A stretch of DNA of 64,000 nt, taken from Bifidobacterium eulemuris (GTDB lineage: Bacteria > Actinomycetota > Actinomycetes > Actinomycetales > Bifidobacteriaceae). Under the pieces are notes generated by a model. The model was given only the letters and a program-made list of their open reading frames with translations. It was not told the origin of the DNA and ran no database searches. Both the position numbers and the translations under genes were made by a program. Within the stretch, counting starts at the first letter, position 1; each line of letters starts with the position of its first letter. Positions 1 to 64,000 of this stretch are shown here, in pieces. The DNA lies in assembly GCF_014898155.1 (NCBI RefSeq), contig NZ_CP062938.1, positions 124,001 through 188,000 of the forward strand. Reading direction: 5' to 3'.

Positions 1-2
1 TC

Positions 3-749
3 GAGTTTTTCTCCACGGGTTTTGGATATTACGGCGGGGGAGGATTCGACAAAGAGTATCCCTTCATACTGGAACAGTTCAATCAGCAAAACGACTTTTC
101 GAAGAAGCTTGCAGCATTGGTGAAGTATGCGGACTTCGGCATCAGCGGACTGCGAAGCGTGCCTGTGGAAGTGGACGCCAATATGTTCGAGCGGCTGAAG
201 CACAAGTTCGTAGAGGAACTTGGAGCCGATGAGCAGAAGCTGGAGAAACTGTTCACACCGCAACAGCAGACGCGATTGATGTTCCGGCATGGCGGAGAGC
301 GGTCTTTCGCCATGCTGGGTGTGGAACAGGAATCGGACGGCACCTTGGCGGCGCTTGCGTTCTTTTCGCTTGCGTTGAGAGTGCTGTCGCGTCCTTCCGT
401 CACCCTGGTGGATAAGATCGATACGAGTCTGCATCCAACTTTGGTGAAGGAACTGGTGTCGTTGTTCGTTGATCCGCAGACCAATCTACATGGTTCGCAA
501 CTGATTTTCACCACGCATGACGCGTCGTTAATCAATGTGACCGGAACCGCTGACCGCCTTATCGATCCCGACCAGATACGGTTGGTGGAGAAGAACGGCG
601 ATGGCGCTTCGGAGATTTACCCCGTGACCGATCTCAAAGTGCGCAAGGGCGAGAACATCGGCAAGAACTATCTCAACGGTGTGTATGGAGCGACTCCGCG
701 CCCGAACTTCCATGAGGCGTTTGCTGAGATGATGAGCTTGGAACACTGA
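3..749 (+). CDS. AAA family ATPase, 3' part only (5' end outside window)
   Basis: The reading frame is open from the first bases, so the gene begins upstream and about 248 C-terminal residues are visible. They match the ATPase head of the AAA_15/AAA_21-type proteins found in abortive-infection and other defence loci. Visible features are the signature-like ESDGTLAALAFFSLALRVL, the Walker B region LVDKIDTSLHP, the switch segment LIFTTHDASLI, and a C-terminal VEKNGDGASEIYPVTD followed by NYLNGVYGA. In this family the Walker B segment normally reads DEIDTSLHP. Here the catalytic Glu codon is AAG (Lys) near position 425, which predicts loss or strong reduction of ATP hydrolysis. A GIY-YIG/DUF2075 gene follows about 175 bases downstream on the same strand. 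The family call is firm, but the exact defence system cannot be named without the missing 5' part. Confidence 0.8.
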   Translation, partial: EFFSTGFGYYGGGGFDKEYPFILEQFNQQNDFSKKLAALVKYADFGISGLRSVPVEVDANMFERLKHKFVEELGADEQKLEKLFTPQQQTRLMFRHGGERSFAMLGVEQESDGTLAALAFFSLALRVLSRPSVTLVDKIDTSLHPTLVKELVSLFVDPQTNLHGSQLIFTTHDASLINVTGTADRLIDPDQIRLVEKNGDGASEIYPVTDLKVRKGENIGKNYLNGVYGATPRPNFHEAFAEMMSLEH

Positions 750-923
750 GAATAACGACTTCTTGCACAGCAAAGATGCCAGTCGCTGACAGATGCAATG
801 GACGGTTACGGATAATTTGAAACGTGAGTTTTTATCCGAGAATGCGGTACATTGTTCCGAGCCTTTGAGTTCCGTTGATAGCGCTCCAGGAATCCGGGTG
901 TCGTCACGTGGCGAAGGCATTGC

Positions 924-3338
924 TTGAAAGGTTCACCTTCTTCTATCATGAGACTCATGATGGCTGCAGAGAAACTGAAGTTTTGTATTGTTCGGGTTCC
1001 TTATCCCAACCCATACAGTCCAGACAAAGATGGTGCACCTTCAAACTCGGAAGAATACAGGGAAGTCTTTGAGTATGAAATCGACCACGATCGAGATGCT
1101 TGGATTGCTCCGAAAACCAAACTGGAAGAAGTGACTGCTGAACTGACGCAAGCTAAGCGGCGTTTATTCACATGGCCGACGGTGTATATCGTGTGGTTTA
1201 AGTCCAAGGCTTCGGATGATGATCAACGCAGGGACAAATGGTGTGTGTATGTTGGGGAAACGCAGCATATCCACGAGAGAACGATGCAACATGTACAAGC
1301 CTCCAGCAAAGACAATTGGACAATTACGGATGACGAGGTGCTGTCCAATGTTGAGTCTGTGACTCAAAAAATTGTGAAATCTAGATTGGCTGAAGAGCAG
1401 CAAGCAGATGATTGCATAAACGAGGCGCTACGTGACCAACGGAAAGTCAATCAATACGTAATTTGGGAAAGTCATTTCAATAAGTCTTTAACGTTGGATG
1501 TGGAGAACAAGCTTATTGATTACATGAAATCGATAGACGATATTCATTGTCTCAATGGCCGGGGGAATCCTCAAGATCAGTATTTTACATCCGCATATCT
1601 TGATGACATTGTTTCGGGTGCATGGAAAAGACTTGTATCCGCCGACAAAGAAGGGATTTTCCCTCCAGAGGAACAGATTTGGCAGTCGTCTCTGTACAAG
1701 GTATCGCCTTTCCACAAGCTTGGAAAGGAACAGAATAGGGCTTTACAAGGTATTGTTTCTATAAGCGAGGATGTGCTTGAGAAGTGGACAGAGCCAAAGG
1801 ACACTCAGCTAATTCTTGTTGGAGGTGCTGCTGGTACAGGTAAGTCGATTTTGCTGAGCACGCTGTTCTATGAGTTGTCGCTCAAGCTGGGACATCAACC
1901 GGACTATGAGACAGATTCCTCAGCTAGGGTTCATCTGCTGGTGAATAACGATGATCAAATGCGGGTTTATGATGACATGGCTTTAAAACAAGGGCTTCAG
2001 AAGAAGTCCGGACAATGTGTTTCGCGCCCGACGGCTTTTATTAATGAACGTTCCCGTAGCGTGGGGAAATCGTCCTTCGACTATACGCAGGTGACATCGG
2101 ATATAGCTGATGTGGTACTTGTGGATGAAGCGCATCTATTGTTTACACAGAAATCGCAAAATGGTATTGAAAGCCATCTGCACGAGATTTTGCGTCGTGC
2201 GAAGATTGTGATTGCTGTGTTCGACCCGGAGCAGATTATGCAACGCAAACAGTGGTGGCATCAAGATGTGCTTCGTGAACTAGCCGAAGCTCCGATAATC
2301 GATCTGCCAAGTGATGAACGAATGTCTCTAACTGGGGCTTCATATCTTGAATTAACCGGGCATTATTCAAATGCGCGTGTCAACAACGGTGAAGTACAAG
2401 TGATTACGGATAGATATTCGGTGCACCAGATTGAACTGACTGAACAGTTTCGTATACAGGCTAATGCGGAAACCATTAAGTGGATTGATTCGCTTGTTCA
2501 GCCGGATGAATCGGGAGAAGTGCCTTTTCCTTGCGTATCGATTCCAGCGGATTATAGTCCCGCGATCCAAGTGGAAGATGAGGACGCTCGTATTCAGGAT
2601 GAGGTGAAATTAGGATATCGGATACGAGTCTGTTCGTCTCCTAATGTTTTGTTTGACTCCATTCGTCTGTGCGGTGATGACCTTCTTGCTGCGCAAAACC
2701 AGATGTTGAAGTCGACGCCGAAAAACAAGAAGAAATCGAAAGTGGCAGTGAGACCAAGGGATTTGTGCCGTGTGGTTGCTACATTCGATTGGCCATATGA
2801 TCCTAAGAACAAAAAAGGAAGTGTGGCACTCGTCAAGGACGTCTCGGGGAATTGGGTTATTCCCGAGAAAGAAAATGAACACTCTACATATGACAGAGGG
2901 GCCGAATTCTTTGAACGGCCATGGAACCGTGCTGTGAATGATGATGCTCCCAAAGTTCGGCATTCTACCAAAGAGGCATGGTCGAGTGCTGATTTTTCTC
3001 GTGATGAAATAGGCTCTTACTTCACGATTCAAGGATTTGATTTGAACTATGTTGGTGTAATTATTGGACCATCGGTGCGATACGAGAACGGACACATCAT
3101 ATTCGATCCGGGGAAAAGTTGTGACCGAGGCGTTTCCTCTGATCGCATCGATTTGAAAGGTGATGAAAAACTGGCAGCATTCAAAAAAGCATGTTTGCGT
3201 AGGCAATTGGGGGTTCTCTTGAAACGTGGCGTGCATGGACTGTATTTATTCGCGGTAGATTCCGCTCTGCAGAATAAGTTGCGTGAAGCGGCTTTGGAAA
3301 ATAACTGTTATCTGGACAAGGTGAGGGGCCTAATGTAG
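924..3338 (+). CDS. GIY-YIG nuclease domain fused to DUF2075 (Schlafen-like helicase) protein
   Basis: The product is 804 residues. A GIY-YIG fold is visible at about residues 85-120, where VYIVWF is followed by WCVYVGETQHIHERTMQHV. A DUF2075/superfamily-1-like helicase follows: Walker A GGAAGTGKS near residue 300, Walker B VVLVDEAHLLF near 395, TEQFRIQ near 505, and a late motif QGFDLNYVGVIIG near 700. Such fusions are known mainly from mobile and defence-associated loci, and the likely role is nucleic-acid cleavage or processing coupled to an ATPase. The chosen start is TTG because GAAGG lies seven bases upstream; ATG codons at 948, 957 and 960 are alternatives. Base composition is AT-richer than the chromosomal core to the right, which suggests acquisition. 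Its neighbours, an AAA ATPase and a decayed Abi gene, support a defence island. The biological target is unknown. Confidence 0.82.
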   Translation: MKGSPSSIMRLMMAAEKLKFCIVRVPYPNPYSPDKDGAPSNSEEYREVFEYEIDHDRDAWIAPKTKLEEVTAELTQAKRRLFTWPTVYIVWFKSKASDDDQRRDKWCVYVGETQHIHERTMQHVQASSKDNWTITDDEVLSNVESVTQKIVKSRLAEEQQADDCINEALRDQRKVNQYVIWESHFNKSLTLDVENKLIDYMKSIDDIHCLNGRGNPQDQYFTSAYLDDIVSGAWKRLVSADKEGIFPPEEQIWQSSLYKVSPFHKLGKEQNRALQGIVSISEDVLEKWTEPKDTQLILVGGAAGTGKSILLSTLFYELSLKLGHQPDYETDSSARVHLLVNNDDQMRVYDDMALKQGLQKKSGQCVSRPTAFINERSRSVGKSSFDYTQVTSDIADVVLVDEAHLLFTQKSQNGIESHLHEILRRAKIVIAVFDPEQIMQRKQWWHQDVLRELAEAPIIDLPSDERMSLTGASYLELTGHYSNARVNNGEVQVITDRYSVHQIELTEQFRIQANAETIKWIDSLVQPDESGEVPFPCVSIPADYSPAIQVEDEDARIQDEVKLGYRIRVCSSPNVLFDSIRLCGDDLLAAQNQMLKSTPKNKKKSKVAVRPRDLCRVVATFDWPYDPKNKKGSVALVKDVSGNWVIPEKENEHSTYDRGAEFFERPWNRAVNDDAPKVRHSTKEAWSSADFSRDEIGSYFTIQGFDLNYVGVIIGPSVRYENGHIIFDPGKSCDRGVSSDRIDLKGDEKLAAFKKACLRRQLGVLLKRGVHGLYLFAVDSALQNKLREAALENNCYLDKVRGLM

Positions 3339-3455
3339 GGAATAAGAATGGTGTGATAAGACGGTATTCGCGTAATATCTGCTTACAAAGATTGCAGACA
3401 TATGGCTGGTTGTTTGAATCATGATTGTGTGTTGTTTTGAGCTAGGCGTGCAAGC

Positions 3456-4159
3456 ATGACGCAACGGTTCAAACCGTGGTTCAGTATTGAACAGCAGATG
3501 ACGCGCATCGAGGTGCGCGGTTTACACATGTTATGGCGTTGTATTGGTTCGATAATGCGTTGCGCGCCACGCTGTTCGCATCGATGGAGAAAATCGAAAT
3601 CGCGCTGCGCGTGCGCATCGGCCATGTGCTCGGCGCGCGCGATCCGCTGGGCCATATCCATCCCGAAGCGTTGCGGCCGAACCTGAGCCGTAACGGGTGG
3701 GAGCGGTTCGTGCGTAACTATGAGAACTCGCGGCGCAACAGCGACGAGGACTTCGAAGGCCACTACGGTGCCGACTTTGACGGCGAACTGCCCGTATGAG
3801 CGGCGGTCGAACTGCTGCCGTTCGGCGATCTCAAACATCTGTACGGGTATCTACGCGATGAGGACCGCGGCGCAATCGCCAAAACGCTTGGCGTGAAAGC
3901 CAACACGTTGGACGCTTGGCTCGACCCGTTGAACGACCTGCGCAACGCGTGCGCGCATCACCGTCGCATCTGGGATCGCGAATTCGAACTGAACGGCAAA
4001 CCCATCACCACGGAACACGTCATCGACATCGTCGCCATGCTGTTGCACGCGCTGGGGGATCGCGGTCAACTCAACATCTTGCGCGACTGCGTGCAATCCT
4101 TCCCAGCCGACCTGCCCAACAACGTGAACGCGCCCCGCATCGCTTGGCCTGATGTATAA
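3456..4159 (+). pseudogene. Abi family (AbiD/F, Abi_2 domain) abortive infection protein, broken
   Basis: Three pieces of one Abi_2 protein are recognisable. The first, from the ATG at 3456, gives KPWFSIEQQMTRIEVRGL, the usual N-terminus. The second, in another frame from about 3533, gives LYWFDNALRATLFASMEKIE, which in intact proteins lies about 60 residues further on, so an internal out-of-frame deletion has occurred. The third follows an in-frame TGA at 3797-3799 and contains AVELLPFGDLKHLYGYL and the typical LNDLRNACAHHRRIWDR. Relatives have Trp (TGG) at the TGA position (PIWAAVE), so this is a simple nonsense change. With both a deletion and a stop, the gene cannot make a normal product. 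Intact relatives stop phage growth through host shutdown. Confidence 0.85.
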
Positions 4160-4162
4160 ATC

Positions 4163-4522
4163 CTATAAGAACAAACCGGGGTAGAGTTCGTTGATCGCCC
4201 AAACGACGCGGTCAGTATCATATGAGGAGAGTCTGCCGACTGGGCCGTCATCGAGAAACACGTCGCGCGGAATTCGGAGCAGCTGAGAGCAGCGCACTGC
4301 ACTCGGCTTCGATAGTCCCGCCTCTTGCCAATCTCGCAACACTACATAACCAGGCTCATCGCGCCAAGTATTCCCCGTGACTTTGGTGACCAAAGCCACA
4401 CGCGTCCCGTCATTCCACTCAAGAATGACACTCGGCCGATTTTTGAACTTACCCGGCTTGTCGGGAAATGCGAACGGAACCCACCAGATATCGAATTGTT
4501 TGGGCTCAGTCATCGTCATCAT
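4163..4522 (-). CDS. PemK/MazF-family toxin of a type II toxin-antitoxin pair
   Basis: This 119-residue protein has the MazF/PemK beta-barrel pattern: FDIWWVPFAFPD at the N-terminus, KNRPSVIL in the second strand, VALVTKVTGN, and SKPSAVRCSQLLRIP. Members are usually endoribonucleases that cut mRNA when freed from the antitoxin. The start overlaps the end of the upstream RelB-like gene by 17 bases, and ATG codons at 4522, 4519 and 4513 are all possible. The toxin is similar to the one at 7212-7538, with shared L(R/K)DW.E.G, SAVR, LL and G.LS.YD positions, although that one is paired with an unrelated antitoxin. Toxin activity is inferred from the family. Confidence 0.85.
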   Translation of the reverse strand: MMTMTEPKQFDIWWVPFAFPDKPGKFKNRPSVILEWNDGTRVALVTKVTGNTWRDEPGYVVLRDWQEAGLSKPSAVRCSQLLRIPRDVFLDDGPVGRLSSYDTDRVVWAINELYPGLFL

Positions 4523-4793
4523 CCCAGCCTTCGGGCAGTACGACTCCGCCGTTTACGACTTTGGGGGTGACTATGCGCGGATCGTCCATGTTGAACTTCA
4601 CGATAGGGTAGCCGTCAGTATCACGCGTGAACGGACGCTGGGCGGCCTTCGGAGTGAACGGCAATCCATTGTCGACAATCGACTGGCGAAGAAACATGTT
4701 GACTGCGGTGGACAGATTCAGTCCCATCGATTCATAGAGGCGACTGGCCTCGACTTTGACCGCATCGTCCACATTGACAATTACTTTAGCCAT
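4506..4793 (-). CDS. RelB/DinJ-family antitoxin
   Basis: The 95-residue product begins MAKVIVNVDDAVKVEASRLY and continues LNLSTAVNMFLRQSI, the ribbon-helix-helix pattern of RelB/DinJ antitoxins that bind operator DNA as dimers. The C-terminal half would wrap the toxin. It ends VVLPEGWDDDDD, an acidic tail almost identical to that of the Panacea antitoxin at 6665-7222. A perfect AGGAGGT ribosome site sits just before the ATG. The toxin start lies inside the codons for the acidic tail, which implies translational coupling. Upstream DNA (about 4800-4860) is very AT-rich with overlapping ATATGCA/TGCATAT-type half-sites, suitable for autoregulation. Confidence 0.87.
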   Translation of the reverse strand: MAKVIVNVDDAVKVEASRLYESMGLNLSTAVNMFLRQSIVDNGLPFTPKAAQRPFTRDTDGYPIVKFNMDDPRIVTPKVVNGGVVLPEGWDDDDD

Positions 4794-4799
4794 AATGAC

Positions 4800-4860
4800 C
4801 TCCTATCAATATTTTATTCATATATAATACATATGTTGCATATATCATTGAACTTCAATT
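4800..4860 (-). promoter_or_regulatory. AT-rich promoter/operator region of the RelB-PemK pair
   Basis: The stretch between 4794 and 5041 has no gene. Its first 60 bases are strongly AT-rich and carry several overlapping TATA-like and ATATGCAACATATG-like sequences in dyad arrangement, directly upstream of the relB-type gene. This is where a ribbon-helix-helix antitoxin would bind. I cannot place a single -10/-35 pair. The rest of the gap, up to the membrane protein gene, shows nothing recognisable. Confidence 0.45.
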
Positions 4861-5041
4861 GGTTGGTCGTGTCTATTTGTGAGTTGCCGTTGATGACAGC
4901 AGTAACCTCCAAGTTTCCTTGTAGAGGCCGGGCTCGGGGGCTCCTGTGTTATCTGAGGAAGCGCGCGTTTAGATATGTTGTTGTCAGAGTGCGCGATATT
5001 CCGCTTGAGCTTGCCACAGCGAATGTCTATCAGACCATACA

Positions 5042-5848
5042 ATGGTGGGCATGCAGTTTCTTATCTTGTGCGTTGTGGCGCTGATCATCTCATCCATCGG
5101 ATTCTACCGGTTCGTGTGGTTCATCTCGTTGGGCTACGGATTCTCCATGGCGGGCATCGGCATCGCGCTGCTGGTCATGTTCGGCATGGGCGGCTCACTC
5201 ACTTGGGTGACGACGATTATGGCAGCGCTGCTCATCGTCTACGGACTGCGGCTCGGCGGATACCTGCTGATACGTGAACAGCGCAGCGCGGCCTACCAGC
5301 GCACGATGAAGAACGAGATCAAAGACGGCTCCAGCATGAACCCGATCCTCAAAATCATCATCTGGATGGTATGCGCGCTGCTGTACGTGTGCGAGGCATC
5401 GCCGCTGCTGTTCCGACTGCAGAACCACGCGCCCACGGACGCGGTCGCCATCATCGGCATGATCATCATGCTGCTCGGCATCGTGTTGGAATCGGCGTCG
5501 GACTACACGAAGAACCGTTTCAAGAAAACACATCCGCAACGCTTCTGCGACGTGGGCCTGTTCCGTCTCGTGCGCTGCCCGAACTATCTGGGCGAAGTGC
5601 TCACCTGGACGGGCATGTTCGTCTCCGGCGTCACCGCCCTCGACGGCGTATGGCAGTGGCTGGCCTCCATCGCCGGATGGGTGTGCATCGTATGGATCAT
5701 GTTCGGCGGCGCGCGCAGACTGGAACTGCGCCAGAACAAGAACTACGGCAGCGACCCCGAATATCAGGCGTACGTATCCACAACACCGATTCTCATCCCA
5801 TTCGTGCCGCTGTACAGCGTCGCGAAATACAAGTGGTTGGTGGGGTAG
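5042..5848 (+). CDS. DUF1295 / steroid 5-alpha-reductase-like membrane protein
   Basis: A 268-residue integral membrane protein with about seven hydrophobic segments. The C-terminal half matches DUF1295 and the isoprenylcysteine methyltransferase/steroid reductase superfamily: residues FKKTHPQRFCDVGLFRLVRC and PNYLGEVLTWTGMFV form the conserved cofactor-binding part, followed by KNYGSDPEYQAY. These enzymes use NADPH or S-adenosylmethionine at the membrane, but the substrate of the bacterial DUF1295 proteins is generally unknown. The ATG at 5051 is an alternative start; neither start has a strong ribosome site. It sits alone between a toxin-antitoxin pair and a small conserved protein. Confidence 0.8.
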   Translation: MVGMQFLILCVVALIISSIGFYRFVWFISLGYGFSMAGIGIALLVMFGMGGSLTWVTTIMAALLIVYGLRLGGYLLIREQRSAAYQRTMKNEIKDGSSMNPILKIIIWMVCALLYVCEASPLLFRLQNHAPTDAVAIIGMIIMLLGIVLESASDYTKNRFKKTHPQRFCDVGLFRLVRCPNYLGEVLTWTGMFVSGVTALDGVWQWLASIAGWVCIVWIMFGGARRLELRQNKNYGSDPEYQAYVSTTPILIPFVPLYSVAKYKWLVG

Positions 5849-5851
5849 CGA

Positions 5852-5998
5852 CGTTTCGAACTGGGACATGGTGAAGCAGTCGCGGGGGCGCGTTTGCTTC
5901 AACAGGGGTATCGAGTGCCGGAATTGGCCCGCGCCACTGCCGCACCAGCGCCAGTCATTATGCGAATAGCGTCATCGGAGACCCGGCCATGTGAAGCG
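5852..5998 (+). other. Possible coding remnant upstream of the DUF2316 gene
   Basis: The 180-base gap after the DUF1295 gene contains an open frame without a plausible start that reads ARLLQQGYRVPELARATAAP. This resembles the helix-turn-helix region of small regulators. There is no ribosome site and the frame ends soon after 5990. It may be the tail of a deleted gene, or chance coding potential in GC-rich DNA. Confidence 0.2.
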
Positions 5999-6029
5999 GA
6001 GTATGTTTGCTGAGCTGATTGGAGGGGTT

Positions 6030-6332
6030 ATGTCTTTGAACGTTGAACAGAAGGCTGCGACGAGACGGGAATTCGTGCGGAATTTCGAATTGGTGGGCGT
6101 GACGCCTGCACAGGTGGCGGCCGATCTTGGTGTGAATGAGCCTCGAATCGAGGACGTCATGAACCTACGTAATGTGCGGCATCTTGAGGATGCTTGGGTA
6201 TTGCGTCGGTATCTCATGGCGAAAGCGGCGCAGCAGGGCGTTGAACTGGTAGCGTTCACCGCGCTTCGCGGGAAGCCGGAGGATTACTGGTTTCTCGACG
6301 CGGATCGTGTGAACGCCATGATGCTTGACTGA
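6030..6332 (+). CDS. DUF2316 family protein
   Basis: A 100-residue protein beginning MSLNVEQKAATRREF, matching the DUF2316 family over its full length. The family pattern is visible: a short helix-turn-helix-like segment GVTPAQVAADLGVNEPRIED, then AWVLRRYLM, and the C-terminal FTALRGKPEDYWFLD. The start at 6030 is favoured over 5991 because GGAGGGG lies immediately upstream at the proper distance and the homologous region begins there. The function of DUF2316 is not known; the helix-turn-helix look suggests DNA or partner binding. It stands alone and is followed by a MITE-like element. Confidence 0.78.
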   Translation: MSLNVEQKAATRREFVRNFELVGVTPAQVAADLGVNEPRIEDVMNLRNVRHLEDAWVLRRYLMAKAAQQGVELVAFTALRGKPEDYWFLDADRVNAMMLD

Positions 6333-6348
6333 GCGGAGCATCCGTATA

Positions 6349-6482
6349 TCCAGTTGGCACTTAAGTCGTCCAGTTGGCACTTGCCCAGACGATGCTGATT
6401 AAAGCAATGGCGGAATGGCGGTAAGCCTACTGGTCGATGTCGGAAATCAGGTGCCAACTGGACGACTTAAGTGCCAACTGGA
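6349..6482. mobile_element. MITE-like element A with double-repeat inverted ends
   Basis: Two perfect 32-base inverted arms (6349-6380 and 6451-6482) enclose a 70-base core. Each arm is built of two direct copies of TCCAGTTGGCAC separated by an 8-base spacer. No coding frame of note lies inside, and I see no clear target duplication at the flanks. Ends made of repeated short motifs resemble those of IS21-type transposons, so a non-autonomous derivative is plausible; this is inference. The surrounding gap (6333-6664) holds nothing else recognisable apart from the promoter region of the next gene. A second element of the same design is at 56928-57123. Confidence 0.65.
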
Positions 6483-6664
6483 TTGCATTCACCGATGTGC
6501 TGCCGGTTATTCGTCCGTTCAAGGCACTGTGGCATTGCAGGCGGTGGGCCACGAACAGGAATCATGATGACCGGAGGGCGCTTCGCTTGGAAAGAGGCAG
6601 GGAATGCTATGAAATCTTTGGCGTATACTGATATGTTCAAGTGAAAGTCAGTGGAGGTGCGCGC

Positions 6665-7222
6665 ATGGATGTCATGGATGTGGCGGATTTCTTCATCGCA
6701 ACGGCGAATGAGGGTAACCCCGAAGAAGATGACGGCATGACGAACATGAAGCTCAACAAGTTGTTGTTCTTCGCGCAGGCCGCCAGCTTGCAGCGCTTTG
6801 GAAAGCCATTGTTCGACGCGCCTTTGGAGGCGCGGAAGTATGGCCCTGTGGTCAAAGATGTATATCGGACGTTCAGTGGGTATCAGCGTGATGCCATCGC
6901 CAAAGTCGCGCGTCCTTTTGACTGGAAAACCTTGGATCCGGAAGTTCTACAGTTGCTGTGCGACGTGTATCGCACTTACGCGAGGGATTATTCGGCTATC
7001 GGTTTGATGCGGATGACGCATAAGCCGGGTACGCCGTGGAGTCAAGCGTACGAAGAACACAAGAATAATGTCATTTCATGCGAGTCCATTCGTGAGTGGG
7101 TCAATCAGACACCATTGATGATCGACGAAACGTCAGTGTCGGATTCTTTGGTTACCGTGGCGGAGCTAGACCAGCATGGGCACCCGTTCCTTCCAGAGGG
7201 ATGGGAAGACGATGATGACTGA
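6665..7222 (+). CDS. Panacea-domain (SocA-like) antitoxin
   Basis: The 185-residue product has the Panacea/SocA (formerly DUF4065) pattern: DVADFFIATANE, MKLNKLLFFAQAASLQRFGK, and EARKYGPVVKDVYRTF. Panacea is a promiscuous antitoxin domain that neutralises several toxin folds. The start at 6665 is preferred because GGAGG lies at 6653-6657, while the upstream GTG at 6641 has no ribosome site. The protein ends HPFLPEGWEDDDD, nearly the same tail as the RelB-type antitoxin at 4506-4793. The codons of this acidic tail overlap the start of a PemK-like toxin gene, so the two form a coupled operon. Confidence 0.85.
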   Translation: MDVMDVADFFIATANEGNPEEDDGMTNMKLNKLLFFAQAASLQRFGKPLFDAPLEARKYGPVVKDVYRTFSGYQRDAIAKVARPFDWKTLDPEVLQLLCDVYRTYARDYSAIGLMRMTHKPGTPWSQAYEEHKNNVISCESIREWVNQTPLMIDETSVSDSLVTVAELDQHGHPFLPEGWEDDDD

Positions 7223-7538
7223 TGTTCGCCCTTGGCAGGTCCGCAGAGTCTGGTTCCCGTACCGTGAAGATCCCAGCAGAGGCAAGAATCGACGCGTCGT
7301 AGTCAAGGAAGTCACTGATGATAACTGTGTGGTGATTTACGTGACCAGCAAGATTGAAAAGAGTCACTTTCCGGATTTCATGTTGCTGAAGGACTGGAAT
7401 GAAGAGGGATTCGACAGAGCATCCGCAGTGAGATGGAATCGTCTGTTGAAAGTCCCTATCAGCGCATTTGGAGAACATCTCGGTGATCTGTCTCCGTATG
7501 ATCGCTTGGAATTGCAGATGCGATACCAGCTCCGCTGA
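7212..7538 (+). CDS. PemK-like toxin paired with the Panacea antitoxin
   Basis: A 108-residue protein starting at one of two adjacent ATG codons (7212 or 7215) inside the 3' end of the antitoxin gene. It has the PemK-like pattern VRRVWFPYRED, GKNRRVVVKEV, VVIYVTSKIEKS, LLKDWNEEGFDRASAVRWNR and GDLSPYDRLELQ. It shares many positions with the toxin at 4163-4522, so the same toxin family is served by two unrelated antitoxins in this locus. A ribonuclease role is inferred from the family. Confidence 0.78.
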   Translation: MMTDVRPWQVRRVWFPYREDPSRGKNRRVVVKEVTDDNCVVIYVTSKIEKSHFPDFMLLKDWNEEGFDRASAVRWNRLLKVPISAFGEHLGDLSPYDRLELQMRYQLR

Positions 7539-7568
7539 TCCATTGGAATAATGGGAGGGTATGCGGAT

Positions 7569-7916
7569 ATGGCTGAATCGTTTTCGCAGAAGGTGTATGA
7601 CGTGGTGCGTCGGATTCCGGAGGGCAAGGTCGCCACATATGGGCAGGTGGCGGCGCTTGCGGGCGCGCCACGGTCGGCGCGGTTCGTGGGGTTCGCACTG
7701 CATTCCAATCCCGAGCCGGGCGTGATCCCATGCCATCGTGTGGTGTTCCGTGACGGATCGCTCGCACCCGGATTCGCATTCGGTGGTCCCGACGTGCAGC
7801 GGGAACTTTTGGAAAACGAAGGCGTCATCTTCATACCGCCCAGCGAACAATCCAGAGAATCCGCCGGCGCGGACGGCTGGCGCGTGGATCTGAGTCGCTG
7901 CCAATGGGATGCCTGA
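7569..7916 (+). CDS. MGMT-type methylated-DNA--protein-cysteine alkyltransferase domain protein
   Basis: A 116-residue protein made of the C-terminal DNA-binding domain of O6-alkylguanine alkyltransferases only. It shows VYDVVRRIPEGKVATYGQVA (winged helix), then NPEPGVIPCHRVVFRDG with the acceptor Cys in PCHRV. It lacks the N-terminal domain of Ogt/Ada, as do the alkyltransferase-like (ATL) proteins, but unlike typical ATLs it keeps the Cys rather than having Trp. It may therefore still transfer alkyl groups. The start at 7569 is chosen because GGGAGGG lies nine bases upstream. It is convergent with the peroxiredoxin gene. Confidence 0.83.
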   Translation: MAESFSQKVYDVVRRIPEGKVATYGQVAALAGAPRSARFVGFALHSNPEPGVIPCHRVVFRDGSLAPGFAFGGPDVQRELLENEGVIFIPPSEQSRESAGADGWRVDLSRCQWDA

Positions 7917-7962
7917 AACGTCTTTATCCGTTTAGCCGGCTCCATGGCTCCGCTTGTTCTCT

Positions 7963-8012
7963 GATTCCGAGGGGTATTTTTGATGGAAAACGCAAAAATA
8001 CCCCTCGGAATC
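7963..8012. terminator. Perfect 20-bp inverted repeat between convergent genes
   Basis: The arms 7963-7982 and 7993-8012 are perfect complements around a 10-base loop. The GC-rich half lies at the outside and the T/A run at the loop side. It sits between the convergent alkyltransferase-like and peroxiredoxin genes, where a bidirectional terminator is expected. It lacks the usual T-run after the stem. Confidence 0.6.
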
Positions 8013-8080
8013 GATGCGAAGCGACATGTGGGGGAAGCCGAGTCGTCTCGTGATCCTATGAGGGTACGCGTACAAAGGCG

Positions 8081-8623
8081 TCAGCTGAGCTTGTCGAGCT
8101 GTTTGAGGAGCGAATCGACGTGGCCGGTGGCGCGCACGTTGTATCGGGCGAGCAGCACTTGGCCATTGGTGTCAATCACGATCGTCGAGCGAAGCACGCC
8201 GACATGGGTTTTGCCGTAGAGTTTCTTCTCGCCGTATGCGCCATAGAGCTTATGCACGGCGAGATCCATATCGCTCAGCAGCGGGAATGTGAGATGGTCG
8301 CGTTCGCGGAACTTGGCGAGCTTCTCCGGTGAATCCTTGGAGATGCCAAGCACCGTATATCCGGCCGCGGTGAGACGGTTGAGATTGTCACGAAAATCAC
8401 AGGCCTGCTTCGTGCAGCCGGGCGTCATCGCGGCGGGGTAGAAATACACGATCACGCGTTTGCCTTCGGGCAGCACGTCGGAAAAGCGCACGGTGGTACC
8501 GTCATCCGCGGGAAGTGCGAAATCCGGCGCGGTCTGGCCTGGGGTTAGACGGGCGGAGAGTTGAGAATCGGAAACGTTCTGTGTGTCTGGTGTTGCGCTC
8601 ATAAGGCCAGTGTAGACGCTCAT
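8081..8623 (-). CDS. bcp: Thioredoxin-dependent peroxiredoxin, Bcp type
   Basis: A 180-residue protein of the Bcp/PrxQ family, which reduces hydrogen peroxide and organic peroxides using thioredoxin. PGQTAPDFALPADDG opens the fold, VIVYFYPAAMTPGCTKQACD carries the peroxidatic Cys (TPGC) and a resolving Cys five residues later, and YGKTHVGVLRSTIVIDTNG follows. A second start is possible at 8602 (MSATPD); neither has a clear ribosome site, and a TACACT box just before 8602 could belong to the promoter. It is probably a single-gene unit protecting against oxygen stress. Confidence 0.9.
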   Translation of the reverse strand: MSVYTGLMSATPDTQNVSDSQLSARLTPGQTAPDFALPADDGTTVRFSDVLPEGKRVIVYFYPAAMTPGCTKQACDFRDNLNRLTAAGYTVLGISKDSPEKLAKFRERDHLTFPLLSDMDLAVHKLYGAYGEKKLYGKTHVGVLRSTIVIDTNGQVLLARYNVRATGHVDSLLKQLDKLS

Positions 8624-8646
8624 AGGGCGGTTGTGCGGATGTGGCT

Positions 8647-8744
8647 GAGATCCCTCGACTTCGCTCGGGATGACGGAGCGAGTTGCTCGGGATGGCGGAG
8701 GGAGAGTGTGTTTTCCGTCATCCCGAGCGAAGTCGAGGGATCTC
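8647..8744. repeat. Dispersed palindromic repeat, inverted pair
   Basis: One copy of GAGATCCCTCGACTTCGCTC followed by GGGATGACGG (8647-8676) and its reverse complement (8717-8744) face each other across about 40 bases. The same unit occurs at eight or more other places in this window. The RNA would fold into a long hairpin upstream of the peroxiredoxin gene and downstream of nothing on the plus strand. The pair fills the gap between the peroxiredoxin gene and the amidohydrolase gene end. Confidence 0.8.
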
Positions 8745-8791
8745 CTGCTGAATCAGAGCTTCCGGTTAAGACAGCGGAAAGCGTCTGCGCG

Positions 8792-10147
8792 TCAGGACGC
8801 GTAGGTCTGATCGAGAATCTCGTCCAAATCGGCGATGCGCTTGATTTTGGCATCGGGGCGCCAAATCGGATGGCCCTCTGCGACGACCAGATCCGGATGC
8901 TCCAATACACGCAAATCCTCCAAAGGATTGCCGTTCGTCACCAGCAGGTCGGCGGCGCGGCCGGCCGAGATCGAACCGGTGACATCCTCCACGCCGAGAA
9001 TCTCCGCGTTCACGGTCGTCGCCGCATGCAACGCCTCGGCGGCGGTGAATCCGCCACGTTTGACCAGCAGATCCAACTCGCGCCATGTGCCATACTGTGT
9101 GACGAACGTCATCGCCGCATCGGTGCCCACGCCCACACGCAATCCCGCCTCGCGCGCCTGACGTGCGCCCTCAAGCATGCCCGCGACCACGATGCGCGAA
9201 TTCTCCAACTGGATGTCCGTGATGCCGGACACCGACTGATCGACATCCAACAAGGGCAGCGCGGCGCTCAATGTGGGGATCAACGCCGACCAACCGCGCA
9301 AAGCGTTCGGATTGTTCAGGAACAACTCGATAAGGTCGTCGTTCAACACTGCGCCATGTTCGATGGTGTCCACGCCGGCGAGCAGCGCGCGGCGCACGCC
9401 TTCAGTGCTTTGCGCGTGCGCGGCGACGATCACGCCCGACTCGTGCGCGGCATCGCAGATCGCACGCATCTGCTCCACGGTCATCTGCGGAGAACCCGCC
9501 TCGCCCAGTTCCTGCGCGTCCGTCACGCCTCCGGTCGCCGCGATTTTGATCGCGTTCGCGCCATGCGAGATATTCTCCAACGTGTTCGCCCGCGCGGCGT
9601 CCTCATCCGGGCAGACCAGCGCGATCAGCGGCGCGCCGTGACCTTCGGGAATCGCCAGCAGAGGACCGGACGCCAACAGACGCGGTCCGACGATCTCGCC
9701 CGCGTCGATACGGTCGCGCAACGCCACTGCTTCATACCCCACATCACCCAAGGTGCGTAGGGTCGTCACACCGGAACATAGCTGCGTCATCACACTCGAC
9801 TTGGCTTTCGCCGCGATATACGGCCGGCCCAATGGAGAATGGGCGAACGCGGCCACGCGACGCTGCCCGGTCGGCGTCGCCAGTTTGGGATTGATCGGCT
9901 TGCCACCGGAGAACAGATGCGCGTGCGCGTTGATCAGGCCCGGCATCACGGTTTTGCCGGTCGCGTCGAGCATATGGTAGTCGGACGGAATCGGCGTGGA
10001 CAGGCTGGGGGAGACCTGCTCGATACGTCCGTTCGCGCCGACGATGACGGTCATGTCGTTCAGTGTGGTGCCTTCGGCATCGCCGGTGACCAGCGTGGCG
10101 TGCGCGATGGCGAATGGTTCGATGATGGTGGATGGTGCTGCGCTCAT
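8792..10147 (-). CDS. Amidohydrolase family protein (imidazolonepropionase/prolidase-like)
   Basis: A 451-residue metal-dependent hydrolase. The N-terminal strand region ends in [19 protein letters not shown] with the HxH metal motif. [52 protein letters not shown] (metal His), DTIEHGAVL and VGVGTDAAM (metal Asp) follow in the family order. The C-terminus [20 protein letters not shown] closes the small beta domain. Members cleave cyclic amides or Xaa-Pro dipeptides; the substrate cannot be told here. The start at 10147 has AAGGAGCC upstream and is favoured over 10177. Confidence 0.86.
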
Positions 10148-10199
10148 GTCAGGCTCCTTTGCGTTCGGCGGCTGCATACCAGTCTAGTCTCGTTGCGGG

Positions 10200-10229
10200 G
10201 AGATCCCTCGACTTCGCTCGGGATGACGG
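10200..10229 (+). repeat. Dispersed palindromic repeat, single copy
   Basis: A single unit of the repeat found at 8647-8676, in the same orientation, between the divergent amidohydrolase and dtd genes. It may act as a spacer or mRNA-end element. Confidence 0.75.
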
Positions 10230-10299
10230 AAGGGGCGGCTCGGGAAGACGGGGAACGTTGGCTCGGGAGTACGGTATGGGGTTGCGTACAGTGGCGGGT

Positions 10300-10785
10300 A
10301 TGAGGATTGTTTTGCAACGAGTGAGCGCCGCGTCGGTGGATGTGATGGATGAGACGACCGGTGAGCGGGATGCGAGCTTTGAGCCACGGTCCATCGGCGA
10401 AGGCTACGTGCTGCTGGTCGGCGTGGACGACGAGGACAGCGACGAGCAGGTGGCATGGCTGGCCCGTAAAATCGCCAACCTGCGCGTGTTCGAGGACGAG
10501 AACGGCAAGATGAACCGCTCCATTCACGACGTCGGCGGCGAAGTGCTGTCCATCTCGCAGTTCACGTTGTTCGGCGACGTGCGCAAAGGCAACCGTCCGA
10601 GTTTCATCGCTGCAGGCAAACCCGAGCACGCCGAGAAGGTATGGCGTCGATTCGGCGACGCCCTGCGAGCCGAAGGTCTGACTGTGAAAGAGGGCAAGTT
10701 CGGCGCGCATATGCGTGTGAGCCTCACCAACGACGGGCCCGTGACCATCGTGATGGACACCGACCAGCTCATGCGCAAGGCGTGA
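10300..10785 (+). CDS. dtd: D-aminoacyl-tRNA deacylase
   Basis: A 161-residue protein of the DTD family, which removes D-amino acids (and glycine from tRNA-Ala) to protect translation. It begins [15 protein letters not shown], and the two catalytic motifs are present: [12 protein letters not shown] (SQFTL) and [13 protein letters not shown] (the NxGPxT motif). The start at 10300 is the first position of homology; the upstream extension to 10132 runs through a dispersed repeat and is not credible. It is transcribed toward the clp genes. Confidence 0.95.
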
Positions 10786-10890
10786 TGTGCACATGCGTAC
10801 GCTGGCCGCCGAAAAAGCGCGAAACCGCGCCCGCCGTCGCTTGAAGGCGGTAGGCTAGACACTGTTTGAAAACATAGAAGGAGAACCACG

Positions 10891-11505
10891 GTGAGCAATA
10901 TGTTTGCAACCGCCCCGGTCATGGCCGGCGACGAGGCGCCCGCGGGCCCCGCCGATCCGATCTTCAACCGCCTGCTGAAGGACCGCATCATCTGGATGGG
11001 CGAAGAGGTCAAGGACGATATGGCCAACCGCATCTGCGCCCAGCTGCTCATGCTGGCCGCCGAGGACCCGAAGAAAGACATCTGGCTGTACATCAACTCG
11101 CCCGGCGGCTCGATCACCGCGGGCATGGCCATCTACGACACCATGCAGCTCATCGAGCCCGACGTGGCGACCGTGGGCCTGGGCATGTGCGCCTCGATGG
11201 GCCAGTTCCTGCTGAGCTCCGGCACCAAGGGCAAGCGCTATCTGACCAGCCACGCCCGCGTGCTCATGCACCAGCCGTCCGGCGGCATCGGCGGCACCAC
11301 CACAGACGTGCGCATCAACGCCGAACTCATCATGGATATGAAGAAGACGCTCGCCGAACTCACGGCCGAGCAGACCGGCCACACGGTGGAGGAGATCTAC
11401 CGCGACAACGAATACGACCACTGGTTCACCGCCCAGGAGGCGCTGGACTACGGTTTCGTGGACCAGGTGATCACCACACGCGACTCGATGAAGAAGGGGG
11501 AGTGA
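10891..11505 (+). CDS. clpP1: ATP-dependent Clp protease proteolytic subunit 1
   Basis: A 204-residue serine peptidase subunit of the Clp protease. [20 protein letters not shown] is the core of the fold; the nucleophile Ser is in [14 protein letters not shown] near residue 103, and the His is in VLMHQPSGG. The GTG start follows AAGGAG at good distance. The stop is three bases from the next clpP start, so the two subunits are co-translated; in actinobacteria ClpP1 and ClpP2 form mixed rings that work only together. Substrates are fed by ClpX (downstream) or ClpC. Confidence 0.96.
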
Positions 11506-11508
11506 CCC

Positions 11509-12210
11509 ATGGCAAGTGAGGAAGCGAAGTTCGCCGCACGCGCCGACCGTCTCGCCGGCCCCACCGGCGTCATAGGCTTCATGCCGTCCGCGCGCCGCGA
11601 GGCCGCGTTCGCGCCGCAGAACCGGTACGTGCTGCCGCAGTTCGAGGAGAAGACCCCGTACGGCTTCAAGCGTCAGGATCCCTACACCCGTCTGTTCGAG
11701 GACCGCATCATCTTCATGGGCGTGCAGGTGGACGACACCTCCGCCGACGACATCATGGCCCAGCTGCTCGTGCTCGAATCGCAGGATCCGAACCGCGACG
11801 TGATGATGTACATCAACTCGCCGGGCGGTTCCATGACCGCGATGACCGCGATCTACGACACCATGCAGTACATCAAGCCCGACGTGCAGACCGTGTGCCT
11901 CGGCCAGGCCGCCTCCGCCGCCGCGATCCTGCTCGCCGCCGGCACCAAGGGCAAGCGACTGATGCTGCCGAACGCGCGCGTGCTCATCCACCAGCCGGCC
12001 ATCGACCAGGGCTTCGGCAAGGCCACGGAGATCGAGATCCAGGCCAAGGAGATGCTGCGCATGCGCGAATGGCTGGAGAACACGCTCGCCAAGCACACCG
12101 GCCAGGATATCGACCGCATCCGCAAGGACATCGAGGTCGACACCTTCCTGACCGCGCCGCAGGCCAAGGAATACGGCATCGTGGACGAGGTGCTCGAACA
12201 CCGCCAATAG
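11509..12210 (+). CDS. clpP2: ATP-dependent Clp protease proteolytic subunit 2
   Basis: A 233-residue paralogue of the preceding subunit. [19 protein letters not shown] is followed by CLGQAASAAAILLAAGTKG with the catalytic Ser, and ARVLIHQPAI with the His. An N-terminal extension of about 45 residues precedes the homologous part, probably a cleaved propeptide, as in other actinobacterial ClpP proteins. It forms an operon with clpP1 and is followed by a strong terminator. Confidence 0.96.
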   Translation: MASEEAKFAARADRLAGPTGVIGFMPSARREAAFAPQNRYVLPQFEEKTPYGFKRQDPYTRLFEDRIIFMGVQVDDTSADDIMAQLLVLESQDPNRDVMMYINSPGGSMTAMTAIYDTMQYIKPDVQTVCLGQAASAAAILLAAGTKGKRLMLPNARVLIHQPAIDQGFGKATEIEIQAKEMLRMREWLENTLAKHTGQDIDRIRKDIEVDTFLTAPQAKEYGIVDEVLEHRQ

Positions 12211-12253
12211 ATCCCGCGTCCGCGCCCCACGAACTGCGCACGACCTTTACAAG

Positions 12254-12288
12254 CGATACCCCTGACCCGACTGGGTTCAGGGGTATCG
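12254..12288 (+). terminator. Rho-independent terminator after clpP2
   Basis: Stem CGATACCCCTGAACCC-like arms (12254-12268 and 12273-12288) with a four-base loop are followed by GTTGTTT. It lies 44 bases after the clpP2 stop and separates the clpP operon from clpX. Confidence 0.85.
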
Positions 12289-12400
12289 TTGTTTCTCGGG
12301 CATCAACGGATGCGCTCAGATAGGGCGTATCGTGACGGTGCCCGGTGCGGTGCGGGACGGCACGGCGCGAAACGCGCGAGGCAAGACGAAGGAGACGGTC

Positions 12401-13756
12401 ATGGGACGTGTGGTGAGCTACAACGAGGACATCCCACGTTGCACCTTCTGCGGCAAAACCGAACGGCAGGTCAAGAAACTCGTCGCCGGCCCCGGTGCGA
12501 ACATCTGCGACGAATGCATCACGCTATGCGTCGACATCATCTCCGAGGAACGCCAGCGCGACGCGCAGCTCAACGCGTTGAGCCTGCCGAAGCCCGTGCA
12601 GATCAACGACTATCTGGACCGGTACGTGGTCGGCCAGCAGTCAGCCAAGCGTGCGCTGTCCGTGGCCGTGTACAACCATTACAAGCGCGTCAATATGGAA
12701 CTGCGCGAGTCCGCGGACGAACTGGAAGGCGCGGACGACGACAACGCCGCCAAAGCGCGCGCCCGTCAACGCCGCATCGCCCGACGCAACGACCCCTTCG
12801 CCGAAGTGGAGGTCGCCAAGTCGAACATCCTGCTTATGGGACCCACTGGCGTGGGCAAAACCTATCTCGCCCAGTCGCTCGCCCGCGTGATGAACGTGCC
12901 GTTCGTCATCACCGACGCCACCACGCTCACCGAGGCCGGCTATGTGGGCGACGATGTGGAAACCGTGCTGCAACGCCTGCTGCAGGCCGCCGACGGCGAC
13001 GTGAACCGTGCCCAGCACGGCATCATCTACATCGATGAGATCGACAAAATCGCCCGCAAGTCGGGCGAGAACACGTCCATCACGCGCGATGTGTCCGGCG
13101 AGGGCGTGCAGCAGGCGCTGTTGAAGATCCTCGAAGGCACCATCGCCTCCGTGCCGCTGGAAGGCACGCGCAAGCATCGCGAACAGGACACCGTGCAGAT
13201 GGACACGCGCGGCGTCCTGTTCATCTGCGGCGGCGCGTTCGTGGGGCTCACCGACATCATCAAAACCCGTCTCGGCCGGCGCTCCAGCGGTTTCGGCGCG
13301 GCCTGGCATGACCATGAGATCAAGGACGAGGAGCTGCTGAGCCAGGTGAGCGCCGACGATCTGGCCGAATTCGGCCTGTTGCCGGAATTCATCGGCCGTC
13401 TGCCGGTGATCAGCGTGCTGGAGGAGCTGACCGCCGACGATCTGGCGCAGATCCTTACCCAACCGGCCAACGCCCTGACCAAGCAGTACCGCAAGCTCTT
13501 CGCCGTGGACGGCGTGGATCTGGCGTTCACCGATGAGGCCGTCCGCGCCATCGCCGAAACCGCCATCGCGCAGGGGACGGGCGCGCGTGGCCTGCGCTCC
13601 ATCATCGAACGGACCCTGCAGGAGACGATGTTCCAACTGCCCAGCATGGAGGATGTGCGGCAGGTCATCGTCGACGAAGCCTCCGTCAGGGGCGAGGGAA
13701 GCCCGAAACTGCTGCGCGAGGCCGTCGACGACCTGCCCCGCAGGCGCGTGGCCTGA
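12401..13756 (+). CDS. clpX: ATP-dependent Clp protease ATP-binding subunit ClpX
   Basis: A 451-residue AAA+ unfoldase that delivers proteins to ClpP. The N-terminal C4 zinc domain is present (CTFCGK and CDECIT), then [20 protein letters not shown], Walker [18 protein letters not shown], Walker [15 protein letters not shown], the pore-loop and sensor region [14 protein letters not shown], and sensor-2 [10 protein letters not shown]. The start at 12401 follows AAGGAG and begins directly at the zinc domain. The upstream part of the frame to 12332 is not homologous. Confidence 0.97.
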
Positions 13757-13840
13757 CGGTATGACACGCCGACTTGCGATGTGGCTCAGCATGTGTATTA
13801 TTGTTCGAGTTGCCTGAACGGCTTCAAGTTCAGACGGCAT

Positions 13841-13914
13841 GCGCGAGTAGCCCAGCGGATTAGAGCAGCTGACTACGGATCAGCAGGTCGCAGGTTCGAA
13901 TCCTGTCTCGCGCA
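13841..13914 (+). tRNA. tRNA-Arg (anticodon ACG), copy 1
   Basis: A 74-base cloverleaf: acceptor GCGCGAG/CTCGCGC, anticodon stem GCTGA/TCAGC with loop CTACGGA (anticodon ACG), T arm GCAGGTTCGAATCCTGT, discriminator A. The 3' CCA is not encoded (CTC follows). It is identical to the second copy 29 bases downstream. Confidence 0.95.
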
Positions 13915-13943
13915 CTCCCGAACCACGGGGATAACAGTGGTAT

Positions 13944-14020
13944 GCGCGAGTAGCCCAGCGGATTAGAGCAGCTGACTACGGATCAGCAGGTCGCAGGTTC
14001 GAATCCTGTCTCGCGCACCA
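13944..14020 (+). tRNA. tRNA-Arg (anticodon ACG), copy 2, CCA encoded
   Basis: Same sequence as the copy at 13841-13914, but with CCA encoded at 14018-14020. The two are evidently co-transcribed and end at the terminator beginning at 14025. The A34 of the anticodon would be deaminated to inosine, to read CGU, CGC and CGA. Confidence 0.95.
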
Positions 14021-14024
14021 GACG

Positions 14025-14052
14025 AAACCCTTGGGAAACCAAGGGTTTTTTC
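14025..14052 (+). terminator. Terminator of the tRNA-Arg pair
   Basis: AAACCCTTGG, loop GAAA, CCAAGGG, then a run of six to seven T, directly after the second tRNA. Confidence 0.92.
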
Positions 14053-14093
14053 AGTTGTAGTCCATAACGATGCCGTGAAAGGTGAGTCGCCTG

Positions 14094-15281
14094 ATGAGCG
14101 TGTACGACTTCGATACCATCCTGGAACGCCACGGCTCCTCATCCGCCAAATGGCATCAGATCGTGGAGGAGATGGGGCACGGCAACGAGGACGTGGTGCC
14201 GCTGTCCGTGGCGGATATGGAGTTCAAGCCCGCTCCCGAAATCGTCGAGGCCATCGTCGAGGCGGCCACGCATGACGTGTTCGGCTACGATTACGCGACC
14301 GACGACTATTTCGCCGCGTTCACCGGCTGGATGGCCCGCCGCCACAACCTCGCCGTTGACCCGGACGCCGTGCGCCTGTCCGACGGCGTGATGCCCGCAA
14401 TCAACACCGTCCTGCGCGCCGTCACCCATCCGGGAGACAAAGTCATCATCCAACGCCCGGTCTACTATCCCTTCACTTTCGCCTGCGAACGCAACGGTCT
14501 GACCATTCTCGACAACACACTGCGCCTAAGCGACGAAGGCCGCTACGAGATGGACTTCGACGATCTCGAAGCCAAGGCCGCCGACCCGCGCTGCACCGCG
14601 ATTCTGCTGTGCAATCCGCACAATCCCGTCGGCCGCGTATGGACCGCCGACGAGCTCAGGCGCGTGGGCGACATCTGCCTGGAACACGGTGTGACCGTGC
14701 TGTGCGACGACATCCACGCCGACTTCGCCCACCCGGGGCATCGCACCGTCATGTTCTCATCATTGGGGGAGCGGTACGCGAACAACGCGTTCGAATTCAC
14801 CGCGCCGACCAAAACCTTCAATCTAGCCGGTCTGCTGTGCTCGAACGCGATCATTCCGAACCCCGAGCTGCGCCGCCGCTTCGACGTGGCCGCCGAGAAC
14901 ATCGGCGGGCTGACCGTCAGCCATTTCGGTCTGGTCGCCTGCCAGGCCGCCTACAACCACGCCGAGCCATGGCTGGACGAGCTGATGGTCGTGCTGCAGC
15001 GCAACCTCGGCGTGATCCGCGATTTCGCGGCACGCACCGACGGCATCCGTCTGATCGAACCCGAAGGCACGTATCTGGCCTGGCTCGACTGCCGCGGACT
15101 CGGATTCGAAACCCCCGAGGCGCAATGCGAGTTCCTGCGCGGCAAGGCCCGTGTGTTCCTCGACGAAGGCTCGATGTTCGGCCAATGCGGCGACTATTTC
15201 GAGCGGGTGAACCTCGCATGCCCCACCGCGCTGCTGGAGCGGGTGCTTGACCGGTGGGGCAAGGCCCTGTCCGAACGCTGA
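14094..15281 (+). CDS. MalY/PatB-type PLP-dependent aminotransferase/cystathionine beta-lyase
   Basis: A 395-residue fold-type I PLP enzyme. VVPLSVADMEFKPAPEIVEA is the typical MalY/PatB N-terminus; LCNPHNPVGRVWTADEL carries the cofactor-contacting Asn, LCDDIHADF the Asp, and FTAPTKTFNLAGL the Schiff-base Lys. Enzymes of this group cleave cystathionine to homocysteine, pyruvate and ammonia, and some act as regulators. The start at 14094 is preferred over GTG 14082 because GAAAGGTGAG lies just upstream. It is a single gene between the tRNAs and nhaA. Confidence 0.9.
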   Translation: MSVYDFDTILERHGSSSAKWHQIVEEMGHGNEDVVPLSVADMEFKPAPEIVEAIVEAATHDVFGYDYATDDYFAAFTGWMARRHNLAVDPDAVRLSDGVMPAINTVLRAVTHPGDKVIIQRPVYYPFTFACERNGLTILDNTLRLSDEGRYEMDFDDLEAKAADPRCTAILLCNPHNPVGRVWTADELRRVGDICLEHGVTVLCDDIHADFAHPGHRTVMFSSLGERYANNAFEFTAPTKTFNLAGLLCSNAIIPNPELRRRFDVAAENIGGLTVSHFGLVACQAAYNHAEPWLDELMVVLQRNLGVIRDFAARTDGIRLIEPEGTYLAWLDCRGLGFETPEAQCEFLRGKARVFLDEGSMFGQCGDYFERVNLACPTALLERVLDRWGKALSER

Positions 15282-15445
15282 CGCGCGTCCAGTGACGATG
15301 CCATGGCGGATGGAGGATCGCCCCGTCATGGAGAAGCCGCCGGCATGCCAGCCATGCGAGACGACGGCGTGTCGTTCCACCGGGTAAGCCCGGGGCGGAA
15401 CGTCCCTACGCGGTCCGTACAATGGAACGGATCTAAGGAGCGGCG

Positions 15446-16891
15446 ATGAGCGTGAACACCACCATGACAGGCACCCCGAGCATGTGGGAAAGGATCCGGC
15501 GCGTAGCCGCCTCCGACCGCATATCAGGCCTGATCATGCTGGGATTCGCCCTCGCCGGTCTGGTGCTCGCCAACCTGCCGTGGACCGCGCACCTGTTCGA
15601 GACGATTTCGGAGACGCAACTGGCGATTCCGTACACGAATATCGACCTGCCGCTCGGCCATTGGGCGCAGGACGGTCTGCTCACCATCTTCTTCCTGATG
15701 GTCGGCCTGGACCTGAAGCAGGAACTCACCACCGGATCGCTGTCCAATCCCAAAGCCGCCGCCGTGCCCATGCTGTGCGCCGTGGGCGGCATGCTGGTGC
15801 CTCCGATCCTGTTTTTGTCGGTGACCGCCCTGTATTCGCGGTTCGCGCCGCCCGGGCCCGGACTGGAGCAGATCGCCAACGGCTCCGTGTTCTCATTCAG
15901 CGACATCGCGCAAGGGTGGGCCGTTCCCACCGCCACGGATATCGCCTTCTCGCTTGCGGTGCTGGCATTGTTCGCCAAAGCGCTGCCGGGCTCGATTCGC
16001 GCGTTTTTGATGACGCTCGCCACGGTCGACGATCTGCTGGCCATTATTTTGATCGCCGTGTTCTTCTCGTCGCTCAACGACTGGTATTGGTTCCTTGGCA
16101 TCGTCGTATGCGCCGTCGTGTGGGCGCTGCTGGTGCGTATGCGCCGCGTGCCGTGGATCGCCGTCGGCTGCGTGGGCATCCTCGCCTGGGTGATGATGTT
16201 CGAGGCCGGCGTGCATCCGACGCTGGCCGGCGTGCTGGTCGGTCTGCTCACTCCGTCGCGTGAGATGTACGGCGAGGCCAGTCCGCGCGCCGAACGTTAT
16301 CACGACAAGCTGCAGCCGTTCTCCTCGTTGCTGGCCTTGCCGATTTTCGCCCTGTTCGCCACGGGCGTGCATTTCGACGCGCTCACTCCCGCGCTGATGG
16401 TCTCACCGGTGGTGGTGGGCATCATCGTGGCGTTGGTGGTCGGCAAGCCTCTGGGCATTATGATCACCGCCTGGGTCACCACACATATCGGCGGATTGAG
16501 TCTGCCGCGTGGGCTGCGCGTGCGGGATCTGCTGCCCGCCTCATGCGCGTGCGGCATCGGTTTCACCGTGTCCTTCCTGATCGCCTCGCTGGCCTATACG
16601 GATGCGGAGCTTTCGGCGGAGGCCCGTTTCGGTGTGCTGATGGCCTCGCTGATCGCGGCCGCCATCTCCGGTGTGCTGCTACACCGCCAATCCCAACGAT
16701 ACGAGGCGGAGCAGGCCTCTGAAACGGAAGGCAAGCGGAGCCTTGAAGCGATGTCCGAACAGGTCACCACACTGTCGGACGGCACGCAAAGCGTGACCAT
16801 CGAAGCGTTCACACAGGAACAGTTGGCGCAGATCAAAGCGCGAAAACTACGGGAGAAAATACGCCAAAGGAGGCATGATGACCGAACATGA
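15446..16891 (+). CDS. nhaA: Na+/H+ antiporter NhaA
   Basis: A 481-residue membrane protein with about 12 hydrophobic helices. Diagnostic parts are DGLLTIFFLMVGLDLKQEL, PTATDIAFSLAVLALF with the Asp of the ion site region, LMTLATVDDLLAIILIA (the DD pair), and GIGFTVSFLIASLAY. A charged C-terminal extension of about 60 residues, ending in KARKLREKIRQRR, is predicted to be cytoplasmic. AAGGAG precedes the ATG. It exchanges sodium for protons and supports salt and pH tolerance. Its end overlaps the next gene by 17 bases. Confidence 0.95.
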   Translation: MSVNTTMTGTPSMWERIRRVAASDRISGLIMLGFALAGLVLANLPWTAHLFETISETQLAIPYTNIDLPLGHWAQDGLLTIFFLMVGLDLKQELTTGSLSNPKAAAVPMLCAVGGMLVPPILFLSVTALYSRFAPPGPGLEQIANGSVFSFSDIAQGWAVPTATDIAFSLAVLALFAKALPGSIRAFLMTLATVDDLLAIILIAVFFSSLNDWYWFLGIVVCAVVWALLVRMRRVPWIAVGCVGILAWVMMFEAGVHPTLAGVLVGLLTPSREMYGEASPRAERYHDKLQPFSSLLALPIFALFATGVHFDALTPALMVSPVVVGIIVALVVGKPLGIMITAWVTTHIGGLSLPRGLRVRDLLPASCACGIGFTVSFLIASLAYTDAELSAEARFGVLMASLIAAAISGVLLHRQSQRYEAEQASETEGKRSLEAMSEQVTTLSDGTQSVTIEAFTQEQLAQIKARKLREKIRQRRHDDRT

Positions 16892-17627
16892 GACGCAATC
16901 GCCGTTAGGCAGCACCTATCACCGCGGTCCGGTGATTATGCGCGGCGACATGATTCCGCAGGAGAGCACCACCGCGAATCTGTTGCGCTCCGACCAGAAC
17001 GCCGATTGGCTGCATATGGATCCATGGCGTGTGCTGCGCATCCAGTCCGAATTCGTGGACGGCTTCGGCGCGCTGGCCGAACTCGGTCCCGCGATATCGG
17101 TGTTCGGCTCCGCGCGCGTGCAGGAGCAGGATCCGGACTATCAGGCGGCGCAAACCATGGGAGAGCTTATCGCGCGGCAAGGAATCGCCGTGATCACCGG
17201 TGGAGGTCCCGGCATCATGGAGGCGGCCAACCGCGGTGCCGCCATGGCCGGCGGACGATCCGTGGGATTGGGCATCGAACTGCCCCAGGAACAGGGCATC
17301 AACGAGTGGGTGAACCTCGGTATGAGTTTCCGCTACTTCTTCGTGCGCAAAACCATGTTCGTCAAATACTCATCCGGCGTGATCATCTGCCCGGGAGGAT
17401 TCGGCACTTTGGACGAGATGTTCGAACTGCTCACCCTTGTGCAGACGCATAAGGTCACGTCCATGCCGATCGTGCTGTTCGGGCGCGACTACTGGCAGGG
17501 ATTGTTGGACTGGCTGGCGGGAGAGGTCAGCGGGCGCGGTATGATCGCGCCCGTAGATCCGCATCTGGTCACGGTCACCGACGATCCCGAAGAGGCTGTG
17601 CGCGTCGCCGTCAGCGGCATCCGTTAA
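16875..17627 (+). CDS. LOG family protein (TIGR00730), nucleoside 5'-monophosphate phosphoribohydrolase-like
   Basis: A 250-residue Rossmann-fold protein. The two family motifs are present: ITGGGPGIMEAANRGA and CPGGFGTLDEMFELLT (the PGGxGTxxE catalytic motif). LOG proteins cleave AMP or cytokinin nucleotides to base and ribose 5-phosphate; the bacterial role is unclear. AAAGGAGG lies just before the ATG, inside the nhaA 3' end, so the two are co-transcribed. The TAA stop shares TTAA with the stop of the opposing methyltransferase gene. Confidence 0.9.
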   Translation: MMTEHETQSPLGSTYHRGPVIMRGDMIPQESTTANLLRSDQNADWLHMDPWRVLRIQSEFVDGFGALAELGPAISVFGSARVQEQDPDYQAAQTMGELIARQGIAVITGGGPGIMEAANRGAAMAGGRSVGLGIELPQEQGINEWVNLGMSFRYFFVRKTMFVKYSSGVIICPGGFGTLDEMFELLTLVQTHKVTSMPIVLFGRDYWQGLLDWLAGEVSGRGMIAPVDPHLVTVTDDPEEAVRVAVSGIR

Positions 17628-18277
17628 CGTTTGACGGCGATCACCATGCCGGTGCCGTCGGGTGTGAGCGTCGACTCGAATTCCTCATTGGCTTCCAACG
17701 ATTCGAGGAAGGCACGCATCGCCACGGTTTTCTCACTGCGGTCGGCCGCATCGAGCACGCCGCCCCGCGCCAGCACATCGGTGAACACGATGGCGCCACG
17801 CTCGCTCAGCAGTCGCGGCGCCTGGTCGAGCGTCGCCTGATAGTTGGCCGCGTCGCCCGACACCACGATCAGGTCATAGTCGTTCGCGTTCAGGCGTGGC
17901 AGGAACACGTTCACGTCGGCGTTCACCGCGCGCAGCGAGGTCTGGGTCTCATCCTCCAGCGTATGGAAGATGTTGCGGATCATCGCGATGCCCTGCGCGG
18001 AGGAATCCACCGCGGTCAGCTGGCCGCCATCACGCAGGCCCTCCAACAGTGCGAGCGTCTCCACCAACGAGCAGGTGCCCACTGCGATCACGGACTGCGC
18101 GCCGGTCAACGTGACCATAAGCGACAGCAGTTCGGCCTGGGCCGCGGAAGTCTGCGGTGCTCCCGCCTGCTCCGCGGAGGCGCGAACCTCGATAAGCGCC
18201 TGGCTTTGGTGGGCGAAGGCACGGTCTTCGGCGAACTCCCATGTTTTGGCATGATTCGTGTGCTGCATTCTATCCAT
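17624..18277 (-). CDS. O-methyltransferase (family 3, caffeoyl-CoA OMT-like)
   Basis: A 217-residue S-adenosylmethionine-dependent methyltransferase. The cofactor motif VIAVGTCSLVETLALLEGL replaces the usual VLEIGTxxGYS, GGQLTAVDSSAQG gives the acidic loop, and NDYDLIVVSGDAANY the metal/active-site strand (usual DxxFIDGDK). The changed residues in motif I and in the metal site (SGDAANY) suggest a divergent member. It lies downstream of sdhA-sdhB in the same direction, with a 97-base gap. The substrate is unknown. Confidence 0.75.
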   Translation of the reverse strand: MDRMQHTNHAKTWEFAEDRAFAHQSQALIEVRASAEQAGAPQTSAAQAELLSLMVTLTGAQSVIAVGTCSLVETLALLEGLRDGGQLTAVDSSAQGIAMIRNIFHTLEDETQTSLRAVNADVNVFLPRLNANDYDLIVVSGDAANYQATLDQAPRLLSERGAIVFTDVLARGGVLDAADRSEKTVAMRAFLESLEANEEFESTLTPDGTGMVIAVKR

Positions 18278-18374
18278 AAATCCTCACTCTACTGCTTCTT
18301 TTCGGCCAAGCGCGCGATACGCGGGTGCGTGAACGTATCGAGAAGGCGTTGATATGACCGGGAGAAGGACGTGA

Positions 18375-19319
18375 CTAGCGTTCGCGCACCTTGGCCACGA
18401 TCTGCCACATCTCCTCGCCCACATCGATGCCACGCGGGCATTGGCGCGTGCAGGCGCGCACCGACTGGCACGCGGCCACGCCATCGGCCGTGTCGATGGC
18501 CTCCAGACGTTCGGCGGTCCGCTCGTCACGCGAATCGTTGACGAAACGGCTGGCCCAGATCAGCGCGGCCGGACCGATGAACGCGTCGCCGCCGGCATAC
18601 ACCGGACACAGACCCTCGCACACGCCGCAGGCGATGCAGTTGGTCAACGTCTCGTATCGCGCCAGCTGTTCGGGATTCTGCAGATACTCGAACACGTCGA
18701 CCTTGCCCTCGCTGGTGGTGGCGAGCACGCCGTCCGCCTGCAGATAGGGCTTGAGCTTGCGGATCTGGTCGAGCATCGGATCGATGTCGGCGACGAGATC
18801 GCGTTGCACGGGGAACCCAGGCAACGCGGCGAGCTCGATCACGCCCAGACTGCCGTCGGCGTCGGCGATGGGGGAGCCGGGAACGGCCGTGTTATCCGAA
18901 TCGGTCGTGGCGTCGCCGGTCGCACGGAATCCCTCATCATCGGCGGTCGGACCGGAGCCGGCGGGCTTCGCCCAATCCTTCACCATGGCGGTGCACAGCA
19001 GGTTCGGAGTGCCGTTGATCGACACCGCGTCCGAACCGCACATGCCATGACCACAGGAATACCGGAAGGCGAGAGTCGGATCCATGGTGCGTTTGATGGT
19101 CAGCAGCAGGTCGAGCACGCTGTCCTCCGGGCCGGCGGCGACCACATACTCCTGCACCCACTGTTTGCCGCGCGGGCGACGGCGCGCGGACGCGGCGCCG
19201 GAGTCACCGAACGGCGAGCTTTTCTTCGCGAACGGGCTGCCGCCACGCGCACGGTCGCGCTCACGTTCGGCGCGTGGGGTGAAACGATGGATCTGCAAAG
19301 TCACGGTGGTGTTGGTCAT
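18375..19319 (-). CDS. sdhB: Succinate dehydrogenase/fumarate reductase iron-sulfur subunit
   Basis: A 314-residue protein with the three cluster sites of SdhB/FrdB: the [2Fe-2S] plant-type site YSCGHGMCGSDAVSINGTPN ending with a fourth Cys (LLC), the [4Fe-4S] site NCIACGVCEGLCP, and the [3Fe-4S] type site CQSVRACTRQCPRG. It is longer than usual (about 240) because of a basic Ser/Ala-rich insert after residue 18 (PFAKKSSPFGDSG) and another acidic insert near residue 135. It starts 13 bases after the sdhA stop. No gene for a membrane anchor (SdhC/D) is adjacent, so electron donor and acceptor are uncertain. Confidence 0.9.
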   Translation of the reverse strand: MTNTTVTLQIHRFTPRAERERDRARGGSPFAKKSSPFGDSGAASARRRPRGKQWVQEYVVAAGPEDSVLDLLLTIKRTMDPTLAFRYSCGHGMCGSDAVSINGTPNLLCTAMVKDWAKPAGSGPTADDEGFRATGDATTDSDNTAVPGSPIADADGSLGVIELAALPGFPVQRDLVADIDPMLDQIRKLKPYLQADGVLATTSEGKVDVFEYLQNPEQLARYETLTNCIACGVCEGLCPVYAGGDAFIGPAALIWASRFVNDSRDERTAERLEAIDTADGVAACQSVRACTRQCPRGIDVGEEMWQIVAKVRER

Positions 19320-19332
19320 ACGTTTCTCTTCC

Positions 19333-21201
19333 TTAGTATTCGCGCTTCTGCGGCGGCATGTCCACGATGCGCACCGGCTGCCAGGCGACCGTGCCGTCGC
19401 CGTCGGTCATCGAATGCGCGAGGAAACATTCATCGTCGCGTTCGGGGAAATCGGTGCGTTTCAGTGAACCGCGTGACTCATGACGCGCGTCGGAGGCGGT
19501 GAGCACCGCTTCGGCCAGGGCGATAAGATGGCGGGTCTCCCAGATGGCGGTGACCTCCTGGTTGAACGCGGCGGTTTTCTCATGGGCGGTCAGAGCCTGG
19601 GCACGAGGCGACAGATCGTCTCGCAACGCGGCCATCGCTTCGGCCAGACTAGCGGCGTCGCAGCGCACGGCGGCGGCGCGCTCCATCACGCCTCCCAGTT
19701 CGGCCATCAGCGCGTACGGGTTGTCGTCATGTGGGGCGACCTCGTCTTGTGGCTCGGCCGGGCCGGCAAGCAGGGGCTGCAGTTCGGCCTGCCGGGTGGA
19801 TTCGACGGCATCCACGGCCTGTTCCAAAGTGCCGTCGATATCGGGATCTGCCATCGGACCGTCCACCGGGTCGTCGGCGATGCGCTTGGCCATCGAGGAG
19901 CCGGCGCGTGTGCCGAACAGACAGGCGTCGAGCAGCGAATTGCCGCCCAAACGGTTCGCGCCATGCACGGACACGCAGGAGCATTCGCCCGCGGCGAACA
20001 AACCGGCGACGATATGACGCGCACCATCGGCCCATTGGTAGACCTCACCCTCCGTGGTGACGGGAATGCCTCCCATCGTGTAATGCGCGGTCGGTTTGAT
20101 CGGCACCCAATCCTTGGCCGGGTCGAGGTTCGCGTACTGTTTGACCGTCTCCACCACTTGCGGCAGCACGGCGAGCATATGCGCCTCGTCGACGCCGGTC
20201 AGATCCAGCCAGACGCAATCCTTCGGACCGTCCGGATCCTTGGGATCGGCCACGCCGCGGCCGGCGTCGATTTCGGCCATGATGGAGCGGCTGACCACGT
20301 CGCGGGCCGCGAGATCCTTATGTTCCGGCGCATAGCGGGCCATGAAGGCCTCGCCGTCCGCATTGCGCAGGATGCCGCCTTCGGCACGCGACGCCTCGGA
20401 GAGCAGAATGCCGGTATGGGCCAGACCGGTGGGATGGAACTGCACGAATTCCGCATCCTCCAGCTGCAGTCCGGCGGCAAGGGCCAACGCCATGCCGTCT
20501 CCGGTCAGATCCCACGAATTCGATGTGGTGTGGAACAGACGGCCCGCGCCGCCCGTAGCCAACAGCACATTATGCGCGCGCACGGCATGTGTTTTGCCCG
20601 TATGCGTGTCGTAGGCGACCACGCCGGCCACACGCGACCTGTCGTCGGTGAGCGCCAGATCGGTCACATACCATTCCTCGGCGAATTCGACGCCGGCGGC
20701 CACGCATTGCTGCCATAGGGTGTGCAGGATCTGGTGCCCCACACGGTCGGCCGCGTACGCGGCGCGTTTCGCCGGCTCTCCGCCGAAATTCTTGGTGTGG
20801 CCGCCGAACCGCCGCTGCGCGATACGACCCTCGTCGGTGCGCGAGAACGCCACTCCCTGACGCTCCAGATTGATCACGGTCTCAGGGGCGTGTTGGGCGA
20901 GCAGCAGCGCCGCGTCCTGATCGACCAACCAGTCGCCGCCTTTGACGGTGTCGTAATAATGCCAATGCCAATCGTCGTCGTCCACATTGCCCAAGGATGC
21001 GGCGATGCCGCCTTCGGCCGAACCGGTATGCGAACGCAACGGCTGGAGTTTGGATACCACCAGCACTTTCGGTTCAAGGCCTTGCGCGCGTAGATCCTCC
21101 ATTTCCGGGGAGTTCAACAACCCCAGCGTCGCAGACAGTCCGGCCGCTCCGGCACCGACGACCACCGCATCATACATATCTTCCAACTGCTTCGGACTCA
21201 T
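19333..21201 (-). CDS. sdhA: Succinate dehydrogenase/fumarate reductase flavoprotein subunit
   Basis: A 622-residue FAD protein. YDAVVVGAGAAGLSATLGLL is the FAD-binding start, RSHTGSAEGGIAASLGNVDD contains the family GGI site, RFGGHTKNFGG holds the His for covalent FAD, EFVQFHPTG the substrate region, and TAHYTMGGIPVTTEGEV and SVHGANRLGGNSLLDACLFG complete it. The start at 21201 is favoured over a GTG at 21243 because homology begins there. With sdhB it interconverts succinate and fumarate; in a fermentative anaerobe the fumarate-reducing direction, or supply of fumarate/succinate for biosynthesis, is more likely. Confidence 0.93.
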   Translation of the reverse strand: MSPKQLEDMYDAVVVGAGAAGLSATLGLLNSPEMEDLRAQGLEPKVLVVSKLQPLRSHTGSAEGGIAASLGNVDDDDWHWHYYDTVKGGDWLVDQDAALLLAQHAPETVINLERQGVAFSRTDEGRIAQRRFGGHTKNFGGEPAKRAAYAADRVGHQILHTLWQQCVAAGVEFAEEWYVTDLALTDDRSRVAGVVAYDTHTGKTHAVRAHNVLLATGGAGRLFHTTSNSWDLTGDGMALALAAGLQLEDAEFVQFHPTGLAHTGILLSEASRAEGGILRNADGEAFMARYAPEHKDLAARDVVSRSIMAEIDAGRGVADPKDPDGPKDCVWLDLTGVDEAHMLAVLPQVVETVKQYANLDPAKDWVPIKPTAHYTMGGIPVTTEGEVYQWADGARHIVAGLFAAGECSCVSVHGANRLGGNSLLDACLFGTRAGSSMAKRIADDPVDGPMADPDIDGTLEQAVDAVESTRQAELQPLLAGPAEPQDEVAPHDDNPYALMAELGGVMERAAAVRCDAASLAEAMAALRDDLSPRAQALTAHEKTAAFNQEVTAIWETRHLIALAEAVLTASDARHESRGSLKRTDFPERDDECFLAHSMTDGDGTVAWQPVRIVDMPPQKREY

Positions 21202-21264
21202 ACCCACGATTGTCCCACAAGGGGAGACCGACGTCTCCGCCACAACCGCGCCGGTGTCGTCGCA

Positions 21265-22950
21265 TCATGTCGGGGCGTCACCTGTGGGCGTGGCGACCCC
21301 ATCATCCAAATCGATGACGCCCAGCAGCTCCAGTTCGCCCAATGTCCCCATCAGCTTGGCGATGGTGCAGTCGCTTTCGTTCCGCTCACGGCGCAGAATG
21401 CCGAGCAGAGCGTCCGGCGTGGAGTAGAGATGCTGCTCGCGGCATGTGGCGATCGCCTCCATCACGCGCCGTTGTGGGAGAGTCAGCGCGATGGGGGAAT
21501 CGGATGGATCCGGCATGGGCGCGGAATCCTCTGGTGGGTGGGGTTGTGCGTCGTCGACCGTTGGTGGATGTTCGGCCGTGTGCGGACGCTTGCGGAGGTT
21601 TTCGGTTGCGGGAGCGCGCAGATCCGGTATGGGCGCCGATTTCCGTATGCCGTTCGACGGCGTCGGCGGGGAGACGTTCCGCCGAGGGCGTGCGGAAGTG
21701 GTGGGCGGTGATACGGGGTGGTGCGCTTCGTGGCAGATATCCTCGATCGAGGTGGCCGCGCACAGCAGCATCGCCTTGTTCTGACTGATGATCGCGTTGC
21801 ATCCCGCGTTGATCGGCGAGTTGATGTCTCCGGGCGCGGCGTACACCTCGCGTTCCAATTCCGCCGCCCACCCGGCCGTGTTCAACGCGCCTGACCTCAG
21901 ACGCGCCTGGGCGACCACCAGCGTGGAGCTCAACGCCGCGATGATGCGGTTGCGCAGCAGAAAACGGCGTGCTTCGGGAATCGTTCCCGGACAGAGCTCG
22001 CTGATCAGCGCGCCTTGATTCGCTTCAATGCATTCGAACAGTTGTTTGTTGCGCAGCGGTCCCATATGATGCAACCCGCCGGCGAACACGGCCACGGTAC
22101 GTCCCGCATGGCCTTGCGGCAACTGCTCCGCCGCGCGCAACGCGCCCCAATGGGCGGCGGCGTCCACGCCCATCGCACCGCCGGACACCACCGTATGTCC
22201 CGCGGCGGCTGCCTGCTCGGCTACGGTATGCGCCACATATCGGCCGTAATCGCTGATATCGCGCGAGCCGACGATGCCGATCGGCTTGGGACAGCTGACC
22301 AACGCGTGCGGATCGCCCTTGCCCCACAGGCAGAGCGGCGGCGCCCAATCCGAACGAATCGACAGGTCCATCAACTGTTCGGGCCAACAACGATGGTGCG
22401 GGGCGATGATCCATTGCGTACCCTCGGCTGTGAACCATTCGCCGAGCGTGGTCACATGCGCCGAGGGCATTTCGCCCATACGCGCATGCCATCGAACCAG
22501 TGAGGTGTGGAAGGCGCGCATCGCCTGCGGTGTGACGGAGCGTCCCCAACGGGCGATGCCGGTGGCGAAGGTCTGGTCGAGTTTGCCCAAGGATCGTTGT
22601 TTGCCGTCATCGCTGCGGTTGGGCGCGGTTTCGGCCAGCAGATGCCAGAGCTCTTCGGCGCTGGAACTGCCTTTGAGCAACGCGACCATGAACGCGTCGG
22701 CACCGTCGAGCAGAAAGGTGAGCGCCGCGCGGTACAAGGTCTCCGCGTCGGGTTCGGCGGGGGAGATCGAATGGCGCGATGCCGATGCGTCCGTCCGCGT
22801 CGCCTGCGCGGTCCCCTCCGATCGCGGTTGCGGCACCGGCCGGTCCGTACGATGCGAAAGGGCCGTTTGGTCGGATGGGCTGGTCACGGTTCGTGGATCT
22901 TGCGGAATCTCCGACTGGTCCGGAAGGGGAGGATGGGTTGCGCCGTTCAT
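21265..22950 (-). CDS. dprA: DNA processing protein DprA (Smf)
   Basis: A 561-residue protein, about 170 longer than typical DprA. The Rossmann core is clear: PIGIVGSRDISDYGRYVAHT, TVVSGGAMGVDAAAHWGAL, FAGGLHHMGPLRNKQLFE, ISELCPGTIPEARRFLLRNR, and AELEREVYAAPGDI. The N-terminal 60 residues and a stretch near residues 400-490 are Pro/Thr/Arg-rich and probably disordered, followed by a winged-helix (DML1-like) end with ALTLPQRRVMEAIAT. DprA loads RecA on incoming single-stranded DNA. Its ATG lies one base after the comM stop codon. Confidence 0.93.
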   Translation of the reverse strand: MNGATHPPLPDQSEIPQDPRTVTSPSDQTALSHRTDRPVPQPRSEGTAQATRTDASASRHSISPAEPDAETLYRAALTFLLDGADAFMVALLKGSSSAEELWHLLAETAPNRSDDGKQRSLGKLDQTFATGIARWGRSVTPQAMRAFHTSLVRWHARMGEMPSAHVTTLGEWFTAEGTQWIIAPHHRCWPEQLMDLSIRSDWAPPLCLWGKGDPHALVSCPKPIGIVGSRDISDYGRYVAHTVAEQAAAAGHTVVSGGAMGVDAAAHWGALRAAEQLPQGHAGRTVAVFAGGLHHMGPLRNKQLFECIEANQGALISELCPGTIPEARRFLLRNRIIAALSSTLVVAQARLRSGALNTAGWAAELEREVYAAPGDINSPINAGCNAIISQNKAMLLCAATSIEDICHEAHHPVSPPTTSARPRRNVSPPTPSNGIRKSAPIPDLRAPATENLRKRPHTAEHPPTVDDAQPHPPEDSAPMPDPSDSPIALTLPQRRVMEAIATCREQHLYSTPDALLGILRRERNESDCTIAKLMGTLGELELLGVIDLDDGVATPTGDAPT

Positions 22951-22951
22951 G

Positions 22952-24490
22952 TCAGAACTCCCGGGTTTTCATGGCGATCGCCTGGCTCATCATATCGGCG
23001 TCGGGACTGGTCGCTCCCGCAAGATCGGACAGCGTCCACGCCAATCGCATCGCGCGGTCCGCGCCGCGCAACGTCAGCCGTTGCGTCGACAAAGCGTGGT
23101 TCACCAAGGTCATCGCATGTTGGGAGGTGTTGTGGTGCAGCCATGAGCCGGAGGCCTGCGCGTTGCAGCTCCAACCATTTCGACGGAAGCGTTCGGAGGC
23201 GGCCGCCCGCGCCTGTATGACACGGGCCCGGATCGTCTCGCTCGCCTCACCCGGATCGGCGTTGCCGTTGGCTATGCGGGAGACCGGCGGCACTTGGATC
23301 TGGATATCGATACGGTCGAGGATCGGACCGGACAGACGCGCGAAATAGCGCATACGGTCTTTCTCCCGACAGGTGCACAGTTCGCCTTTGCCGAAGGAAT
23401 ACCCGCACGGACAGGGATTGCTGGCCATCACCAGTTGGAAACGGGCCGGATAATAGGTGGTGCCTTTCGCCCGGGATAAGGCCACATACCCCGATTCCAA
23501 CGGTTCACGCAGGGTTTGCAGGGTGCGGGCGGAGAACTCCGGCGCCTCGTCCATGAACAGCACGCCGCGGTGCGCGCGTGTGATCGCGCCCGGCGCGGCC
23601 AAACCGGCACCGCCGCCCACCAGCGCCGCCGTCGACGAGGTGTGGTGCGGCGCTTCGAACGGCGGCACATCGCTGATGCCGTATTGGGGAAGCGTGCCGC
23701 ATAGCGAGCGGATCGACGCCACTTCAAGCTGCTCCGCCTCGTTCAGCGGGCACATGATGCCAGGCAGACGCGAGGCGAGCATGGTTTTTCCGGTGCCGGG
23801 CGGCCCTGTCATCAGAATATGATGCCCGCCGGCGGCCGCGACTTCAAGGGCGCGTTTGGCGTTCTCCTGTCCGAGCACTTCGCGCATATCGCCCGCTTTG
23901 ACGGCGGCCTGCATGGCGATATCGGCCGCGGAGGAATCCCCTTGGGACGGTGGGCCGTCGGGCAGCGTGTATTTGGCGTTGCCGCCCATCAGTTCGATGA
24001 GCTCGCCCACGTGGCGCACGGCGACCACATGCAGTCCGTCGATCATCTCGGCCTCATCCTGATTGGCGTACGGCACGATGACATTGCGGATATCACGTTC
24101 CCGCGCGCGCAGCAGAATCGGCAGCAGTCCGTGGATGGGCAGTACGGAGCCGTCCAGATTCACCTCGCCCAACACGATGGTCTCGGCCAGGCAATCGGGT
24201 GGGATCGCGCCCGCCGCGGACAGCACGCTGGCGGCGATCGCCAAATCATGCGAGGAACCGCGTTTGGGCAGGCTCGCCGGACTCATATTCACCGTGACGC
24301 GTACGGACGGCCAAGTGAATCCGGACGCCTGACAGGCGGATTTCACTCGTTCGCGCGCCTCCGATAGCGAGGTGTCGGGCAGTCCGATGATGGAGAAATA
24401 CGGCAGGCCGGGGCTGACGAAGGCCTGCAATTGGATGATGAAGGCCTTCAATCCGATCAATCCGACCGACAGCGTGCTTCCGATGGGCAT
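22952..24490 (-). CDS. comM: YifB/ComM family Mg-chelatase-like AAA ATPase
   Basis: A 512-residue protein: N-terminal Lon-like domain (SIIGLPDTSLSEARERVKSA), Walker A MTGPPGTGKTMLASRLPGIM, Walker B VLFMDEAPEFSARTL, and the Mg_chelatase_C end QRLTLRGADRAMRLAWTL. A Cys group NPCPCGYSFGKGELCTC is typical of the family. ComM is a hexameric helicase that extends branch migration during natural transformation. It is the first or second gene of a yraN-comM-dprA run on the minus strand, with AGGAGG before the ATG. Confidence 0.94.
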   Translation of the reverse strand: MPIGSTLSVGLIGLKAFIIQLQAFVSPGLPYFSIIGLPDTSLSEARERVKSACQASGFTWPSVRVTVNMSPASLPKRGSSHDLAIAASVLSAAGAIPPDCLAETIVLGEVNLDGSVLPIHGLLPILLRARERDIRNVIVPYANQDEAEMIDGLHVVAVRHVGELIELMGGNAKYTLPDGPPSQGDSSAADIAMQAAVKAGDMREVLGQENAKRALEVAAAGGHHILMTGPPGTGKTMLASRLPGIMCPLNEAEQLEVASIRSLCGTLPQYGISDVPPFEAPHHTSSTAALVGGGAGLAAPGAITRAHRGVLFMDEAPEFSARTLQTLREPLESGYVALSRAKGTTYYPARFQLVMASNPCPCGYSFGKGELCTCREKDRMRYFARLSGPILDRIDIQIQVPPVSRIANGNADPGEASETIRARVIQARAAASERFRRNGWSCNAQASGSWLHHNTSQHAMTLVNHALSTQRLTLRGADRAMRLAWTLSDLAGATSPDADMMSQAIAMKTREF

Positions 24491-24539
24491 TCCCTCCTCC
24501 TTTCAATGTCGGCGCGGCGGCCGTGCGAGACTTTTGCGC

Positions 24540-25046
24540 TTAGAACGCGTTGGCGATGTGGTTGATCACAGGTCTCTGCCCGCGCGGAATGATGGTGATG
24601 ACATCGAAACGCACGCCGTGATGCGCGATGCGATGCGCCGGATCCATCAGCCATTCGACGGCGGCGTGACGCAGATGCTGCTGCTTGTCATGCGTGATCG
24701 CCTCCTGCGGCAGTCCGTAGTGCAGGGAACGACGGGTTTTGATTTCGATGAACGCGATGACGTGGCGCGGATCCATCGCCACGATGTCGAGCTCGCCGTA
24801 ACGCGTCTGCCAATTGCGGTCGAGTATCGTCCAATCATGAGAACGCAGCCATGCCGCGGCATAGTCCTCGCCGGCCGCGCCAAACTGCCGGGAGGTGAGT
24901 CTGCGGTCGCATAACCGCATGGCGAGGTCCGTCAGCGTGTGCCCGCCAGCGGAGGGAACGTCGCCAGATTCCGGCGATGCTGTCGACGGCGATGATGCCG
25001 GGTGGCTTGTCGGCGAAAGCGTTGGGGATAGTGCGATGGTGTTCAT
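24540..25046 (-). CDS. YraN family (UPF0102) endonuclease-like protein
   Basis: A 168-residue protein whose C-terminal 115 residues match UPF0102: AAAWLRSHDWTILDRNWQTR, GELDIVAMD, IAFIEIKTRR, and DKQQHLRHAAVEWL. The E...D...ExK pattern is that of Holliday-junction-resolvase-like nucleases; the function is not proven. An N-terminal stretch of about 45 residues is Ser/Pro-rich. The start is uncertain: ATG 25046 has only a weak GTGGAAA, and the TTG at 25136 is no better. Confidence 0.85.
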   Translation of the reverse strand: MNTIALSPTLSPTSHPASSPSTASPESGDVPSAGGHTLTDLAMRLCDRRLTSRQFGAAGEDYAAAWLRSHDWTILDRNWQTRYGELDIVAMDPRHVIAFIEIKTRRSLHYGLPQEAITHDKQQHLRHAAVEWLMDPAHRIAHHGVRFDVITIIPRGQRPVINHIANAF

Positions 25047-25202
25047 GTTTCCACTGTCGGCGACGCGTGTGGTCGCGCGCAAGCGGGAACGGCGAATGTG
25101 AATCCAACGATGGGAATCGGCGTGTTGTGGATTCAAGGTGGATAACTATTGCGATATCCACCGATTCCACGGCGATGTGGATAAGCGGTCGGATATATCA
25201 AA

Positions 25203-25226
25203 ATGGCCGTTCCGAAGAACGGCCAT
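25203..25226 (-). terminator. Terminator after the pyridoxamine kinase gene
   Basis: ATGGCCGTTC, loop TTCG, GAACGGCCAT followed by TTTTGATAT when read on the minus strand, 50 bases after the kinase stop. Confidence 0.85.
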
Positions 25227-25276
25227 CAGGGAAACGTCAGGTGCCATGAAAACTTCACGGCCGGAACGGCGAACGG

Positions 25277-26149
25277 CTACTTGACCAATCCGGTCAATTC
25301 GCCCAAGTTGAGTTCGAAGCTCACGCCGCGCTCCTCGAAACGCGGCTGGTTGCGGGTGCTTTCCATCGCATGGCGCACGAACTCGCCGGCGATCCTCGCG
25401 GACTCTCCCAGCGGGCGCCCTGCCATCACCGCGCCGCACAGAGCCGAGGCGAACGCGTCGCCGGTGCCGTGGATCATGTACGGCAGCTTCTCATGCACGA
25501 GTTCGACCTTCGAGGCCGCGCCGGTTTCGGCCGAGGCCACGAAATTGCGCAGCGTGCCGTCGCCGCGGTCGATACCCTTCAAGACCACGTTTTTCGCGCC
25601 CAAGGCCAGCAGCGCGTCCAGCCAATCCTCGGCCTCGGCGTCGGTGAGGTTCTGGCCGGGATAATCGCGGCCGGTCAGAATGCTCGCCTCGGTCAGATTC
25701 GGCATCAGCACGTCCGCGCCGTCGGCCAGCGCGCCCATCGCCCGGCACAGTTCCTCGGTGTAGGTCGGGTACATCTTGCCTCCGTCGCCCATCACCGGAT
25801 CGACCAGACGCAGCGCGCCGGGATACTCGCGGTAGAGGCGCTGGATCAGCGCCACCTGTTCGGCGGAGCCGAGGAACCCCGAATAGACGCCGTCGAGCTC
25901 CACGTTCTCCTTGCGCCAGGCGTCGAGATAGCCGTCGAGAATCTCGGTGGTGTCGTGGAAGGTGTAGTCGGCGTACATCGTATGCGCGGAGAACAGGGCG
26001 GTGGGTACTGGGCACACATCGCAGCCGGCGGCCGACAGGATCGGAATCGCGGCGGTCAGTGAGCACTTGCCGTAGCCGCACATATCGTGCACGGCGGCCA
26101 CGCGCGGAATGTAATGCGGGTCGCGGTCGAACAGGGTGACATCGGTCAT
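25277..26149 (-). CDS. pdxK: Pyridoxamine/pyridoxal kinase
   Basis: A 290-residue PfkB/ribokinase-fold kinase of the pyridoxamine kinase group. AAVHDMCGYGKCSLTAAIPI is the N-terminal substrate segment, VYSGFLGSAEQV and VDPVMGDGGKMYPTY follow, NLTEASILTGRDY contains the metal/ATP region, and PYMIHGTGDAFASALCGAV is the anion hole with the catalytic Asp. It phosphorylates pyridoxal or pyridoxamine to recycle vitamin B6, the cofactor of the nearby MetY and MalY enzymes. The start at 26149 follows GGAGG; the longer frame to 26395 is not supported. Confidence 0.9.
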   Translation of the reverse strand: MTDVTLFDRDPHYIPRVAAVHDMCGYGKCSLTAAIPILSAAGCDVCPVPTALFSAHTMYADYTFHDTTEILDGYLDAWRKENVELDGVYSGFLGSAEQVALIQRLYREYPGALRLVDPVMGDGGKMYPTYTEELCRAMGALADGADVLMPNLTEASILTGRDYPGQNLTDAEAEDWLDALLALGAKNVVLKGIDRGDGTLRNFVASAETGAASKVELVHEKLPYMIHGTGDAFASALCGAVMAGRPLGESARIAGEFVRHAMESTRNQPRFEERGVSFELNLGELTGLVK

Positions 26150-26380
26150 CGAAACCTCCAGAAGGGCTATGGAACGATACTGCTGGTACCGACTGTAACG
26201 GATGGGCGGCGGGCGTGCGGAACATGTCCGCAATCCGACGGGAATCGTCTCGGCGGAACATGCCGTCGGACGGCCGCGGAGAAGACGCGCAAGCCGTCGT
26301 ATCGGCGTGTCGCATCGGATGGAGGCGTGGTTTCCGCCGGGTTGAGCAGTGCGGCATCCCAATGATCCCAACGAGTTAGA

Positions 26381-26530
26381 GGGGGTCATAAGCAACGGCG
26401 ATAGCGTTCGGCTTGCGCCGCGCGAGGCCGCGCAGGTAGCTTCATAACCATCACCTCGCCAACCGCCGCACGGCGGACGGGCGACGGGCGGAAACGAACC
26501 ACACCAGCCTCACCACACGGAAGGAATCTC
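26381..26530 (+). promoter_or_regulatory. Structured 5' leader of metY, possible SAM-clan riboswitch
   Basis: The 384 bases between 26150 and 26533 carry no gene. From 26384 there is GGTCATAAGCAACGGCG, with CGGCG pairing with CGCCG around 26416-26420 and enclosing CGGCTTG. At 26438-26448 GCTTCATAACC can partly close with the opening GGTCATAAGC. This layout recalls the outer stem and P3 of SAM-I/IV clan riboswitches, and the downstream gene is methionine-biosynthetic. The hallmark GGCAACC joint is not seen, so this is only a candidate. 26150-26380 shows nothing recognisable. Confidence 0.35.
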
Positions 26531-26533
26531 ATC

Positions 26534-27850
<1,317 letters not shown>

Positions 27851-27975
27851 ATGCGTTCATGGCGGGCGTCATCCAGGGGGAGGCGCTCGGCATGAATCCG
27901 AAAGTGGCGGTGGCGGGACGTGAAGGGCGTCCCGCGCCGTCGTCCACTACATAGGAGAACACACTTACCCTGCAG

Positions 27976-28008
27976 GGGCCTCGCACCGAGTCATGCGGTG
28001 CGAGGCCC
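27976..28008 (+). terminator. Strong hairpin after metY
   Basis: A perfect 13-bp stem (27976-27988 with 27996-28008) and 7-base loop, followed by TTCGCGCGTTT. A smaller hairpin (GCGGGACG with CGTCCCGC) is at about 27914-27937. Together they fill the 335-base gap before the ABC transporter gene, whose promoter must lie between 28010 and 28180. Confidence 0.8.
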
Positions 28009-28185
28009 TTCGCGCGTTTGCCGGCCGGTGGCGGGTGGACTCGTCCTCAAGGATGAGACGGATCCGCGCGCATTTCCACCCGGCGCACGATGGGATGCGC
28101 GGGCGTTGATTCGTACCTTGGAAGTATCACCCGGCGGAAGGTCCGGGTCCAAGCAATAACAAAGAATCAACGAATAGGGGAGAAC

Positions 28186-29004
28186 ATGACTTCGCAAACC
28201 AGACTGGCCTATCCCACGGCCATCGAGGCGATCGACCTCGTCAAGGACTACGGGCGCGGCGAGAACACCGTGCACGCCCTGCGCGGCGTGAACGTGCGCT
28301 TCGAAAAAGGACGCTTCACGGCCATCATGGGGCCGTCGGGATCCGGCAAATCCACGCTGATGCACACGCTCGCCGGACTCGACTCCGCCACCGACGGCCA
28401 TATCATGTTCAACGGCGCCGACATCACCGCCATGACCGACAACCAGCTCACCCTGCTGCGGCGCAAGAAGATCGGATTCATCTTCCAAAGCTTCAACCTG
28501 CTGCCCATGTTCACCGCCGAACAGAACATCCTCATGCCGCTCACGCTCGCCGGTGACAAGCCCGACCGTGCCTGGTTCCGCCAACTGGTGCGCACGCTCG
28601 GACTCGAACAGCGCCTGAACCATCGTCCGAACGAACTATCCGGCGGACAGCAGCAGCGCGTCGCCATCGCCCGCGCGCTGATCTCCAAGCCGGCGCTGGT
28701 GTTCGCCGACGAGCCGACCGGCAACCTCGACTCCGTCTCCAGCGCCGAAGTGCTGGGATTCCTGAAGAAATCCGTCAAGGAGCTCGACCAGACGATCATC
28801 ATGGTCACTCACGACGCGGTCGCCGCATCCTACGCGGACCGCGCCATCGTGTTCGCCGACGGTCGCATCGTCGCCGACGAGGCCAATCCGACCGCCGAAG
28901 TGATGAACGAACTGCTCATGGCCGAACGCGACCGCGCCGCCCGCCAGGCCGCCGCCGAAGAGACTGCCATGCCCACGGCCTCCGGTCCGCGTCACCGCCG
29001 CTAA
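28186..29004 (+). CDS. ABC transporter ATP-binding protein (MacB/LolD type)
   Basis: A 272-residue ATPase: Walker A GPSGSGKST, Q-loop FIFQSFNLLPMFTAEQN, signature LSGGQQQRVAIARAL, Walker B ALVFADEPTGNLDS and switch His in IMVTHDAVAASYADRA. These identify the MacB/LolD group, which powers FtsX-like permeases that export peptides, lipids or drugs by a mechanical stroke. The C-terminus is Ala/Arg-rich. The start at 28186 is set by GGGGAG. The partner permease follows, separated by a dispersed repeat. Confidence 0.94.
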   Translation: MTSQTRLAYPTAIEAIDLVKDYGRGENTVHALRGVNVRFEKGRFTAIMGPSGSGKSTLMHTLAGLDSATDGHIMFNGADITAMTDNQLTLLRRKKIGFIFQSFNLLPMFTAEQNILMPLTLAGDKPDRAWFRQLVRTLGLEQRLNHRPNELSGGQQQRVAIARALISKPALVFADEPTGNLDSVSSAEVLGFLKKSVKELDQTIIMVTHDAVAASYADRAIVFADGRIVADEANPTAEVMNELLMAERDRAARQAAAEETAMPTASGPRHRR

Positions 29005-29014
29005 TCCACAGGCT

Positions 29015-29143
29015 GAGATGCCTCGACTTCGCTCGACATGACGAGGGATTCCGCCCAACATGACGGGAGGGGTTCCGTCCGGCGTGACGGCGGAATCTCG
29101 TCATTCTGAGCGAAGGCCGCAGGCCGAAGTCGAAGAATCTCAC
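29015..29143. repeat. Dispersed palindromic repeat cluster between ABC genes
   Basis: A degenerate copy GAGATGCCTCGACTTCGCTC starts at 29015, and a reverse-oriented one ends in GAAGTCGAAGAATCTCAC near 29143. Between them short units of the type ACATGACGAGGGATTCCG recur. The cluster lies between the ATPase and permease genes of one transporter and would put a hairpin into their shared mRNA. Confidence 0.75.
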
Positions 29144-29160
29144 GACAGGAAAGACACATC

Positions 29161-31776
29161 ATGTTTTCCATTACTTTGAAACTTATGAAGAAAAGCGCGA
29201 GGATGCTCATCCCCGCGGGCATCGCGATTCTCATCGGCACCGCGTTCATCGCGGCGACCTTCCTGTTCGGCAACGCGATGGACTCCTCACTGCGCACCCA
29301 GCTGACCGCGCAGCTCGGCGGCGCGAACTATTTCGCCAGCCCCAAAAGCGATCGGAGCGAAGCCGAAGCGGAGTCGCTGTATTCCATGACGGTCGCCGAC
29401 CTGCAACTCGACCGCATCCGCGCCATCGACGGCGTCAACGACGTGCGTGCGGACGTCTCCGTGACCATGCAGGTGAACCACGGCTCCAAACACGCCTCCA
29501 TCCTCGCGGTCGGCACCGCCAAAGAGACCAAAATCCTGCCCGTCGATATCACGGAGGGCGACCAGCCCATCGACAACAACGAGATCGCTCTGCCGCAGTC
29601 CGTGGCCGAACAGCTCGGCGTGCGCGTCGGCGACACCATCACCGTCGACGGCGGCGACCATCGCGTCCAATCCGACGAACTCGACGTGCGCGTGGTGGGA
29701 TTGACCGACGACCCCAACGGCGCGTTCTCCTATTACGGCGGCGCGGCCGTGGCCTCGAACAACGTGATCGCCGCCGTATGGGGATACGATGACTTCTCCC
29801 AAATCAACGCCTCCATGCTGATGCTCGACCTCGACGAGACGAAAGCCGACGCCGCGCTCGCCGACATCGCCAAGCTGCTGCCCTCGGCATTGACCACCGA
29901 ATCCCGCCAGTCGTACTCCGACCGGGCCATGGAGAACCTGACCAACAACGGCACCGACATCACCACCATGTTCCTGCTCGGCTTCGGCGTGCTCGCCATG
30001 CTTGTCGCCGCACTGGTCATCGCCAACACCTTCCAGGTGCTCGTGGCCCAACGCCGCCGCACGCTCGCCCTCCTGCGCACCATCGGCGCGAAGAAGGGGC
30101 AATTGTATGCCTCCGTACTGTTCGAGGCTGGCGTGTTGGGATTCGTCGCCTCGCTGTTGGGCATCGCGCTCGGCATCGGCTTGATGGCGGTGGTATGCCG
30201 TTCCAATGCGATGAACGTTCTGATCGGCACGAAGGCCGAACTGGTGGTCACCTGGCCCGTGTTCGCCGTGCCGCTGGCCTTCGGCATCGTCATGACCGTC
30301 CTCGCTTCGCTCGGCTCCGCCCGCACCGCCACCTCCGTCACCCCATTGGAGGCGTTGCGGCCGATCGAACTGACCGACATGCGCCGCTCCAGTATGGCGC
30401 GTGGCCTGCTCGGCGGACTGATGGTGGTCGCCGGCACCGCCATGACCGTGGCCGCGTTGTGGCAGATGCACGGACTGCTGGCCACTTCAAGCGAGATGGA
30501 TGACGGCTATACGCCGGTGCTGCTGCTTGCCATCGCCGGCTGCGCGCTGGTGTTCGTCGGCATGGTGGTCACCGCAGTGTTCTGGCTGCCGCTGCTCATC
30601 AAAGCCTTCGGCGCGCTTGTCTCGCTCGCCGGCCCTTCGGCCAAGGTCGCGCACGCGAACATCCAGAAGAACCCGCGTCGTGTCGCCGCCACCGGCGCCG
30701 CGCTGCTCATCGGTGTGACGCTCGTCTCCACCATCGTCACCGGCGCGGCCAGCGGCAAACAGACCATGGACGAGACGCTCTCCACCCGCTATTCGACCGA
30801 CGTGGTCGCCACCGGCGACATCAGTCAGAGCACGCGCGAGGCCATCGCCAAGGTCGATGGAGTGGCGAGCGTCGTCTACGCGCCCACCTCCACCGGAACC
30901 ATAACGGACGCGAACGGCCATGAGACGACCGTGCTGCTCGTCGGCATCGAAAGCAAAGCGCAGGTCGCGAACGTGGTGCGCGCCGACCTGTCCGACGCAG
31001 TCATCGACGAGCATACGGCGCTGATGCCCGAATACTCGTCGGCCGGAACCCACCTCGTCTTCGACGGCGGCCAGCGCATCGAACTGACCGACGAGGAAGG
31101 CGCGACGACCGGAACCACGCTGGACCTCGGCATCACGCAAAGCGACTACCGACGCGTCTCCAGCATGTACGGCGCGGTCGCGTTCGTCAGCGACGCCCTG
31201 TTCGACGACGGCGACATCACCGAACAAGGGCATATGACGCTGATGCGCATCGAAGAAGGAGACCGCTCCCTCAACGACATCTTCACCGAACTGCAGAACG
31301 TCCTATCCGACGAGGAGGGCGTGAGCCTGACCGGACCGGTCGCCGAACGCACGCAATGGAACGGCATCATCGACTCGATGATGGCCATGCTCGTCGGACT
31401 GCTCGCCGTGGCCGTGCTCATCGCCCTGATCGGCGTGGCCAACACGTTGAGCCTGTCGGTGATCGAACGCACCCGCGAATCCGCGACCCTGCGCGCCATC
31501 GGCATGACGCGCGGCCAGCTGCGGCGCTCGCTCGCCGTCGAAGCCTTGCTCATCTCCGTGGTCTCCGGCATGGCCGGCATCGCGCTCGGCACCCTGTTCG
31601 GCTGGGCCGGATCCTACATGGTGTTCAGCATCGTCGGCGAAACCGTGTTCCCCTTCGACTGGGCCACCAACGGCATCGTGCTGCTCGTCGCCGCGGTCGC
31701 CGCCCTGCTCGCCAGCGTGTTCCCCGCCCGCCGCGCCGTCAAGACGCCGCCGGTCGAAGCTCTGGCTGAAGCCTAA
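29161..31776 (+). CDS. ABC transporter permease, FtsX-like
   Basis: An 871-residue permease with one N-terminal membrane helix, a large extracellular MacB_PCD-like domain (residues about 45-260), three helices of a first FtsX domain (LGFGVLAMLVAALVIANTFQ onwards), a middle pair of helices, a second extracellular domain (about 520-720), and a final FtsX domain (LIALIGVANTLSLSVIERTR, RESATLRAIGMTRGQLRRSL). This double-FtsX layout is usual in actinobacteria. It should pair with the preceding ATPase. A NarL-type two-component system lies next door, convergent; the substrate is unknown. Confidence 0.92.
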   Translation: MFSITLKLMKKSARMLIPAGIAILIGTAFIAATFLFGNAMDSSLRTQLTAQLGGANYFASPKSDRSEAEAESLYSMTVADLQLDRIRAIDGVNDVRADVSVTMQVNHGSKHASILAVGTAKETKILPVDITEGDQPIDNNEIALPQSVAEQLGVRVGDTITVDGGDHRVQSDELDVRVVGLTDDPNGAFSYYGGAAVASNNVIAAVWGYDDFSQINASMLMLDLDETKADAALADIAKLLPSALTTESRQSYSDRAMENLTNNGTDITTMFLLGFGVLAMLVAALVIANTFQVLVAQRRRTLALLRTIGAKKGQLYASVLFEAGVLGFVASLLGIALGIGLMAVVCRSNAMNVLIGTKAELVVTWPVFAVPLAFGIVMTVLASLGSARTATSVTPLEALRPIELTDMRRSSMARGLLGGLMVVAGTAMTVAALWQMHGLLATSSEMDDGYTPVLLLAIAGCALVFVGMVVTAVFWLPLLIKAFGALVSLAGPSAKVAHANIQKNPRRVAATGAALLIGVTLVSTIVTGAASGKQTMDETLSTRYSTDVVATGDISQSTREAIAKVDGVASVVYAPTSTGTITDANGHETTVLLVGIESKAQVANVVRADLSDAVIDEHTALMPEYSSAGTHLVFDGGQRIELTDEEGATTGTTLDLGITQSDYRRVSSMYGAVAFVSDALFDDGDITEQGHMTLMRIEEGDRSLNDIFTELQNVLSDEEGVSLTGPVAERTQWNGIIDSMMAMLVGLLAVAVLIALIGVANTLSLSVIERTRESATLRAIGMTRGQLRRSLAVEALLISVVSGMAGIALGTLFGWAGSYMVFSIVGETVFPFDWATNGIVLLVAAVAALLASVFPARRAVKTPPVEALAEA

Positions 31777-31782
31777 AGGAGC

Positions 31783-31850
31783 GTCATCCTGAGCGGAGCG
31801 TAGCGGAGTCGAAGGATCTCATATTCTTCGACTCCGCTACGCTGTATTTA
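31783..31850. repeat. Dispersed palindromic repeat, variant hairpin
   Basis: GTCATCCTGAGCGGAGCGTA, then GCGGAGTCGAAGGATCTC, then the reverse complement of its second half (TTCGACTCCGCTACGCTG). It follows the permease stop by a few bases and may also terminate transcription. Confidence 0.75.
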
Positions 31851-31870
31851 CCGTCTCAAAGGGGAAGATC

Positions 31871-32149
31871 ATGTATTACGTATACATTTTGGCGAATACA
31901 AGTAATTCGGTGATCTATATCGGAATGACAAGCGACATTCATAGACGAATGTTTGAGCATAAAAACAAGTTGATTGATGGATTCACCAAACAATACAACG
32001 TGCATAAGCTGGTTTACGCGGAAGAATACCCGACGGCTATTGAAGCGATTGCTCGTGAGAAGCAGCTCAAGAAATGGCGGAGAGATAAGAAGAACGCTTT
32101 GGTCAACCAGCAGAACCCATTATGGGACGACTTGTCTCTTGTGATGTGA
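31871..32149 (+). CDS. Stand-alone GIY-YIG domain protein
   Basis: A 92-residue single-domain GIY-YIG protein: MYYVYILANTSNSVIYIGMT has both the YVYIL (GIY) and YIG motifs, followed by DIHRRMFEHK with the catalytic Arg, VHKLVYAEEYPTAIEAIARE with the Glu, and KQLKKWRRDKK. These UPF0213/YhbQ-like proteins are small nucleases of uncertain function. GGGGA precedes the ATG. The gene is clearly AT-richer than both neighbours and is bracketed by dispersed palindromic repeats on each side, which suggests it was inserted. Confidence 0.88.
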   Translation: MYYVYILANTSNSVIYIGMTSDIHRRMFEHKNKLIDGFTKQYNVHKLVYAEEYPTAIEAIAREKQLKKWRRDKKNALVNQQNPLWDDLSLVM

Positions 32150-32272
32150 GATCCCTCGACTGCGCTGCGCTTCGCTCGGGATGACGGCGAAACAAGCAAT
32201 GTCATCCCGAGCGAAGCGCCGTCATTTCGACGCGCACCACCGTCATCCCGAGCGAAGTCGAGGGATCTCACA
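32146..32272. repeat. Dispersed palindromic repeat, three units
   Basis: A forward unit (GAGATCCCTCGACTGCGCTG, then CGCTTCGCTCGGGATGACGG) from 32147, a reversed partial unit near 32200-32220, and a full reversed unit ending GTCGAGGGATCTCAC near 32272. It overlaps the GIY-YIG stop and lies between convergent genes, where it could act as a bidirectional terminator. Confidence 0.8.
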
Positions 32273-32275
32273 TGG

Positions 32276-33094
32276 CTAGACGAGATGGTTGTCGTAGGCG
32301 AAGACCACGGCTTGGACGCGGTCGCGGGCGTTGATTTTGGCGAGGATATGCGCCACATGGGTTTTGACGGTGGGCAGGGAGATGAACAGTTTGTCGGCGA
32401 TCTCCTGGTTGCTCAGGCCGTGCGCGATTTCGATAAGCACCTCGCGCTCGCGGTCGGTCAGATCGTCGAGTTCGGGATCGGTGTAATAGCCGGTCGTCTC
32501 TCCACCGACGCCGGGAATCGCCGTCGCATACCCTCGCGCCGCTTCGGCCGCGGCGGCGGTCGAGTCATGCGACCCTGCATAGCCGTCCTGCATCATCTTC
32601 TCGATGAGACGTTTGGTGGCGGAAGGCGCGATGATCGCGTTGCCGTTGAACACCGTGCGAATCGAACCCAGCAGGGTCTCCGGTTCCGTGTCCTTAAGCA
32701 GGAAGCCGGACGCGCCCGCGTTGATCGCGGACATCACATACTCGTCCAAATCGAAGGTCGTCAGGATGATCACACGCGTCTGGCGGACGGTGTCATCGCT
32801 TGGCGTCGCTGGTCCAGTCATATCCGCCATCGGGGATGAGTCGGAATCGCCCGCGGCGGAAGTCAGCGCGGTGATGCGGCGCGTGGCCTCCAAACCATCC
32901 ATGCCGGGCATGCGCACATCCATCAGCACCACGTCGGGGCGCATCCGTTCGGCCAAAGCCACGGCCTCGGCGCCGTCACGCGCCTGCCCGACCACCACCA
33001 TATCGTTCTGCGAGCCGATCACCATCGCGAAACCGGCACGCACCAGCTCCTGATCATCGGCGATCACCACGCGAATCCGCTGTTCTTCACTCAT
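32276..33094 (-). CDS. NarL/LuxR-family response regulator
   Basis: A 272-residue regulator. The receiver begins RVVIADDQELVRAGFAMVI, the phospho-acceptor Asp is in DVVLMDVRMPGMDGLEATRR, and VIILTTFDLDEYV and LLKDTEPETLL are the Thr and Lys sites. A longer than usual linker of about 20 residues lies inside the receiver (after ITALTSAAGD). The DNA-binding end is LTDREREVLIEIAHGLSNQE and LFISLPTVKTHVAHILAKI. It lies 157 bases after the histidine kinase gene on the same strand and is its evident partner. Confidence 0.93.
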   Translation of the reverse strand: MSEEQRIRVVIADDQELVRAGFAMVIGSQNDMVVVGQARDGAEAVALAERMRPDVVLMDVRMPGMDGLEATRRITALTSAAGDSDSSPMADMTGPATPSDDTVRQTRVIILTTFDLDEYVMSAINAGASGFLLKDTEPETLLGSIRTVFNGNAIIAPSATKRLIEKMMQDGYAGSHDSTAAAAEAARGYATAIPGVGGETTGYYTDPELDDLTDREREVLIEIAHGLSNQEIADKLFISLPTVKTHVAHILAKINARDRVQAVVFAYDNHLV

Positions 33095-33251
33095 ACACTC
33101 ACCTTATCGAATCGTCGGCCGCCGCCACGGACGGACATACCCTGATTTTTCCCTGAGTCATCCATGCGCCGCATCAGCCGTGACGCATCGCCCTCCGGCC
33201 GTCGTGCTCCTCGAAGCGCGCCTAGTTCCGTTCCCTCGGCCACCATATGGC

Positions 33252-35891
33252 TCATGCCGATTGGGTGGAATGGCCCGTGTTCGGTTCCGTCTCGGCGATG
33301 CCGCGCAGCTGCTCGTCCAGCGAGGCCGCGGGCGCCAGCTGCAATTCGGGATTTTCCGCCTCGGCCGTATGCGCCTCGTCGCTGAATCCGGTCTCGCGCA
33401 GCACGCGCAACAGCTGACGCATGCGGGCCAACGCTTCGCGCCCCTGATGCCCGATCGCCTCGAAGGCCGACACAATCGCCTCGCTGGACGGCTCCTCGCC
33501 GCGTGCGGCCGCCTCGTCCAGCATCGCCAGACCCGCTTCGGCCCGCGCGCTCACACTGGTGAGGGTGGCCGTCACCTCGGTTTGGATGTTCGCGCTGATG
33601 CGGTCGCGTTCCATATTCGCCGCCAGCACACGCTGCTTGGCCCGTTCGGCGCGCAACGCATCCTCGCGCGCCTGCAGCACCAGCGCGTTCGAACCGCGCG
33701 AACGAGACCACAGCGCGCCGGCGATCGTGGCCGCGCAGCACAGCATCACAATCATCATGTACATCACCGGCATCAAACGCTGATAGGAGGTCATGCCGGC
33801 GAACAGTTCGCGCTGCCCCGTCGCCAGCCGGTAGAGCGCATACGCCAACGAGAAGTCGCCGTGAGCCTCCGAGTCGGAGAAAATGGGCACCGTGGTCGAC
33901 CAGACCTTCGCACCGAACAGCAGGGAGACGATCACCGAGATGACCGCATACCGCTTCCACGAGTGCCTGCGCTCGTACAGCACCGCGGAATACAGGGCCA
34001 CCAAAGCGAATACGTTGGTGAACATCACCGTCGGCAGGAAAATCAGCTGGAACGCCGACACGGCGGCCACGACCAACGCCACGGCGTCGGGGAATCGACG
34101 GCGGAACATCAGCGGCAGAATGGTGCCTCCGCTGACGAACCACACGTATGCCGTCGAACCGGCAATGCTCGAGTTCGTGCCCAACAAGGTGGACGAGGTG
34201 AACGACGTGCCTGACAGCAGTGCCAACAGCAGCAATGTGCCGAGTGCGTCCATGGCCAGATAGTGGCGTTCCGTCCACTGCGACAGGCGCTCGATCCAAT
34301 TGAAACGTTCGCCGTGGAGCGAATCGGGCTGGTCGATCGGCTCGCTGCGCAAAACCTGGGCCGCCGCGGAAAGAGGTAGGGGGATGGGAATGGGGAGAAG
34401 ATCCCTCGACTGCGTTTCACTCCGCTCGGGATGACGAGGGAAAGGGGCGTTTCGATCGGGATGACGGGAAGAGAAAGCGTTTGGAGTCGTTTCGACAGCG
34501 GCCGGGGATGTTTCGATGGCGGTCGGAGATGCTTCAGCCGAAGTCGAGGATGTTTCGGATTCGACCGGAGCGTAGGGGAGGAATGCGGTGACCTCGAAAC
34601 CGCGGGAGTCGGGACGTGGACCTGCCGCCACCGAACCGCCGGCCGCCTCGACGCGCTCGCGCATGCCGACCAGACCATAGCCGGGCTGATGGCCGTCCCG
34701 CTCCGCCTCGACGCCGCGACCGTCGTCCAGCACCTGCAAGGTCACGCCGTTGGCCTCCCAATGCTCGACGACGTCGACCCGCACGTGGGCGCGCGCCGCC
34801 GGTCCGCCCGCAGACGCCAGCGCATACTTGCGCACGTTGGTCAGCGCCTCCTGCACCAAACGGTATGCGGCCATGCTCGCATCCTCACTGAGCCGCCGCG
34901 GCGCGGGAACGCCGACGATATGACGCTCCAGCGTCCAGTCGTCGCCCGCCGCCGTCCGCGATTGGTCGATGAGGGACTCGATATCGCCGTAGCCGGCGCT
35001 CGCCGACCATCCGAACACGGTGAGCAGCCGGCGCATATCACCCAACGCGCGCTGCGACTCATGGCGGATCGTCTCCATCGTGCTGCGGGCGACCGCCGTA
35101 TCATGCGCGCCCGCATACCGACCGCCATCCGACTGGATGATGATGATCGACAGCGTATGCGCCACCACATCATGCATATCGCGGGCGATGCGCGCGCGTT
35201 CCGCCAGCGCGGCGATATGCTGCTCCTCCTGCTCGCTGGCCCGCAACGCCTGCTCGCGCTCGCGCATCAGCCGCAGCGTGTACAGGCGGGCGCGTTGCCA
35301 ATAGGCGAGCACAATCACCGAAACCACGCACAACGTGATCGCCACACCGAATCCGATGATCTCGCCGACCATCGTGCTGGCGCAATCAGCGGTCATCTCG
35401 AACGCTCCCGTCGAAGAGCGGCATACGCGAGCGGATGGAACCGGAGGCGACATGAACAACGGTCCCGCGTCAATCGAGAAACCACCCACAACGGAGGTGA
35501 GCACGCTCATCACCGCCGCCACCACAAGAAAAGCGTGCGTGTGCTTCGGATCGCCGTACACAATCACCGAATACAACATCACCAGCGCGGAGAAATCGCC
35601 CAACACCAGACTCGGACCGAACACCAGCTGCAACAGCGCCAACGCGACGAACGCCAGCGCGGAGGCCTGCGGCCAGCGTCGGCGAAACGCCAGCGGCACC
35701 ATAACGACAATCGTCCAGAACGCGGTGCTTGAAGGCGTTTGCTCGAACAACGCGCCGGTCCCATCGGTCATTGAGGCACCGGTCACGCCGACGAACAACA
35801 TCATGGTCAGCGCGCTCAATGTGTCCATGAACAGCGGATTGTCCACCATCCACCGCCGCGCGCGCCGCCACCAAGCCATGCTGTTCGTCAT
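33252..35891 (-). CDS. Fused NarL-type histidine kinase plus degenerate second kinase module
   Basis: A product of about 879 residues, nearly twice the usual length. Residues 1-480 form a complete kinase: several membrane helices, the H-box ERARIARDMHDVVAHTLS with His near residue 240, the N-box AAYRLVQEALTNVRKYA, and the G-box GYGLVGMRERVEAAGG near 410. A Ser/Thr/Glu/Pro-rich linker follows, then HPERSETQSRDL, which is the translation of a dispersed repeat (34398-34440). Residues about 535-879 form a second membrane module related to the first, with a degenerate H-box RDRISANIQTEVTATLTS (Gln for His) and no ATPase domain. The start at 35891 fits homology better than 35960. The signal is unknown; ABC transporter control is plausible from position. 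Confidence 0.85.
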   Translation of the reverse strand: MTNSMAWWRRARRWMVDNPLFMDTLSALTMMLFVGVTGASMTDGTGALFEQTPSSTAFWTIVVMVPLAFRRRWPQASALAFVALALLQLVFGPSLVLGDFSALVMLYSVIVYGDPKHTHAFLVVAAVMSVLTSVVGGFSIDAGPLFMSPPVPSARVCRSSTGAFEMTADCASTMVGEIIGFGVAITLCVVSVIVLAYWQRARLYTLRLMREREQALRASEQEEQHIAALAERARIARDMHDVVAHTLSIIIIQSDGGRYAGAHDTAVARSTMETIRHESQRALGDMRRLLTVFGWSASAGYGDIESLIDQSRTAAGDDWTLERHIVGVPAPRRLSEDASMAAYRLVQEALTNVRKYALASAGGPAARAHVRVDVVEHWEANGVTLQVLDDGRGVEAERDGHQPGYGLVGMRERVEAAGGSVAAGPRPDSRGFEVTAFLPYAPVESETSSTSAEASPTAIETSPAAVETTPNAFSSRHPDRNAPFPRHPERSETQSRDLLPIPIPLPLSAAAQVLRSEPIDQPDSLHGERFNWIERLSQWTERHYLAMDALGTLLLLALLSGTSFTSSTLLGTNSSIAGSTAYVWFVSGGTILPLMFRRRFPDAVALVVAAVSAFQLIFLPTVMFTNVFALVALYSAVLYERRHSWKRYAVISVIVSLLFGAKVWSTTVPIFSDSEAHGDFSLAYALYRLATGQRELFAGMTSYQRLMPVMYMMIVMLCCAATIAGALWSRSRGSNALVLQAREDALRAERAKQRVLAANMERDRISANIQTEVTATLTSVSARAEAGLAMLDEAAARGEEPSSEAIVSAFEAIGHQGREALARMRQLLRVLRETGFSDEAHTAEAENPELQLAPAASLDEQLRGIAETEPNTGHSTQSA
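34398..34440. repeat. Dispersed palindromic repeat inside the kinase gene
   Basis: AGATCCCTCGACTGCGTTTC followed by ACTCCGCTCGGGATGACGAG. It is in frame and translated as HPERSETQSRDL on the minus strand, exactly between the complete and the degenerate kinase modules. Confidence 0.85.
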
Positions 35892-36093
35892 GAGGTTCAG
35901 CCTAACGCCTCCGCCGCACCGCCCGCCATCCGCCTCGCGGACGATGCGACCGGGATGCAATCAGGATGCGCGGCAACCGGGCTCGTCGGCACTCCCCGCG
36001 ACGGGTCGCACGCGTGATGCGCATACGCCCGACGGACGGGCGCGCCGGTGCGTCGCGGTACGGTTTGTCTCGTGCAATGAGTGAGATAGAGGC

Positions 36094-37551
36094 ATGACTT
36101 TGCTTACGAAATACTATGTGCCAGGACTGGCCATCGAAGACCACTCCATCGACGTGCCGCTCGACTGGGCCGGCAACGAGCCGGGCCGCGAGATTACCGG
36201 CGAAACCATCAAACTCTTCTACCGCGTCGTCACCGCGCCCGAACGCGTGCACGACGACCTGCCGCTGCTCGTCTTCCTGCAGGGCGGCCCCGGCGGCTCC
36301 GGTCCGCGCCCCAACAGCCCCACCTCCGACGGGTGGATCGCCGAAGCCATCAAGCATTTCCGTGTGATCCTGCCCGACCAGCGCGGCACCGGACGTTCGA
36401 ACCGCGTCGACACGCACACCATGGCCGCGCTCGCCGCCCGAGCCGACTCTCCGGCCGAGGCCGCCGCCGCACAGGCCGCGTATCTGAAGCATTTCCTCGC
36501 CGACTCGATCGTGCGCGATTTCGAACACCTGCGCCTGAGCGAATTCGACGGCCGCAAGTGGGTGACGCTCGGCCAAAGCTACGGCGGATTCCTCACGCTG
36601 ACCACCCTCTCGCTGTTCCCGCACGGCGTGACCGCCAGCTTCACCACCGGCGGTATCCCGCACGTGCCCGCGGACGCGACCGAAGTGTACGAGCACACCT
36701 TCCCACGCATGGTCACGAAAACCACGCAGTTCTACGAGCGCTACCCGCAGGACGCCGAACGCACCGCCGCCATCGCCGACATGCTGCCCACCGCGGCCGA
36801 AGTCGCCGAACGGCTCGCCGCCGCCGGAATCTGCGGCAAGGGGGCCGACTATTCCGCGGACTTGCGACTGGGGGACGTCGAGCCGTCGATTCCGCTGCTG
36901 CCCAACGGCGATCCGCTCACCGTGGAACGCTTCCAGACGCTCGGCTCCGACTTCGGCATGAAGCCCAGTTTCGAGCGCGTGCATTGGATTCTTGACGACG
37001 CCTTCCTCGCCGGAGACGGTTCGACCGCGGCCGGCGGCACGCTGAGCGACGAATTCCTGACCAAGGTGATGGACGCCACCGGTTCGCGTCCGCTCTACTG
37101 GCCGCTGCAGGAGTTCATCTACGCGAACGGCGAGATGGCATCTCCGATCCGCTGGGCCGCCCAGCGCGTGCGCGATACCCGCCCCGAGTTCGCGGCCGAC
37201 CAGCGTCCGCTGATGTTCACCGGCGAGGCGATGTTCCCGTGGATGTTCGAGCAGGAACGCGCGTTGCGTCCGTTCAAGCCCGCCATGGACCTACTGATGG
37301 AGGACACGCGCTTCGGTGTGATCTACGATGCGGACCAGCTCGCCCGCAACGAGGTGCCGTTGCAGGCCGCCGTGTACTTCGACGACATGTATGTGGACTC
37401 CGGCATGCAGCTCGACACGTTGAGCCGCGTCGGCAATTCGCATTACTGGACCACGAACGAATTCGAACACGATGGGCTGCATGGCGACGTTGTGTTCAAG
37501 CATCTGTGGGATGAGGCATTGAACCGCGGCGACTTGGAAGAGCTGTTCTAG
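36094..37551 (+). CDS. pip: Prolyl aminopeptidase (proline iminopeptidase), alpha/beta hydrolase
   Basis: A 485-residue serine peptidase of family S33. The oxyanion segment LVFLQGGPGGSGPRP, the conserved DQRGTGRSNRVDTHT and the nucleophile elbow LGQSYGGFLTLTTL are clear; LMFTGEAMFPWMFEQ and HYWTTNEFEHDGLHGDVVF hold the late acid and His. It frees N-terminal proline from peptides in the cytoplasm. It is 11 bases upstream of proC, so proline release and proline synthesis genes form one operon. Confidence 0.9.
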   Translation: MTLLTKYYVPGLAIEDHSIDVPLDWAGNEPGREITGETIKLFYRVVTAPERVHDDLPLLVFLQGGPGGSGPRPNSPTSDGWIAEAIKHFRVILPDQRGTGRSNRVDTHTMAALAARADSPAEAAAAQAAYLKHFLADSIVRDFEHLRLSEFDGRKWVTLGQSYGGFLTLTTLSLFPHGVTASFTTGGIPHVPADATEVYEHTFPRMVTKTTQFYERYPQDAERTAAIADMLPTAAEVAERLAAAGICGKGADYSADLRLGDVEPSIPLLPNGDPLTVERFQTLGSDFGMKPSFERVHWILDDAFLAGDGSTAAGGTLSDEFLTKVMDATGSRPLYWPLQEFIYANGEMASPIRWAAQRVRDTRPEFAADQRPLMFTGEAMFPWMFEQERALRPFKPAMDLLMEDTRFGVIYDADQLARNEVPLQAAVYFDDMYVDSGMQLDTLSRVGNSHYWTTNEFEHDGLHGDVVFKHLWDEALNRGDLEELF

Positions 37552-37562
37552 AAAGGACTCCC

Positions 37563-38351
37563 ATGAACACCACCATTGGATTTATCGGATACGGCAATAT
37601 GGCCCAGGCCATCGCCCAAGGCTGGGTGAACGCAGGCGTGGTGGAGGCCGGACGAATCGTCGCCTGCGCCGCGCACTTCGACAAGTTGGAGGCCAACGCC
37701 GCCAAGCTCGGTGTGCGAGCGATGCGCTCCGCCGCCGAAGTGGTGGAGGCCTCCGACATGGTCGTCGTGGCCATCAAGCCCTACCAGATCGAATCGGTGC
37801 TGGGGCCGTTGGCCGATGCGCTGAATATGCCGGGCAAAACCGTGGTGTCCATCGCGGCCGGATGGGATCTGGCGAAATATCAGGAGCTGTTGGGGGAGGG
37901 CGCGCATGTGCAGTGCACGATACCGAACACGCCGATGGCCGTGGGCAAAGGCGTGCTCGTCACCGAAATCGCCAACACGCTCACCGATGACGAGACGGCG
38001 GTCTTCGAGGCATTGTTCTCGCCGATCAGCCTGATCGAGCGCGTCGATACCGCGCATATGGGCATCGCCATGGTGGTGGCCGGCTGCGCCCCCGCCTTCA
38101 CCGACATGTACATGGAAGCATTGGGCGACGCCGGCGTGAAGTACGGGTTGCAGCGCGCCACCGCGTATCGTCTCGCCGCGAAGATGATCGAAGGCGTGGG
38201 CGCTTTGTACCTCGACACCGAAACACATCCTGGAGCCATGAAGGACGCGGTGTGCTCGCCGGGCGGCACCACCATCAAGGGCGTCGCTTCGCTGGAGGAA
38301 AGCGCGTTCCGCGGATCCGTTATCAAGGCCGTGGACGCCATCGTCGGATGA
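37563..38351 (+). CDS. proC: Pyrroline-5-carboxylate reductase
   Basis: A 262-residue NAD(P)H-dependent reductase for the last step of proline synthesis. The Rossmann start IGFIGYGNMAQAIAQGWV, MVVVAIKPYQIESVLGPLA, CTIPNTPMAVGKG and the C-terminal signature SPGGTTIKGVASLEESAFRG are all present. AAAGGA precedes the ATG. It is co-transcribed with pip. Confidence 0.95.
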   Translation: MNTTIGFIGYGNMAQAIAQGWVNAGVVEAGRIVACAAHFDKLEANAAKLGVRAMRSAAEVVEASDMVVVAIKPYQIESVLGPLADALNMPGKTVVSIAAGWDLAKYQELLGEGAHVQCTIPNTPMAVGKGVLVTEIANTLTDDETAVFEALFSPISLIERVDTAHMGIAMVVAGCAPAFTDMYMEALGDAGVKYGLQRATAYRLAAKMIEGVGALYLDTETHPGAMKDAVCSPGGTTIKGVASLEESAFRGSVIKAVDAIVG

Positions 38352-38385
38352 AGACTGACAAGAGGGGAATGTAGGCTAGGGAACC

Positions 38386-39480
38386 ATGTCTCTTACCATC
38401 GGAATCGTCGGACTGCCGAATGTGGGCAAGTCCACCATGTTTAACGCATTGACCCGCAACAACGTGCTCGCGGAGAACTACCCGTTCGCGACCATCGAGC
38501 CCAACACCGGCATCGTGCCCCTGCCGGACGACCGTCTGCCGGTGCTCGCCAAGCTGGTGAACACGAGCAAAATCGTGCCCGCGACCGTCACCTTCGTGGA
38601 CATTGCCGGCATCGTCAAGGGTGCCTCCGAAGGCGAAGGCCTGGGCAACAAGTTCCTCGCCAACATCCGCGAGGCCGACGCGATCTGCGAGGTCGTGCGC
38701 GCCTTCGAAAACGACGACATCGTGCATGTCAACGGCAAGGTCGATCCGGCCGACGACATCGAAACCATCAACACCGAGCTGATCCTCGCCGACCTGCAGA
38801 CCATCGAGAACGCGCTGCCGAAGCTTGAGAAGGACCTGCGCGGCAAGAAGATTGAGCCCTCCTATCTGGCCGCCGTGCAGAAAGCCAAGGAGATCCTCGA
38901 ATCCGGGCGCACCATCGACGAGGCCGCCTCCGCGGGCGAAATCGACAAGGCCGACGTCTACGACCTGCATCTGATGACCGCCAAGCCGTTCATCTACGTG
39001 TTCAACGTGGACGACGACGAACTGTCCAACGACGAGCTCAAGGCGAAGCTCGCCGCCTCCGTGGCGCCGGCCAAGGCGATCTTCCTCAACGCGCAGTTCG
39101 AAGCCGATCTGACCGAACTTGACGAGGCGGACGCCCGCGAGATGCTCGCCGACGCGGGTCTCGAGGAATCCGGCCTTGACCAGCTGGCCCGCGTGGGCTT
39201 CGACATCCTCGGCCTGCAGACCTTCCTGACCGCGGGTGAGAAGGAGGTGCGCGCCTGGCAGATCCACAAGGGCTGGACCGCCCCGCAGGCCGCCGGCGTG
39301 ATTCACACCGACTTCGAAAAGGGCTTCATCAAAGCCAATGTGGTGAGTTACGACGAGTTCGTCGCCGCCGAAGGCTCGATGGCCAAGATCAAGGAGGAAG
39401 GCAAGCTGCGTACCGAAGGCCGCGACTACGTCATGGCCGACGGCGACATCGTCGAATTCATGTTCAACGTCAGCAAGTAG
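38386..39480 (+). CDS. ychF: Redox-regulated ATPase YchF (Obg-like)
   Basis: A 364-residue TRAFAC-class ATPase: P-loop [38 protein letters not shown] (G3), and [10 protein letters not shown] in place of NKxD, which is the reason the family prefers ATP. The coiled-coil centre and a C-terminal TGS domain ([16 protein letters not shown]) complete it. It binds ribosomes and modulates oxidative-stress responses. A terminator follows at 39534. Confidence 0.96.
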
Positions 39481-39533
39481 CCGTTCCTTCGCCGGTCTGG
39501 CGATAGATCATCCGCCAGTCCGGGCGCGACATA

Positions 39534-39575
39534 ACGGAGTCGAGGCGTCCCTTGGGGTGCTTCGGCTCCGTTTTT
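39534..39575 (+). terminator. Terminator after ychF
   Basis: Arms ACGGAGTCGAGGC and GCTTCGGCTCCGT (imperfect, two mismatches) with a 12-base loop, followed by TTTTTC. Confidence 0.8.
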
Positions 39576-39644
39576 CATATGAAGTCGTTCTTTCGCGAAT
39601 GCGGTCCGAGGCGTGGTGGGCGGCGCACATGGAATACTGGTGGC

Positions 39645-40460
39645 ATGTTTGATTTGTTGCAGACACTGATCGCGGTGTATGAGACCGGCCAGTTCACGAT
39701 GGCCGCCGACGAGCTGAAGGTCTCGCAGTCCACGGTGTCGTCGCGCATCGCGCAATTGGAACGGCTGGTGGACGCGCCTCTGTTCGACCGACATGCGAAA
39801 AGCGACGTGACCCCCACCGAGGCGGGGCGTCTGCTCTATGAAAGCGCCGTGGATATCTGCGGGTCATGGCGCGATGTGCGCGACGCCATCGCCCGCAATC
39901 AATCCGCGCACGAGCCGTTCACCATGCTGTTCTCCCATACCACCGCAGGCGTGCTGCTTCCGCGGGCTTTGGCCACCGTCGCCGACAGACTCGACCGGTT
40001 CGACGTCTCCGCCCACGCTCAGAACTCGGACACTATCTTGGAACAGGTTGGTTTGAAATCCGCGCAACTCGGCGTGGTGGAGAAGCCGATCATCAACGAT
40101 TCCGTCAATCGCGTGACCCTATGCGAGGACCAGCTGGTGCTGGCGGGGGATCCGGAGGGCGTATGGATGATGCGCGAGCATGGCTCCGGCGTGCGCTACT
40201 ACACCGATCTGTACTGCAAATCCGTGGGATTGGTGCCGGGCCAGGTGGTCGAGGTTTCCAGCAATGCGGCGATCGCCGCCTCGCTGGCCGGGGGAGTCGG
40301 CCAATCCGTGATTTCGAAGGCCTGCGTGCCCCACGGCGTTGCCATCCGTGATCTTGGTCCGGAATTCACCCGGCGTTTCTATGCGCTGGTGCCACGATCC
40401 GGGTTGACCCGCGCGCAACACGAACTTGTCGATCAGGTGGTCGATGCGTTGCGGCGATGA
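39645..40460 (+). CDS. LysR-family transcriptional regulator
   Basis: A 271-residue regulator starting MFDLLQTLIAVYETGQFTMA, with the winged helix ELKVSQSTVSSRIAQLERLV and VTPTEAGRLL. A type-2 periplasmic-binding-like effector domain follows (FTMLFSHTTAGVLLPRALA). It lies upstream of a YeiH-family exporter gene in the same direction, the arrangement of yeiE-yeiH in other bacteria, so control of that transporter is likely. The start at 39645 begins with the first helix; the upstream frame lacks homology. Confidence 0.9.
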   Translation: MFDLLQTLIAVYETGQFTMAADELKVSQSTVSSRIAQLERLVDAPLFDRHAKSDVTPTEAGRLLYESAVDICGSWRDVRDAIARNQSAHEPFTMLFSHTTAGVLLPRALATVADRLDRFDVSAHAQNSDTILEQVGLKSAQLGVVEKPIINDSVNRVTLCEDQLVLAGDPEGVWMMREHGSGVRYYTDLYCKSVGLVPGQVVEVSSNAAIAASLAGGVGQSVISKACVPHGVAIRDLGPEFTRRFYALVPRSGLTRAQHELVDQVVDALRR

Positions 40461-40622
40461 TCGTATAGGCAAGGAGAGGCTGGTCGTGCCGTGTGATGCG
40501 GCCTTGCATTGAGCGGCACCTCCGATGGATTCCGGCTGTTGAATGTGTTATCGATAGAGCCGATGATACATATCGTGATGTTCTATTTGACCGATGACGA
40601 ACGCTTGAGTTGAATAGGCAGC

Positions 40623-41693
40623 ATGAGAGAATTCTGCACGAAATGGTGGAAGCGCATCGCGACCACCGATATGCTGTTCATTGCCATCCTTACGCTGATC
40701 GCGTCCTTCATCGGCTCCTGGCTCAAACAGTTCCCTGGCTTTTCGCTGTTCGGCGCGCTGATCATCGCCTTGCTTATCGGCATGGTGATCCAATTCCCGA
40801 TCCGCTCCTTCTATGTGGGTTCCAATGACGACCGCAAGGCCGGTGTCAAGGACGCGGCCGGACTGATCTCCAACAAGCTGCTGCGCCTGGGCATCATCCT
40901 GCTCGGATTCAAACTCAATCTGGAGGTGCTGTTCACCCAGGGCATCAAATGCCTGCCGATCGCCGCGGTGATCGTGACGTTGGTGATCGTCGTCACCTAC
41001 GCCATCGCCCGCGCGCTCAAGGTCAACCCGATGCTCGCCATCCTCACCGCCGGCGGTACCGGCATCTGCGGCGCGGCCGCCGTCATGGGTCTGTCCGGCT
41101 CCATCACCGTCTCTGAGGAGGAGGAAGAGGAGAAGGCGGATGACGAGGTTATGGCCGTCGCCACCGTCGCCATCATGGGCACCGTGTTCGCGCTGATCGA
41201 AATCGCGCTTTTCCCGCTGTTCGGTCTGACGCCCGCCCAGCAGGGTGTCGCGGCCGGCGCGACGCTGCATGAGATCGCGCATGCGGTCGCCGTCGGCGGC
41301 GCCTTCGGTGAAGAGGCGCTCAACATGGCCACCATTATGAAGCTCAGCCGTGTGCTCATGCTTGTGTTCGCCGCGATCATCATCGCCATCTGGTGGGATA
41401 GGAAGCACTCCACGGTCAAACATGAGGGCAAGCGCAAGGTCGCTTTCCCGTACTTCATGCTCGGCTTCATCGCCGCGTCCGTGCTCGGTACCTACGTGCC
41501 GTTCCTGACCGCGATCTCCGCCAATCTGGTCGACATCGCCTACATTGTGCTCGGTATGGCCATGGCCGCCCTCGGCATCAATGTGAATTTCAAGGCGATC
41601 GCGCAGAAGGGCGCCAAGGCGGTGCTCGCCAGCTTCATCGCCTCCGTGCTGCTCATGTTCTTCGGAGTGGGCATCGCGGTGCTGTTCTTCTAA
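40623..41693 (+). CDS. YeiH family (UPF0324) putative sulfate exporter
   Basis: A 356-residue membrane protein with about ten helices. GLISNKLLRLGIILLGFKLN, GGTGICGAAAVMGLSGSITV and ATLHEIAHAVAVGGAFGEEA are the family's conserved parts. A cytoplasmic loop near residue 160 is extremely acidic (SEEEEEEKADDE). Members are thought to export sulfate or sulfonates; substrate evidence is thin. The preceding LysR gene is probably its regulator. The 160-base gap between them shows no clear operator. Confidence 0.88.
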   Translation: MREFCTKWWKRIATTDMLFIAILTLIASFIGSWLKQFPGFSLFGALIIALLIGMVIQFPIRSFYVGSNDDRKAGVKDAAGLISNKLLRLGIILLGFKLNLEVLFTQGIKCLPIAAVIVTLVIVVTYAIARALKVNPMLAILTAGGTGICGAAAVMGLSGSITVSEEEEEEKADDEVMAVATVAIMGTVFALIEIALFPLFGLTPAQQGVAAGATLHEIAHAVAVGGAFGEEALNMATIMKLSRVLMLVFAAIIIAIWWDRKHSTVKHEGKRKVAFPYFMLGFIAASVLGTYVPFLTAISANLVDIAYIVLGMAMAALGINVNFKAIAQKGAKAVLASFIASVLLMFFGVGIAVLFF

Positions 41694-41756
41694 GTTCCAC
41701 GAATGTGGGGTGCCTGACCGGCATGCGCTGGTTCAGGCACCTCGTCGTTTATGGAG

Positions 41757-41928
41757 GAGATTCCTCGACTGCGCTCGGAATGACGAGGGAGACTGTTTGC
41801 CCGGAGTGACGAGGGAGACTGTTTGCCCGGAGCGATGAGGGACTTCGCTCGGAATGACGATTTACTTCGCCGCCCGCCATCACAGGTGCGGTCCTCCTCG
41901 TCATTCCGAGCGAAGTCGAGGAATCTCA
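41757..41928. repeat. Dispersed palindromic repeat cluster
   Basis: A forward unit GAGATTCCTCGACTGCGCTC from 41757 (GGAATGACGAGGG follows), two short repeats of GGAGACTGTTTGCCCGGAG, another truncated forward unit, and a reversed unit ending GTCGAGGAATCTC at about 41928. It fills most of the 316-base gap between the YeiH gene and the small-peptide genes. Confidence 0.8.
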
Positions 41929-41955
41929 AGTGGCGCAATCGCGGTTTGGAATAGC

Positions 41956-41990
41956 AAAAAGCCCGCGTCCGTAATGATTCGGACGCGGGC
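41956..41990 (-). terminator. Terminator of the small-peptide operon
   Basis: On the minus strand, GCCCGCGTCCG, loop of 8, CGGACGCGGGC followed by TTTTT. It lies 20 bases after the stop codon of the second peptide gene. Confidence 0.93.
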
Positions 41991-42009
41991 TGGGAAGATT
42001 AAGCTAAGC

Positions 42010-42135
42010 TTACTTGCGCACGATGCCCTTGATGGCGTTCCAGGCGCTCACCGAGAGGGCGTAGTGGCCCAGGGACGGGTCGGAGGCGGCCAGCGGGGAG
42101 CGGAGGGCTTCGTTGATCAGGTTCTTGTTATCCAT
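42010..42135 (-). CDS. Small peptide, 41 residues, paralogue of the upstream gene
   Basis: The peptide begins MDNKNLINEALRSPLAASD, has DPSLGHYAL in the middle and ends WNAIKGIVRK. It is about 60 percent identical to the 40-residue peptide at 42201-42323 at matching positions. AAAGGA lies ten bases before the ATG, and a strong terminator follows at once, so expression is credible. It has no Cys, no double-Gly leader and no N-terminal hydrophobic signal. The last 15 residues could form a cationic amphipathic helix. I do not recognise the family. It could be a signalling peptide, a leaderless antimicrobial or a regulatory small protein. Confidence 0.75.
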   Translation of the reverse strand: MDNKNLINEALRSPLAASDPSLGHYALSVSAWNAIKGIVRK

Positions 42136-42200
42136 GGTTATGTCCTTTTCTTATCTAACGTTTTTTTTTAATTGATTATCGAGTCGGTATGCGGTGCGTC

Positions 42201-42323
42201 TTACTTGCGCACGATGCTCTTGACGGCGTTCCAGGAAGCCTGGGCCAGGGCGTAGGAGCCCAGCGAGGGATCCGTGGAAGCGAGGGGAGCGCGGAGCGCT
42301 TCGTTCATGATCTTGTTATCCAT
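42201..42323 (-). CDS. Small peptide, 40 residues, first gene of the pair
   Basis: The peptide begins MDNKIMNEALRAPLASTD, contains DPSLGSYAL and ends SWNAVKSIVRK. AAAGGAACC lies just before the ATG. The shared positions with the downstream paralogue are MDNK, NEALR.PLA, DPSLG.YAL and WNA.K.IVRK, and differences are mostly conservative, which indicates selection for protein sequence after duplication. The 65 bases between the two genes include a run of nine A. Transcription must start between 42330 and 42420, divergent from an AraC-type regulator. Function unknown. Confidence 0.75.
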   Translation of the reverse strand: MDNKIMNEALRAPLASTDPSLGSYALAQASWNAVKSIVRK

Positions 42324-42422
42324 GATGGTTCCTTTCCTCACTTGTTGTGTTTCCTTGTTCTGTTGACAATGATTACATTACGAGGGTTGAACGGGTTTCG
42401 CTAGCCATTTTCATCGCATTCT

Positions 42423-42431
42423 TGATATAAT
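42423..42431 (+). promoter_or_regulatory. Extended -10 promoter of the AraC-type gene
   Basis: TGATATAAT is a perfect extended -10 (TGnTATAAT), 70 bases before the regulator start. No good -35 is needed or seen. The intergenic region 42324-42502 also holds TTGACA at 42362 and must contain the divergent promoter for the peptide genes. Confidence 0.6.
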
Positions 42432-42502
42432 CATCGGGTAATCAGAGCGATTTACCTTTTGTTCACATGGTGTTGAGGTGATTGTCAGGAAAGGAGACGC
42501 GT

Positions 42503-43249
42503 ATGGCGGTTGTCGAAGAGGCGAAACTGCGGTATCTGGACTTCCTGAGCCGTGAGGACCGTGTGCGGCACCATCGTTACGTCGAGGAGATGAAGCAGTA
42601 CGATCTGATGAGGTCGGGCGACGGCGCGGCCATCGCCGAAAGCGTGAAGCTCTGGGATTCCGGGCTGTACGGCCATGTCTGCGACGATCCGTTGCGCAAT
42701 GCGAAATACCTGTTCGTCACCTCGATCACCCTCGCCACACGCTTCGCCATCGAAGGCGGCATGGACGAGGAGGACGCCTACAACGCGTCCGACCTGTACA
42801 TCCAGGACGTGGACCGCTGCGAAAGCGTCGCCGAGGTACGCCGCATGCATACCGATATGATGACGTTCTTCACATGGGCGATGGCCGACCTGCAGAAGGT
42901 CGACGTGCACTCCAAAGCGGTCGCCGAATGCATGGACTACATCCACTACCACCTGCACGAGCGGATCACCGTGGCGATGCTCGCGAACCACGTGCATCTC
43001 AACCCCACGTATCTTTCCGAGCTGTTCTCCAAGGAGACCGGCACGTCGATCTCGCAGTATGTGACCGACCGGCGTATGGAGGCCGCGGCGAATATGCTCA
43101 GATACTCGCAGTACTCGCTGGGGGAGATCGCGCAGATCCTCGCCTACAGTTCGCAAAGCCACTTCAGCAAGGTGTTCAAGAAGCAGATGGGCATGACTCC
43201 CGGCGACTACCGCAAGGCCAACGCGCAGACCGGCATCTGGCCGGAATAA
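42503..43249 (+). CDS. AraC-family transcriptional regulator
   Basis: A 248-residue regulator. The last 100 residues are the double helix-turn-helix of AraC: ITVAMLANHVHLNPTYLSEL and YSLGEIAQILAYSSQSHFSK, followed by FKKQMGMTPGDYRK. The N-terminal part is not the cupin arm but a helical domain with DDPLRNAKYLFVTSITLATR and GGMDEEDAYNASDLYI, a type seen in regulators of Firmicutes and Actinobacteria whose ligand is not known. The start at 42503 follows AAAGGAG. It is divergent from two small peptide genes and is likely to control them. Confidence 0.9.
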   Translation: MAVVEEAKLRYLDFLSREDRVRHHRYVEEMKQYDLMRSGDGAAIAESVKLWDSGLYGHVCDDPLRNAKYLFVTSITLATRFAIEGGMDEEDAYNASDLYIQDVDRCESVAEVRRMHTDMMTFFTWAMADLQKVDVHSKAVAECMDYIHYHLHERITVAMLANHVHLNPTYLSELFSKETGTSISQYVTDRRMEAAANMLRYSQYSLGEIAQILAYSSQSHFSKVFKKQMGMTPGDYRKANAQTGIWPE

Positions 43250-43262
43250 AGAGGATCGTGCT

Positions 43263-43456
43263 GAGATCCCTCGACTTCGCTCGGGATGACGGATGGTGGG
43301 TGTGTCGCTCGGAATGATGGGCGGTCTCTCGTCATTCCGACCGGAGTCGAGGAATCCCTGTGTGCGGTGCGACTGTCCGGGATGCCGATCGTGGGAGTGC
43401 TATTCGGAATGATGGGCGGTCTTTTCGTCATTCCGAGCGGAGTCGAGGAATCTCCA
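43263..43456. repeat. Dispersed palindromic repeat cluster, three units
   Basis: A forward unit GAGATCCCTCGACTTCGCTC at 43263 (GGGATGACGG follows), a reversed variant GTCATTCCGACCGGAGTCGA at 43331, and a reversed variant GTCATTCCGAGCGGAGTCGA at 43427, spaced by about 65-95 bases. The 408-base gap before the phosphatase gene holds nothing else I can identify apart from its ribosome site. Confidence 0.8.
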
Positions 43457-43657
43457 ATGGATGGTGACATCGTGCGTCCGGGATGACATGCTGGAGACGT
43501 CGCGGTAAATTCTTCACGACTTCCCGTCCTCAATGCCGCCGCTCTCGGATGGTTTGGGCTACGGTGGATTCAGTATCGAATAGGAATGTGGCACGCATGT
43601 CGACATGGCAGGAGACTCGCGTGCCGCAGCGACGAGAAAGAACGCGAGGGCGCACCC

Positions 43658-44485
43658 ATGGGCATGCCACTGGACCTGTATGTCATCCGTCATGGCCAAT
43701 CCGAGGCGAACGTGATCGTGCAGGCGGGGGAGCGGGGCGATAACTCGCTGTTCACCCAAGACAACGTCACCGTTCCCGACCGCTCATGGCGGCTCACCGC
43801 CACCGGCCGCAAGCAGGCGGACTGCATCGGCCGTTGGCTGGTGGCGCAGCAACAGCTGTTCGACCGATATCTGGTGTCTCCCTACGTGCGCACGCGCGAG
43901 ACCGCCGCCACGATGGCGCTGCCGAAAGCCAAATGGGAGGAGACCCGCGTGCTGCGCGAGCGCTCCTGGGGCGAGATCAACACCATCACCAAAGACGAAT
44001 TCCGTGAGAACTACGGACGCAACTGGATGTTCAAAGCCACCGACCCGCTGTACTGGCGTCCGCCGGCGGGCGAGTCCATCGCCGACGTGGCCGAGGATCG
44101 CGTGCACAATCTGCTCACCGCGCTCAACCGCAAATCCGACGCGGAATCCGTGGTGATGGTGAGCCACGGCGACTTTATGCTTGCGCTGATGCTCACTCTG
44201 GAGGATCTTTCCGACGAGGAATTCATGCGCCGCGCGGACGCCCCCGAATGGGCGATCACCAACTGCACCTGCCTGCACTATTCGCGTCGAGATCCCATGA
44301 CGGGCCGCACGCACAAGCGCCTGCGCTGGGAACAGACCGCACGTCCCGTGCTCGATCAGGAGACCGGCCGTTGGGAGGTCAAGGTCGAGCCTTGGCGCGA
44401 ATTCCAGCGCCCGTACCTGTCCAACGGCGATCTGGTGGACGTGGTCCACGCCGTCGACCCCCACCTGGAGGATTACGCCCGCTAA
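43658..44485 (+). CDS. Histidine phosphatase (phosphoglycerate mutase-like)
   Basis: A 275-residue member of the histidine phosphatase superfamily. YVIRHGQSEANVIVQ holds the RHG catalytic His, LTATGRKQADCIGRWL and YLVSPYVRTRETAATMAL follow, then the acid REWGEI-like RERSWGEINTI, and VVMVSHGDFMLALML gives the second His. It is longer than small phosphatases, with a C-terminal extension of about 50 residues rich in Trp and Arg. The substrate is unknown. The start at 43658 has GAGGG upstream. Confidence 0.88.
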   Translation: MGMPLDLYVIRHGQSEANVIVQAGERGDNSLFTQDNVTVPDRSWRLTATGRKQADCIGRWLVAQQQLFDRYLVSPYVRTRETAATMALPKAKWEETRVLRERSWGEINTITKDEFRENYGRNWMFKATDPLYWRPPAGESIADVAEDRVHNLLTALNRKSDAESVVMVSHGDFMLALMLTLEDLSDEEFMRRADAPEWAITNCTCLHYSRRDPMTGRTHKRLRWEQTARPVLDQETGRWEVKVEPWREFQRPYLSNGDLVDVVHAVDPHLEDYAR

Positions 44486-44561
44486 AGCTTGGAGTCATTC
44501 AAGATAATCCGCCTACTGCCGTGGCTCTTGATACTGTTGTCCTACTTGGAACGGCATGATG

Positions 44562-44600
44562 GATCGCGCTTCGATGATCTTGGATCGTCGAAGCGCGATC
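44562..44600. terminator. Hairpin between convergent genes
   Basis: A perfect 13-bp stem GATCGCGCTTCGA/TCGAAGCGCGATC with a 13-base loop, between the phosphatase gene (plus) and the reductase gene (minus). T-runs are weak on both sides; probably a bidirectional terminator. Confidence 0.65.
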
Positions 44601-44644
44601 AGTTTCGTGCTAGACGCAATTGCCGATGCCAGAACAATATGGCG

Positions 44645-45586
44645 CTAAGCGTCTTTGGAGTGGCGGTCGCCGATTTGGAATTCGTCCGCATGCTCGAACA
44701 TGTACTTCACCGTGATTGGATCGTCTCCGGTGAGTTTCTTGAAATCGTCCGTGAACACGTCCATTTTGCCTTCGCGGATGGCCTGCGCGAAGGTGACCAT
44801 GCCATCGGATGAGAACGGGGCCTCGGAGCCTTCCTGGAACACCCCATCCGTGGTGCGCGGCACGCCCATCGCGTCAAACACCTGATAGTTCTCTTCGTCG
44901 GTGATCTCCTGGTAGACCACATGGTTGCCGGTCGCGGTGTTGCCTATCTCGATGAACTGGGCGATGGTCATCAGCTCGGGACCATTGATATTCTCAATGG
45001 CATGATGCAAATCGGTATTGCATAATGCATAGGCTACGGCCTTGGCGCAGTCCTTGCGCGAGATGTAGGCCATCAGTCCGTCGCCTTGACTGTTCTTGAG
45101 CACGCCGTCGGTGTGCACATAGGTGAAGTAGTTGGTGATCATGGCCTCGGCATACTGCGAGTTGCGCAGGAAGATGTAGTCGAGACCCGCCTCCTGGATG
45201 TGCTGCTCCGTCCAGGCGTGGTCCTTTTTCTCAACGCTTGGATTCGTGGGATCGGCGGCGTTAACCAGCGAGGTGTACACGATTTTGGTCACTCCCGCGG
45301 CCTTTGCCGCGTCGATGGCGTTGCCGTGGGCCCGTTGACGCTTGACGCCTACGAACGGCATCGACACCAAGGCCATGGCGTCGCCGCCTTCGAACACCTC
45401 CTCAAGCCCTTCCCTCACATTGAAATCGGCGACGCGCGTTTCGACGCCGATCGCCGCATACCGTTCGAGGGAGGCCGGGCTGTATCCGGTGAAAATAAGC
45501 TGTTCAGGTTTTGCGATCTCAAGCAGATAGTCGGCGGCCTGGCCTCCAAGATTGCCATCAACGCCCGTGAGAATGAGTTTGCCCAT
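44645..45586 (-). CDS. NmrA-like NAD(P)-binding oxidoreductase (QorB type)
   Basis: A 313-residue atypical short-chain dehydrogenase. LILTGVDGNLGGQAADYLL is the dinucleotide-binding start, VSMPFVGVKRQRAHGNAIDA and KIVYTSLVNAADP follow, and YIFLRNSQYAEAMITNY and YISRKDCAKAVAYALCN match the NmrA/QorB substrate region. Enzymes of this type reduce quinones or sense the NADP redox state. AAGGAGGATT precedes the ATG. It is a single gene; the neighbours give no clue to the substrate. Confidence 0.85.
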   Translation of the reverse strand: MGKLILTGVDGNLGGQAADYLLEIAKPEQLIFTGYSPASLERYAAIGVETRVADFNVREGLEEVFEGGDAMALVSMPFVGVKRQRAHGNAIDAAKAAGVTKIVYTSLVNAADPTNPSVEKKDHAWTEQHIQEAGLDYIFLRNSQYAEAMITNYFTYVHTDGVLKNSQGDGLMAYISRKDCAKAVAYALCNTDLHHAIENINGPELMTIAQFIEIGNTATGNHVVYQEITDEENYQVFDAMGVPRTTDGVFQEGSEAPFSSDGMVTFAQAIREGKMDVFTDDFKKLTGDDPITVKYMFEHADEFQIGDRHSKDA

Positions 45587-45790
45587 GAGAATCCTCCTTG
45601 ATTAAGACGGTAAAGACAGGCCGATTATACGGCGAGAGAATAAAGACCTGCTTATAGTGGGCTTTTCATATTCTGGGAGAACGGTCGCCCGCCATCAATC
45701 GATGCGCGAAATTGGCGATGGGACATCCGATGAGATCGGCCAAGCAAGCACAAGCGTCACAAGGAGGAGATGGTGCGTGTCGTCTCCGTC

Positions 45791-46156
45791 TCACAGATTG
45801 CGGATTTCGGCGCCGAACGGCCAGAGGGCCAGCTTCGCCATCTTGAACGACTGGATGCCGAACGGAATGCCGATGATGGTGACGCAGTTCGCCGCACCGG
45901 CGATCACATATCCGATGGCCATCCACAAGCCGACCAGCACCACCCAGACAATGTTGGCCAGCGTGGATCCCACCCCGCCGCCATACGCCACCGTCTTGCC
46001 GAACGGGGTGAGCGTCAGGGCCGCCATCTTGAACGCCTGCAAACCCAGCGGGATGCCGACGATGGTGACGCACAACACCAGAGCGACCACCGCCCATCCG
46101 AACGCGATCGCCAAACCGCCGAGAACCAGCCATAGAATATTGCCCAAAAGTCTCAT
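45791..46156 (-). CDS. YccF domain-containing membrane protein
   Basis: A 121-residue protein with two copies of the YccF (DUF307) unit. The first has NILWLVLGGLAIAFGWAVVA and TIVGIPLGLQAFKMAALTL, the second NIVWVVLVGLWMAIGYVIAG and TIIGIPFGIQSFKMAKLAL. About four membrane helices are expected. The function is not established. The 200 bases after its stop (45587-45790) show no further gene. Confidence 0.9.
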   Translation of the reverse strand: MRLLGNILWLVLGGLAIAFGWAVVALVLCVTIVGIPLGLQAFKMAALTLTPFGKTVAYGGGVGSTLANIVWVVLVGLWMAIGYVIAGAANCVTIIGIPFGIQSFKMAKLALWPFGAEIRNL

Positions 46157-46276
46157 GTTCTCCAGAGTAGCCGACGCGCCGGTGCGAGCCGTCGGCTGGC
46201 GGCTGAATGCGGATTCGTCACAACATCGTTCTCGATAGGGTGATCCGGCCGGCGCGAAGGTCTTGCGACGAAGAAA

Positions 46277-46304
46277 AGCCGCTCCGAATGCGGTCGGAGC
46301 GGCT
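46277..46304 (-). terminator. Terminator after the MetE-like gene
   Basis: On the minus strand, AGCCGCTCCGA, six-base loop, TCGGAGCGGCT then TTTTCTT, 36 bases after the stop codon. Confidence 0.88.
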
Positions 46305-46339
46305 CAGAACATCAAAGAATGTCGGGCGAAGTGGCGAAA

Positions 46340-47473
46340 TCAGTCTTCGGGCCAGACCTCGGCGGCGACGGACTGGACGAGGGCGATCTTGGCCCACTGC
46401 TGCTCCTCGGTGAGCTTGTTGCCCTCCTCCGTGGAGGCGAAACCGCACTGCGTGGACAGGCACAGACGCTCCAGCGGCACGTACTGGGCGGCTTCGGCGA
46501 TGCGCTCCTTGATCACGGCGGCGTCCTCCAGCTCGGGCTTCTTCGATGTGACCAGACCCAGCACCACGGTTTTGTCGTCGGCGACGTGCTTGAGCGGCTC
46601 GAAGCCGCCGGAGCGCGCGTCGTCGAACTCCAGATAGAAGGCCGTCACATCCTCATCCGCGAACAGGTACGGCGCGATCGGATCATAGCCGCCCTCGAAC
46701 GCGTAGGTGGAGTGGTAGTTGCCGCGGCACACATGCGTGGTGACCACCAGATCTTCGGGCTTGCCAGCGATGGCGGCGTTGTTGAGCTCCACGCCCAGAC
46801 GGCTCACCTGCTCGATATCCACGGCGCTCATGCCGGTTTTGGACACGAAATCGGTGTCGCAGTAGATGCCCCACGTGCAATCGTCGAACTGCACGTTGCG
46901 GCAACCGGCGGCATACAGGTCGGCCAGCACCTGCCGGTAGGCGGTGGCGATATCGGCCTTGAGCGCCTCGTCGTCGGGATAGGCGGCGCGCAAGGAGGCC
47001 ACCTGGCCTTCGGCGCGGTCGAGCGTGATCTCCGAATACAGCTGGATCGGCGCGGGAATCGTCTGGCGGGCCACCTGGCCGTCGTCCTCCAGCGCTTTGA
47101 CGAACTTGAAATGCTCGACGAAGGGGTGGTTCTCGCCGCCGATCCTGCCGGTCACCACGGCGGTGTCGGCGCGCGTCTCCTCGTCATGGAACATATAGCC
47201 CTGCTTGGCGGAGCGGCGCTCCACGCCCTGCAAACCCCACATGAAATCGAGATGCCAGTAGCTGCGGCGGAACTCGCCGTCGGTGATCACCTTCAGCCCG
47301 GCGGCCTTCTGCTTGGCGATCAGATCGGCGATCGCCCGGTCCTCGACCGCCCTGAGCGCGGCGGCATCGATTGCGCCCGCCTCGAAGTCGGCGCGGGCGG
47401 TTTTGAGTTCGGCCGGCCGCAGGTAGCTGCCGACCACATCGGCGCGGAACGGGGCGTTCTTCGCATAGGTCAT
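46340..47473 (-). CDS. MetE-like cobalamin-independent methionine synthase family protein
   Basis: A 377-residue protein corresponding to the C-terminal catalytic domain of MetE, as in YxjG/YxjH. APFRADVVGSYLRPAEL is the start, YRQVLADLYAAGCRNVQFDD the central strand, and the zinc ligands are in VTTHVCRGNYHSTY (His, Cys) and LSTQCGFAST (Cys). It lacks the N-terminal half, so the methyl donor may not be methyltetrahydropteroyl-triglutamate. It is expected to methylate homocysteine or a related thiol. AAAGGAA precedes the ATG at 47473. The leader on the minus strand has two hairpins. Confidence 0.88.
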   Translation of the reverse strand: MTYAKNAPFRADVVGSYLRPAELKTARADFEAGAIDAAALRAVEDRAIADLIAKQKAAGLKVITDGEFRRSYWHLDFMWGLQGVERRSAKQGYMFHDEETRADTAVVTGRIGGENHPFVEHFKFVKALEDDGQVARQTIPAPIQLYSEITLDRAEGQVASLRAAYPDDEALKADIATAYRQVLADLYAAGCRNVQFDDCTWGIYCDTDFVSKTGMSAVDIEQVSRLGVELNNAAIAGKPEDLVVTTHVCRGNYHSTYAFEGGYDPIAPYLFADEDVTAFYLEFDDARSGGFEPLKHVADDKTVVLGLVTSKKPELEDAAVIKERIAEAAQYVPLERLCLSTQCGFASTEEGNKLTEEQQWAKIALVQSVAAEVWPED

Positions 47474-47504
47474 GGGTGTGGTATTCCTTTCGTGTCTTCG
47501 CTCG

Positions 47505-47562
47505 TCGGACTCGCGGCACCGGGTGCCGCACGACGAAAACCATCCCACGATACGTGGGATGG
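47505..47562 (-). promoter_or_regulatory. Two hairpins in the leader of the MetE-like gene
   Basis: Read on the minus strand, CCATCCCACG, loop TAT, CGTGGGATGG is followed by TTTTCGTC, a terminator-like structure about 67 bases before the start codon. A second dyad GCGGCACC/GGTGCCGC (about 47513-47529) follows. This could be an attenuator. The rest of the 337-base gap to the uracil permease has no gene and carries that gene's promoter. Confidence 0.5.
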
Positions 47563-47810
47563 GGCGCGCATGTCCGGCGATGTCCGTATGCCGGCGTCAC
47601 GTGTCGCATTGGAGTATCGACTGGCAGGCGAACAACCGTTCCGACTGTTTGATGACGGGCCTGTAACCGGCTGGTGACACACGATGACGGCGGGGCGATT
47701 ACAATAACCAAGGAATATGCGGGCGGCCCCGCGCGCGGTCGGAGACGGCGATCCGGAACCGGGCCGCGCAGGGTGGCGCCCGCGCTCATACAAGAAGTGA
47801 GGAGACTCCA

Positions 47811-49100
47811 TTGTCCAACCTGTTCTCCTGGGCGCTGCACGGCGACGGCAAGACGCTCAAGCCGGGCGAGGTCGTCGAACCCGACGAGCGCCTGACTTGG
47901 GGCCGCACCATCGGCATCGGCGCGCAGCATGTGATCGCCATGTTCGGCGCGACCTTCCTCGTGCCGATCCTGACCGGCTTCGATCCGTCGACCACGCTGT
48001 TCTTCACGGCCATGTCGACCGCGCTGTTCCTGCTCATCAACAAGAACGTGCTGCCCAGCTACCTCGGCTCGTCGTTCGGCTTCATCGCCCCGATCACCGC
48101 CGTCACCACGGCGAACAAGGGCATCGCCGTGGCCAGCTTCGGCATCCTGGTCACAGGCCTGCTGCTCGCGCTCGTCGGCGTGCTCGTGCACTACGCCGGC
48201 GCCAAGTGGATCGACATCATCATGCCGCCGGTCGTCAACGGCGCCATCGTCGCCATCATCGGCTTCAACCTGGCCCCCAGCGTGTGGACCAACTTCCAGG
48301 CCGCGCCCGACACCGCGCTGGTGACCCTGCTGGCCGTGCTGCTCATCGCCGTGCTCTTCCGCGGACTGCTCGGACGACTCAACATCCTGCTCGGTGTGAT
48401 CGTCGGCTATATCTACGCCTGCATCCGCGGCCAGGTCGACTTCTCCGCCATCGGCGAGGCCGACTGGATCGGTCTGCCGCAGTTCCACCTGCCGCAGGTC
48501 GACTTCTCGATTCTGCCTATGTTCATCCCCGTGGTGCTTGTGCTCGTCGCCGAGAACGTCGGCCACGTCAAGTCCGTGGCCCAGATGACCGGCCGCGACT
48601 ACGACGGCCAGATGGGCACCGCCCTGTTCGCCGACGGCTTGGGCACCGCGATCGCCGGCTTCGGCGGCGGTTCCGGCACCACCACCTACGGCGAGAACAT
48701 CGGTGTGATGGCCGCGACCAAGGTGTATTCGACCGCCGCCTACTGGTGCGCGGCCGGCTTCGCCCTGCTGCTGAGCCTGTGCCCGAAGTTCGGCGCGATC
48801 ATCAACACGATCCCCTCCGGCGTGCTCGGCGGCGTGACCACGCTGCTCTACGGCATGATCGGCATGATCGGCGTGCGCATCTGGGTGGAGAACAAGGTCA
48901 ACTTCGACAAGCCTATCAACGTGATGACCGCGGCCATCGTGATGATCATCGGCATCGCCGACTTCACCTTCGCCATCCAGGGCGTCTCCTTCAACGGCAT
49001 CGCCCTCGGCACCATCGCCGTGCTCGTCGCCTACCACGGCCTCAAGGCCATCGGCAAGGCCACCGGCACCATCGACAAGGACGATCCCGACGTGAAGTGA
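47811..49100 (+). CDS. Uracil/xanthine permease (NCS2 family)
   Basis: A 429-residue transporter of the nucleobase-ascorbate family with about 14 helices. IGIGAQHVIAMFGATFLVPI is the N-terminal signature with QH, LPSYLGSSFGFIAPITAV follows, PVVLVLVAENVGHVKSVAQM holds the substrate Glu (AENVGH), and GGSGTTTYGENIGVMAATKV the second substrate motif. The uracil branch (UraA/PyrP) is likely. The start is TTG with GAGGAG upstream. It stands alone; a bidirectional terminator follows. Confidence 0.92.
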   Translation: MSNLFSWALHGDGKTLKPGEVVEPDERLTWGRTIGIGAQHVIAMFGATFLVPILTGFDPSTTLFFTAMSTALFLLINKNVLPSYLGSSFGFIAPITAVTTANKGIAVASFGILVTGLLLALVGVLVHYAGAKWIDIIMPPVVNGAIVAIIGFNLAPSVWTNFQAAPDTALVTLLAVLLIAVLFRGLLGRLNILLGVIVGYIYACIRGQVDFSAIGEADWIGLPQFHLPQVDFSILPMFIPVVLVLVAENVGHVKSVAQMTGRDYDGQMGTALFADGLGTAIAGFGGGSGTTTYGENIGVMAATKVYSTAAYWCAAGFALLLSLCPKFGAIINTIPSGVLGGVTTLLYGMIGMIGVRIWVENKVNFDKPINVMTAAIVMIIGIADFTFAIQGVSFNGIALGTIAVLVAYHGLKAIGKATGTIDKDDPDVK

Positions 49101-49122
49101 TCGGTCGTCCGTTTTTATATGA

Positions 49123-49161
49123 CGAAGCCCACGCCGCGCGTTCCAGCGGGCGTGGGCTTCG
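49123..49161. terminator. Bidirectional terminator
   Basis: Arms CGAAGCCCACGCC (49123-49135) and GGCGTGGGCTTCG (49149-49161) lie between the convergent permease and hexuloisomerase genes. Confidence 0.85.
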
Positions 49162-49182
49162 TCGTGTCGGCGGCGGGCCGGG

Positions 49183-49749
49183 CTACTCGAGGTTCGCGTG
49201 GAACTCCCACAGCGAATCGAGATCGATGTGCCTCTCCCGCACCATGGACATGGCGATGGCGTCTCCGACCAACAGCAGCGACTGCTCGAACAGGCTGGTC
49301 ATCGGCTGCTCGCTCGGCTTGGTGCCCGATCCCGGCTTGCCCGCGGCGGGCACATGCACGAACAGATCGGTGTACGGCGTCATCGGGCATTCCTCCACGA
49401 TGCCGATGCGTGCCACCTTGGCGCCGTACTGCTTCGCCTTGCCTGCGATGAACAGGGGGAAGCCGGTTTTTCCGGAGCCCGAGCCGACGATGAGCAGGTC
49501 CCGGTCGCAGATGGCCGGCTCGGTGATCTGTCCCACCATCACGGTGTCGATGCCCAGATGCGCGAGGCGCTTGGCGATGGCCTCCAAAGCCAGCTGCACG
49601 CGGCCCACGCCGACGAAGAACACCTTGCGCGCGTCGGTGATCATGCCGACCAGCTGGTCGATCTGGTTTTCGTCGACGTTGGCGAGTACGTCGGACAGTT
49701 CATTGACGATGATGCGTTCGCATTCGCGGAATGAGGTCGTTGCGGTCAT
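49183..49749 (-). CDS. 6-phospho-3-hexuloisomerase-like SIS protein
   Basis: A 188-residue single SIS-domain protein matching HxlB: KVFFVGVGRVQLALEAIAKR, DTVMVGQITEPAICDRDLLI, VGSGSGKTGFPLFIAGKAKQ. HxlB converts D-arabino-3-hexulose 6-phosphate and fructose 6-phosphate. No 3-hexulose-6-phosphate synthase gene (HxlA) is adjacent; instead an AlsE-like epimerase gene precedes it by 34 bases. It is part of a sugar cluster under a DeoR regulator and so probably handles a rare phosphohexulose rather than formaldehyde. Confidence 0.85.
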   Translation of the reverse strand: MTATTSFRECERIIVNELSDVLANVDENQIDQLVGMITDARKVFFVGVGRVQLALEAIAKRLAHLGIDTVMVGQITEPAICDRDLLIVGSGSGKTGFPLFIAGKAKQYGAKVARIGIVEECPMTPYTDLFVHVPAAGKPGSGTKPSEQPMTSLFEQSLLLVGDAIAMSMVRERHIDLDSLWEFHANLE

Positions 49750-49783
49750 GATATGCGTTCCTTTCTTACGGTGGCGTGCGTGC

Positions 49784-50494
49784 TTAGCGGTTGTTGGCGG
49801 TTTTCTCGCCGGTGGCCTGCTCGTAGGCGTCCAGCGTCATTGCCCAGGCCTTGCGGATGTCGGGATCGCGTTTGAAGATGCCGGTGTTGCCGAGCACGAA
49901 GGTGTCCGCTCCGGCCTCGCGCATGGTTTTGAAGTTCTTCTCGTTGCACGAGCCGTCGATCTGGATCTCGTAGTTCAGTCCGTGTTCGTCGCGGAACCGC
50001 GCCAACTCTTCGATCTTGCGCAGGGTTTCGGGGATGAGCGGCTCGCCGCTGTATCCGATCTCCACGGTCATCACGGTGACGAGGTCCACGCGTTCCAGCA
50101 GCATCTCGCATTCGGCGAAGGAGGTCAGCGGGTTCACGGCGATGCCTGCGCCGCATCCGTTCTCGCGGATGATGCGCAGGGTGCGGAAGGCGTGCGCGCC
50201 GAGCGATTCGACGTGCGGGGTGAGCATGGTCGCGCCGGCGGCCACCAGCTGGTCGATCCAATGGTCGGGGTCGGTGACCATCATATGCACCTCGTTGCGC
50301 AGGGTGCTCAGGGGCAGGATCTGCTCGATCCAGGAGGTGCACAAGCCCATGCTGGGGGAGAAGTGCCCATCCATGATGTCGACGTGGTAGGTGTCGGCCA
50401 CGGTGTTGAGGTATTCGACCTGCGGGGCCGGGTTGCGGAAGTCGGAGCAGTACAGGGAGATGGCGAAATGGGGTTCGGGGAATGGGGCCGTCAT
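49784..50494 (-). CDS. Ribulose-phosphate 3-epimerase family, D-allulose-6-phosphate 3-epimerase-like
   Basis: A 236-residue TIM-barrel epimerase. ADTYHVDIMDGHFSPSMGLC carries the metal His and Asp, NEVHMMVTDPDHWIDQLVAA the next His, VMTVEIGYSGEPLIPETLRK and YEIQIDGSCNEKNFKTMREA the phosphate loops. IDGSCN and the GL.YEI pattern are those of AlsE (allulose 6-phosphate epimerase) rather than Rpe. It would yield fructose 6-phosphate, which enters the bifid shunt. AAGGAA precedes ATG 50494. It is probably co-transcribed with the DeoR gene upstream and hxlB downstream. Confidence 0.85.
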   Translation of the reverse strand: MTAPFPEPHFAISLYCSDFRNPAPQVEYLNTVADTYHVDIMDGHFSPSMGLCTSWIEQILPLSTLRNEVHMMVTDPDHWIDQLVAAGATMLTPHVESLGAHAFRTLRIIRENGCGAGIAVNPLTSFAECEMLLERVDLVTVMTVEIGYSGEPLIPETLRKIEELARFRDEHGLNYEIQIDGSCNEKNFKTMREAGADTFVLGNTGIFKRDPDIRKAWAMTLDAYEQATGEKTANNR

Positions 50495-50600
50495 TGGAGT
50501 TCCTTGTCTGGTAAAAGGGTGCGTTGGGCCAAGGGTGCGGCGGATCCGTGTCTCGCCCACCCCGGTCGGGTCGTGTGATGCGGTGTGGTTGCGCGCCGAA

Positions 50601-51359
50601 TTACTGCTGGGTGACGCGCACGGCGACGCCCATGGCGGTGAGCGCGTCCACGCAGTCGGGCGTGCCTTCCGTCACGATGACGTCCAGCGCGTCGCATTCG
50701 GCGATGCGGTAGGTGGAGATGTGCCTGAATTTCTCCGGTGTGATGAGGCTCATGACCTTGGCGCCGGCCTTGATGATCACGCGCTTGGTCTCGGCCGACT
50801 CCATATATGGCGTGGTGATGCCGTGCTCGGGGTCGATGGATGAGACGCCGAGCAGCACCAGATCGCAGTGCAGCTGCTGCAGCACGGTGAGCGCCGCGGA
50901 GCCGATGGTCTCCTTGGACTTATGGTGCACGATGCCGGGCAGCATATTGACCTCGATATGGTCGTAGTCCGACAGCCACAGCGCCACGGCCGGACTGTTG
51001 GTGATCACCGTGCCCTCCCAATCCCGGGGGAACGCCTGCGCCGCCAGATAGTTCGTGGAGCCGCCGTCGATGAAGATCACGCGGTTTTCGCAGATCTCGC
51101 CCATCGCGGTCTGCGCGAGGCGCTTTTTGACGTCCACTCCGAGGTCGACGCGGTTCTCGAACCGGCTGAGCTCGGTGTCGGGTTTGATCGCTCCGCCGTG
51201 CACGCGCTGCACGGCGCCGATCTCATCGAGTTCCTGCAGATCCTTGCGTAGGGTGGCCTCCGTCACGCCGAGCTCCTTGGCGTAGTCGGCGACGACGATG
51301 CGGCCGTTGGCTTCGAGGTACTTGAGGATCAGTTCCTGTCGTTCGGCCTTCATCATCAT
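50601..51359 (-). CDS. DeoR/GlpR-family regulator of the sugar cluster
   Basis: A 252-residue regulator. The N-terminal helix-turn-helix is RQELILKYLEANGRIVVADY and GVTEATLRKDLQELDEIGAV, followed by QRVHGGAI, the family signature. The sugar-phosphate sensor has ENRVIFIDGGSTNYLAAQAF and CDLVLLGVSSIDPEHGITTP. AAAGGAGG precedes ATG 51359. It lies between two divergent sugar operons, and CGAAA repeats in the intergenic region are its likely binding sites. Such proteins are repressors released by a phosphorylated sugar. Confidence 0.92.
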   Translation of the reverse strand: MMMKAERQELILKYLEANGRIVVADYAKELGVTEATLRKDLQELDEIGAVQRVHGGAIKPDTELSRFENRVDLGVDVKKRLAQTAMGEICENRVIFIDGGSTNYLAAQAFPRDWEGTVITNSPAVALWLSDYDHIEVNMLPGIVHHKSKETIGSAALTVLQQLHCDLVLLGVSSIDPEHGITTPYMESAETKRVIIKAGAKVMSLITPEKFRHISTYRIAECDALDVIVTEGTPDCVDALTAMGVAVRVTQQ

Positions 51360-51420
51360 ATGCCTCCTTTGGCTGGCGTCGCGGTGTTGCTGGGTCGCTG
51401 GGTTCATCATACCAAGAGAT

Positions 51421-51551
51421 TTTCGTTTTTTATCGTTTATGGAGAAATATTCATTTCAAAACCTTTCGTTTTGTGTTGACAACTATCGTAACCTTGTGTT
51501 ATAACTTTGTCAACAAGCAAAACGAAACAAATCGAAACTAAAACGAAATGG
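51421..51551. promoter_or_regulatory. Promoter and phased CGAAA operators of the sugar regulon
   Basis: For the plus strand, TTGACA (51476-51481), 18 bases, and TATAAC (51500-51505, with TG one base upstream) form a strong promoter. An inverted repeat GTTGACAA/TTGTCAAC (51475-51482, 51507-51514) encloses it. Downstream, CGAAA recurs at 51523, 51533 and 51544, about one helical turn apart. TTTCG copies in the opposite orientation lie at 51421 and 51464, toward the DeoR gene. The rest of 51360-51672 has no gene. Confidence 0.7.
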
Positions 51552-51672
51552 TTCGGAATGCTTGGCTGTCGCGCCGATACGGCGACGTGTTATGGCGCGG
51601 CACCGACCCCAATAACCGATAATGAAACAAAGACGTCAACGCCCGACGTTCGAATAAGAAAGGCACGCCACC

Positions 51673-52359
51673 ATGAAGCGCTCCGAAATCAACGCCACCA
51701 TCAAGCAGTTCGAAGAGTTGCTCGACAAGTACCACTTCCGCATTCCGCCGTATCTGAGCTTCACCCCCGAGGAGTGGGCCGGAAAGGACCATGAATGGGA
51801 TGAGGTGCGCGACAACATGCTCGGCTGGGACATCACCGACTACGGCGAAGGGGACTTCGAACACAAGGGTCTGGCGCTCATCACATTGCGCAACGGCAAT
51901 GTGAAGGACGACAAGTACACCAAGGTCTACGCCGAGAAGATCATGATGAGCATGCCCGGCCAGCTCTCCCCGATGCATTTCCACTGGAACAAGATGGAGG
52001 ACATCATCGTGCGCGGCGGCGGCACCGCGGTGTTCCATCTGTACAACGCCGACCCCGAAACCGAGGAGCGTCTCGACACCCCGGTGCTGGTGTGCCGCGA
52101 CGGCCGACGCTACTACGTGCCCGCCGGCGAGGACATCGAGCTCAACGAGGGCGAGTCGCTGACCTTCTACCCGTACACCTACCACGAGTACTACATCAAG
52201 GAGGACTCCGTGCCCACACTGGTGGGCGAGGTGTCGATGTGCAACGACGACAACATCGACAATCGTTTCTACGAGCCCGTCGGCCGCTTCCCCGAAATCG
52301 AGGAGGACGAGCCCGCCTACCGCCTGCTGTGCAACGAGTATCCCGCGGTCAAGGAATGA
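51673..52359 (+). CDS. D-lyxose (D-mannose) ketol-isomerase
   Basis: A 228-residue cupin of the D-lyxose isomerase family. The metal ligands are visible as SPMHFHWNKMEDIIVRGGG (His, His, Glu) and YPYTYHEYYIKED (His). The conserved opening RSEINATIKQFEELLDKYHF matches the family. Known activities are D-lyxose to D-xylulose and D-mannose to D-fructose. It is the first gene of an operon with a PfkB kinase, an aldose epimerase-like protein and a sugar symporter, under the promoter at 51476. Confidence 0.9.
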   Translation: MKRSEINATIKQFEELLDKYHFRIPPYLSFTPEEWAGKDHEWDEVRDNMLGWDITDYGEGDFEHKGLALITLRNGNVKDDKYTKVYAEKIMMSMPGQLSPMHFHWNKMEDIIVRGGGTAVFHLYNADPETEERLDTPVLVCRDGRRYYVPAGEDIELNEGESLTFYPYTYHEYYIKEDSVPTLVGEVSMCNDDNIDNRFYEPVGRFPEIEEDEPAYRLLCNEYPAVKE

Positions 52360-52483
52360 CCCGGCCCGTAGCCTAGGCCATCGCGCACCCATCATCCGGC
52401 AAGGGGAGCGGCCGACACATGACGCGCCGCTCCCTTGGCCCCGCATACCCAAAACCCATCATCTTCCAAGGAATGTCTTCATC

Positions 52484-53389
52484 ATGACCAACTCATCACC
52501 CGCAACCGTGGTCACCATCGGCGAACTGCTGTGGGATATGCTGCCCGATGGCAAGAAGCCGGGCGGCGCACCCGCCAATTTCGTCTACCATGCCGCGCAC
52601 AACGGCGTCGAAGCCACGGCCGTCACCGCGGTCGGAGACGACGAGCTCGGCCGCGAACTCGTCTCCGTGCTGTCCGAGGGCGGCGTCAACGTCGTCGCGC
52701 AAGTCAACGAGTATCCCACCGGCATCACCTCCGTCAGCCTCGACGCTGACGGCGTGCCCTCCTATGACGTCGTGCGCGGCGTCGCCTGGGACCATATCGC
52801 ATTCACCGACGAGGTGAAGGAACTCGTCTCCCACGCCGACGCGATCTGCTACGGAACCATCGCCGCGCGCGAGGCATGGGGCACGAGGGACGCCATCTAC
52901 GCGATGATCGACGCCGCGCGCGACGACGCGGTGCGGTTCTTCGACATCAACATCCGCTCCGGATTCGTGAACAAAGAGGTCATCACCCGATTCATGGAAG
53001 GCGCGACCATCCTCAAAATCAACGACGAGGAACTGCCCGTCGTGGCCAATCTGTTCGGCATCGACGCGCCGGGCGAGTCGATCGCTTCGCAGCAGAACGT
53101 CATGCGCGTACTGGCCGAGCAGTTCGACCTCGATGTGGTGATTCTGACGGCGGGCGGCGACTACAGCATCGTGATGGGCCGCGACGAGATATCCATCCTG
53201 CCCACGCCGAAAGTCGACGTCGCCGACACCGTCGGCGCCGGCGATTCCTTCTCCGGCGCGTTTCTCGCCTACCTGCTGCGGGGATACGACCTTGCCGCGG
53301 CGCACCGCCGCGCCGTCGAGGTCTCCGCGTTCGTCTGCACCCAGTCGGGCGCATGGCCCCAGTATCCCGACGAATTGGAGGAGGCGTGA
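52484..53389 (+). CDS. PfkB-family carbohydrate kinase, fructokinase-like
   Basis: A 301-residue sugar kinase. VTIGELLWDMLPDGKKPGGA and PANFVYHAAHNGVEATAVTA form the N-terminal PfkB signature region; VDVADTVGAGDSFSGAFLAY is the second signature with the catalytic Asp. The sequence is closest to bacterial fructokinases. It should phosphorylate the ketose made by the preceding isomerase. A hairpin of about 12 bp (52400-52438) lies between the two genes and may tune their ratio. The stop is two bases before the next start. Confidence 0.88.
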   Translation: MTNSSPATVVTIGELLWDMLPDGKKPGGAPANFVYHAAHNGVEATAVTAVGDDELGRELVSVLSEGGVNVVAQVNEYPTGITSVSLDADGVPSYDVVRGVAWDHIAFTDEVKELVSHADAICYGTIAAREAWGTRDAIYAMIDAARDDAVRFFDINIRSGFVNKEVITRFMEGATILKINDEELPVVANLFGIDAPGESIASQQNVMRVLAEQFDLDVVILTAGGDYSIVMGRDEISILPTPKVDVADTVGAGDSFSGAFLAYLLRGYDLAAAHRRAVEVSAFVCTQSGAWPQYPDELEEA

Positions 53390-53391
53390 TC

Positions 53392-54537
53392 ATGACGGGC
53401 ATCAACGCGGAACATATGGACCCGCATGCCAACGTCGGCGAAGCCGCCGCGGGCGTAGCGTTCGATAACGCAACACGCTCGGATGCGCTCGCCCACATGG
53501 GCAGCATGCAGCAGGCCGCCTACGTCCGCCCGATCACCTATCGGGAGGGGCGCGCGCACGGACTCGATGCCATCGAAGTGAAGAACGGGCCGTTGAGGTT
53601 CGTTTCCATGGCCGACAAGGCGCTCGACGTGAGCGAGTTCGAATACCGGGGCGAGAATCTCACATTCCTGTCCAAACCGGGGCTCAACGGCCGCAACCAG
53701 TTCGACACGCACGGCCAGGAGGCGCTGCGTTCGATTATGGGCGGACTGTTCTTCACCTGCGGGTTCGAGAACATCTGCGGGCCGTATTCGACGCCTGAGG
53801 ATTCGCGGTATCCGGCCGGCGACTATCCGATGCATGGCCGCGTGCGCACCACTCCGGCCGAGCATGTGCGCGCCGACGCCCGCTGGGAGGGCGGCGACTA
53901 CGTGCTCGAGGTCTCGGGCGAGATGCGCGAGGCGGAACTGTTCGGAGAGAACCTCGTATTGCGCCGCACGATCCGCACGACATACGGCGAGCCGTCGATC
54001 ATCGTGGAGGACGAGGTATCCAACGAATCGTTCCGCGACGAGCCGCTGATGTGGATGTACCACTGCAACTTCGGCTGGCCTCTGCTGGCGGAAGGCGCCG
54101 AGGTCGTCATCCCGAGCCGCGCCGCCACGCCCCGCGACGAGACCACCGCCGCCGACGCGACCGCATGGAACGAGATCGGTGCTCCGGAGGCGAACAAGCC
54201 CGAAAGCGTGTACATCCACGAACTCGCCGCCGACGAATCAGGACGCAGCTTCGCGGCCGTCGTCAACCGCGGGCTGGGGCTTGGCGTCGTCATCGATTTC
54301 TCTGTGGAGGACTTCCCCCATTTCATGGAATGGAAATCCATGGCCTCGGGCGACTATGTGGTCGGACTCGAACCCTCGAACTCCAAGGTGTACGGACGCG
54401 GCTGGCATGAGGAGCGCGGCGATCTGCCTATGATCGCGGCCCAGAGCTCGCAGCGCAAGACGCTCGCCTTCACCGTCGTCGAAGGTCGGGACGCCATCGA
54501 TGCCCTCATCGCGCGACGCGACGCCATGTTGGCCTGA
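53392..54537 (+). CDS. DUF4432 family aldose 1-epimerase-like protein
   Basis: A 381-residue galactose-mutarotase-like protein. RFVSMADKALDVSEFEYRGE, GLFFTCGFENICGPYSTPED, YPMHGRVRTTPAEHV and LMWMYHCNFGWPLL are typical of DUF4432, with the His and Glu/Asp of the epimerase site. It probably interconverts sugar anomers or a related form for the isomerase. The start at 53392 follows GGAGGAGG; the long frame beginning at 52876 overlaps the kinase gene in another frame and is not real. Confidence 0.88.
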   Translation: MTGINAEHMDPHANVGEAAAGVAFDNATRSDALAHMGSMQQAAYVRPITYREGRAHGLDAIEVKNGPLRFVSMADKALDVSEFEYRGENLTFLSKPGLNGRNQFDTHGQEALRSIMGGLFFTCGFENICGPYSTPEDSRYPAGDYPMHGRVRTTPAEHVRADARWEGGDYVLEVSGEMREAELFGENLVLRRTIRTTYGEPSIIVEDEVSNESFRDEPLMWMYHCNFGWPLLAEGAEVVIPSRAATPRDETTAADATAWNEIGAPEANKPESVYIHELAADESGRSFAAVVNRGLGLGVVIDFSVEDFPHFMEWKSMASGDYVVGLEPSNSKVYGRGWHEERGDLPMIAAQSSQRKTLAFTVVEGRDAIDALIARRDAMLA

Positions 54538-54595
54538 CATCGCCGACCGTTTCCCTCCATTTTCAAAAACATCTTTCAACGAAGAAGGAACAACC

Positions 54596-55990
54596 ATGTC
54601 CGAAAACAACAAAAGCCAGCGTGCCGTCGCGCGGCGTCTCGCCATCATCGCCGCCATCGGCGGCCTGCTGTACGGCTATGATTCCGCCGTGATCAACGGC
54701 GCCACCGAAGCCATCAAAACCGAATTCGCCACCGGCGACGCCGTCCTCGGCTTCGCCGTCGGCTCCGCGCTGATCTCCGGCGGTGTCGGCGCGTTGCTCG
54801 CCGGCCGCATCTCCGACAAAATCGGCCGTGTGCCCATGATGAAAATCGCCTCCGTGCTGTTCTTCATCTGCGCCGTCGGCTGCGGCTTCTCCACCAGCAT
54901 CTGGATGCTGGTCGCCTTCCGCGTGCTCGGCGGATTCGCCGCGGGCGTCGCCGCCATGGTCGCGCCGGTGTACATCGCCGAGATCTCGCCGGCCGACGAG
55001 CGAGGCGTGTTGGGTGCGATGCAACAGTTGGGCATCGTGATCGGCATCTTCATCTCCCTGCTGGTCAACGCGCTGCTGGTCAACGTCTCCGGCGGCGCGG
55101 GCGAGGTCATGGGTCCGTTGGACACCTGGCAGTGGATGTTCATGTGCATGGCCGTGCCCTCCGTGCTGTATTTCGCCTTGGCTCTGGCCATCCCCGAATC
55201 GCCGCGCTACCTCGTCGCCCAGCATCGCGACGAGCAGGCCGCGGCGGTGCTCGCCTCGGTCAGCGTCGATCCCGCGCCCATCGACGAGCAGATCGCGCGC
55301 ATGCGCGCCTCCATCGGCGCCGACCACAAGCCCTCCTTCCGTGATCTTCTCGGCGCGAACGGCCGCGTCAAGCCAATCGTGTGGGTGGCTGTGGTGTTCA
55401 TGATCTTCAACCAGTTCACCGGCATCAACGTGATCTTCTACTACTCAAACACGCTGTGGAGCGCCGTCGGATTCACCGAAAAGGACTCGTTCACCATCAC
55501 CGCCATCACCTCGCTGGTCAACATCGTGGCCACGCTTATCGGCATGACGTTGGTGGACCGTATCGGACGACGCCCGCTGCTGCTCGCCGGATCCATCGGC
55601 ATGGTCGTGGCCCAAGGCGGTCTCGCGCTGCTGTTCGGCACCGCCCCGATCGTCGACGGTTCCCCGTCGATGGGGCCGGTCACCGGACCGCTGGCCCTGG
55701 TGTGCGCCAACCTCTTCGTCGTCGCCTTCGGTGTGACCTGGGGCACTGTGTCGTGGGGCATGCTCTCCGAGATGTTCCCCAACGCGATGCGCTCGGCGGG
55801 CATGTCCGTGGGCACCGCCGTGCAGTACACCTCGAACTTCGTGGTCACCGTGTCGTTCCCGGTGCTGCTCGGCGTCAACGTGGGATTGGTCTACGGTCTG
55901 TTCGCGCTGTTCGCCTTCCTCTCCTTCTTCTTCGTGCTGAGATTCGTCAAAGAGACCAAGGGAGTCGCCTTGGAGGACATGAAGGCCTGA
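54596..55990 (+). CDS. Sugar/H+ symporter, major facilitator superfamily
   Basis: A 464-residue transporter of the sugar porter family with 12 helices. The family motifs are in place: LLYGYDSAVINGATEAIKTE, GRISDKIGRVPMM, PESPRYLVAQ, FNQFTGINVIFYYSNTLW, DRIGRRPLLLAG, and the final ETKGVALEDM. It resembles XylE/GalP-type proton symporters and would bring in the sugar used by the preceding enzymes. GAAGGAA precedes the ATG. The 226 bases after it hold the promoter of the next gene and nothing else recognised. Confidence 0.93.
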   Translation: MSENNKSQRAVARRLAIIAAIGGLLYGYDSAVINGATEAIKTEFATGDAVLGFAVGSALISGGVGALLAGRISDKIGRVPMMKIASVLFFICAVGCGFSTSIWMLVAFRVLGGFAAGVAAMVAPVYIAEISPADERGVLGAMQQLGIVIGIFISLLVNALLVNVSGGAGEVMGPLDTWQWMFMCMAVPSVLYFALALAIPESPRYLVAQHRDEQAAAVLASVSVDPAPIDEQIARMRASIGADHKPSFRDLLGANGRVKPIVWVAVVFMIFNQFTGINVIFYYSNTLWSAVGFTEKDSFTITAITSLVNIVATLIGMTLVDRIGRRPLLLAGSIGMVVAQGGLALLFGTAPIVDGSPSMGPVTGPLALVCANLFVVAFGVTWGTVSWGMLSEMFPNAMRSAGMSVGTAVQYTSNFVVTVSFPVLLGVNVGLVYGLFALFAFLSFFFVLRFVKETKGVALEDMKA

Positions 55991-56216
55991 ACCGCCCTCG
56001 CACAAAGCGCGTCGCCCCGGACCCGCGTGTGAACCTTGACATGGTGTGAAACGAACATGGGATTCGTGGAAACGCCGAGGTTCCGCGGATTCGGGGCGTG
56101 TGCGATTGTGAGGTTCCGTGCGATTAGGGTCGCACGGGCAGGTGGGGCGACTCCTTCCGTGCGCGAGGTACCATAGACGGAAAACCCAGATAAACCGGTT
56201 CGAGAAGGGAAAACCC

Positions 56217-56924
56217 ATGTCCGATATCAATGGCAAGCGCATCGCGATCGTCACAGGCAGCGCATTGGGATTGGGATACGAGCTGGCGAGACAGCTCATC
56301 GAACAGGATTGGCTTGTGGCGGGCGTTGACTTCAACGCCGAACGCCAGCGCGAACTGGTCAAAGAGTTTCCTTCGGATTCCTACCATGCGTTCGTCGGCG
56401 ACGTCTCCGACGAGACCTTCGTCAAAGGCTCCGTCGCACGCATCGCCGAGTTGGGCCATATCGATCTGCTCATCAACAATGCGGGGCAGCCGAGCTTCAA
56501 AACGCCCACCGGCTACGAGGCCGCGGACGTCGACAAATGTCTCAAGGGACTCAAGGGCATGATCCTGTGGAGTGTGGAGACGCTGAAGGCCACGGGGGAG
56601 AAGGACGTCAAAATCGCGAACGTGATGAGCACCGCAGCCACGCGCGGCAACGCCAACGAAAGCGTCTACTGCGCCACCAAATGGGGAGAGAAGGGCTATA
56701 CGACGAGCCTTCAGGCGGCATACAAGGGCACGAGCGTGAAAATCGTCGGTCTGTACCCGGGCGGCATCGACACCGCCTTCTACCGCGACAGCCACGACTA
56801 CGTCTCCGAGGAGAAGCAGCACACCTTCATGGATCCGGCCGATGTGGCGCGCGTCATGCTGTTCAACCTCGTCAACGACGCCAACCTCACCGTCTCCGAC
56901 CTGCAGATCGAACGCAACAGCTGA
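56217..56924 (+). CDS. Short-chain dehydrogenase/reductase
   Basis: A 235-residue classical SDR. IAIVTGSALGLGYELARQLI holds TGxxxGxG, LLINNAGQPSFKTP the NNAG, STAATRG the Ser region, and YCATKWGEKGYTTSLQAAYK the catalytic Tyr and Lys. It lies downstream of the sugar operon in the same direction but after a 226-base gap, so membership in the regulon is uncertain. The substrate may be a sugar, polyol or other alcohol. Confidence 0.88.
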   Translation: MSDINGKRIAIVTGSALGLGYELARQLIEQDWLVAGVDFNAERQRELVKEFPSDSYHAFVGDVSDETFVKGSVARIAELGHIDLLINNAGQPSFKTPTGYEAADVDKCLKGLKGMILWSVETLKATGEKDVKIANVMSTAATRGNANESVYCATKWGEKGYTTSLQAAYKGTSVKIVGLYPGGIDTAFYRDSHDYVSEEKQHTFMDPADVARVMLFNLVNDANLTVSDLQIERNS

Positions 56925-56927
56925 AGG

Positions 56928-57123
56928 CTATCTGCGTTACGGGTAGTGGATTCTTTGGACTGCGGAGGTCGATCTGCGTTACGGGTAGTGCCCATGTGCC
57001 CTACTCGTGAGTAGGAGCCGCATAATATCAAGGCCGCTACTGCCGGGATGACGAATCGGACACCACCCGTAACGCAGATCGACCTCCGCAATGGCGTACA
57101 TCCACTACCCGTAACGCAGATAG
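56928..57123. mobile_element. MITE-like element B with double-repeat inverted ends
   Basis: The outer arms 56928-56951 and 57100-57123 are perfect 24-base inverted repeats; the inner arms 56962-56990 and 57061-57089 are 29-base inverted repeats with one mismatch. Each side carries two direct copies of ATCTGCGTTACGGGTAGTG. The 10-base spacers are symmetric in length but differ in sequence. The core (56991-57060) is 70 bases, the same length as in element A. It begins four bases after the SDR stop and fills the gap to the next gene. No coding frame is inside. Confidence 0.65.
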
Positions 57124-57177
57124 GTATGCGACTGGGGCCCTATGGCCGTCCGGCTTCGGCATTGGATCAGATGACGC

Positions 57178-57798
57178 TCAGTCTTCCAGATGATGCAGGG
57201 CGCGGACGATGGCGCAGCGGTCGTCGATCGTGCCCTCATCCGCGCACATGGTGGCGTACCAGCGCGTGTTGCGCAGTGTGCCGGCCGGGTCTGCCGACAT
57301 GTCAAGCAGGGTGTTCAGGTCGCTGGCGTACTGGAAATGCAGATGGCTGAGCAGACCGCCTTGCGCGAACGCTCCGCGCGCGGGCATCGGATCGATGGAG
57401 AGCAGCCAACGGAACGGGCATTCCGCAGGCGCGTCGGCGGCTTCGAACACCGTGGTGGGGGAGCCTTCGAGTCCCTTCGGCACCACATGGTGCACGGTGT
57501 AGGCGAACGTGCCGAGTTCGTCGCCGTCCTCAGCCAGCCAAGTCAGCGCGAATCCGTCGTCGCCGTGCGCGTCGACGCGCCATCCGGCGATGGGACGCGG
57601 CTGTTCCGGACTAGTGGTCGCGCAGGCCATCGACCAGAACGCGCGGATGCCGTGCGCGGCCATCGGCGCGGTGGCCGGATTGGAGAGCGCGGCCTGTTCC
57701 GCCTTGCTCCACGTGGCCTGCATGGCCGGATCGTCGGACGCGATGTAATGTTCGAAACTTTCCCACTGGCCGGCCCAGTCGTTGGGATTGAACGTCAT
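57178..57798 (-). CDS. Unrecognised soluble protein at the end of the ECF operon
   Basis: A 206-residue protein, rich in Trp, His and acidic residues. It begins MTFNPNDWAGQWESFEHYIA, has HHVVPKGLEGSPTTVFEAAD in the centre and ends DDRCAIVRALHHLED. The WAGQWESF opening and a late LSHLHFQYASDLNTLL segment faintly recall ZinT-type metal-binding lipocalins, but I would not assign it. There is no signal peptide. Its ATG overlaps the ATPase stop (ATGA), so it is translated with the transporter and probably acts on or binds the same substrate. Confidence 0.75.
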   Translation of the reverse strand: MTFNPNDWAGQWESFEHYIASDDPAMQATWSKAEQAALSNPATAPMAAHGIRAFWSMACATTSPEQPRPIAGWRVDAHGDDGFALTWLAEDGDELGTFAYTVHHVVPKGLEGSPTTVFEAADAPAECPFRWLLSIDPMPARGAFAQGGLLSHLHFQYASDLNTLLDMSADPAGTLRNTRWYATMCADEGTIDDRCAIVRALHHLED

Positions 57799-59402
57799 GA
57801 TTCCTCCTTGGAAGATGGTGTGGTGGATTCCAAATCGATGATGCGGTCGCACCAATCGGCGGCCAGCTCCTCGTCATGCGTGACGACAAGTACAGCGGTG
57901 CCGGTGTCGGCCAGACGTCGCAGCAGCGCGCCGACCTGCTCCATATGCGTCCGGTCGAGCCCGCTGGTCGGCTCGTCCAATACGACCAGTCGTTTGCCGC
58001 ACATCATCGCCGAGGCGATGGCCGTACGCTGCTTCTGCCCGCCCGACAGGCTCATCGGATGACGATCGGCCAATTCGTCGAGGTCGAGCTCGCTCAGCAG
58101 CCGTTCGCAGCGGGCGGCGACTTGCGGGTCGGTTTCGTCCAATCCGAGCAGGAGCTCCTCGCGCACGCTGTCGCTGAATAGCTGATAGTTCACGTCCTGC
58201 ATCACGAGGAATCCGGCGCGGGTCAGCGTGGCGGGACGCGCGGGTCGGTCGTCGAGTGAGATTCGGCCGGAAAGCGGTTTGATCAGGCCGGTGAGCGTGC
58301 GCACCAGCGTGGTTTTGCCGCAGCCGTTGCGTCCCATCAGGCCGGTGATTTCGCCGGAACGCAGCTCGAGGTCCGGGATGTCGCGGCTGAACGCGTCGCG
58401 TTTGCGATAGCCGACGCATAGGTTTTCCGTGCGCAATATGGTTTCGCCGCACGAGGGGCACGAGCGCTCACGGGCGGACGCCGCCTCGGCAGGCGGTCGG
58501 TCGGCTGGGGCGGCAAGGTCGTCATTATGGAGTTTTCGTTCGATCCGTTGGCGATATGGCGTGAGGTCCAACGCGCGCAATCCCAAGGCGCGGATCCGCT
58601 CCTGCGGCAATGCGAGGAATTCGCTCGCGGACAGATCATGCGTGACATGCCCATGCTCGAAAACCACGTACCGATCGGCGACGCCGGTCAGCCAGGCGAG
58701 TCGGTGTTCGGCGACGATCACGGTCAATCCGTCCGCTTTCATCCTTTCGATCGCATGGCGCATATCGTCGATGGCTGAAGCGTCGAGATTGCTGGTCGGC
58801 TCGTCCAACACCACCACTTTGGGGTCGAGCACCGTGGCTGCCGCGATGGCGATGCGCTGCTTCTGCCCGCCCGACAGGTGGAAGACGCTGCGGTCCAGCA
58901 GATGCGTCACATCGAAACGCCGCGCGACGGACTCCACGCGACGGCGAATCTCCTCGGACGACAACCCCATGTTCTCGCAGGCGAAGGCCAGTTCGTCGGT
59001 GGTGTCCGCGTTGAAATACTGCGTTTTGGGGTTCTGGAACACGCTGCCCACCAATGGTGTGAACGCGTCGATCGGAGTGGACGCCGCATCGAGTCCGCAG
59101 GTGCGCTGCGAGCCGGTGAGCTCGCCGGCGAAGAACGAAGGCACCAAACCGTTGAACAGGCGGGTGAGTGTGGTTTTGCCGCATCCGCTCTGGCCGCACA
59201 GCACCACACATTCGCCTTGGCGGATGGCAAGCGTCGCATCGTGCAGCGCATAGTCATCGCCGGCGGCGGCATAACGGAAGGACGCATGGTCGGCGGCGCA
59301 GATGACGGATTCCTCGCCCGCGCCCTGCATGGATGCGCCCGCATCCTGCGGCATGGGGGAACCGGAATGATCACAAGACTTCGGCATGGCGGAATCCATC
59401 AT
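57795..59402 (-). CDS. ECF transporter energy-coupling protein with two ATPase domains
   Basis: A 535-residue fusion of two ABC ATPases. Domain 1: Walker A LCGQSGCGKTTLTRLF, signature LSGGQKQRIAIAAA, Walker B VVVLDEPTSNLD, and EHR switch VIVAEHRLAWL. Domain 2 (from about residue 320): Walker A MGRNGCGKTTLVRTL, signature LSGGQKQRTAIASA, Walker B LVVLDEPTSGLD, and VVTHDEELAA. Fused EcfA1-A2 is common in actinobacteria. The start overlaps the EcfT stop (TGATG). The frame upstream to 59768 is a shadow of ecfT. Confidence 0.93.
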   Translation of the reverse strand: MMDSAMPKSCDHSGSPMPQDAGASMQGAGEESVICAADHASFRYAAAGDDYALHDATLAIRQGECVVLCGQSGCGKTTLTRLFNGLVPSFFAGELTGSQRTCGLDAASTPIDAFTPLVGSVFQNPKTQYFNADTTDELAFACENMGLSSEEIRRRVESVARRFDVTHLLDRSVFHLSGGQKQRIAIAAATVLDPKVVVLDEPTSNLDASAIDDMRHAIERMKADGLTVIVAEHRLAWLTGVADRYVVFEHGHVTHDLSASEFLALPQERIRALGLRALDLTPYRQRIERKLHNDDLAAPADRPPAEAASARERSCPSCGETILRTENLCVGYRKRDAFSRDIPDLELRSGEITGLMGRNGCGKTTLVRTLTGLIKPLSGRISLDDRPARPATLTRAGFLVMQDVNYQLFSDSVREELLLGLDETDPQVAARCERLLSELDLDELADRHPMSLSGGQKQRTAIASAMMCGKRLVVLDEPTSGLDRTHMEQVGALLRRLADTGTAVLVVTHDEELAADWCDRIIDLESTTPSSKEES

Positions 59403-60163
59403 CACAACACCCCTGCGATATCCAAGGCCAACGGCATCGTGCACACGAGCATCACCAGCCAATCGACGGCGCGCATGCGGATCTCCGTACGCGAGGTGTG
59501 CGCGCCCGGGCGTCCCAATCCTTTGGTCAATGCCGCCACCGACAGATCCTGCGCGACGGTGGTCGCGTTCATCAGCAGCGGGATGAGGATGTATTCCAGC
59601 GATTGAGCGGGATGCCGCAGCAGCGCCGCTCCACCCGACGCGATGTCCCGCAATGCCATCGCGTTGCGGATCTGCCGATAGTCCTCGGCGATGGTGGGGA
59701 AGAAACGGATCACCACCACGCACGGGATGACAAGCGCTTCGGGCGCGCGCATGCGCCGCATCGCGCACACCAATTCGCTGGCCGACGTGGTGGCGAAGGC
59801 ATACGCGCCGGTGATGAAACAGGGCAGCATCATGCGCATGCCAGCCGCCAGCAATGCCGCGAACTGCAGCCAGACGTTGGTCGTATCGGCCGGAACCAGC
59901 ATGCTCACGGCAAGCAGCACGGCATAGATAAGCGCGAACCGCGCCGCCATGCGCACGCGCCCCGATGCCAACTGCAATGCCAGGAACAGCGCGACCAGCA
60001 GCGCTTCGGTATGCGTGTTCACATGGAAGAACAGCAGAAGATTGGCGACGAGCAGCAGATACAGCTTCGCCCGCGGATCAAGACGCAGGAAGCGGCGCGA
60101 AGCGCGTTCCATGCCGTCGCGCGATCCGAATGCCGCCCCGGCGTGTGATTTCGTATATGTCAT
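59402..60163 (-). CDS. ECF transporter transmembrane component T
   Basis: A 253-residue membrane protein with five to six helices. FLRLDPRAKLYLLLVANLLL is the usual start; the coupling helices contain MRRMRAPEALVIPCVVVIRF and FFPTIAEDYRQIRNAMALRD, with a second Ala-Arg-like motif at AALTKGLGRPGAH. It links the substrate component to the ATPase. The start at 60163 begins at the first homologous residues; 47 bases separate it from the S component gene. Confidence 0.88.
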   Translation of the reverse strand: MTYTKSHAGAAFGSRDGMERASRRFLRLDPRAKLYLLLVANLLLFFHVNTHTEALLVALFLALQLASGRVRMAARFALIYAVLLAVSMLVPADTTNVWLQFAALLAAGMRMMLPCFITGAYAFATTSASELVCAMRRMRAPEALVIPCVVVIRFFPTIAEDYRQIRNAMALRDIASGGAALLRHPAQSLEYILIPLLMNATTVAQDLSVAALTKGLGRPGAHTSRTEIRMRAVDWLVMLVCTMPLALDIAGVL

Positions 60164-60210
60164 GGGATTGCTTGCGTGAGGGATGCGATAGCCGGTGGAT
60201 GCCGGGCGGG

Positions 60211-60831
60211 CTAGACGATGCCGGCCTTGACGAAATGCTTGCGCATCATCCGCTGGCCGAACCAGCCGCCGAGAACCGCGCATACGAGGATCGCGCCCAT
60301 CGACAGCCAGAACGTGCCGATGTTGATGTTCTCGAACACGCCGTTGATATAGGCCGCGTCCTTGCCGCGGTTCTCCAGGCTCGCCACATAGGCGTCCTTC
60401 ATGAACCACAGCGGCAGGATCGGGCCGGTGAGCCCGTAGGAGAACACGACGTAGCTGACCAGCAGCAGCGACTTGCTTTTGTATTTGCCGGCGCGGGCGA
60501 TAAGGTCGGCGGCCAGCGGGAAGACGATGCTGGCGATGAACGAAAGCACGAAATGGCCGGAGATGAACAGGAACAGGCCGATCACCACGCCCATCACCGT
60601 GATGCCGCCGAATTTGCCGACGCGCGCGGCCAGCAGCATGAACACGCAGCCGGAGATCAGCGCGGAGATGGCCGGCAGGAAGATCGAGCCGAAGCCGCCG
60701 GTGAACAGTGTGCTCGACAGCGTGGCGACGCATACCATCACGAAATACAGGGCGGTGAACACGCCGATGGTGATGAGGTCGGGCACGGTGAGACGGTTGC
60801 TTGCGACGTCGGTGGTGGTCTGTTCGGTCAT
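60211..60831 (-). CDS. MptD-family ECF transporter substrate-binding component
   Basis: A 206-residue membrane protein with six helices. It matches the MptD/Trep_Strep group of S components: VPDLITIGVFTALYFVMVCV, GSIFLPAISALISGCVFMLL, and FISGHFVLSFIASIVFPLAA. The substrate of this group is not known. It heads a four-gene operon (S, T, dual ATPase, unknown protein). AAGGAAGG precedes the ATG. The 5' region (60832-61065) is AT-rich around 60900-60950 and may hold its promoter; no riboswitch is recognisable. Confidence 0.88.
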   Translation of the reverse strand: MTEQTTTDVASNRLTVPDLITIGVFTALYFVMVCVATLSSTLFTGGFGSIFLPAISALISGCVFMLLAARVGKFGGITVMGVVIGLFLFISGHFVLSFIASIVFPLAADLIARAGKYKSKSLLLVSYVVFSYGLTGPILPLWFMKDAYVASLENRGKDAAYINGVFENINIGTFWLSMGAILVCAVLGGWFGQRMMRKHFVKAGIV

Positions 60832-61039
60832 AGGGACGGCCTTCCTTCGTGTGATGCCTATGGGCGTTGCGAGGTCAGACTTTTCAATCTAACGAGCCGG
60901 CGCGCAAAAGGCAATACTTTTTGACAAAAACCCATTATTCGATGACTCGATGTGAGGGATATCCACCTGTTCGTTCGTTGTCTCTCGTTCGCATTCAGGC
61001 GCATGCGCGCGTTTCTGCGCCGATCGGCCTTCAGCGGGA

Positions 61040-61059
61040 TATAGCATACATGCTATAGT
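61040..61059 (+). promoter_or_regulatory. Promoter and palindromic operator of the MNT/HEPN pair
   Basis: TATAGCAT, AC, ATGCTATA (61040-61057) is a perfect 8-bp inverted repeat. It overlaps TGCTATAGT (61051-61059), an extended -10. The ATG at 61066 is seven bases after this -10, so the mRNA is probably leaderless. The helix-turn-helix of the first gene product is the obvious binder. Confidence 0.65.
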
Positions 61060-61065
61060 TGGGGC

Positions 61066-61566
61066 ATGAAGATGATCGATGAACTCAAGGATGAGCGCGT
61101 GCGGCTTGGGTTGAGCCAGAAAGCGGTCGCCGAGGCGATGGGAACCACCCAATCGGCCGTGTCCCGCGCCGAACGCGTCGGCAATCCCACACAGGATTTT
61201 CTGCAGCGCTACAAAAAAGCGTTGGACGGCGCCTTCCGCTCCGAGAGCACGCTTGAGCTGGAGACGCTTAAACTCATCATCTCCAAAGTATGCCGACAAT
61301 ATGGATTGGCGGAAGTATGGCTGTATGGTTCCATGGCGCGCGGCGAGGCGCGGCCTGACTCTGACGTGGACCTGCTGTACCGTCTCGAACCCGACGCGCG
61401 CTTCGGTATGATGCAGCATGCCGCGCTGCTTGAGGAATTGCGGACCATGCTGGGCAGGGAGGTGTCGCTGACCTCATTGACTTCATTGGAACGTCATGCC
61501 GAAACGAGCCGGGCCAGCAGACGGTTCTTCAACCACATCAAACCCGACATGATCAAGGTGGCGTGA
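61066..61566 (+). CDS. MntA-type nucleotidyltransferase antitoxin with fused helix-turn-helix
   Basis: A 166-residue two-domain protein. Residues 1-55 are an XRE-type helix-turn-helix (RLGLSQKAVAEAMGTTQSAV). Residues about 70-150 are a minimal nucleotidyltransferase: WLYGSMARGEARPDSDVDLL has the GSxARG and SDVD catalytic motifs. MntA proteins add AMP to the HepT toxin and thereby silence it. Most MntA proteins lack a DNA-binding domain; here the fusion provides autoregulation. The stop overlaps the start of the HEPN gene. Confidence 0.9.
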   Translation: MKMIDELKDERVRLGLSQKAVAEAMGTTQSAVSRAERVGNPTQDFLQRYKKALDGAFRSESTLELETLKLIISKVCRQYGLAEVWLYGSMARGEARPDSDVDLLYRLEPDARFGMMQHAALLEELRTMLGREVSLTSLTSLERHAETSRASRRFFNHIKPDMIKVA

Positions 61567-61940
61567 TGTCCGGGACCATTCATGCCGATCGACGCTATCG
61601 CGACGAAACCAACCTGCTCCGTCTGGTTGAGCATCTGGAACACGCCTTCGCCGACGCGTCCCAGGTGGATTCGGCTGATGCGTTGGAATCCGACCGGAGG
61701 CTGTTCAATTCGGTGGCGATGGAGATGCTGCAGGCGCAGGAATCCGCGAGGCGATTATCCGATGAGTTCCTCTCGTCCGCGCCGGCCCTGCCGTGGAAGG
61801 AACTACGGGGATTGCGCAACATCATCGTGCATCAGTACGACGAGATCGAATCGCACGCGCTCTACGAATCGGCCACGGCGAACGTGAAATCGTTGCTCGA
61901 ACAGTTGCGTCCCTACGTCGCAACGATTGAAGACGAGTGA
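61566..61940 (+). CDS. HepT-type HEPN ribonuclease toxin
   Basis: A 124-residue HEPN protein of the DUF86/HepT group. The active-site motif is LRNIIVHQYDEI, exactly Rx4HxY, where the Tyr is the site of AMP addition by MntA in studied systems. RRLSDEFLSS and LPWKELRGL precede it. It is expected to be an RNA-cleaving toxin. ATG 61566 overlaps the TGA of the MNT gene. Confidence 0.9.
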   Translation: MSGTIHADRRYRDETNLLRLVEHLEHAFADASQVDSADALESDRRLFNSVAMEMLQAQESARRLSDEFLSSAPALPWKELRGLRNIIVHQYDEIESHALYESATANVKSLLEQLRPYVATIEDE

Positions 61941-61998
61941 AGTCCACGGTTTCGTCCCGATGCGCGATCGCGCGGCCCGGTGGCCCGTGTCACGCGCC

Positions 61999-62853
61999 TT
62001 ATTGGCGCGAATGGCGGTTCGCGGCCCAGTCGAACAGCCGTTCCGGTAAGCCTTGGGCGTCGGAGCGGATGATCAGCGAAAAGGTGGCCTTGGCCATATC
62101 GTCGTCGATCGGCACCAGGGCGCGCCCCGTCATGGCATCCAGCATGAACGGGGCGTCCGTGACGAAGGTGCAATACGGCGTGGAATGGCGCAGGCGATCG
62201 AACACGCCGCGGTCGCGCTGTTCGATGAACGTGGAGTGCGGAAGGGACCGGTCCACGCGTTCGCGCCAGAAGCCGATATCGGTGAGGATCAGGAAGGTCT
62301 CGCCATCCAGCTGGTCCGCGGTGACGGATTCGCGGGCGGCGAGCGGATGATTCGGCGGCAAAGCGACGGAAAGACGCTCATGCATGAGTTCGCAGGATCG
62401 CAATGCCGGAGACGAGGGCTTCTGGGCTATGATGCCGAGGTCGAGCGTGCCGTCGGCCACATGCCGTTCCACCTCGCTTGAGGTCAGCGTGTCCGAAGTG
62501 AGCGTCTCCTGCGGGAAACGTTCCATCATCAGACTGGCGAGCAGACATAGCGGCGCCGGGGCGACGGTGCCCACCCTCACTGTTCGCGTGCGGCGGGCCG
62601 TCAGCTCGACGGCCTCGCGCATCAGACGGATGTCGCGCAGGATCTGCCGCGACCAATCCACCGCGGTGCGTCCCGTCTCGTTGAGGGTGATCCGCCGCCC
62701 CGTCCTGTCGAAAAGCGGATGATTGAATTCCGCCTCCAGCCGCTGCATGGAACGGGACAACGCCGGTTGCGAGACGCGAAGCGTCTGTGCCGCGGCGGAC
62801 AGCGTGCCTTCGGCGGCGATGGCGTCAAGGGCACGCAGCTGGTCGAGTTCCAT
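61999..62853 (-). CDS. LysR-family regulator, divergent from aldo/keto reductase
   Basis: A 284-residue regulator. The helix-turn-helix is LRALDAIAAEGTLSAAAQTL and VSQPALSRSMQRLEAEFNHP; FDRTGRRITLNETGRTAVDW ends the wing. The effector domain follows with TVRVGTVAPAPLCLLASLMM. AAGGAG lies before ATG 62853. It shares a 165-base intergenic region with the divergent aldo/keto reductase gene and probably controls it. Confidence 0.92.
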   Translation of the reverse strand: MELDQLRALDAIAAEGTLSAAAQTLRVSQPALSRSMQRLEAEFNHPLFDRTGRRITLNETGRTAVDWSRQILRDIRLMREAVELTARRTRTVRVGTVAPAPLCLLASLMMERFPQETLTSDTLTSSEVERHVADGTLDLGIIAQKPSSPALRSCELMHERLSVALPPNHPLAARESVTADQLDGETFLILTDIGFWRERVDRSLPHSTFIEQRDRGVFDRLRHSTPYCTFVTDAPFMLDAMTGRALVPIDDDMAKATFSLIIRSDAQGLPERLFDWAANRHSRQ

Positions 62854-62913
62854 ACCGGACTCCTTCGTTTCTTCTTGGGATGGTCTTGGGCGGTTGCGCC
62901 ACCATTAATCCTA

Positions 62914-62934
62914 CTTATGCGTCTGATGCATAAG
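62914..62934. promoter_or_regulatory. Dyad operator between LysR and aldo/keto reductase genes
   Basis: CTTATGC, seven bases, GCATAAG is a perfect dyad of LysR-box dimensions. Two related GCAT(T)GTAC-type direct repeats follow near 62946 and 62983. Confidence 0.6.
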
Positions 62935-63018
62935 CGGTTCCTTGTGTTGCATTGTACATACGGAATCAACTCCGTCAAAATAATGCATGTACGGTATTCA
63001 ACTCATCAAGGAGTACGC

Positions 63019-63867
63019 ATGCAGCATTTCACCATGAACAACGGCGCAGCCATCCCCGCATTGGGATTCGGTGTGTTCCAGATGACATCGAAGGAGGTCG
63101 ATGAGCATCTGCCTCAGGCCATCGCCGCCGGCTACACGCATATCGACACCGCCAACGCCTATTTCAACGAAGTGGCCGTTGGTCGTGCCATCAAGGCGAG
63201 CGGCGTCAAGCGCGAGGACCTGTTCGTCACCACCAAACTGTTCCCGCAAAGCTACCCGTACGAGCAGTGCGCGCACGACATCGACGCGACGCTCGAACGC
63301 CTCGACATGGACTATATCGACCTGCTGCTGTTCCACCAGCCCTACGGCGACTACGTCTCCGGCTGGAAGGCGATGGAGGAGGCGGTCGCGGCCGGCAAAG
63401 TGAAATCCATCGGCCTGTCGAACTTCCCCGTGCATAAGATCAGGCAGATCCTCGACGTGGCCGATATCACGCCGGCCGTGCTGCAGGTGGAGATCAACCC
63501 CTACTGGAACCAGCACGCGCTCAAGAGCGAACTGGCCGATCTGAATCTCGTGTTCGAAGGCTGGTATCCGCTGGGACACGGCGACCAAACGCTGCTCGCC
63601 GAACCGGTGTTCGCCCGTTTTGCCGACAAGTACGGCAAAACCGCGGCGCAGATCATCCTGCGCTGGCACTTGCAGGAAGGCAACGTCACCTTCCCCAAGA
63701 CCTGCGATCCGCAGCATATCAAGGACAATATCGACATCTTCGACTTCGCTCTTACCGATGATGAGATGGCCGAGATCAACGCGCTGCCGCAGCGCCCGTA
63801 CTATACGGTGCCCGAAGAGGCCCCCGACTTCGTGCTGCGCCACAACGACTACAGCCAGCAGGCGTGA
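63019..63867 (+). CDS. Aldo/keto reductase
   Basis: A 282-residue NADPH-dependent reductase with the family landmarks FTMNNGAAIPALGFGVFQMT, GYTHIDTANAYFNEVAVGRA (catalytic Asp and Tyr), LFVTTKLFPQSYPY (Lys), YIDLLLFHQPYGDYV (His) and SIGLSNFPVHKIRQIL. It resembles 2,5-diketo-D-gluconate/xylose reductases. CAAGGAG precedes the ATG. A second gene of the same type starts 93 bases downstream. Confidence 0.93.
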   Translation: MQHFTMNNGAAIPALGFGVFQMTSKEVDEHLPQAIAAGYTHIDTANAYFNEVAVGRAIKASGVKREDLFVTTKLFPQSYPYEQCAHDIDATLERLDMDYIDLLLFHQPYGDYVSGWKAMEEAVAAGKVKSIGLSNFPVHKIRQILDVADITPAVLQVEINPYWNQHALKSELADLNLVFEGWYPLGHGDQTLLAEPVFARFADKYGKTAAQIILRWHLQEGNVTFPKTCDPQHIKDNIDIFDFALTDDEMAEINALPQRPYYTVPEEAPDFVLRHNDYSQQA

Positions 63868-63960
63868 CGGCGGAACATTCGCACAGAACGCACGACAGTC
63901 GGCGCGTGGCTCCGGAAGCCATGCGCCGCATCTCATGCCGAATCAGAAAGGAACATCACT

Positions 63961-64000
63961 ATGGAATTCGTAACCCTCAACAATGGTGTGACTATGCCGA
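63961..64000 (+). CDS. Second aldo/keto reductase, 5' end only
   Basis: The last 40 bases encode MEFVTLNNGVTMP, closely like the start of the preceding enzyme (MQHFTMNNGAAIP). AAAGGAAC lies before the ATG. The gene continues beyond the window. Confidence 0.8.
   Translation, partial: MEFVTLNNGVTMP

Follow-up and report, generated by a model that had tools for sequence, protein, structure and literature searches.

What do two adjacent reading frames of about 40 codons encode that lie back to back with the gene for an AraC-type regulator in Bifidobacterium eulemuris, and what links them to this regulator? We addressed this question in a stretch of 64,000 nucleotides of contig NZ_CP062938.1 (positions 124,001 to 188,000; the whole stretch is called the window) and in related genomes. 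The best explanation, to which we assign a probability of about 0.7, is that the two frames are real small-protein genes, co-transcribed from one promoter, and that they belong to a dedicated, dispersed, Bifidobacterium-specific regulon of small peptides linked to the AraC-type protein. Bifidobacterium is a dominant and widely used gut genus, in which a hidden small-protein layer thus becomes testable; gut species carrying the system are B. kashiwanohense and B. ruminantium (regulator loci) and B. adolescentis (peptide record).

Two Related Peptide Genes in One Transcription Unit

Peptide gene 1 (42010..42135, minus strand, stop included) encodes 41 amino acids (MDNKNLINEALRSPLAASDPSLGHYALSVSAWNAIKGIVRK) and peptide gene 2 (42201..42323, minus strand, stop included) encodes 40 (MDNKIMNEALRAPLASTDPSLGSYALAQASWNAVKSIVRK). 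They match the family profile described below with E-values of 4.7e-21 and 1.6e-23, respectively. Shine-Dalgarno sites (AGGAAAGGA, AAAAGGA) precede both genes, and an intrinsic terminator at 41955..41991 (minus strand), read from the sequence as a 12-bp perfect stem with an 8-nt loop and a T run, ends the common transcript. The two genes thus form one transcription unit divergent from the AraC-type gene, in line with the preliminary description of the locus, which had reported tandem, related peptides in this arrangement.

Comparison of the two genes revealed 21 identical, 8 synonymously changed and 12 nonsynonymously changed codons, with 11, 3, and 14 differences at the first, second, and third codon positions. 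The codon adaptation value is 0.86 for gene 1 and 0.66 for gene 2. In a comparison built on our own simple gene calls, 21 genes of the ribosomal-operon region average 0.69 and 52 window genes 0.52. Among 40-codon slices of window genes, gene 1 ranks in the top 1.5% and gene 2 only in the top 25%.

The Peptide Family in Bifidobacterium

A profile built from 14 peptides found matches (E ≤ 0.01) in 26 of 112 Bifidobacterium genomes, far more conservation of the reading frames than chance would give; conservation in relatives had been proposed earlier as a check on the locus. Across 189 genomes of the family, the only matches outside the genus were three with E-values of 0.016–0.094, all in one other genus, which we take as chance. 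The peptides fall into three related subfamilies, A (the window type), B (MKNNTFNQIINANLASIDPGFGQFALAKAS...), and C (MQNNTFDQIANANTVSMDAGLSQFAFAKAS...). The change between the paralogues had been described as conservative at the protein level, and the same holds for the B subfamily, where 13 genes give 78 pairs and pN is smaller than pS in 74 of them (mean pN/pS 0.43). The peptides are therefore under coding constraint.

Searching 5.8 billion proteins with the profile returned 178 matches at E ≤ 10; among the 120 matches listed, the few named ones are called ‘hypothetical protein’ and come from Bifidobacterium where an organism is given. For representatives of the peptide classes A–F (D–F are introduced below), the best Pfam match was at chance level (0.042, to PHBC_N). 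Classes A, B, C, D, and F had no match in NCBIfam and a best value of 0.1 in PHROGs, class E having been scanned in Pfam only. As had been supposed from the sequence, these peptides of about 40 residues match no family in the libraries searched. In the open literature searched, judged by titles and the opening lines of abstracts, and in PMC11580447, no description of the peptides or of the regulon was found; subscription papers and preprints lie outside this scope, and a prior description is possible.

Two individual loci deserve mention. In genome G056, araC is flanked on both sides by a class A peptide gene, and each of the two has its own promoter block. The profile match at the end of contig G059:C54 (6123–6212) is an inverted copy of 101 bp that lacks a start codon and probably arose as an artefact of assembly.

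A Regulator With a Predicted Helical N-Terminal Domain

The regulator gene extends on the plus strand from 42482 (TTG) or 42503 (ATG) to 43249. In Pfam, its product matches HTH_AraC with 87.4 bits (cut-off 26.6) and HTH_18 with 86.9 bits (cut-off 33.6). The structure model consists of six N-terminal helices, predicted to form the sensing domain, followed by the AraC DNA-binding domain (mean pLDDT 86, pTM 0.47). Among the best 50 of 124 PDB matches, no relative of the N-terminal domain alone was found, and the 18 matches at E ≤ 0.001 were read as AraC-type DNA-binding domains or whole AraC-type proteins. The all-helical model agrees with the earlier view that the sensing domain is not a cupin. 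YSIRK-adjacent regulators (TIGR04094) are linked to LPXTG surface proteins. The window regulator has the same HTH, and this model also covers its N-terminal region (residues 25–244); however, it scores 142.2 bits, below the curated cut-off of 200, and is linked to 40-amino-acid peptides instead of surface proteins.

Orthologues with 75–100% identity are present in 27 of the 112 Bifidobacterium genomes, a count that leaves out a 34% match in G047. Homologues with 51–59% identity are named from Ruminococcus torques, Butyrivibrio, Clostridium, Eubacterium, Lachnospiraceae, and one Muribaculaceae MAG. The regulator is therefore more widespread than the peptides, which were found only in Bifidobacterium. 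Five of 299 sampled Lachnospiraceae genomes carry the regulator at E ≤ 1e-60. At four of six Lachnospiraceae homologue loci, the divergent neighbour is an MFS permease gene (two loci), a ROK kinase gene or a GH5 gene; of the other two, one has an alpha-amylase gene about 3 kb away and one an ABC-F-type gene with an arabinose isomerase gene further off. Two of the plasmid homologues adjoin GH3 genes. None of the short reading frames near the Lachnospiraceae regulators was taken as a peptide of this kind, and a peptide system spanning phyla was rejected. The promoter block described below is likewise absent from Lachnospiraceae, where these homologues are 42–57% identical (best E 0.11). A phage origin was also rejected, as viral contigs gave no match and a phage collection only three records, the best of which (82% over 143 residues, on an 8.4-kb unverified faecal scaffold) we take as misfiled chromosome.

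Regulator and Peptide Are Inherited Together

All 26 genomes with a peptide match carry the regulator orthologue, compared to one of the 86 others (Fisher p 1e-24, relatedness ignored). This 27th regulator-bearing genome, G050, has no match to the peptide profile. To take relatedness into account, we used a tree of one gene, ychF, which had a match in 110 genomes; 90 of these were included, and none of the 20 others carries the regulator. On this tree, regulator presence needs eight changes, seven of them forced, and in seven independent pairs of genomes the peptide was concordant with the regulator in six to seven and discordant in none (sign test, p 0.016–0.031). Co-occurrence thus holds on the tree, although a shared ecological cause could also produce it. 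The divergent araC-peptide pair is found in only eight genomes and most peptide loci lie apart from the regulator, so that adjacency was rejected as the main evidence. The linkage of peptides to AraC that had been suspected from the neighbourhood stands mainly through co-occurrence and the common promoter block.

In G043, the gene that usually adjoins the regulator stands without it, and the syntenic B locus has neither peptide nor block. This genome is placed among regulator-bearing species, which would make a natural double loss possible. Because its flanking DNA is 68–93% identical to that of its supposed sisters, the placement in the tree is doubtful, and we give this case little weight.

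A Common Promoter Block With a Putative Tandem Operator

Peptide genes of subfamilies A, B, and C are preceded by a common block, whether or not they lie beside araC. It consists of TTCAAGATTAnCCGATGAATATACAAAAGAAnCGACGA..CGGCATGAC, about 20 nt, TATAnT, and then GAAGnCACAACAGAA; the copies in G063 and G064 are strongly diverged. In the window, the block, with operator, -10 element, and transcript start, occupies 42349..42444 on the minus strand (G000:C1:166349-166444) and scores E 5.8e-13 and 4.4e-12 with the promoter models R1 and R2, respectively, both of which had it in their training sets. The putative operator has an upstream half-site at 42431..42447 (minus strand; consensus TCAAGATTAnCCGATGA, from alignment A3 and PWM self-similarity at offset 20) and a downstream half-site at 42411..42426 (minus strand; consensus ACAAAAGAAnCGACGA, from alignment A3 and a PWM of the CCGATGAATATACAAAA core). 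This PWM, built from 34 promoters none of which lies beside araC, scores 18.9 at the downstream half-site, a value reached by none of 300 shuffles. The likely -10 element, TAATGT at 42375..42380 (minus strand), is aligned with the family's TATAnT in alignments A2 and A3.

The half-sites form a direct repeat at 20–21 bp, about two helical turns; CAA recurs at positions 4 and 25 of the consensus, and both half-sites match themselves best at offset 20. Such a spacing is typical of AraC proteins. We infer that the divergent AraC-type regulator binds these tandem half-sites, which lie just upstream of the promoter, most likely as an activator. The transcript start is also conserved and carries an AACAGAA element. 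The conserved TGAAGnCACAACAGAA at this start (window 42348–42380, A3 columns 76–91) resembles the operator's TGAATATACAAAAGAA, 59 columns upstream; among all 3081 column-window pairs, no self-match is better than this one (offset 59). The likeness suggests that the regulator may make contact at the start site as well; the element could serve the regulator as a third site or be an RNA element.

Upstream of araC itself, the PWM scores 13.7–25.7 in six of the eight genomes with the divergent pair and fails in G063 and G064. Among the 19 genomes with a non-adjacent araC, five (G053, G059, G006, G045, and G030) have an upstream site with scores of 8.8–18.6 (p ≤ 0.007) over a TATAAT that we take as the -10 element of araC; 13 have no such site on that strand, and G051 is borderline (p 0.05). 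These 13 genes without an upstream site would fit a different factor binding the block, with the AraC protein only co-inherited. We regard this as very unlikely, as presence and absence of regulator, peptide, and block match, the half-site spacing is that of AraC proteins, and the block lies between araC and the peptide gene in the divergent loci.

Some transcripts have particular leaders. Class D transcripts (L171, L173, L174, L177–L180) have a small hairpin of the GACGCA..TGCGTC type directly after the conserved start. B-class leaders are long (L053, L055, L083), with roughly 110–190 nt from the -10 element to the ATG, and RNA-level control through them is possible.

The Promoter Block Predicts Further Peptide Genes

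To search for further members of the regulon, we ran R1, a model of 29 promoters, over the 112 genomes. Its best match was at or below 7.2e-6 in every regulator-bearing genome, whereas the best value in a regulator-less genome was 0.005 (G016). At E < 1e-3, R1 found ten sites away from any profile-detected peptide: G064:C2:400076, G028:C1:1299818, G050:C38, G051:C4, G001:1028531, G059:C12, G009:C45, G037:C8, G019:1125128, and G020:1242279. Nine of the ten precede a ribosome site and a reading frame of 38–44 amino acids. The block therefore detects short genes that the peptide profile misses, namely classes D (MNKNKIFSAIKRGFEINGINTLSMAAGSPSVNKALQEMLDQR), E (G059), and F (G050 and G009). Class D forms a tandem pair in G028 and G051, and the C-terminus of class F, LIKRIVRK, is close to the VKSIVRK of the window peptides. 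Since the site in G050 precedes such a frame, the regulator-bearing genome without a profile match also has a peptide. The tenth site, at G064:C2:400075-400168 (minus strand; L170), is a confident, intact C-type block with no peptide behind it and probably represents a decayed locus.

Two orthologous sites, in G069:C1 (E 0.002) and at G040:1277165 (E 0.03), also precede frames of 38–44 amino acids, the latter ranking below several R1 matches that lack such a frame or were left uninspected. The weak matches in G016:C45 (E 0.005) and G056:C51 (E 0.007) were rejected because no peptide lies downstream, and so was the one in G053:C1 (E 0.035), which lies over the promoter of araC itself with no adjacent peptide. 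The inspected set did not extend to matches in G100, G058, and G101 (E 0.007–0.019) or weaker ones.

R2, a model of 41 promoters run on 40 genomes, found 54 sites below 1e-6, distributed over all 27 regulator genomes and absent from the 13 others, and 53 of these confident sites precede a peptide, the G064 site named above being the exception. At 47 of the first 50 sites audited, the first ATG frame with a ribosome site is 38–44 amino acids long. At two sites in G045, the peptides were located by the profile, and four further sites precede three profile peptides and one D peptide. As R2 was trained on most of the audited sites, this audit concerns the content of the regulon and not the sensitivity of the model. 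Most of the same genomes also supplied the training promoters of R1 and R2, and only the new sites, G050, and the genomes that lack the regulator are out of sample. The regulon would comprise one to five promoters per genome, nearly all of them leading to solitary or tandem peptides of 38–44 amino acids. A weak site at G111:C22:270499-270568 (minus strand; L222; E 0.003) precedes a gene whose product has maltose-acetyltransferase (Mac) and hexapeptide domains, which suggests that the regulon may hold other genes. The search used the whole block and could miss any target that has the operator alone.

The conserved transcript start with its AACAGAA element and the small 5' hairpins of the D-class transcripts could also be read as signs that the transcripts act as small RNAs and that the frames are incidental. 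Purifying selection at the protein level and the ribosome sites ahead of the frames at the sites audited first speak against this, which makes it the least probable of the explanations that we weighed. A known RNA element was likewise rejected, as no Rfam family reached the gathering score in window positions 41700–43300.

Genes Around the Peptide Loci

At 22 loci, the flanking genes, read from translated starts, include no common exporter, immunity or modification gene, and the window locus has no dedicated transport or immunity genes. According to Pfam, an orphan class A peptide gene in G010 has two ABC exporter genes some 310 nt upstream, and one such gene is found in G005 (regions L072 3859–8109 and L074 3935–8396). 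At one locus of G001, FtsX-like and ABC ATPase genes follow the peptide gene. These transporter genes favour export at the loci concerned. The other neighbours tested in Pfam are sugar permeases, a LacI regulator, a GH127 enzyme, and a thioredoxin-reductase-type protein.

Possible Functions of the Peptides

None of the 43 distinct peptides contains Cys or Gly-Gly, and the highest 19-residue hydropathy among them is 1.02. The absence of Cys, double-Gly or signal-like stretches, which the preliminary description had stated for the window pair, thus extends to the family. Only one of the 43 ends in a residue other than K or R, and the net charge is +1 to +4. D18, A25, and K35 are conserved. The peptide model, of modest confidence (pLDDT 74, pTM 0.33), has two helices (residues 2–16 and 19–39) with a hinge at the conserved D-P. 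The amphipathic moment over 11 residues exceeds that of 95% of shuffles in 9 of 16 representatives, most strongly in class F and G111; over 18 residues, this is the case in 3 of 16.

We infer that the helical domain of the regulator senses a small molecule, probably a carbohydrate-related one. The sugar-type neighbours of the Lachnospiraceae homologues, together with the structure and flank findings, favour a metabolite-sensing activator of small effectors. The leaderless, Cys-free, mildly cationic peptides would then be effectors of helix-hinge-helix shape, abundant to judge by codon adaptation, which act inside the producing cell by binding one specific partner, either a transporter or an enzyme; the conserved D18, A25, and K35 would fit such binding. 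This last step is the least certain of our reading and we prefer it tentatively, at less than even odds, to secretion or a role as regulator ligand. The 43-amino-acid SgrT works under SgrR in E. coli. The two systems are alike in a dedicated regulator that controls a protein of roughly 40 amino acids and in a plausible sugar link of the regulator; they differ in that the bifidobacterial system has several peptide classes and loci and a regulator of another family.

The peptide, or a fragment of it, might instead be the ligand of the AraC protein in a cell-density or self-sensing loop. Co-inheritance of the two, their divergent neighbourhood in eight genomes, the unusual helical sensing domain, and the half-sites over the TATAAT upstream of five non-adjacent araC genes are all compatible with such a loop. 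In RRNPP and Rgg-SHP signalling, a short peptide gene adjoins that of a helical-domain regulator. Some of our genomes show a similar arrangement, but the regulator here has an AraC HTH, the peptides show no signal sequence or processing site, and most are unlinked to the regulator. Moreover, one conserved regulator (75–100% identical in 27 genomes) faces several unlike peptide classes behind the same promoter, and the Lachnospiraceae homologues adjoin sugar-type genes, with neither such a promoter nor a recognizable peptide among the neighbouring short frames. These findings weaken the pheromone option, which we consider unlikely.

Secretion is a more serious competitor of the intracellular effector. 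The peptides could be leaderless, membrane-active products of the bacteriocin or phenol-soluble-modulin kind, coregulated from dispersed loci and exported by general or nearby transporters. Their lack of a leader and of Cys, the terminal K or R, the positive charge, and the 11-residue amphipathic segments would all suit such products, and so would several diverged copies per genome, in tandem in the window, G028, and G051, with codons of highly expressed genes. Because ABC transporter genes lie near the peptides of two lineages, the secreted reading gains and the effector step loses. However, no exporter or immunity gene recurs in the 22 loci, no match was found in Pfam, NCBIfam or PHROGs, few representatives are amphipathic over 18 residues, and the conservation of D, P, and A points to a specific interface. 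Overall, we judge secretion possible but, like the effector step, short of probable.

Leaderless (class IId) bacteriocins of the aureocin A53/lacticin Q type have no leader and a similar small size, occur as tandem paralogues, and are helical and cationic. The bifidobacterial peptides share these traits but have a weaker charge and no family match, and their 22 loci have no common ABC transporter or PH-domain gene. As leaderless bacteriocins fail on the associated genes and TIGR04094 on score, we file the system under no named family. Staphylococcal phenol-soluble modulins, several leaderless helical peptides encoded at scattered loci under AgrA, resemble it in this organization under one regulator. 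Here, however, the regulator is of the AraC type, no exporter is known, and most members appear amphipathic over short segments only.

A wider interpretation, which we regard as doubtful, is that one conserved metabolite-sensing AraC protein deploys diversifying leaderless peptides of nearly constant length (38–44 amino acids) but unlike sequence from scattered loci. If so, one peptide class would replace another behind an unchanging promoter, which would suit changing targets such as rival strains, phage or host factors, and the system would be a peptide-deployment system of a previously undescribed kind. Under our main explanation, removal of the single regulator gene should silence the peptides, which makes their function directly testable.

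Repeats in the Window

The sequence CATTCCGAGCGAAGTCGAGGAATC occurs in ten copies (up to three mismatches) on both strands of the window, at 8649–8742, 10202, 29017, 32244, 41759–41925, and 43265–43452, and in none of 100 shuffles. The copies look like a dispersed repeat family, and five of them sit in the gaps that flank the araC-peptide locus.
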